From positions 1 through 21,028 of the IMG/VR virus record IMGVR_UViG_3300042887_000702: a DNA stretch of 21,028 nucleotides. One strand, written 5' to 3'. The stretch's first letter is position 1; every line of letters begins with the position of its first letter. The position numbers and the translations under genes were made by a program. This document shows, one piece after another, positions 1 through 21,028 of this stretch. This DNA comes from a virus. The notes under the pieces were generated by a model. The model searched no databases. It was not told the origin of the DNA and saw only the letters and a list, made by a program, of their open reading frames with translations.

Positions 1-395
1 TCAAAAAATAAATCATCCGACCTTTGAGTTGAGTCTGAATATGTCTTTACTCTGCCCCAACCTTTTTCAACAAGGCCTGCGGTCGAGAAAGATGAGCAGG
101 GTGGCGATCCCTCTAATAAATCTAGTTTGCCACGTTCCATATTTATATCTTTGAGAATGTCCGCGCCCGATACGGTTCTAATATCCTCGCCCGTAAGGAT
201 TACCCCGTTATGGTTTTCGGCATAGGTATCTCGTGCGGCCTCGATAAATTCGTTTGCCCAAAGTACGTCATAGCCCGCCATCTCTAATCCAAGACACGCG
301 CCACCGCATCCAGAGAAAGTAGAAACAACTTTGATTCCGTTAGTGCCTTTAACCTTTTGAATCTCAGCCATAGACATTACAGAGTAGGTTGACAT
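1..395 (-). CDS. C5-cytosine DNA methyltransferase, N-terminal part (cut by window edge)
   Basis: Transfers a one-carbon group from an S-adenosylmethionine-type donor to carbon 5 of cytosine in DNA. The 131 residues visible include family motif I, FSGCGGACLGLE, at residues 27-38, which binds the cofactor, followed by the acidic residue at E49. Motif IV, GSPPCSSFS, is at residues 96-104, with the catalytic cysteine at C100. The target-recognition region and motifs VIII-X lie beyond base 1, so target site and donor choice cannot be read. The start ATG follows the stop of the CmoA-like gene directly (TAA then ATG, no spacer), so the two are almost surely co-translated. I infer the pairing means the donor could be carboxy-SAM. 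An ordinary self-protection or orphan 5mC methyltransferase is the alternative. The family call is firm. Confidence 0.93.
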   Translation of the reverse strand, partial: MSTYSVMSMAEIQKVKGTNGIKVVSTFSGCGGACLGLEMAGYDVLWANEFIEAARDTYAENHNGVILTGEDIRTVSGADILKDINMERGKLDLLEGSPPCSSFSTAGLVEKGWGRVKTYSDSTQRSDDLFF

Positions 396-1091
396 TTATT
401 TAATGCCGATCCACGCTGCGAAATTTAGATTGCGCCAGTAGCACTCTATGTGTTTAAATCCCGCTTGCTTTAGCATCTCAACATTCCAGTCTGCGGTTAC
501 GGGAACTAAGACACCCTCAAGTGATCTACGCTTTGCCGCGATCTGATCCGTGCTGTATCCGTTCTCACCCTTGCGATCATAATAAGTTTCGACAAGCAAG
601 CGATCACTAAAGGCATCTGCGCCTAAAACTTTTTCAACTAATAAGAACGCACCGCCATCGATCGTATTGTCATAGGCGTTCTGGATAATTCGTTGACGAT
701 ACTCAATAGGAATGAATTGCAAAGTTAGAACAGAGAGAGTTACGGATGCTTGCACATTCGGATACAAATCCCGTAAATCTAAATCGACAATTTCGGCCTT
801 GCCAGTTAATTCTTTTAACGCTGCCGCCCGCATTGGTTCGCTTACTTCAATGCCCAAAAAATTTAATTTCTTTTTAGTTGCTTCGATAATCGGCTTTAGT
901 GCCGCGCCACGGGAGCAACCAAGATCAACAACATAGGTTTCATCCTGAATAAATCTCAAGGCCAACTCAGTTGTAGTTCGCCGCATTCCAAAGTAATCGG
1001 GAATGGATCGTTCTAACATATCGTCAAAGACAGCCGTGACCTCATTATTAAATTCCCATTTACCAATCGGCATCGTTCGATCAGTAGGCAT
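396..1091 (-). CDS. cmoA: CmoA-like carboxy-S-adenosylmethionine synthase
   Basis: A class I SAM-binding protein resembling CmoA, which converts SAM plus prephenate to carboxy-SAM. From the ATG at 1091 it has 231 residues; E. coli CmoA has about 247. It aligns from memory along its length: a W-x-F near residues 12-14, ERSIPDY at 27-33, cofactor loop DLGCSRGAA at 56-64 (E. coli DLGCSLGAA), TLQF at 123-126, GGAFLLVEK at 146-154, ENGYS at 176-180, and KRRSLEGV from 187. R188 sits where E. coli Arg199 contacts the carboxylate. The C-terminal AGF...NF block also matches. A longer start at 1112 exists, but 1091 forms a TAATG overlap with the ParB-like gene. The cytosine methyltransferase follows with zero gap. 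No CmoB-like gene is visible, so tRNA modification is the less likely use. A plain methyltransferase remains possible. Confidence 0.85.
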   Translation of the reverse strand: MPTDRTMPIGKWEFNNEVTAVFDDMLERSIPDYFGMRRTTTELALRFIQDETYVVDLGCSRGAALKPIIEATKKKLNFLGIEVSEPMRAAALKELTGKAEIVDLDLRDLYPNVQASVTLSVLTLQFIPIEYRQRIIQNAYDNTIDGGAFLLVEKVLGADAFSDRLLVETYYDRKGENGYSTDQIAAKRRSLEGVLVPVTADWNVEMLKQAGFKHIECYWRNLNFAAWIGIK

Positions 1092-1591
1092 TATCGTGCC
1101 GCGCCGTTCCATTCATAAGAACACTTAGGGCATTGAAACTTTGTTTCATCCGTATCATCGAAACTTGGAAAGTCTTTAAGCGGTGATTGTTCCTCTGTTG
1201 GTGGGTGCAGGGACTCAAAACCGAACTCTGAAAGTTCCCAACCGTTCGCATCTAATTCTAAAAGTTGTTCTTTCAGAATCTCTGTATCCCATTCGGCTAG
1301 TTCTGCGGTTCGATTATCCGCTAATGCGTAGGCCTTAATCTTTTCAAAATCCCAACCAACAGGTGTTCTTGTAATCACGATCTCTTGCCAACCAAGATTT
1401 AATGCGGCCTGTAAAGTTCCGTTGCCAGCGATAACAAAATTATCAGGCGTGACAATAATCGGCTTACGTTGTCCGAATAACTTTAGTGAGCCAGCAATTG
1501 CATCTAGGTTTTTCTTGTCGTGCTTTCGTGCGTTGCTTGGATCAAGTTTTAATGTTTCGATTTTTACGGATTCAATGCGCAGTTCATTCAT
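1091..1591 (-). CDS. ParB/Srx-fold domain protein with C-terminal zinc-ribbon half
   Basis: 166 residues. Residues 5-98 look like a ParB N-terminal domain: a start strand (VKIETLKLDPSNARKHD), a central helix with an FGQRKPIIV strand, then the nucleotide-site loop IAGNGTLQAA at 54-63, the position of the GHGR-type motif of ParB proteins. In phages and mobile elements such domains are often fused or adjacent to DNA methyltransferases rather than acting in partition. The tail carries one CPKC pair (C154, C157). Its stop overlaps the CmoA-like start (TAATG), tying it to the modification cluster. No Shine-Dalgarno site precedes its ATG; a -10-like TATGCT lies six bases upstream. Role in targeting or activating the modification enzymes is inference. 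Confidence 0.8.
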   Translation of the reverse strand: MNELRIESVKIETLKLDPSNARKHDKKNLDAIAGSLKLFGQRKPIIVTPDNFVIAGNGTLQAALNLGWQEIVITRTPVGWDFEKIKAYALADNRTAELAEWDTEILKEQLLELDANGWELSEFGFESLHPPTEEQSPLKDFPSFDDTDETKFQCPKCSYEWNGAAR

Positions 1592-1610
1592 AAATGGAGC
1601 ATACAGGAAA
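1592..1610 (-). promoter_or_regulatory. Putative leaderless promoter of the ParB-CmoA-methyltransferase cluster
   Basis: On the minus strand TATGCT (1598-1603) sits exactly six bases before the ATG at 1591. This is the TANNNT-N6-ATG arrangement of actinobacterial leaderless transcripts. No ribosome-binding site is present, and a 175-base gap separates the gene from the one upstream. I see no convincing -35 box. Confidence 0.4.
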
Positions 1611-1727
1611 TCCGTTATTTTCTAGGGAACAAACAAAACCCCCGCTAAATAAGGCTTTTTTCGAAAACTCCGAATTTCGCGGGTATGCCTAAAAGGATGG
1701 ATTCGGGGTACGGCTTGCGATGGCCTA

Positions 1728-1766
1728 TAAGAAAAACACCTACCCCGTATGCAGACGTATGGGTGT
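1728..1766 (-). terminator. Possible weak terminator after the HNH gene
   Basis: On the minus strand ACACC and GGTGT (1762-1766 and 1736-1740) can pair around a long, partly structured loop, followed at once by TTTTTCTT. It starts directly after the stop of the HNH gene. The stem is only 5 bp, so this is tentative. The rest of the 1592-1766 gap holds no convincing gene. Confidence 0.33.
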
Positions 1767-2084
1767 CTATGGATTTGTGATTGGTTTGTTGCCTCGTGAG
1801 GCATTACATCTTGCGTGAGCAGGCATAAGGACAGACCCCTTGACCCCTGCAAGTACGTGGTCTGCTTGTATCTCAGATCGATCTGTAAACGGTTCATTAC
1901 ATAGCCAGCAGTGTGTAGCAAATTGTTTTATGAGTTTGGCTTGCCGCTTGTAACTAGAGTCATAAAGTGTTCGCTGCGCTTTCCTGGCATTAACTTTGGC
2001 ATCAATAATTGCTTGGTGCTTCTCGCATCTCGATCCAAGTCTTGTCAGTTCGCCGCAATCTAAGCACGGCTTCTGGAATCCCAC
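1767..2084 (-). CDS. HNH endonuclease
   Basis: About 105 residues from a GTG at 2084. The nuclease core is visible: a zinc-knuckle pair C59/C62 (CWLC), the DH dipeptide at 75-76 of the first strand, then H90 and C93-N94 (AHARCNASRG). A further N-terminal zinc-binding set is C7, C10, C20 and H23. An ATG at 2126 would add 14 residues, but these lie entirely inside the upstream gene. The GTG has GGAG seven bases upstream and overlaps the upstream stop as TAGTG, the coupling style of this genome, so I prefer it. Free-standing HNH proteins in phages act in packaging, as homing enzymes or in host-DNA cleavage; which applies here cannot be told, and no terminase is in view. Confidence 0.82.
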   Translation of the reverse strand: MGFQKPCLDCGELTRLGSRCEKHQAIIDAKVNARKAQRTLYDSSYKRQAKLIKQFATHCWLCNEPFTDRSEIQADHVLAGVKGSVLMPAHARCNASRGNKPITNP

Positions 2085-2638
2085 TACACACTCCGATAGG
2101 CGCGACCCGTATGGTCTGACACCCACCTGTCAATTGTTCCTCTTGTATTTGGATCGTGCATACTTGCTACCTGTGCCGCGTGTAATGCAGATAGATCGTG
2201 GTTCTTATACCAATCAGGGTTGTATTGACTATGCGCTAGAACTCCCAATGCTAACTCTGCGCCTGATCCGATTGCCCAATAAGGTTCGGCAGATAACACA
2301 GATAGGTTCTCGCCCACTAAGAATGACTTGCCGTGCGTAACAAGTAGGCACTCTGCATCCATCTCTGAGTCTTTGATCGTATTGTCAATTAACGGAATAA
2401 CTTTAGTTACTATCCACTTCAACCATTCGCCTGACTTAACTACTTCGATTGGTGGCTTAGGGTATTCAATCGCATACTGTAACTGATCGCATAACCTTGC
2501 GTTGCCTGCGACTCCGATTAGCCAACTATCTTGATTAACTATCTTTTGCATATCAGGATGAATCAAGTCGCTTGTGATTCCACGGTCTGCAACTAAGGTT
2601 GCCTTGTTGTTTCCCGTAGTCGTGATGATCGTAGTCAT
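2084..2638 (-). CDS. HslV/proteasome-beta-like Ntn hydrolase
   Basis: 184 residues with the layout of the HslV/20S proteasome beta fold. Thr2 would become the N-terminal nucleophile after Met removal (MTTII; E. coli HslV starts MTTIV). LVADRGIT at 15-22 supplies the conserved Asp (D18), and QKIV supplies the lysine (K32) near the position of Lys33 of the family. SWLIGVAGN follows as in FAGG. The late helix AIGSGAELALGVLA matches the family AIGSGG...A block. No HslU-type ATPase is near. The substrate is unknown; degradation of a host defence or regulatory protein, or processing of a phage protein, are guesses. No ribosome-binding site precedes the ATG, but a TANNNT box lies six bases upstream. 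The downstream HNH gene overlaps its stop. Confidence 0.75.
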   Translation of the reverse strand: MTTIITTTGNNKATLVADRGITSDLIHPDMQKIVNQDSWLIGVAGNARLCDQLQYAIEYPKPPIEVVKSGEWLKWIVTKVIPLIDNTIKDSEMDAECLLVTHGKSFLVGENLSVLSAEPYWAIGSGAELALGVLAHSQYNPDWYKNHDLSALHAAQVASMHDPNTRGTIDRWVSDHTGRAYRSV

Positions 2639-2650
2639 ACGGTTAGTCTA
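2639..2650 (-). promoter_or_regulatory. Putative leaderless promoter of the Ntn hydrolase gene
   Basis: TAGACT (minus strand, 2645-2650) ends six bases before the ATG at 2638 and overlaps the TAG stop of the 38-residue gene upstream. There is no Shine-Dalgarno sequence. The geometry matches the TANNNT-N6-ATG leaderless pattern; transcription read-through from the upstream operon is equally possible. Confidence 0.33.
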
Positions 2651-2764
2651 ATCAGAACGCAGGCTTATCTTATCGATAGACACGTTGGCTGCCTGTAAGC
2701 ATTCCCAGTAACTCTCGTGATCTTGCGTATCGCAACCTGATCGGCAGATTCCGTTCGGCTGCAT
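2648..2764 (-). CDS. 38-residue Cys/His-rich small protein
   Basis: A very short gene with a phage-typical spacing of potential metal ligands: C7-x3-C11, then TQDHESYWEC at residues 13-22 with H16 and C22. The C-x3-C...DH.S...C pattern recurs, as I recall, in small actinophage proteins of unknown role. The start ATG overlaps the TAA of the upstream HNH gene (TAATG at 2764), which supports that it is translated. It ends nine bases before the Ntn hydrolase. A mini zinc-binding protein or adaptor is plausible; function unknown. Confidence 0.68.
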   Translation of the reverse strand: MQPNGICRSGCDTQDHESYWECLQAANVSIDKISLRSD

Positions 2765-3045
2765 TAATCATCCCAACTGTTCTTAAGAAATCCCTCTGCC
2801 TTACCCTGCGCGGGGTTCTGAGTAATAAACGTATGACAAGGCCGACAAAGCAACGCTAGGTTTTCACGATCCGTAATGCTCCCGCCTCTAGCGCGGGTTT
2901 TAATCTCGTGAACATCCGTGGCATAGGCCGTAGCGCAACGCTGGCAGGGTGGGAAGTCGCGCAGTAGTTCGGATACCAACTTGCGCCGTTCGGTCGCGTA
3001 GAGTGCCGCTCTGCGCTTAGATCGAAATGGAATCGGTTTAGACAT
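2764..3045 (-). CDS. HNH endonuclease
   Basis: 93 residues forming a compact HNH nuclease. A basic N-terminus (FRSKRRAALYATERRK) precedes C34/C37, then the catalytic DVHEIK with H46, the N at 62 in DRENLALLC, and CRPCH with C67, C70 and H71. This order, C-x2-C, H, N, C-x2-C-H, is the classical zinc-stabilised HNH core that cleaves DNA. The ATG overlaps the stop of the zinc-ribbon gene by eight bases (ATGTCTAA). It sits in the early recombination cluster rather than beside a terminase, so a role in DNA degradation, repair or homing is as likely as packaging. Confidence 0.88.
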   Translation of the reverse strand: MSKPIPFRSKRRAALYATERRKLVSELLRDFPPCQRCATAYATDVHEIKTRARGGSITDRENLALLCRPCHTFITQNPAQGKAEGFLKNSWDD

Positions 3046-3301
3046 TAAAGACAGTATCCCGAACTATTGCTATGCACCTTAATTTCATTACGTCCATTCC
3101 TAACTTCTCGCTTGGATCGTCATAAGGAATATCTAGTGCGGCGATCCGTTCCAGTAGTGTGTCACGGTACGCGTTAAGACTTACGTTCCGATAGCAACGC
3201 GGGCAAAGGTAGTAGTGGCGTTGTAACTCAATTACTTCCCACCACCCCTCTGTTTCTTTTGATTCCCGCTTACATTGATTGCACTTATTTTTCGATGCCA
3301 T
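3038..3301 (-). CDS. Zinc-ribbon small protein
   Basis: 87 residues from the ATG at 3301, which has GGA eight bases upstream; an ATG at 3325 would extend further into the preceding gene. Two CxxC pairs, C7/C10 and C33/C36 (CNQC and CPRC), form a probable zinc ribbon. The rest is a helical segment with no recognised domain. It overlaps the membrane-protein gene upstream by 17 bases and the HNH gene downstream by 8, so it belongs to the same polycistronic unit. DNA, RNA or protein binding are all possible; function unknown. Confidence 0.7.
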   Translation of the reverse strand: MASKNKCNQCKRESKETEGWWEVIELQRHYYLCPRCYRNVSLNAYRDTLLERIAALDIPYDDPSEKLGMDVMKLRCIAIVRDTVFNV

Positions 3302-3476
3302 ACTTACGATCCAATCTGTCTGCAATCGGCGTGATGCTTGCTAAATCCTCGATTGTGAATTGTCTAAAGAAATCTTGATCAGATAGTTCACGGTGCTTAT
3401 TGGCTAACCAATAACCGTAACCGAACGAACCTAATGTAACTAGAACTGTTAGTGCAATAACGATAAATGAATTCAT
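3285..3476 (-). CDS. Small single-span membrane protein
   Basis: 63 residues. Residues 4-24 (FIVIALTVLVTLGSFGYGYWL) are a clear membrane span, followed by NKHRE and a charged cytoplasmic-type tail with helix potential. A good ribosome-binding site, AAAGGAAAAGAA, precedes the ATG. It lies between SSB and a zinc-ribbon protein, so it is expressed early. Small early membrane proteins in phages can act in superinfection exclusion or lysis control, but nothing in the sequence decides this. Confidence 0.68.
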   Translation of the reverse strand: MNSFIVIALTVLVTLGSFGYGYWLANKHRELSDQDFFRQFTIEDLASITPIADRLDRKYGIEK

Positions 3477-3500
3477 TTCTTTTCCTTTGTTAGTTGTGAC

Positions 3501-3869
3501 TTAAAGCCACGGATCATCTGTTGGGTTTGTTACGGCTTTCTTTCCTTTAACAACTGCGGCGATCTCGTCTGCGATGATTTCCACACTTTGCTTTTCTACG
3601 CCGTTCTTGTCCTCATACTTACTAATCTTGACTTTGCCTACTACGAGAATGCTCTGGCCTTTTTTGAAGTTATCGCCTGCGGCATCGGCTAATCCGCGCC
3701 AGACAATAATGTCAAAGAAAGATGTATCGCCATCGACCCATTCGCCGTCTTGTTTCTTGCGTTCGTTGCAAGCAATACGCATTTTGCATCGGCTGATCCC
3801 GTTTGCTGTTACGCCGAAATCTGGTTCGAAAACTAGATTCCCGATTGCTGTAATTGTTGGTAGTGCCAT
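3501..3869 (-). CDS. ssb: Single-stranded DNA-binding protein
   Basis: An OB-fold SSB of 122 residues from the ATG at 3869, which has AGGA upstream; a GTG at 3899 would read through the end of the WhiB gene. Residues 1-105 follow the family: ITAIGNLVFEPDF, then the core strand GDTSFFDIIVWRGLAD at 48-63, KGQSILVVGKVKI, and YEDKNGVEKQSVEIIADEI. A short linker leads to the acidic tip DDPWL, a variant of the usual DDIPF-type tail that recruits partner proteins. It coats single-stranded DNA during replication and recombination, fitting its place beside RusA and the Rad52-like gene. It starts four bases after the WhiB stop. Confidence 0.95.
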   Translation of the reverse strand: MALPTITAIGNLVFEPDFGVTANGISRCKMRIACNERKKQDGEWVDGDTSFFDIIVWRGLADAAGDNFKKGQSILVVGKVKISKYEDKNGVEKQSVEIIADEIAAVVKGKKAVTNPTDDPWL

Positions 3870-3873
3870 TTCT

Positions 3874-4200
3874 TTATCCTGCTTCCCTTTGTCGTTCACG
3901 ATAACTTCGTGATCGCTTTGCTTCTGATGTTTCTGCTTGAAACATATTTTTGTATTGCTGATCTATCCTTACTGGTTCTATATGAAAAAACTTTCGTAAT
4001 CTTTCGCGTTCCGTTTCATTCGTACCTGCCCAATAACCGCTCACCTTGACGTGTAAAGCGTATTCCAAACATTGATCCATTATCGGGCAATTCATACAAA
4101 TTCTTTTTAATGTCTTTGCAATCTCTTGCTTCATTTCCCCTACTGGAAAAAATAACTCTGGATCAAGACTTGTGCAGTTTGCTTGTTCGGTATTAAACAT
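3874..4200 (-). CDS. WhiB-family transcription regulator
   Basis: 108 residues with the four iron-sulfur ligands of the WhiB family: C9, C35, C38 and C44 (CMNCPIMDQC), followed by the family turn GYWAGTNETERERLR at 55-69. The lysine/arginine-rich tail (SEAKRSRSYRERQRE) is a probable DNA-binding element. WhiB proteins bind sigma factor region 4 and redirect transcription; phage versions can repress host whiB genes and cause superinfection exclusion. Its start overlaps the RusA stop by eight bases (ATGTTTAA). It is one of two WhiB genes in the window and lacks the extra N-terminal metal motif of the other. Confidence 0.92.
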   Translation of the reverse strand: MFNTEQANCTSLDPELFFPVGEMKQEIAKTLKRICMNCPIMDQCLEYALHVKVSGYWAGTNETERERLRKFFHIEPVRIDQQYKNMFQAETSEAKRSRSYRERQREAG

Positions 4201-4603
4201 ATTCTTTGACCACTAATACCTGACAGCCCGCTTGCATTCCAACTGGCGCATATTGCTTAGTTGCCGTGATCGCAATAATCAAAGCATCATCTGCGTATAG
4301 CCCGCCAGTCTTTAATCCGTCACAAGTCGATCTGATCAATTTGTCGAGATCAGGCTTAACGCTTGGGAACTCTCTCTTTACGCTTTTAGGCCGTGGCAAG
4401 TAGAAAGATAAACATAATTCGATCGGCTCAGTTATTGTTTCCCATCGCTTGCTTTCTTTCTCTTGCGCTGTCGTAGTATGTACGGCTGCGCGCCACGGCT
4501 TAACTTTCGCTGACGATTCCCACATCACCACGCGCCCGTTTACTACGCGCCCTGTCTTAGAACCTTGTGGTGCGGGTTCGCCTGTTATAAAGAAACTGCC
4601 CAT
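4193..4603 (-). CDS. rusA: RusA-family Holliday junction resolvase
   Basis: 136 residues, close to the size of E. coli RusA (120). The N-terminus FFITGEPAPQGSKTGR is the family opening (strand followed by P-x-PQGS/K). The catalytic block KPDLDKLIRSTCDGL at 83-97 carries D85 and D87, and LYADDALI supplies D105/D106, the metal-binding aspartates. The enzyme cuts four-way DNA junctions symmetrically and so resolves recombination intermediates before packaging. It neighbours SSB, WhiB and the Rad52-like annealing gene. It overlaps the upstream small Cys-rich gene by 19 bases; GAGAAAG upstream of the ATG is an acceptable ribosome site. Confidence 0.93.
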   Translation of the reverse strand: MGSFFITGEPAPQGSKTGRVVNGRVVMWESSAKVKPWRAAVHTTTAQEKESKRWETITEPIELCLSFYLPRPKSVKREFPSVKPDLDKLIRSTCDGLKTGGLYADDALIIAITATKQYAPVGMQAGCQVLVVKEYV

Positions 4604-4800
4604 AACACTTTCTCGATTTCGTTAACCGTTGCGCAAGGTGATTCTATTTCGCAAGTAGGACAATGATCGTGTTCGCACGGAATGTGCAAATCGAGAATTG
4701 CCATAAGCGCGTGTTTCATTGCAAGTCTGCGTTCTACGTTTGAATAGAAAACATCGTGGTCGACCTTGATTAGATTCTTATTCTTTTTTTTCTTTGACAT
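4585..4800 (-). CDS. Small basic Cys-rich protein (71 residues)
   Basis: From the ATG at 4800, preceded by AGGAAAACTA, it has 71 residues; the longer start at 4836 would lie inside the preceding gene. A lysine-rich head (SKKKKNKNLIK) is followed by a helix and a metal-type motif CEHDHCPTCEIESPC at residues 42-56, then ATVNEIEKVL. The C-x-x-C....PC-x-T arrangement recurs in small proteins of Actinobacteria and their phages that I cannot assign a function to. Eight bases separate it from the upstream winged-helix gene, and it overlaps RusA downstream. Confidence 0.65.
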   Translation of the reverse strand: MSKKKKNKNLIKVDHDVFYSNVERRLAMKHALMAILDLHIPCEHDHCPTCEIESPCATVNEIEKVLWAVSL

Positions 4801-4808
4801 TAGTTTTC

Positions 4809-5180
4809 CTATTCCTTGTGTCCGCAGTTCGAACACGTATGTTGTTTTTTACTTCGGTGCGGCGCGGTTTCTCGATCGTTAACGTACTCAGGCAATACAT
4901 AAACTTGATGCCTGCCGCGCTTAGTAACTAGACGTTCTACAAATCCACCCTCGTGCAAGATAGATGGAATAGATGAATAGGTCTGATGCTCAAAGTTATG
5001 CAAGTGACCCCACTCACGCGCCGTTAATCCGTCAACTCCTGTGAATAATAAATCTGACATAAATAACATTTGATTCTTTGAAGTTAAACCAGATTCATCG
5101 TTAGACATTGCGCGTTCGTAACTTGTCTGCGATCCTGACCAACCTGATGTGCCTGCGTAAGGCAAGTACGCGCTAGTCAT
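4809..5180 (-). CDS. Winged-helix protein with C-terminal zinc knuckle
   Basis: 123 residues. The opening YAGTSGWSGSQTSYERA is a stretch I associate with actinophage proteins. Residues 37-100 look like a winged helix-turn-helix: a helix after MLFMSDLL, GLTAREWGHLHNF as the second helix, TYSSIPSILHEGGFVERL as recognition helix, and a wing with the strand HQVYVL. One C-terminal CSNCG pair (C116/C119) suggests a half zinc ribbon. It could be a transcription regulator or a replication-linked DNA-binding protein. Its ATG overlaps the stop of the 46-residue membrane gene upstream by eight bases. Confidence 0.7.
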   Translation of the reverse strand: MTSAYLPYAGTSGWSGSQTSYERAMSNDESGLTSKNQMLFMSDLLFTGVDGLTAREWGHLHNFEHQTYSSIPSILHEGGFVERLVTKRGRHQVYVLPEYVNDRETAPHRSKKQHTCSNCGHKE

Positions 5181-5313
5181 TTGAATCTACGATTCGCAAA
5201 GTCGCGTTAGTTTCTTTTGGCAATTGATCCCTAACGGAAATCGCAAGCGACATAATTAACATTCCAAAGAAACCGCCAAGCAAGAACAAAATCGAACCTA
5301 GTATGAATGTCAT
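5173..5313 (-). CDS. 46-residue single-span membrane protein
   Basis: A short gene of 46 residues. Residues 3-26 (FILGSILFLLGGFFGMLIM and following) form one membrane span, and residues 28-46 a mixed-charge tail. Its ATG overlaps the stop of the Rad52-like gene as ATGA (5310-5313), and its TAG overlaps the next ATG by eight bases, so both boundaries show tight translational coupling. That argues it is a real gene despite its size. Function unknown. Confidence 0.7.
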   Translation of the reverse strand: MTFILGSILFLLGGFFGMLIMSLAISVRDQLPKETNATLRIVDSND

Positions 5314-5873
5314 TCGCCTAACTCGACTTTCTTGTTATCGAAAATGATTCGCAAGTTGCGCTTTTCGTTATCGGTATATGCCGCGTTCTGAATTAACGGA
5401 ACTACTTGCGAGAGTTCGACAAGGCTGCCAGCGTTCTTGATTCGTTCGATCATAGACATAACTTCGGATGAAGTAGGTTCTGGCTTATTGTTCTTTGGCA
5501 AATCCGTTTCAGGTGCTTCCTTAGCCCAGAGATCGAGAGCAACTCCGAATCGCATTGCGGCATTACGCATCGCGTTACCAATTGCCGATTTTTTCTGATC
5601 GTACTTATCTCGTGTTGCGGGTTCGCCGTACCCGTAACGGGTAACGCCGCAGACAGTTAACTTAATCCACAGACCGCCGTTATCGTCAAACTTTGGTAAA
5701 CCAAATTCATCGAATGCTACTGGCTCCCAATTCCAAGTCGGATCAACTTGCAGTAATCGATCCGTTACCCAAGCGTGGCTAACGTAATCTAATTGCAAAC
5801 CGCCAGTTGGTAGTTTTTGGATTTTCTCTTTTGCAAATGGAGCGCGTAACGCATCCTGTTGTTCTTGTTTCAT
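5310..5873 (-). CDS. Rad52-like single-strand annealing protein
   Basis: 187 residues. The block LDYVSHAWVTDRLLQVDPTW at 28-47, then WEPV, a GGLWIKLTVCGVTRYGYGEP beta-hairpin (residues 65-85) and KKSAIGNAMRNAAMRFGVAL resemble the phage Rad52-like annealing family. In Rad52 the matching K-x-A-x-x-x-A-x-x-R-A-x-R-x-F-G helix binds single-stranded DNA. The C-terminal third (after residue 130) is a proline/serine linker and a helical pair. The protein would anneal complementary strands during replication-coupled recombination, in line with SSB and RusA downstream. Assignment to the Rad52 group rather than another annealing family is by pattern only. Confidence 0.75.
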   Translation of the reverse strand: MKQEQQDALRAPFAKEKIQKLPTGGLQLDYVSHAWVTDRLLQVDPTWNWEPVAFDEFGLPKFDDNGGLWIKLTVCGVTRYGYGEPATRDKYDQKKSAIGNAMRNAAMRFGVALDLWAKEAPETDLPKNNKPEPTSSEVMSMIERIKNAGSLVELSQVVPLIQNAAYTDNEKRNLRIIFDNKKVELGE

Positions 5874-6091
5874 CCTTGATCCTTTTCCCTTTGTATTTTT
5901 GCAATCGATCTTTTTAAGTCGATCACATCTTGCCTGCTTAACTTTTTACTATCGAACGGCTTGCCAAGTATTGCTGCCATAAATTCGACTTGTGCCGCGG
6001 GGTGCGTAATCCCTAAATGTGCAAGCATCTTTCTTACTTGATGCTTTTCGTCTAGTCGCGCATACTCTGCTGAGAACGGAACGAATCCCAT
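5870..6091 (-). CDS. Hypothetical 73-residue helical protein
   Basis: Not recognised. It is mostly helical: residues 9-47 contain YARLDEKHQVRKMLAHLGI followed by HPAAQVEFMAAILG, and residues 48-70 (LSRQDVIDLKRSIAKIQREK) read as a basic helix. It sits directly before the annealing gene with an ATGA overlap and begins by TAATG overlap with the 40-residue membrane gene. Position suggests a partner of the recombination module, for example a loader or accessory factor, but no motif confirms it. Confidence 0.72.
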   Translation of the reverse strand: MGFVPFSAEYARLDEKHQVRKMLAHLGITHPAAQVEFMAAILGKPFDSKKLSRQDVIDLKRSIAKIQREKDQG

Positions 6092-6213
6092 TAGTTACCA
6101 CCTAACGCGAACCAAGTTCCAACGAATAGAACCCAACCGATCCCGAGAACGGCAACGGCCTGTAACAGCGTTCCGATAAATCTGGCGCGTGGTGTCCAGT
6201 TCCAGTTACGCAT
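6091..6213 (-). CDS. 40-residue single-span membrane protein
   Basis: A short gene filling an otherwise empty 114-base gap. MRNWNWTPRARF is a basic/aromatic head, then residues 13-36 (IGTLLQAVAVLGIGWVLFVG and following) form a membrane span, with a very short GGN tail. The ATG overlaps the stop of the upstream gene (ATGCGTAA), and its TAA overlaps the next ATG (TAATG at 6091). The positive head suggests the N-terminus stays inside. Function unknown; it resembles the other tiny early membrane proteins here only in type. Confidence 0.7.
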   Translation of the reverse strand: MRNWNWTPRARFIGTLLQAVAVLGIGWVLFVGTWFALGGN

Positions 6214-6412
6214 CTTGCAACCTCATTTCCTCAACGTAGGCAAATGCTTTTGCTTTTGCTTGCGCGTATGAAAGGCCGTTATCAATAACTTCGATCTCAT
6301 CGATATCGAACACGTACCAGCAACAACGACATTCATTCTGCCGCGCCCAGATGATCTCTGTTCCCCAAACGCGATAACCGCCGATTGGATCTTTAACTGC
6401 TTTAAGTTTCAT
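6206..6412 (-). CDS. Hypothetical 68-residue alpha/beta protein
   Basis: Not recognised. The first half is strand-rich (GGYRVWGTEIIWAR, then CCWYVFDIDEIEVI) and the last third a helix (SYAQAKAKAFAYVEEM). The order G-x-Y, G-x-x-I, WY, then an alanine-rich helix resembles the gene just upstream, so the two may be diverged copies of one fold. It starts by TAATG overlap at 6412 and its end overlaps the 40-residue membrane gene. Confidence 0.68.
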   Translation of the reverse strand: MKLKAVKDPIGGYRVWGTEIIWARQNECRCCWYVFDIDEIEVIDNGLSYAQAKAKAFAYVEEMRLQDA

Positions 6413-6624
6413 TATCGAACTTCCTTTGATGCGTAATCTAATGCGGCAACTGCATCTTTAAGTGTTGATGCGTAAGCGGTTTTGTATGTCGCTGGATTTA
6501 GGAAATACCAACCCTGACCGCGGTGTGTAGAAACTTCCCCGCGAACTATGCTGCAACCTCTGTATGAATAGTTGCCTGTCTTGATTTTGATTAGGCGAAC
6601 TTTTGGCTCATTGTCGTTAAGCAT
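6412..6624 (-). CDS. Hypothetical 70-residue alpha/beta protein
   Basis: Not recognised. A basic strand region (KVRLIKIKTGNYSYRGCSIVRG) is followed by GWYFLNP and a C-terminal helix (STLKDAVAALDYASKEV). The pattern parallels the next gene. Both ends are TAATG overlaps (6624 and 6412), so it is translated as part of the run from the GGAG-type site at 6908. It may be a small DNA- or protein-binding early protein; no motif decides. Confidence 0.68.
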   Translation of the reverse strand: MLNDNEPKVRLIKIKTGNYSYRGCSIVRGEVSTHRGQGWYFLNPATYKTAYASTLKDAVAALDYASKEVR

Positions 6625-6908
6625 TATGCACCTGCTGGCTTGGTGTCGTAGTGAATAACTTGCTTGTCACCGTTGTCTGTGTATGACCACTTAAGAGGCG
6701 CGTTGAGATTAAAAAATCCTCCGACTGTGATTGCTGCAATCGGTGCTTCGATATCCCAACCTGAACTTTGCGTGTGGACGCTTACATCGAATGGCTTGCC
6801 GTCAATTGCGTATGATGAAAGGTTCTTGATTAGTTCCATCGCCTGCTCTGGCGTAATCGTGAATGCGATTCCGTTTATGGCTGGCAGTTTAACTTTTATT
6901 GTTTCCAT
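6624..6908 (-). CDS. Hypothetical 94-residue protein, first gene of its operon
   Basis: Not recognised. From the ATG at 6908 it has 94 residues; an upstream ATG at 6980 is not used, because AGGAGCAAGAC stands directly before 6908. It shows strands (IKVKLPAINGIAFTI), a helix (PEQAMELIKNLSSYA), then DVSVHTQSSGWDIEAPIAAI and a strand pair. It follows a 135-base gap with regulatory-looking sequence, so it probably opens the recombination operon. Its leader resembles that of the gene at 9672. Confidence 0.68.
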   Translation of the reverse strand: METIKVKLPAINGIAFTITPEQAMELIKNLSSYAIDGKPFDVSVHTQSSGWDIEAPIAAITVGGFFNLNAPLKWSYTDNGDKQVIHYDTKPAGA

Positions 6909-7043
6909 TGTCTTGCTCCTGTTCCTAGAACCGCGTTGTGCGATTCGCTTAAAAGAAACTTTACGGTGATCCCCCGACAATTTCTCACATTTAGCCTGTT
7001 TCGTTTATAACATTTCGGTAACAGGAAAAACCCTATAAATCCG
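6909..7043 (-). promoter_or_regulatory. Intergenic leader and probable promoter before the recombination genes
   Basis: This 135-base gap on the minus strand holds CCTGTT...AACAGG, an inverted pair around the A/T-rich TATAAA, then AAGCGAATCGCACAAC and a leader CTAGGAACAGGAGCAAGACA that ends in a strong ribosome site. The last two elements have close counterparts before the gene at 9672, where the AGCG...TCGCACAAC box is inverted. A promoter with an operator is plausible; exact -10 and -35 boxes are unclear. Confidence 0.45.
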
Positions 7044-7385
7044 CTAACTAAGCCAAGCGGTGATACGCAGGTGTTTGCGCCTCTCTAAGCGATCCTTAGG
7101 CAGTTTCGGGGACTTGGCTAGGGTAAACCTATCCTCTGGCGTTAACCCACCCCAAACACCCCATTTTTCGTTAATCCCGATTTCTAGGCAAAACCCGATT
7201 ACGGGACATTGCTCACAAACCTTTTTCGCAATCTCAAATAAATGCGGCTCATCGTTCTCTGGAAAACAAAGATCAGGATCGTGATCAATACACGCTGCGT
7301 GATGCTGCCAGGTATCTGTCGGCGAACAGATTAGACACATTCCTGAATCTAACCATTCCTCGTGCGCACAATCTTTTATTGCCAT
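7044..7385 (-). CDS. WhiB-family regulator with an extra N-terminal metal motif
   Basis: 113 residues from the ATG at 7385, seven bases after the upstream stop; the ATG at 7412 would overlap it. Residues 25-95 are a clear WhiB domain: WQHHAAC (C32), the LCFPE motif at 39-43, then CEQCPVIGFC with C57, C60 and C66, and WGVWGGLTPEDR at 75-86. These four cysteines hold the 4Fe-4S cluster. Before it stands a second potential site, C6, H8, C17 and C20 (CAH...CLIC). The protein ends with a basic stretch (KDRLERRKHLRITAW) suited to DNA contact. It likely redirects host or phage transcription through the primary sigma factor. Confidence 0.95.
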   Translation of the reverse strand: MAIKDCAHEEWLDSGMCLICSPTDTWQHHAACIDHDPDLCFPENDEPHLFEIAKKVCEQCPVIGFCLEIGINEKWGVWGGLTPEDRFTLAKSPKLPKDRLERRKHLRITAWLS

Positions 7386-7392
7386 CCAAACA

Positions 7393-7734
7393 TTATGACG
7401 GCAACAAACCACGTTTCACTAATTCGGCGCGCACGTTCTCTGGCATTCCATTACCGCGCTTAGATTCAATCTGCCGCGCTGTTGATTCTTTTTCTTGCCT
7501 GTAACGCTTTTCAGATTTCCACGGTACGGAAATATCTGCGGGCATAATTACTTCTGACTTGTTCTGATAATGCTTTTTCAAACAATCAACTGCAAACGTA
7601 AACGGCATCTCTGAATCAAGAATGCCGCACCAAGCATCGGCCATTGCAGATTTCTCGCCATCGGTTCTACGAGATACCCGCGGATCGATAACAGATGCCA
7701 TTGCCAGTAGTTGCAAAATCTCTACGCGGTTCAT
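7393..7734 (-). CDS. Helicase-loader-like protein (G39P type)
   Basis: 113 residues from the ATG at 7734, which forms ATGA with the stop of the replication gene. The first 75 residues fit the small helical domain of phage helicase loaders such as SPP1 G39P: an opening helix (NRVEILQLLAMASVID), DAWCGILD in the second helix, FAVDCLKKHYQ in the third, then IMPADI. The hydrophobic A-x-x-W...L......A......HY......P-x-x-I spacing is the clue. The tail is basic and probably unstructured. It would bring the replicative helicase to the origin complex made by the preceding protein. No helicase gene is visible, so it may act on the host DnaB. The match is by pattern and moderate. Confidence 0.6.
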   Translation of the reverse strand: MNRVEILQLLAMASVIDPRVSRRTDGEKSAMADAWCGILDSEMPFTFAVDCLKKHYQNKSEVIMPADISVPWKSEKRYRQEKESTARQIESKRGNGMPENVRAELVKRGLLPS

Positions 7735-8435
7735 TGTTCTAGTTCCCATTGACTCGAAGTTTCTTGATTGATTAACTCAACCCAACCTTGCGCTGGTGAT
7801 TTCTTTTTATCCTGTCTTGATTGTTCGGCTAGTAGCCAACTGTATGAACTAGAAAGATTTGCGTGACCACTCGCTGCGCAATCTTGCGCTGCCGCAATTA
7901 GCAACTCTGGTTTCTTACCCTCTAGCAATAACTGCTTGGCATCCTTAGCGATGCGGCCGATCGATCGCGTAGGTGCTTTCTCGCCAAGATAGTGCTGGTA
8001 TGAATCCACGTATTCGGCAACGATCGTTGATGCGTTTGTTTCGCTTGGCGTAATCTCTATTTGTTCTAAGTTCTTGTTATATAGTTCTTTTAATAGAGTC
8101 GACTTTTCCGAGGTCGGTTCAACCGAAGTCGGTTTTCCGAACGTCGGTTTATCGTAAACAAGAGAATCTGAAACCCAATGACCCTGTTCGTTTTGGTACT
8201 TTATGCGCTCCAAGTAACCAATAGTTTCAAGTTCTTTTAAGGCCGTTAGGATCGCGCCTCTGCCCTCGATTGATTCGTTGGCTAGTGACTCTGCGTTAGT
8301 TCGCCAATTATCAGGCCTGCTCAAAATGCTTACTAAGATTCCCCGCGCCCGAAATGATAAACGAGCATCTCGCAGTATGTCATTTGAAAGAACCGTGAAG
8401 TTGCTTTGCGGTCTTGGCGTTCTTTTAATTGTCAT
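7731..8435 (-). CDS. Winged-helix replication initiation protein
   Basis: 234 residues from the ATG at 8435, which forms ATGA with the previous stop. Residues 12-85 hold the phage replication-protein winged helix: FTVLSNDILRDARLSFRARG, then SILSRPDNWRTNAESLA, and a recognition helix in GRGAILTALKELETIGYLER. A wing strand (HWVSDSLVYD) follows. A proline/threonine-rich linker with repeats of K/E-PTS (residues 96-113) leads to a helical C-terminal region of about 100 residues ending in KSPAQGWVELI. Such proteins bind the phage origin and recruit the helicase with its loader, encoded just downstream. No iteron-like origin was found inside the gene by eye. Confidence 0.78.
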   Translation of the reverse strand: MTIKRTPRPQSNFTVLSNDILRDARLSFRARGILVSILSRPDNWRTNAESLANESIEGRGAILTALKELETIGYLERIKYQNEQGHWVSDSLVYDKPTFGKPTSVEPTSEKSTLLKELYNKNLEQIEITPSETNASTIVAEYVDSYQHYLGEKAPTRSIGRIAKDAKQLLLEGKKPELLIAAAQDCAASGHANLSSSYSWLLAEQSRQDKKKSPAQGWVELINQETSSQWELEQ

Positions 8436-8722
8436 AGATTTTCTTGGATCTCGATAGTTCCCCAATGAATCTTTAGTGCTTCAAGGATCGCGATCTTGTC
8501 CTGCTGCGGCAATAGTTCCGCGCTGAATAAATCAAAGTCTGACTCACCATCTAGAAATCCTAAGAACTGAATCATTACCATTTGATCTGCGGTGTAATGC
8601 TGCACCTCGATCTTTTCCCAAATCTTTTCCCAATCTAGGGGTTCGATTGAATCGTGATTTCTAAAGATTCCCTCATCGTTCATCCAAGTTGTTTGGACTA
8701 GAACCTCAGTTGCCGTTCTCAT
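8432..8722 (-). CDS. Hypothetical acidic 96-residue protein
   Basis: Not recognised. The start at 8722 is set by GGGAGCAAAGCA just upstream and by an ATGA overlap with the preceding ribbon-helix-helix gene. The protein is acidic, with LDWEKIWEKIEVQHY and a hydrophobic stretch ADQMVMIQFLGFLDGESDFD, then a helix KIAILEALKIHW. It lies between a putative repressor and the replication initiator, and may be a partner of either. No catalytic or metal motif is seen. Confidence 0.7.
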   Translation of the reverse strand: MRTATEVLVQTTWMNDEGIFRNHDSIEPLDWEKIWEKIEVQHYTADQMVMIQFLGFLDGESDFDLFSAELLPQQDKIAILEALKIHWGTIEIQENL

Positions 8723-8877
8723 TGCTTTGCTCCCGTCATTAGTTCGATTGCTGATCTGATTACTTGACTTATGTTTGCATCGTGCTGATGCGCCCATTGC
8801 TTAACGGCCAACATCTGTTCGTTGTTTAGCCGCAGCGCGATTAGGTTGTCTTTATTTTCTTTCGGTGCTGTTTCCAT
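8719..8877 (-). CDS. Ribbon-helix-helix DNA-binding protein (52 residues)
   Basis: A short gene in a gap left by longer frames. Residues 11-17 (NLIALRL) form the ribbon strand, 18-32 the first helix (NNEQMLAVKQWAHQH), and 35-47 the second helix (NISQVIRSAIELM). This is the CopG/Arc layout, with strand residues contacting the DNA major groove as a dimer. Its ATG overlaps the upstream TAA (TAATG at 8877) and its stop overlaps the next ATG. It likely represses an early promoter, with its own leader region around 9673-9798 a natural candidate operator; that link is inference. Confidence 0.75.
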   Translation of the reverse strand: METAPKENKDNLIALRLNNEQMLAVKQWAHQHDANISQVIRSAIELMTGAKQ

Positions 8878-9173
8878 TAGGCAAGCATCTCCACTTCAAC
8901 TGTTACTTTCTCTTGATTGATTTGAGTTAGAACATAATCTTCCAAATCCTGATTCGCAACCATCTTTCCTGAGATGCGTTGTAAATCGATATTGGCTATG
9001 AACTGACCATCCTTGAACGCGACTTCAACTTGTTCGATCTCGAACTCAGTATCACCATCGTCACCTGCTCCCGTGATATCTAAATCCTCTAATGCGTTCT
9101 TGATTGCCTCGCAAATAGTTTCGTAGATATCCGAAACATCGATTGGTAAATCCTTGATCTTGTTTGTAGCCAT
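8877..9173 (-). CDS. Hypothetical acidic 98-residue protein
   Basis: Not recognised. Strongly acidic: IDVSDIYETICEAIKNALEDLDI at the start, a linker TGAGDDGDTEFEIEQV, then strands (VAFKDGQFIANIDLQ) and a C-terminal EKVTVEVEM. The charge pattern could suit a DNA mimic, but that is only a thought from composition. Both boundaries are TAATG overlaps, placing it firmly in the early operon opened at 9672. Confidence 0.7.
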   Translation of the reverse strand: MATNKIKDLPIDVSDIYETICEAIKNALEDLDITGAGDDGDTEFEIEQVEVAFKDGQFIANIDLQRISGKMVANQDLEDYVLTQINQEKVTVEVEMLA

Positions 9174-9466
9174 TATGACTGCCCTACCATCTGAAATGGG
9201 ATTGCGAATATCGCTTGTTCTTTTGTTGCGTATTGCAAGAACTCCCCAAGTGTTTCGATTGAACCGTCTGGCATTGCTTCGCGGATCGTGTAGCCACGTT
9301 CGGTGCGATTAAAGTTGTCCTCGCTGGTTATAAAGAACTGCCGACCTGCGACTGTGTATAAACCTGCGTAAACATTCGAACCGAAAAAGGCTAGTGTGTC
9401 CTTGCTAAAGAAATGCTGACCTAATTCCTTGTTTGCTTTTTTTACATCTGCGATTGTTTTGAACAT
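9173..9466 (-). CDS. Hypothetical 97-residue protein of a mobile-element family
   Basis: The pattern ANKELGQHFFSKDTLAFF, then a strand set NVYAGLYTVAGRQFFITSE, the polar stretch RTERGYTIREA and GEFLQYATKEQA resembles a small family I have seen in actinobacterial plasmids and phages, with no function I can name. It is probably a single alpha/beta domain. It starts a few bases after the gene at 9472, and the next gene begins by TAATG overlap. Confidence 0.72.
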   Translation of the reverse strand: MFKTIADVKKANKELGQHFFSKDTLAFFGSNVYAGLYTVAGRQFFITSEDNFNRTERGYTIREAMPDGSIETLGEFLQYATKEQAIFAIPFQMVGQS

Positions 9467-9471
9467 TGTGA

Positions 9472-9672
9472 TTAACCAACCTTGCTTAGTAGGAAGTGTG
9501 CGTTGCCAACTGTTATTAGTTTCGAACCATCGCGCAGAACGTAACGAACGAAAGTTCCAAACGGTAGAACTTCGCTTGTGATGCTATCAACTGTGTACAG
9601 TCTGCCTTCGACCATTCCTTGTGCCTTAACATTTGCCTTTAGAATGTCCCCGATGTTGAATGTTGTTCCCAT
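9472..9672 (-). CDS. Hypothetical 66-residue beta-rich protein, first in the early operon
   Basis: Not recognised. The sequence alternates strands: TFNIGDILKANVKAQG, GRLYTVDSI, FVRYVLRDGSKLITVG and FLLSKVG, resembling a small SH3/KOW-like barrel. The ATG has ATAGGAGCAAGCA directly upstream, a strong ribosome site. It is the first gene after the 9673-9848 intergenic region, so expression of the following early genes probably begins here. Nucleic-acid binding would suit a small barrel, but no defining motif is visible. Confidence 0.7.
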   Translation of the reverse strand: MGTTFNIGDILKANVKAQGMVEGRLYTVDSITSEVLPFGTFVRYVLRDGSKLITVGNAHFLLSKVG

Positions 9673-9798
9673 TGCTTGCTCCTATGTCCTAGCGGATTTT
9701 TCCGCGATAGATTCATAATAGGGTGTATGTATAACAGTTGTCCAGCGGATTCGCACAACTAATTTACCTAGTCAATAAAGGGTTTTTCGGCAAAAGTA
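9673..9798 (-). promoter_or_regulatory. Early promoter region with inverted repeats
   Basis: On the minus strand TGGACA, 18 bases, TATTAT gives a reasonable promoter. The inverted pair AGTTGT...ACAACT (spacing 13 bases) covers the -35 side, suggesting an operator. A small hairpin GCGGA-AAAA-TCCGC lies in the leader, followed by CTAGGACATAGGAGCAAGCA and ATG. The leader and the TCGCACAAC box recur before the gene at 6908. Confidence 0.5.
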
Positions 9799-9830
9799 AA
9801 CCCACCGCACAAAGGATTAAGCGGTGGGTT
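9799..9830 (-). terminator. Intrinsic terminator, 10-bp perfect stem
   Basis: AACCCACCGC (9799-9808) and GCGGTGGGTT (9821-9830) are exact inverted repeats around a 12-base loop. On the minus strand a T-rich stretch (TACTTTT) follows. It lies just after the gene ending at 9849 and closes that transcription unit before the early promoter. The opposite strand also has a short T run, so it may work both ways. Confidence 0.75.
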
Positions 9831-9848
9831 CACGGTTTTAGGGATCGC

Positions 9849-10070
9849 CTAAAGTTGCGCAAGTCTTGAAAGTCTAGCGCGCAAATGCGCCAGATACACA
9901 ATCGCATCATCGATCTCTTCAATTGTTTCTTTAACGATTAACGCGCCTGACTTTGTTTCGATCGATTGCTGATCACCGTTTGAATATTGTTCGTTGCCAG
10001 TTCCAAGAATCCGACTGCGCAAAGATTCGACACACTCAGAAACTTGGTTGGCTAATTCCTCACTTGTCAA
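9849..10070 (-). CDS. Hypothetical 73-residue helical protein (TTG start)
   Basis: Not recognised. It opens with TSEELANQVSECVESLRSRILGTG, then a polar stretch with QYSNGDQQSIETKSG and a long C-terminal helix KETIEEIDDAIVYLAHLRAR. The spacing is familiar from actinophage small proteins, but I know no function. The only usable start is TTG at 10070, preceded by AGGTGAGAGAAA, a good ribosome site inside the overlapping 33-residue gene. It is the last gene before the terminator at 9799-9830. Confidence 0.7.
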   Translation of the reverse strand: MTSEELANQVSECVESLRSRILGTGNEQYSNGDQQSIETKSGALIVKETIEEIDDAIVYLAHLRARLSRLAQL

Positions 10071-10161
10071 TTTCTCTCACCTCATAACAGTTCCGACATT
10101 CAACTGTCGAATAAGTTGCAAAACGAATCTCTACCCATTCGTGTTCACAAGATTGCAACAT
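10060..10161 (-). CDS. 33-residue putative zinc-knuckle protein
   Basis: A very short gene with possible metal ligands C5, H7, C22 and C25 (CEHEW... and CRNCYEV). Its ATG at 10161 overlaps the end of the phosphoesterase gene by 17 bases, and its stop overlaps the TTG start of the next gene. It fills an otherwise empty gap and its C...H...CxxC spacing is like other tiny phage zinc proteins. Existence as a translated gene is moderately supported; function unknown. Confidence 0.55.
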   Translation of the reverse strand: MLQSCEHEWVEIRFATYSTVECRNCYEVREIDK

Positions 10162-11335
10162 CTTGCCACCATCCTTTTCCAACTAACAGCGTAAGCATCC
10201 CTGCGGGTGCAGCCTGCCCAGTTGAATTCTCGAACCAAGTTGATCCACCGTCAAGTGCTGGTGCTTGCATCCAAGTCTTGCGACCTGACTGCTCAATGCG
10301 CAAATGATGATAGTGACCAGTTAACAACAAAGTTGCCTCGCCGATATCTTGCTGACCGTGCGCCATATTTTTCCACCAGTCAATTGCCTTGCCGCGGCAT
10401 TGGTGTCCGTGCGCTAACCCAACAACAGTTCCGCAAATATCTAACGTGACTGTCAACGTGTCGTACTTTGGAAATGTAAAACTAACGTGCTGATAATCGG
10501 GATGATCCGCAAGCGCATCTGCTACGGCTGAGGCCGCATCTAACGCAAATGAATCCGTGTAAGTAGTAGCCATAGAATTGCCAACACGTACTGCTTCATC
10601 GTGGTTGCCAGGAACGCAAGGCACGACAACGCGTGACGCATACGGCGCAAAACTTTTAACCATATGCAAAAGCAATCTGCGGTAAACCCGAATCTGGGAA
10701 GTTAGATCAAGATCAGTTCGCCAAATATGCTTTCCGCCTTGACTGTTCATCCCCTCGATACAGTCACCTAATTGCGGCAAATAAATCTCATCGATTTGCC
10801 TGCCATTCTTTTTAAGTTCTTTTAGTCGCTTGACGGCCTCTTCAATCTTTTGTAATACATTCTCAATAATGGCCTCAGAACCCCCGCCATCGATCTTTCC
10901 AAACTGGGTGTCTGCTAGTACCACAACGTATGCAAAACCCCCTGAGGCTGCCTCTACGGGCTTTCTAGGGGCATTCTTAGGTTTCCACTTACTAACTACC
11001 GCCAGCAGATCGTCAATCGGTATAACACCCGCGGCACTTTGCGGGGTAAAGGTTGCCCGAAAACTCTCAAGCCATTCGCCATCCCACCGCTGCCACTTAC
11101 TACGGCGTAAACCCGTTATGCGCCACTTAGCGGGATCTAGTTCAAACTCTGCTAATAGTTCGGCGTGATCGGGTTCATCCCCCGCCGTTCGTGGGACTGA
11201 GGTTAGAGTGCCGCCATTAGCATCGTATTCAATTGCTGGCTCCCATCCTTTAGGAATGTCCTTTGCAATTCGCTTACGTTGAGCATCGTCACCTAACGCG
11301 GAAAGATCATCTTTTAACGTCACGGGCAAACACAT
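10145..11335 (-). CDS. Calcineurin-like metallophosphoesterase
   Basis: Up to 396 residues. The C-terminal domain, residues 134 to about 350, has the family metal motifs in order: ADTQFG with D142, LGDCIEG with D191, PGNHDE with N244, H245 and D246, HGH at 309-311, and GHYHH at 340-344. This family hydrolyses phosphodiesters, including nucleic acids and cyclic nucleotides. Residues 1-130 are a separate strand-rich domain with a WRITGLRRSKWQRWDGEW segment. The second position of the first motif is D-x-Q rather than D-x-H, a common variant. A GTG at 11323 forms a GTGA overlap with the upstream stop and may be the true start. It lies after the lysis genes; substrate is not evident. Confidence 0.9.
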   Translation of the reverse strand: MCLPVTLKDDLSALGDDAQRKRIAKDIPKGWEPAIEYDANGGTLTSVPRTAGDEPDHAELLAEFELDPAKWRITGLRRSKWQRWDGEWLESFRATFTPQSAAGVIPIDDLLAVVSKWKPKNAPRKPVEAASGGFAYVVVLADTQFGKIDGGGSEAIIENVLQKIEEAVKRLKELKKNGRQIDEIYLPQLGDCIEGMNSQGGKHIWRTDLDLTSQIRVYRRLLLHMVKSFAPYASRVVVPCVPGNHDEAVRVGNSMATTYTDSFALDAASAVADALADHPDYQHVSFTFPKYDTLTVTLDICGTVVGLAHGHQCRGKAIDWWKNMAHGQQDIGEATLLLTGHYHHLRIEQSGRKTWMQAPALDGGSTWFENSTGQAAPAGMLTLLVGKGWWQDVAIL

Positions 11336-11562
11336 CCGATTTCTTTTTGGCCACGCAGTCTATGGCGGGTGAGGGTTTTACGGCTTATATCGTGACCGTG
11401 CGTAAGTAGGACACGGGAAAGCATTGTCATTGAAGTTTGTTTGTTATCAATAACTTTGAGCAATGCTTCTGATTCTTTATCGGGCAAAGACTTTAGTAAC
11501 TTGCCAACTGAGCATTCGTTCTTATGTTCGCGGATCGTAGTGAGGTCATTTAGCAGGGACAC
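11320..11562 (-). CDS. Small HTH-like protein (80 residues)
   Basis: From a GTG at 11562, preceded by AAAGGTGG, the protein has 80 residues; another GTG at 11571 is poorer. It contains C-SVGKLLKSLPDKESEALLKV as a helical stretch, then SMTMLSRVLLTHGHDISRKT and LTRHRLRG, which reads as a helix-turn-helix with a basic recognition segment. It ends GCVCP. Similar small proteins occur in other actinophages, as I recall, without assigned function. A role as a regulator or terminase-like recognition factor is possible. It precedes the phosphoesterase with a 4- to 16-base overlap. Confidence 0.62.
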   Translation of the reverse strand: MSLLNDLTTIREHKNECSVGKLLKSLPDKESEALLKVIDNKQTSMTMLSRVLLTHGHDISRKTLTRHRLRGQKEIGCVCP

Positions 11563-11604
11563 AAAGACCACCTTTCATCAGGATCAGTCTAGGTTATACA
11601 GAGA

Positions 11605-11886
11605 TTAAGCCTGTTGTTTTTTTGCGCGTGTCGCGGGTTTTGTTACAAGATTTTCTACTGCAATTAAACGATCATCTACATCGTTTAGTTTTGATTCAAT
11701 TCGATTAACCGTATTCGCAACATCTGCGAGAGATCGACCACCATTTGATTCGGGGTGAATTGGGTACGTTGCCTGATCGATATAAATTTTGATCGGCTTT
11801 ACAACTGCCCACTTTATGAACAGTCCAACCGTTCCAGCGATCGTTGCAATTGCGGCAGCGTATTGCGCAATAACAAGAATAGACAT
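11605..11886 (-). CDS. Membrane/coiled-coil protein of the lysis region
   Basis: 93 residues. Residues 3-28 (ILVIAQYAAAIATIAGTVGL and following) form a membrane span; PIKIYIDQATYPIHPESNGG is a short linker; residues 50-85 (SLADVANTVNRIESKLNDVD and following) form a heptad-like coiled coil; the tail is basic (RAKKQQA). This one-span plus coiled-coil layout is typical of small proteins in actinophage lysis cassettes, some of which act as second holins or spanin-like factors. It starts by TAATG overlap with the beta-rich gene. Confidence 0.68.
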   Translation of the reverse strand: MSILVIAQYAAAIATIAGTVGLFIKWAVVKPIKIYIDQATYPIHPESNGGRSLADVANTVNRIESKLNDVDDRLIAVENLVTKPATRAKKQQA

Positions 11887-12281
11887 TATGGAATAGCCAA
11901 CTTTGTTTCGCGGGTAGTAACAGTTGCTTTGCCGTTTGCCTTGACCATAAATACAACTGGCTGTCCCTTAATCGCTTGAAACATCCAAGTATCTTTTACG
12001 AAAGTTGTGCCACCTTTTTTCAATGGCTTTGTTTCGTAACCTGTCGAATCATTAATGCCAGCAGGATCGCGTACCCAACGAATAGTTAGTTCCGTTGCGC
12101 CACCGACCTTAGGTGAGTCGATGTTTAGATACGCAGACCAGAACGCGCCATACTTACTTGTTTCAGTAGGCACTAACGGCATCTTGCCTGATGCTTCAAT
12201 TACAGTCCAGATACCAGCCTTGAGAACTTGCGTTGCAGGATTAGATTTTGCATCCGACTTGCGGCTAATGTATTGGCTCAC
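11886..12281 (-). CDS. Hypothetical beta-rich protein between lysis genes
   Basis: About 131 residues from a GTG at 12281, which forms a GTGA overlap with the M23 peptidase stop; another GTG at 12293 is possible. After a polar head it is strand-rich throughout: GIWTVIEASGKMPLV, GAFWSAYLNID, ELTIRWVRDPAG, TWMFQAIKGQPVVFMV and GKATVTTRETKLAI. This suggests a beta-sandwich, like carbohydrate-binding or virion decoration domains. Placed between the endolysin and a membrane protein, it could help wall binding or be a virion protein made late. No family is recognised. Confidence 0.65.
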   Translation of the reverse strand: MSQYISRKSDAKSNPATQVLKAGIWTVIEASGKMPLVPTETSKYGAFWSAYLNIDSPKVGGATELTIRWVRDPAGINDSTGYETKPLKKGGTTFVKDTWMFQAIKGQPVVFMVKANGKATVTTRETKLAIP

Positions 12282-12703
12282 GCTTCCAGCCACCTTTTCG
12301 GATTGACGTGCTTACGCGGATTCCAAGTGCGTGTTGAAAGAATCTGAAAATGTAAATGCGGCGCGGTACTGTTCCCTGTATTACCTGACCACCCAACGAG
12401 ATCACCTTTTGCAACTCTCTGACCTACGGCAATTGCAACCTTAGACAAGTGACAGTAACCAGCCCAGAGGCCAGCATCACCATCTTTGAATTTGTCGTTA
12501 TCCACAATGACGTGAATTCCAAATGCAGTTCCCCAACCTTTACGAAACTTGTGTACGCCTGAGTGAACTACAACGCCAGACACAGATGCGTAAACGGGTG
12601 TGCCAACTTCGGCTCTGCCGTCAATCCCTTTATGGATTGTGCCGTTCTTGTATTTAACGCCGTATGGGAATGTCGTATGCCAAGCCTTAAGTGGATAAGC
12701 CAT
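12278..12703 (-). CDS. M23-family metallopeptidase, probable endolysin
   Basis: 141 residues with the LytM fold of zinc endopeptidases that cut peptidoglycan cross-links. Zinc ligands are visible as H24 and D28 (IHKGIDGRAEVGTPV) and H118 of HLHF at 116-119; H85 (YCHLS) is also family-typical. The core strands VYASVSGVVVHSG and GDLVGWSGNTGNSTAPHLHF match well. No signal peptide is present, so release would need the holin-like protein encoded just upstream. The start is a TAATG overlap with that gene. It could alternatively be a virion-associated lysin, but the neighbours favour lysis. Confidence 0.92.
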   Translation of the reverse strand: MAYPLKAWHTTFPYGVKYKNGTIHKGIDGRAEVGTPVYASVSGVVVHSGVHKFRKGWGTAFGIHVIVDNDKFKDGDAGLWAGYCHLSKVAIAVGQRVAKGDLVGWSGNTGNSTAPHLHFQILSTRTWNPRKHVNPKRWLEA

Positions 12704-12918
12704 TATTCATCAACGCCTACATCATTACCAAAGCGCGCATCAGCAGGGTTAAGCCACGACACAAGTACGGGTAGTGACGATGCCAGCGCGATAGCAATTG
12801 CAGGATGCAGGTTTAGATCGTTAGCGTTAAGGATTACCCAACCCAACAAACCTGCGCCGAATGTGCGCAAGAAAGATGCGATAGGGGATGTTGCGAACCA
12901 GAGTTGTAGTTGTTCCAT
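12703..12918 (-). CDS. Holin-like membrane protein
   Basis: 71 residues with two membrane spans: residues 13-30 (IASFLRTFGAGLLGWVIL) and 39-56 (PAIAIALASSLPVLVSWL), joined by a short turn, with an acidic tail (FGNDVGVDE). A two-span small protein placed directly before an M23 endolysin fits a holin that forms membrane lesions for lysis. The endolysin start overlaps its stop. No ribosome-binding site is seen; a TAAACT box stands six bases before the ATG. Holin identity is inferred from context. Confidence 0.75.
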   Translation of the reverse strand: MEQLQLWFATSPIASFLRTFGAGLLGWVILNANDLNLHPAIAIALASSLPVLVSWLNPADARFGNDVGVDE

Positions 12919-12930
12919 AGGAACAGTTTA
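12919..12930 (-). promoter_or_regulatory. Putative leaderless promoter of the lysis genes
   Basis: TAAACT (minus strand, 12925-12930) ends six bases before the holin ATG and overlaps the TAA stop of the preceding gene. No Shine-Dalgarno site is present. The same TANNNT-N6-ATG spacing occurs before the genes starting at 1591 and 2638. No -35 box is evident. Confidence 0.33.
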
Positions 12931-13143
12931 CAGGGCTGCAACTTCATCGGCTGTTAAACCAAGTGCAGCCAACTTAGCAAGTGCAGATTCACGCGCTGCA
13001 ACTTTGGCGTCTGCTTCTGTTTGACGTGCTTCATAGCCTTCTTGAATTGCTACACGTTCAGCAATTTCATCTGCTGTCAGTGGGCGTTCTCTTATTTCAC
13101 CTGTTGCGCCATCAACAATTATTACTTTCAATGTTTCAGCCAT
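12928..13143 (-). CDS. Small helical tail-associated protein, second copy
   Basis: 71 residues. A short strand head (LKVIIVDGATGEIRERPL) leads to TADEIAERVA and a heptad-rich helix ending ARESALAKLAALGLTADEVA. The last 20 or so residues match those of the protein at 13882-14103 almost exactly (ARESALAKLAALGLT-x-DE). Such proteins are often found after phage tail-fibre genes and may be fibre chaperones or small fibre parts. It starts by TAATG overlap with the receptor-binding-like gene before it. Confidence 0.72.
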   Translation of the reverse strand: MAETLKVIIVDGATGEIRERPLTADEIAERVAIQEGYEARQTEADAKVAARESALAKLAALGLTADEVAAL

Positions 13144-13850
13144 TATGAGTTCCTATATCCGTAGACGCGAATCGTGCCTGCAAAGTTTCCAGAACCACTA
13201 AATAAAGTCATTCCGTCATATTGTTTTGTATCTTTTTTAACTCCACCACCAAGTTGCGCACCAGCACCACTTGTTGAATAGTTAGTTGCAGAATTGAAAT
13301 GAATTCTTGTATTAACAGCAAGTTGGGGATTGTATAAATAAATTTGAGTTGCGTTAAATGTTTGATTTAATTCAAAAATGTTTCCATTTCCAGAATACTG
13401 ATTTACTCCAGAACCTGGCGCACTGTAAATAGAAAACACAGCATATTCATAAGTGCTTAAAGAATCATCAGAACCTGATTGGCGTAATCTTAGATATGTA
13501 TTTCCAGTTCCAGAGGTGTTGTCGTACATAACAACGTAATGCTGAAAAGCAGAAGTGAAAACATTGTTTAGTGAAATAGTTGTTGTTGCGCTAAATGTGG
13601 CACTCGCAACCAAAGTCAAACCATAAGGTGTCTGCCACGCTGAACCTGTGTAAGTTTCAATTTGTGGAATAGTTGCAGTACCAGTTGTGCCAATGTAGGT
13701 AGTCATACCTGTTGTAGGTGTAGCAATAGCAGATGAACGTGCAGCAGTTCCTGCAAAGTTCATAACCGTTTGATCCATCAAGTAGTTCTGAACATCACTA
13801 GCCGTAAGAACATCACCAGCGGTGAATACTTTTCTGCCTAAGCCTGCCAT
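13143..13850 (-). CDS. Receptor-binding-like tail protein, second copy
   Basis: 235 residues. The N-terminus (GRKVFTAGDVLTASDVQNYL) and the following MTTYIGTTGTATIPQIETY segment look like the attachment part of actinophage minor tail proteins. Residues from about 80 are strand-rich, Ser/Thr/Gly/Asn-heavy, and include VFTSAFQHYVVMYDN, ending GTIRVYGYRNS. The gene at 14090 has the same C-terminal architecture (VFSSKFNHYRLILNN...GSVRIYGYK), so the two are diverged copies with different N-termini. A jelly-roll-like receptor or sugar-binding domain is likely. AGGAGTAAAACAAA precedes the ATG. Confidence 0.7.
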   Translation of the reverse strand: MAGLGRKVFTAGDVLTASDVQNYLMDQTVMNFAGTAARSSAIATPTTGMTTYIGTTGTATIPQIETYTGSAWQTPYGLTLVASATFSATTTISLNNVFTSAFQHYVVMYDNTSGTGNTYLRLRQSGSDDSLSTYEYAVFSIYSAPGSGVNQYSGNGNIFELNQTFNATQIYLYNPQLAVNTRIHFNSATNYSTSGAGAQLGGGVKKDTKQYDGMTLFSGSGNFAGTIRVYGYRNS

Positions 13851-13881
13851 TTTGTTTTACTCCTAAAGTTCTATTGTTAGT

Positions 13882-14103
13882 TTACAGCGCGTTGATTTCA
13901 TCTTGGGTTAAACCAAGAGCAGCGAGTTTTGCAAGGGCAGATTCACGGGCATCGGCTTTGGCTTGTGCTTCTGCCTTAACTGCCTGATCTTCTAAATCAA
14001 GTTTTTTAAGTTCAGCAATTTCTTGCAAAGTAAGGTTGCGTTCTGTGATCGTATTAGTTGCAGCATCCATTTCAACAACTATTCCGTAATTATTTGTAGC
14101 CAT
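13882..14103 (-). CDS. Small helical tail-associated protein, first copy
   Basis: 73 residues. A strand head (YGIVVEMDAATNTITERNL) is followed by TLQEIAELKKLDLEDQAVKA and a coiled-coil-like tail ending ARESALAKLAALGLTQDEIN, shared with the protein at 12928-13143. Its ATG lies inside the end of the preceding receptor-binding-like gene (14-base overlap). It belongs to the first of two repeated gene pairs. Fibre assembly or trimerisation aid is a plausible but unproven job. Confidence 0.72.
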   Translation of the reverse strand: MATNNYGIVVEMDAATNTITERNLTLQEIAELKKLDLEDQAVKAEAQAKADARESALAKLAALGLTQDEINAL

Positions 14104-14728
14104 AAATTCTCACACTTCCTGCGCCTAAAGTTCCAGATGCAACCGTGATCTTAAATCCATCGGCTGCCGTAGTTGTATCCCATTGTCCCCCACCAATGGT
14201 AATGAAAAGATTTCTAAATCCTGTACCAGTGAAAACTTTTGGCGATGCAGTGCTTGAAGGATTTGTCAAATCTATACTTGAGATCACGCTTGAGCCAGAA
14301 CTTGTATAAACAGGGAACATACTAAAGTTTCCTGTCGTAAGCACATTGTTTCCCCAAGAAGTAGCGTCATCGAATATATGCTTGAACCTGCCAAAATGAT
14401 TACCTGTTAAATCACTACCTGATGCTCTGAAGTTAATTCTAAAAAATGAACTGTCAGCAGTTCCGCCACCTTGATTATTAAGAATCAAACGATAGTGATT
14501 AAATTTACTGCTGAATACATTGTCAATACTTGCGCTAGTTGTACCACTTGCCCACGTAAGAGAATTTACAAATGTTAATCCTTGACCACCGTTAAGCAAG
14601 TAATCTTCAATGGCTTCAATAGCATCATTAGCGTTTGCGTGTTGTGCTGAATGACTAGGGCTATTTAGCGAATCATTAGAAACAGGGTTGGTTAATACAT
14701 CAACGCTAGTTGGAAAGTTTGTTGCCAT
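14090..14728 (-). CDS. Receptor-binding-like tail protein, first copy
   Basis: 212 residues from the ATG at 14728, preceded by AAGGATTCTTG; a TTG at 14731 is less likely. Residues 1-50 (FPTSVDVLTNPVSNDSLNSP then HANANDAIEAIEDYL) are the typical phage fibre head that attaches to the tail. The rest is strand-rich: LTWASGTTSASIDNVFSSKF, then NHYRLILNNQGGG, ending GAGSVRIYGYK. The C-terminal domain is shared with the gene at 13143. It should contact the host surface. It follows the minor tail gene after nine bases. Confidence 0.72.
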   Translation of the reverse strand: MATNFPTSVDVLTNPVSNDSLNSPSHSAQHANANDAIEAIEDYLLNGGQGLTFVNSLTWASGTTSASIDNVFSSKFNHYRLILNNQGGGTADSSFFRINFRASGSDLTGNHFGRFKHIFDDATSWGNNVLTTGNFSMFPVYTSSGSSVISSIDLTNPSSTASPKVFTGTGFRNLFITIGGGQWDTTTAADGFKITVASGTLGAGSVRIYGYK

Positions 14729-14737
14729 CAAGAATCC

Positions 14738-16045
14738 TTAGTATGCAAGAACGTAGCCAAATTGCTCTGACCCATCGTAGTTTATCAGTGCTGCATCGTA
14801 AGCGGTAGTTGCTGAATCGTACACAGGCAACGCTCCACCTAGTCTGCCATAGATCGGATTATCAAGAATCAATGGGAACGCAGATACAGAACCTAGATCA
14901 AAGGTCAGTTCGTGGCGATCTATCCCGATGTTGTTCTTGATTCCTGTAACGATCGCATACTGATTGATCGGCGTTCCGATTTTGTTCGGCGTAAAGATTA
15001 CGTTCACAACATCTACGATCTCGATGTTCAACAGGTTATCAACCTGCGCTGGTGTCTTATCGTGCAGGTTTACGGTAATTGAGTTGATACGCAATTCTGG
15101 TTCGTCATACAAACCAACTAGGTATTCGGCAAGTGCTAATGCTTCCGTGTCGGTAGTTAGTAGTACCCCGTCAATGGAATACGCGGAAACCCCATAAAGG
15201 TTCTGTGATGCTAATGAGTCGGCAACCTGCGGCGTTCCACCTGCCCGTGTAATCGTTACGCGGTTATAAAGATTTTCCGAACCGTAGACAACGCCAATGT
15301 TTGAGTATCCGATTGCATTAGCAGTTGCATCATCTGCGAAAGTAACAGTTGTTGTTAGCGGTGGAATTGTTAAACGGTTCTTAAATGTAACTGCGCCAGA
15401 TCGATCAATAAACAATCTGCCGTTCTCAGTAGTTTCAACAAGTTGTAAATACTGCAACACGTTGGCGTTCTCTGGAACTACGTCTGCCTGCAAAGTTGTT
15501 AATCCAGTTTGAATGTTTCTGTTTGCTATCGGCCAAGCAACTTCTGGTCTGTTAAGGATCGCTGTTACGCGGTCGGAACTTAACTGACTTGTTGCTGTGA
15601 ATGAATCTAGTTCGGCGGCAGATAAACGTAGGAAACCATCAACAGCAGAAACACTTGCAAATGATTTTCCAGAAATGTCGTAGGTCAAATCCCAATCATC
15701 GATGAACCCTGTAAATACACGATCACCATTTGTTTCGATAGCGATTGGTTTGCGTGGCAAAATCTGCGAATAGTAAATGCTTGATGCGTTAAACGGATCA
15801 AAGATGCGCGTGTCATTATGTAAAGTCACAGATGCGTTGCCTGCGGTGTATCGATCTAGTTCACGCGACTTGCCGCGACTTACAGAAACCGATTGCACGA
15901 ACTGAGTCACATCTGTTAATACGTCACCGCCAAGAACGAACGTAGAATTGAGTTTGCCTTTAGTAGTGTCGTTAAGTGTAAAAAGATTTCCACCAGATGC
16001 GGCGAGATCGAAACCAATAAAAACTTTAGTTGTTGGAACAGCCAC
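14738..16045 (-). CDS. Minor tail protein (tail tip/baseplate hub-like)
   Basis: 435 residues starting at a GTG that overlaps the tape-measure stop (TAGTG). Features of tail-tip proteins of siphoviruses are present: VLTDVTQFVQSVSVSRGKSR, then DRYTAGNASVTLHNDTRIFD near residues 65-84, RKPIAIETNGDRVFTGFIDDW around 98-118, and repeated beta-rich domains with AVDGFLRLS and GRLFIDRSGAVTF. Position directly after the tape measure is the usual place for distal tail or hub components. It links the tail tube to the receptor-binding proteins encoded next. Confidence 0.88.
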   Translation of the reverse strand: MAVPTTKVFIGFDLAASGGNLFTLNDTTKGKLNSTFVLGGDVLTDVTQFVQSVSVSRGKSRELDRYTAGNASVTLHNDTRIFDPFNASSIYYSQILPRKPIAIETNGDRVFTGFIDDWDLTYDISGKSFASVSAVDGFLRLSAAELDSFTATSQLSSDRVTAILNRPEVAWPIANRNIQTGLTTLQADVVPENANVLQYLQLVETTENGRLFIDRSGAVTFKNRLTIPPLTTTVTFADDATANAIGYSNIGVVYGSENLYNRVTITRAGGTPQVADSLASQNLYGVSAYSIDGVLLTTDTEALALAEYLVGLYDEPELRINSITVNLHDKTPAQVDNLLNIEIVDVVNVIFTPNKIGTPINQYAIVTGIKNNIGIDRHELTFDLGSVSAFPLILDNPIYGRLGGALPVYDSATTAYDAALINYDGSEQFGYVLAY

Positions 16046-18255
16046 TATGCACTCGCAAAGACTGGTCCACTAACACGTTCGTAACGCTTGATGATATCTA
16101 CAATCTCACGACCGATAGATGCGCCGTCTGCGCCCATACCTGCGTTGACCGTTAAGTTGATTGTCGTACCCATTCCCCCGTTGCGACCTGTAAGTGGCAC
16201 GACTGCTTCTGGTCCAGCCTCGCCGATTAGAGCAAGCGTTGGTCCAGTAACAATTCCACCCTTAGCAAATGCGGGAACTTCGACACCAAGCGATGCGGCC
16301 AAGTCCATAATGTTCTTACGTTCTTTGTCCGTGATCTTTGTTTTGCCTTTTGACTTTTTACCCTTAGCGGCAGCGATAGCGGCATTGACTTGGTTTATTG
16401 CTCCCTGATTAACAAGGCCACCATCTACATTGATTGAGAACCCTGCTGCGGCAATAGCAGCCTTAACTCCCTCAACCATTGCTTGTCCTGCGGTTATGCC
16501 CGCTTGATAGAACTGCGTTGCGCCTGCTTCACCAACTGCATCTGCAACCGATTGAGTCGCGCTGATTAGAGTATTAACTTGATCTACAACAGTTGCGCCA
16601 CCAGCAATAATCTCGTCAGCGATCTTAGTTCCAGCATCCGCACCTGCGGCTAAGACTTGTCCAATAGCAGTTTCAGATAATCCCATTGCTAAAAGTTGTT
16701 TAACCTTAGAACCAAAGTCAGCAGCCTTAGCAGCCTGTGCAACAAGGTTCTCTAAGAATGTTCCAGTTTCGGCGGTAGCAGCAGAACCGAAATCTATGAT
16801 GCCTGTTATTACGCTAACGATGCCAGACTTAAAACTTGCGTAAGCATCTTTTGCTTTATTAAGAATGTCATTGTTACGCGTTAGTTCATCGCCCAACTTT
16901 GCCATTTGAGTCTGAGCAACTTTTCCTGCATTGCTTAATCCCTTAACGGCATCAGCAACCTTGGCTATTTTTCCTGACGTACCTGTTAAATCGGTTTCAG
17001 GAACTGCAACAGCAATTGGCGGTACACGACCAAGTTTCACACGCTTGATTCCAGCGTTCTCTTGTTCATCAGCAGCGCGACTTGCAGCAAGCGCAACGGC
17101 GTTAAGGGTAACAATGTTGCCAGCAATTTTTTGGTTTGCAATGTAAGCCTCATTGCCCATATTTCTAAAGGCTTGAACACCATTCGATTCCATAAAGCGA
17201 ACAGTCTTGTCAGTTTCACCTGCTACAAGTTTCATCTCGATTAACTTGCCGATAACAAGACCAAGACCAACAACCAATAGGCCAACACCTGTGCTTGCTA
17301 ATGCTCCTCGAATAGCAACACCAAGAACACCGAAACCTGCCGCGCCGTACAAAGCAGCGATCCGCATTGCAGTTAATGAAGTTGTGATTGCGGCAATGAT
17401 TGGTGGGGCAACAACTAAAGCAATGGCAGCAATCTTTATACCAACTAATGCAAATACAACATTTTTAATTACGGCAGCCATTCCAGTTAGGCCAGAAATA
17501 GTATTTGCGATTTCTGTTTCAAGTCCCCTAAGTCCACCATTGGCAACGCGTTCGATCGCAGGCATTACATTGTTTAGAAAAGCATCAACAAGATTTGTAA
17601 GAACAGGAATAAGTTTCGCGCCAATAGTTTCTTGTGCTTCCCCTAAACGCTCACGCAAGATTCGTAACTTACCCTCGAATGTATCCGCAGCAACGGCAGC
17701 CTGACCGCCAAACAAAGTGTTCAAGTATTCTTGAACCTTTGCAAAGTCTTTTGATTTTTTAATGTTTTCAGGAATGATAACGCCTAAACGCTGTAACGCC
17801 GTAAACTGCCCGCCCTGTGCTTTTGCTAACGCTAGGGAAATACTTTCAAGATCGCGCCCTGAGCCAGCGGAAACATCAAGACCAAGTTTTAATAATCCTT
17901 GAGCCTTAGTTACGTCACCTGTTGCACGAACTAAAGTTTCTAATGCTGGTCGCAATTGTGTATCTGAAACACCCGTTGCAAATTGTTGAGTTGTAATAAA
18001 TTTCTCGACAGCAGCGGTCTGAGCAGCCGTAGCCTGAGTGACGTTTTGTAAAGTCTTAGCAAGTTTTAATTGTGCTGCCTGATCCGCGGTCGCAGCCCTA
18101 ACCGCATCAGTTCCGAATTTAAGAGTTGCCGCGCCTAGAGCAGCGAAAGCAACAGTTGCGGTTTTACTAACGCCACCTAATCCCTTAAATGCTTTCTGCG
18201 CAGAGTTAACTCCACGGGGATCAAAGGTTGAAAGAATAGGAAAAATTACAGCCAT
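16045..18255 (-). CDS. Tail tape measure protein
   Basis: 736 residues, the largest gene here. Long alanine-rich helices fill the first 240 residues, and a hydrophobic region roughly 255-345 (VVFALVGIKIAAIALVVAPP and GVGLLVVGLGLVIG) could form membrane segments for DNA delivery. The C-terminus has the family stretch FAKGGIVTGPTLALIGEAGP then AVVPL, followed by GREIVDIIKRYE. At about 0.15 nm per residue this predicts a tail near 110 nm, a rough rule. No lysozyme or peptidase motif was seen. The AAAAGGTAGG site precedes the ATG. It follows the gp10-like gene after eight bases. Confidence 0.95.
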   Translation of the reverse strand: MAVIFPILSTFDPRGVNSAQKAFKGLGGVSKTATVAFAALGAATLKFGTDAVRAATADQAAQLKLAKTLQNVTQATAAQTAAVEKFITTQQFATGVSDTQLRPALETLVRATGDVTKAQGLLKLGLDVSAGSGRDLESISLALAKAQGGQFTALQRLGVIIPENIKKSKDFAKVQEYLNTLFGGQAAVAADTFEGKLRILRERLGEAQETIGAKLIPVLTNLVDAFLNNVMPAIERVANGGLRGLETEIANTISGLTGMAAVIKNVVFALVGIKIAAIALVVAPPIIAAITTSLTAMRIAALYGAAGFGVLGVAIRGALASTGVGLLVVGLGLVIGKLIEMKLVAGETDKTVRFMESNGVQAFRNMGNEAYIANQKIAGNIVTLNAVALAASRAADEQENAGIKRVKLGRVPPIAVAVPETDLTGTSGKIAKVADAVKGLSNAGKVAQTQMAKLGDELTRNNDILNKAKDAYASFKSGIVSVITGIIDFGSAATAETGTFLENLVAQAAKAADFGSKVKQLLAMGLSETAIGQVLAAGADAGTKIADEIIAGGATVVDQVNTLISATQSVADAVGEAGATQFYQAGITAGQAMVEGVKAAIAAAGFSINVDGGLVNQGAINQVNAAIAAAKGKKSKGKTKITDKERKNIMDLAASLGVEVPAFAKGGIVTGPTLALIGEAGPEAVVPLTGRNGGMGTTINLTVNAGMGADGASIGREIVDIIKRYERVSGPVFASA

Positions 18256-18263
18256 TTTTTTAC

Positions 18264-18773
18264 CTACCTTTTAAGTTTGCGATTGTATTCTTTTGACAGT
18301 TTTCTAATTGTATCGCGCAGTTGATTCTCAACATAAGGCATTGCGGCCTCAGCAGCGGGATAAACAAACCTGGAGGCACGACTGTATGTATTGTTAAGTT
18401 CACTAATCATTTTTCTACCTGATCGTGTTGACCCGCCAGATTTCCTGCCAGCCATATCTGCGATCTCAAATGCTGCACCGCCAAGGCCTTTACTGCCCGC
18501 AACAATAGAAACTAATTGCGATCCCCTGCGCTGTGCCTTTTTAGAAAAGTTGACTCTGACATTAACCTTTACGCCAGATGCTTTCCATCCAGTACGACCC
18601 ATATGGTTCATTCCACTTAGAGGTGCTTCACGCGGGATGTTTGATCTAACTTTACGAACTACGGGATCAAGCGCAGTTTTCAAATCCTTGCGCGCAGCCT
18701 TAACGATTTCTTTGTCAATGCCGTTCAAGGTAACGACAACTTCGGCTATCCCCGTGACTCTAACGCCTAGCAT
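18264..18773 (-). CDS. HK97 gp10-like neck/tail-completion protein
   Basis: 169 residues. The start (VTGIAEVVVTLNGIDKEIVK then AARKDLKTALDPVVRKVRS) is the strand-helix opening of the gp10 group of tail-completion proteins; the centre is basic (SKKAQRRGSQLVSIVAGSKG) and the end is a long helix (ENQLRDTIRKLSKEYNRKL). It would sit at the head-tail joint or the tail tube end. Its position is unusual, since these genes commonly precede the major tail gene, while here it lies between the chaperone and the tape measure. The ATG overlaps the stop of the frameshifted chaperone (TAATG). Confidence 0.7.
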   Translation of the reverse strand: MLGVRVTGIAEVVVTLNGIDKEIVKAARKDLKTALDPVVRKVRSNIPREAPLSGMNHMGRTGWKASGVKVNVRVNFSKKAQRRGSQLVSIVAGSKGLGGAAFEIADMAGRKSGGSTRSGRKMISELNNTYSRASRFVYPAAEAAMPYVENQLRDTIRKLSKEYNRKLKR

Positions 18774-19173
18774 TATGACCCCTGACTATTTCGCCATCGC
18801 AGGTACATACTCATTGTAAATAACATACGTTCAGATTCTTGCATTAAAACTGATGGAGCAATACCAGTTTCACACGCAAGGTAAGCCAGATACCAATGTT
18901 GAGATGAGTCACCCAACCCAACTATTTTGGGTCTTGGTCACTCGCCTCAATAGTATCTACTTCATCACACCATTCTTCAAATGTCTTTTTTGTTTTGCCT
19001 TGACGTTCTAGCCAATGCCAAGCAAGCCATAACAAGTCTGTGATTCTAAAATCTGTTTCTAAAGATGCAACCGATTTTGTAAACTTGTCCTCGAATGCAA
19101 CAAGGTCACGCGCAGTTGCGCTTACATCCTCGACAGTCTTGTCATTAAAAGTAACGCGCAGGTTGATCTTCAT
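18773..19173 (-). CDS. Tail assembly chaperone, frameshifted long form (G-T type)
   Basis: A -1 slip at CCCAAAA (18925-18931) near the end of the short chaperone would join 83 residues to 50 more, giving 133. The added part continues IVGLGDSSQHWYLAYLACET, then GIAPSVLMQESERMLFTMSM, and ends at a TAA overlapping the next ATG. A run of 50 sense codons after the slip, with the classical extension pattern (a helix, then ESERML-type), supports real use. In lambda-like phages the two forms are made in a fixed ratio and coat the tape measure while the tail tube polymerises. No separate start serves the extension. Confidence 0.85.
18898..18931 (-). other. Programmed -1 frameshift signal: slippery site and stem-loop
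   Basis: The minus-strand heptamer C CCA AAA fits the X XXY YYZ rule in the reading frame and lies directly before the TAG of the short chaperone. Seven bases downstream GTTGGG (18912-18917) can pair with CTCAAC (18898-18903, one G-T pair) around an 8-base loop, at a spacing typical of stimulatory hairpins. Confidence 0.8.
18922..19173 (-). CDS. Tail assembly chaperone, short form (G type)
   Basis: 83 residues. The order, strand head (KINLRVTFNDKTVEDVSATA), ARDLVAFEDKF, then ITDLLWLAWHWLERQGK and FEEWCDEVDTIEASD, is that of actinophage tail assembly chaperones. It lies between the major tail protein and the tape measure, the standard place. It starts with TAATG coupling to the major tail gene. 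The last codons hold the CCCAAAA slip site, so part of the product is extended in the -1 frame. Confidence 0.9.
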   Translation of the reverse strand: MKINLRVTFNDKTVEDVSATARDLVAFEDKFTKSVASLETDFRITDLLWLAWHWLERQGKTKKTFEEWCDEVDTIEASDQDPK

Positions 19174-19580
19174 TAGGCAGTTGCTCTAGTAACTGTGCCA
19201 GATGTAGGCCACGTCACGCTGAATGTTGCAATGTCGCCAACAGATGATGCGTGTGGTGAATATGAATTAACCAAGCAGGCTGCGGTGTATGACGGATTTG
19301 TTGCAGATACGGTTGCGGAAGTTGGAACGATAACAACGGTTGCTACGGTATTGAACAATGGGAACAGAGTTGCATCTACTGATGCTGCTCCGAAGTCTTG
19401 CATAAATTGAAGTGTTACTGAACCTGTTTTCAATCCACCGATACGTTCGCGGAAAGTTCCACCAAATGCGGTTGTTTCCAAATCATCGGATTCTAGTGCT
19501 AGTTCAACACTATTTAAGTTTGTGGAAAAGTTGGTACCATTCACGGTTACTTTGTAATCCGTTGCTGCGAATTTTGGCAT
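19173..19580 (-). CDS. Major tail tube protein
   Basis: 135 residues of strand-rich sequence: YKVTVNGTNFSTNLNSVELA, then ESDDLETTAFGGTFRERIGG and LKTGSVTLQFMQDFG, followed by VATVVIVPTSATVSA and GDIATFSVTWPTSGTVTRA. The D-x-E-T-T-A-FG...GL-x-x-G-S block is characteristic of short siphovirus tube proteins, which stack as hexamers around the tape measure. It has a TAGGAGCAATAAGC ribosome site, matching the need for high expression. The chaperone gene follows by TAATG overlap. Confidence 0.9.
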   Translation of the reverse strand: MPKFAATDYKVTVNGTNFSTNLNSVELALESDDLETTAFGGTFRERIGGLKTGSVTLQFMQDFGAASVDATLFPLFNTVATVVIVPTSATVSATNPSYTAACLVNSYSPHASSVGDIATFSVTWPTSGTVTRATA

Positions 19581-19592
19581 TGCTTATTGCTC

Positions 19593-20000
19593 CTAGTCTG
19601 AGTAACAAAGTATGATGAACTCTGCTGAGAAATAGTTTACATCACCAGCGGACACTTCACCATAATTGCGAACTTCTGACACTCTAACGTCATATGCTTT
19701 GCCGCCAAGTGTCTTATCTGATTCTATGGCACGTTTGATTGAGTTCGATCCCGTAGATGAAACCCACGAATCGAGGCTATCTTGTCCCGTTCTTTCTGAA
19801 ACTCTGCTAACTAATAACAGAACAGAAAAACTATATGTTGTCATACCACCGTGAAAGGCCTCATCATAAGTTACAGATTGCGGTAAAACAATTGCAACTG
19901 GTGGCTTAGGATCGTCAGGAACTTTCGCCGCAGTTCTTAGTCCCGTAATCGTTGAAAGGTTTGTTGCCAGTCCCGTTCTTAGTTCTGCTACTGATGCCAT
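19593..20000 (-). CDS. Tail terminator-like protein
   Basis: 135 residues. A helical head (VAELRTGLATNLSTITGLRT) leads to PPVAIVLPQSVTYDEAFHGG and the strand YSFSVLLLVSRVSERTGQDS, then a helix-rich middle and a C-terminal strand (YFSAEFIILCY). This is the alpha/beta layout of tail terminators that cap the tube and join it to the head. It sits between the head-tail connector and the major tail gene, as expected. It starts by TAATG overlap. Confidence 0.78.
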   Translation of the reverse strand: MASVAELRTGLATNLSTITGLRTAAKVPDDPKPPVAIVLPQSVTYDEAFHGGMTTYSFSVLLLVSRVSERTGQDSLDSWVSSTGSNSIKRAIESDKTLGGKAYDVRVSEVRNYGEVSAGDVNYFSAEFIILCYSD

Positions 20001-20605
20001 TATGCAAAGTTTCTAGTTGATCGATACGGCGCAATCAATTGCTCAACATCAGGGTCAAGGTAACGGCTAACGCGTACCGCGCCCATATCGCCAAAGCCTG
20101 CAACGCCAAGTGGTGAATCTAAACGCTTAAACAAACGTGAGGATTGAATTACACAAGCCTGCGTGATTGCGATCGGGACAGCAGGCCATCCAAAGACAGC
20201 AGTTAACTTTATTAAGTTCTGCCCGCCTGCAACTGGGAAAAGATAATCCTCAACGGCGCGAATCCTTGTGTAAGGAACAGAAAGACCATCTGTGTATCCG
20301 TTGCTTGGTTCTAGTTGGTAATCGGTAACTTTGAAAGTTGTATCGAATACGCCGTCAGCAGCAGATGAAGTTTGTAATGTGATTGCAGTTCCCGCAATAT
20401 CATCGATCTGAACAACATAAGAATCCTCTGCCGCGTAGTAACGCGTGGCAGTTCCAGATGAGTAGAAAGAACGCATTGCGAATCCATCGATTGCGCGTGA
20501 GGCAGATTCAACCGCCATCTCGATTAAAGTATCATCGAGATTGTCCGTTATCCGCATCGCAGATTTTACTTGTGCCAATGTTGCATAGCCATTTGTGATT
20601 GCCAT
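20000..20605 (-). CDS. Head-tail connector (HK97 gp6-like adaptor)
   Basis: 201 residues. The N-terminal helices TLAQVKSAMRITDNLDDTLI and EMAVESASRAIDGFA are the adaptor signature; a beta-rich insert follows (TATRYYAAEDSYVVQIDDI), then a long helix PIAITQACVIQSSRLFKRLD and the terminal SPLGVAGFGDMGAVRVSR block, ending DPDVEQLIAPYR. The last segment is typical of connectors that contact the portal ring. GGGAGCAAA precedes the ATG, and a -10-like TAGAAT lies 23 bases before it. Confidence 0.88.
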   Translation of the reverse strand: MAITNGYATLAQVKSAMRITDNLDDTLIEMAVESASRAIDGFAMRSFYSSGTATRYYAAEDSYVVQIDDIAGTAITLQTSSAADGVFDTTFKVTDYQLEPSNGYTDGLSVPYTRIRAVEDYLFPVAGGQNLIKLTAVFGWPAVPIAITQACVIQSSRLFKRLDSPLGVAGFGDMGAVRVSRYLDPDVEQLIAPYRSTRNFA

Positions 20606-20640
20606 TTTGCTCCCTGAGTCTTTACCTATTCTATGACAGA
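20606..20640 (-). promoter_or_regulatory. Candidate promoter of the tail operon
   Basis: Between the terminator and the head-tail connector only 35 bases remain. They contain TAGAAT (20628-20633), a good -10 match, and GGGAGC (20609-20614), a ribosome site. A -35 element would fall in the terminator's T tract and is not convincing. Without it the tail genes would depend on read-through. Confidence 0.45.
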
Positions 20641-20669
20641 CAAAAAGAAAACCCCCGATAAATCGGGGG
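20641..20669 (-). terminator. Intrinsic terminator upstream of the tail operon
   Basis: CCCCCGA and TCGGGGG (20652-20658 and 20663-20669) form a perfect 7-bp GC-rich stem with a 4-base loop. On the minus strand TTTTCTTTTTG follows. It ends the unit containing the gene stopping at 20685. This is the strongest terminator-like structure in the window. Confidence 0.88.
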
Positions 20670-20684
20670 CTGTCTTTTCTCTCT

Positions 20685-21028
20685 CTAGTATGTATTGTTC
20701 TTGATTCTTTTCTGAACCTTTTTTTCTAGTTCTGCAAGGATTGTTCCTACTGACAAGTGACGCTTTTCGGAAAGTGCGATTGCTACTCTTTCCATTTCGT
20801 TACGAATCTTTGCGCAACCCTCTGTTCCCCATTCGTTCTTGTATGAATCCTTGGCTAACTTCTCGCCTGCTTCTGCGAACCAAAGTTCTGCGGCGCGTTC
20901 TGTCTTTAGTTCCTTGCTCTGACGGATTGCCCAGAGTTCTGAAACGATTAGTTCTGATCCGTCTGCGGTTGGTCGCTTTGCAATCTTTTCTGCTTTCTTA
21001 GCATCGCGCTCTGCCTTGGCTTCTGCCT
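20685..21028 (-). CDS. C-terminal part of a charged helical protein (cut by window edge)
   Basis: 113 residues are visible and end in TAG. Not recognised. The first part is a Lys/Glu/Ala-rich stretch (KAERDAKKAEKIAKRP) suggesting coiled coil, followed by DGSELIVSELWAIRQSKELK, then KDSYKNEWGTEGCAKIRNEM and a basic helical tail (AELEKKVQKRIKN). It lies just upstream of the connector but is separated from it by a terminator, so it may not be a capsid protein in the usual sense; a scaffold, regulatory or late accessory protein are all possible. Start and domain order are outside the window. Confidence 0.72.
   Translation of the reverse strand, partial: AEAKAERDAKKAEKIAKRPTADGSELIVSELWAIRQSKELKTERAAELWFAEAGEKLAKDSYKNEWGTEGCAKIRNEMERVAIALSEKRHLSVGTILAELEKKVQKRIKNNTY

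Follow-up and report, generated by a model that had tools for sequence, protein, structure and literature searches.

A compact ParB-CmoA-CmoX cassette predicted to make 5-carboxymethylcytosine in a phage of a probable actinobacterial host

Three consecutive phage genes, encoding a ParB-like protein, a CmoA-like carboxy-S-adenosylmethionine (Cx-SAM) synthase, and a CmoX-type C5-cytosine transferase, very probably form a DNA-modification cassette that makes 5-carboxymethylcytosine (5cxmC) via Cx-SAM. The evidence comprises gene identity, gene order, an Arg residue in motif X of the transferase, the linkage of this Arg to CmoA among relatives, and a closed phage map in which there is no recognizable ligase. 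Work by others on homologs has established the two enzyme reactions as well as what the Arg does, and by analogy the enzymes of this phage are predicted to act in the same way. The cassette is thus a new, compact, and apparently ligase-free member of the known CmoA-CmoX system.

The window analyzed here is the whole record IMGVR_UViG_3300042887_000702 (21,028 bases), which ends inside the C5-methyltransferase gene. The cassette genes all lie on the minus strand and are as follows, in order of transcription.

1091-1591, minus strand: ParB-like protein, 166 amino acids (aa), first cassette gene (PF02195, E 0.0012; phrog_620, E 2e-35; ParB/Spo0J structure profile, E 1e-8)
396-1112, minus strand: CmoA-like carboxy-SAM synthase, 238 aa (TIGR00740, E 7e-44; phrog_4752, E 1e-71; 4GEK, E 9e-30)
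3-395, minus strand: CmoX-type C5-cytosine carboxymethyltransferase, 5' part, 131 codons, including the SPPC motif (PF00145, E 8e-17)

The end of the ParB gene overlaps the start of cmoA, and the cmoA stop codon is directly followed by the methyltransferase start codon (ATT AAA TAA ATG TCA), as described in an earlier note made from the raw sequence. IMG/VR contig 3300044568_000569 (31,536 bases) shows 99.98% identity to the window over the full length of the latter. Because a further contig, 3300042887_000820, overlaps both ends of this 31.5-kb contig at >99.9% identity and spans a 1,266-base gap, the phage map closes at approximately 32.8 kb, which is what a circularly permuted genome would give. 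The Pfam families in the map include structural, replication, WhiB, HNH, RusA, SSB, and glycosyltransferase genes, and the presence of two WhiB genes suggests that the host is probably actinobacterial. Relative to contig G002, the dN/dS values are 0 for ParB, 0.03 for CmoA, and 0.06 for CmoX, indicating strong purifying selection and therefore real genes. Elsewhere, the early gene region encodes a proteasome/HslV-like protein (window positions 2084-2638; phrog_1040, E 1e-19), and three genes between the major capsid protein and the head-tail connector (L278:8234-10847) encode at least one glycosyltransferase (PF13692 and PF00534) and two glycosyltransferase-like neighbors, with a probable role in virion decoration.

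The assignment of CmoA next to a C5-methyltransferase, first made in the earlier note, is borne out by the match to Escherichia coli CmoA (4GEK) and by the DLGCSRG and ENGYS motifs. The match to the carboxy-SAM synthase model TIGR00740 spans the full length, but its score of 150 bits lies below the equivalog cutoff of 193, a point against the assignment. The gene end previously placed at position 1091 corresponds to the second Met, a start that would give 231 aa. An Arg does align with E. coli Arg199, the carboxylate-binding residue, as had been claimed (R195), but we rejected this residue as a diagnostic of CmoA because the proven CmoA of Synechococcus phage S-B43 carries Glu and a close relative carries Lys at this place.

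The methyltransferase, recognized earlier by its FSGCGG and GSPPCSSFS motifs, is likewise confirmed by the PF00145 match of the window piece. Its second half was read from the 99.98% identical contig 3300044568_000569 (L001:5718-6806) and not from the window's own record, giving a complete protein of 362 aa that also contains the SPPC catalytic motif. The earlier note had suggested checking whether, in this remaining part, a basic residue stands where Asn is usual, and Arg332 was found there. Motif X reads ERIGRSVPPLM, with Arg332 at the place of M.HhaI N304 and M.MpeI N374, and the protein does not match the ordinary C5-methyltransferase signature, in which motif X has Asn (GNSVPP). The best solved-structure match of the full protein is 8YF3 (SpCmoX; E 8.8e-63; residues 21 to 351), followed by M.HaeIII (E 1e-22). 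Identity to SpCmoX is only 38%, and in the 8YF3 alignment Arg332 falls on SpCmoX Arg350.

This system has a characterized counterpart. Yang et al. (Nat Commun, Dec 2025; PMC12783734) reported that the CmoA of S-B43 makes Cx-SAM and that its CmoX (8YF3) transfers the carboxymethyl group to cytosine C5 in GC motifs, yielding 5cxmC. In SpCmoX, Arg350 replaces Asn304 of M.HhaI and binds the carboxylate of the carboxymethyl group, and the wild-type enzyme uses only Cx-SAM (PMC12783734). SpCmoX-treated DNA resists HhaI, an evasion of restriction seen in vitro only, and a further enzyme, CmoY, adds glycine, so that native S-B43 DNA contains only the glycine amide (PMC12783734). The same study collected 5,615 phage CmoX proteins by the SPPC motif and the Arg, noted ParBc neighbors in other phages, and described an engineered M.MpeI variant, N374K, in which exchange of the Asn of motif X for a basic residue enables a C5-methyltransferase to work with Cx-SAM (PMC12783734). 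Our literature search found no other paper on Cx-SAM in phage DNA. The earlier proposal that the phage makes its own Cx-SAM to carboxymethylate cytosine is supported by Arg332 and by the chemistry of the S-B43 homologs (PMC12783734); its mechanism was correct in kind, but its novelty does not stand, since Yang et al. had already reported the S-B43 pair.

The window's phage resembles S-B43 in having a CmoA homolog, a neighboring C5-methyltransferase homolog with SPPC and the Arg350 equivalent, and no CmoB. It differs in the lack of a CmoY-type ligase match, in the presence of ParB, in the divergence of its CmoX, and in its size and gene content (approximately 32.8 kb with WhiB genes, unlike the 214-kb cyanophage). 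Streptomyces phage TurkishDelight (NC_073473), which likewise has a CmoA homolog and whose host is actinobacterial, has a CmoX with the motif ERIGRAVPP that is approximately 50% identical to that of the window, but its genes follow a different order (ParB-CmoX-AsnB-CmoA), in which CmoX and CmoA are separated by a gene of the glutamine-amidotransferase/asparagine-synthetase type. As in M.MpeI N374K, a basic residue replaces the motif X Asn in the window's CmoX, although here it is a natural Arg and not an engineered Lys in an enzyme that targets CG. The CmoA itself has the fold, sequence, and Arg199 equivalent of the E. coli CmoA-CmoB tRNA wobble pathway, yet its partner is a DNA methyltransferase homolog, and no CmoB-type family was found in the map.

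The Arg and CmoA are tightly associated among relatives. All seven aligned CmoX proteins linked to a CmoA or CmoA-like gene carry the Arg (these include the window lineage, TurkishDelight, Moraxella phage Mcat8, S-B43, and Pseudomonas phage PaBG), and Asn occupies this place in motif X of an Aphanizomenon phage homolog that lacks an annotated CmoA next to it. We then surveyed 160 loci of viral contigs and bacterial genomes, retrieved with a CmoX profile; three of these loci were unreadable at the motif X position. CmoA accompanied 107 of the 114 Arg forms (four of the seven exceptions are cut at a contig end) and none of the 43 Asn/Met forms; the loci were not thinned for relatedness, and these counts therefore overstate how independent the association is. 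The Arg rule for Cx-SAM use thus holds across the surveyed relatives and independently confirms a prediction made from raw sequence. A separate arrangement occurs in Staphylococcus phage vB-SscS-F1 (L035:4980-7498), which encodes CmoA together with a CmoY-like protein and with a C5-methyltransferase in which motif X (VVGGVINQ) lacks Arg at the expected place; to judge from this motif, the enzyme possibly binds Cx-SAM in a different way.

In the proposed mechanism, CmoA would convert SAM and host prephenate to Cx-SAM, and Arg332 of CmoX, in place of the usual Asn, would form a salt bridge with the carboxylate and so select Cx-SAM over SAM. Cys100 would then attack cytosine C6, and the carboxymethyl group would land on C5 to give 5cxmC in phage DNA. 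ParB, the constant third partner, would probably help in DNA targeting, and the presumable purpose is protection from host nucleases.

Whether 5cxmC is the final base bears on the strongest alternative. The closed map makes free 5cxmC a plausible end product for the window's phage because it holds no CmoY-type amide ligase: neither the 31.5-kb contig nor the overlapping closing contig has a CmoY or AsnB (asparagine-synthetase) profile match, and no ligase family occurs among the 25 of 26 Pfam families covered for the map, a comparison that covers recognizable ligase types only. A related phage (G003) likewise has no CmoY/AsnB profile match in 26 kb, and among the 42 CmoX loci flanked by ≥4 kb on each side, a nearby ligase is absent in 28. 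The carboxymethyl group could instead be a mere handle, as in S-B43, on which a host enzyme or an unrecognized phage enzyme builds an amide or other hypermodification. We give this alternative a considerable, although minority, share of the probability. It is favored by the S-B43 precedent, by the CmoY or asparagine-synthetase-like gene in the other 14 of the 42 loci (e.g., TurkishDelight and PaBG), and by the glycosyltransferases and many unknown proteins in the window's phage map; the ligase searches of the closed map speak against it. The window's phage may therefore be a compact, ligase-free version of the system in which free 5cxmC could occur as a native base.

Two further alternatives fare much worse. 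That CmoA mainly drains SAM or blocks SAM-dependent defense, with the CmoX neighbor being secondary, is very improbable: SAM depletion by phage CmoA was raised as a possibility in PMC12783734, but cmoA directly abuts the CmoX gene in a recurrent gene order, and the CmoX Arg fits Cx-SAM. Still less credible is an ordinary SAM-dependent 5-methylcytosine enzyme beside a CmoA serving host tRNA wobble modification, since, common as both parent families are and although the curated names read methyltransferase, motif X has Arg and not Asn, wild-type SpCmoX accepts only Cx-SAM, Arg and CmoA are linked in the survey, and, as noted earlier for the window, no CmoB-type family appears for the phage map among the 25 of 26 Pfam families covered for 50 open reading frames.

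The ParB gene, which was absent from the earlier description of the cassette, falls below the curated cutoff of PF02195 (19.3 bits; cutoff, 26.3 bits). Its product ends in a conserved two-cysteine motif, CPKCxYEWxG; the same C terminus is found in five relatives, and the ParB of TurkishDelight carries the same motif (CPRCEYTWSG). A cassette-ParB profile found ParB in 41 of the 42 loci that combine CmoX-Arg with CmoA and have flanks of ≥4 kb on each side, for which reason the published count of 1,660 ParBc for 5,615 CmoX (PMC12783734) may be low. Since ParB is also common next to Asn/Met-type enzymes, it appears to accompany DNA methyltransferases of phages in general, with a probable role in DNA targeting or loading on DNA.

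When 296 genomes of the Streptomyces phylum were sampled, just one contained a CmoA above the cutoff, indicating that a phage infecting such bacteria would have to bring its own Cx-SAM supply. The prephenate for the window's CmoA is from the host. Chorismate mutase makes prephenate, the cosubstrate of CmoA, and a small chorismate mutase (PF01817) lies within the cassette in approximately 20 related loci, all of which have CmoX-Arg and CmoA except L273 (damaged CmoX).

L139:8706-9795, viral: chorismate mutase cassette with DAHP synthase
L072:4944-5198, viral: chorismate mutase in the cassette
L073, near 3040-3292, viral: chorismate mutase in the cassette
L065:4204-4509, viral: chorismate mutase in the cassette
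L210-L221, L225, L228, L230, L231, and L273: further chorismate mutase cassettes

The DAHP synthase of L139 directly follows CmoA, and another lies nearby in L103. Outside the viral loci, these cassettes occur in prophage-like regions of Verrucomicrobia. On the basis of gene context, chorismate mutase and DAHP synthase may constitute a phage-borne prephenate supply for CmoA, which bears on a point left open in the published work, i.e., the origin of prephenate. Our literature search found no report linking phage chorismate mutase with CmoA, and we know of none. In L073, CmoA and chorismate mutase at first seem to be fused, but this reading was discarded because the long frame, apart from its C terminus, does not share the reading frame of cmoA. 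The Verrucomicrobia genomes of L214 and L228 (G012 and G013) contain five to six CmoA-like matches each, and the L228 cassette sits among phage genes (terminase and portal); several related prophages thus appear to coexist in these genomes.

CmoA is also linked to a second gene family. Approximately 50 CmoA loci without CmoX carry a ParB-fused protein (phrog_5475, of unknown function). When this family was searched with itself, CmoA was found in all 71 viral loci (16 lineages) and CmoX or a ligase in none; in an earlier overlapping set, CmoA was present in 116 of 116 loci. Copies lie at the following positions.

L146:5874-7388: ParB-fused protein
L037:702-2237: ParB-fused protein, Gordonia phage Evaa
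L275:3929-5485: ParB-fused protein, Pseudomonas phage SM1
L276:1032-2624: ParB-fused protein, Aeromonas phage HJ05
L357-L496: further loci of the family

Full-length copies occur in fourteen phage records, with CmoA adjacent in all three that were opened (Evaa, SM1, and HJ05), and a tblastn search with CmoA also matched the SM1 group. An AlphaFold model built with 17 diverse sequences (pLDDT, 86; near-identical sequences gave 47) shows a ParB domain and a class I methyltransferase domain, and its nearest neighbor in the aligned set is METTL6 (Z, 13.7), a tRNA m3C enzyme. On the strength of this model and the CmoA linkage, the family is a candidate second Cx-SAM-dependent DNA-modifying transferase, and a concrete one for carboxymethyl transfer outside cytosine C5. 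We also advance, tentatively and at somewhat under even chances, a broader picture in which 5cxmC is the finished base of the window's lineage, uncapped and negatively charged in virion DNA; ParB is a working subunit of a minimal ParB-CmoA-CmoX cassette; and phage CmoA is a plug-in cofactor module serving two or more DNA-modifying transferases of unrelated families, namely CmoX and the ParB-fused METTL6-like proteins. Two distant cassettes of the ParB-fused family (L146:7385-7837 and L037:2633-3115) have in common a HAD-like phrog_32036 protein, annotated as a phosphatase in Evaa.
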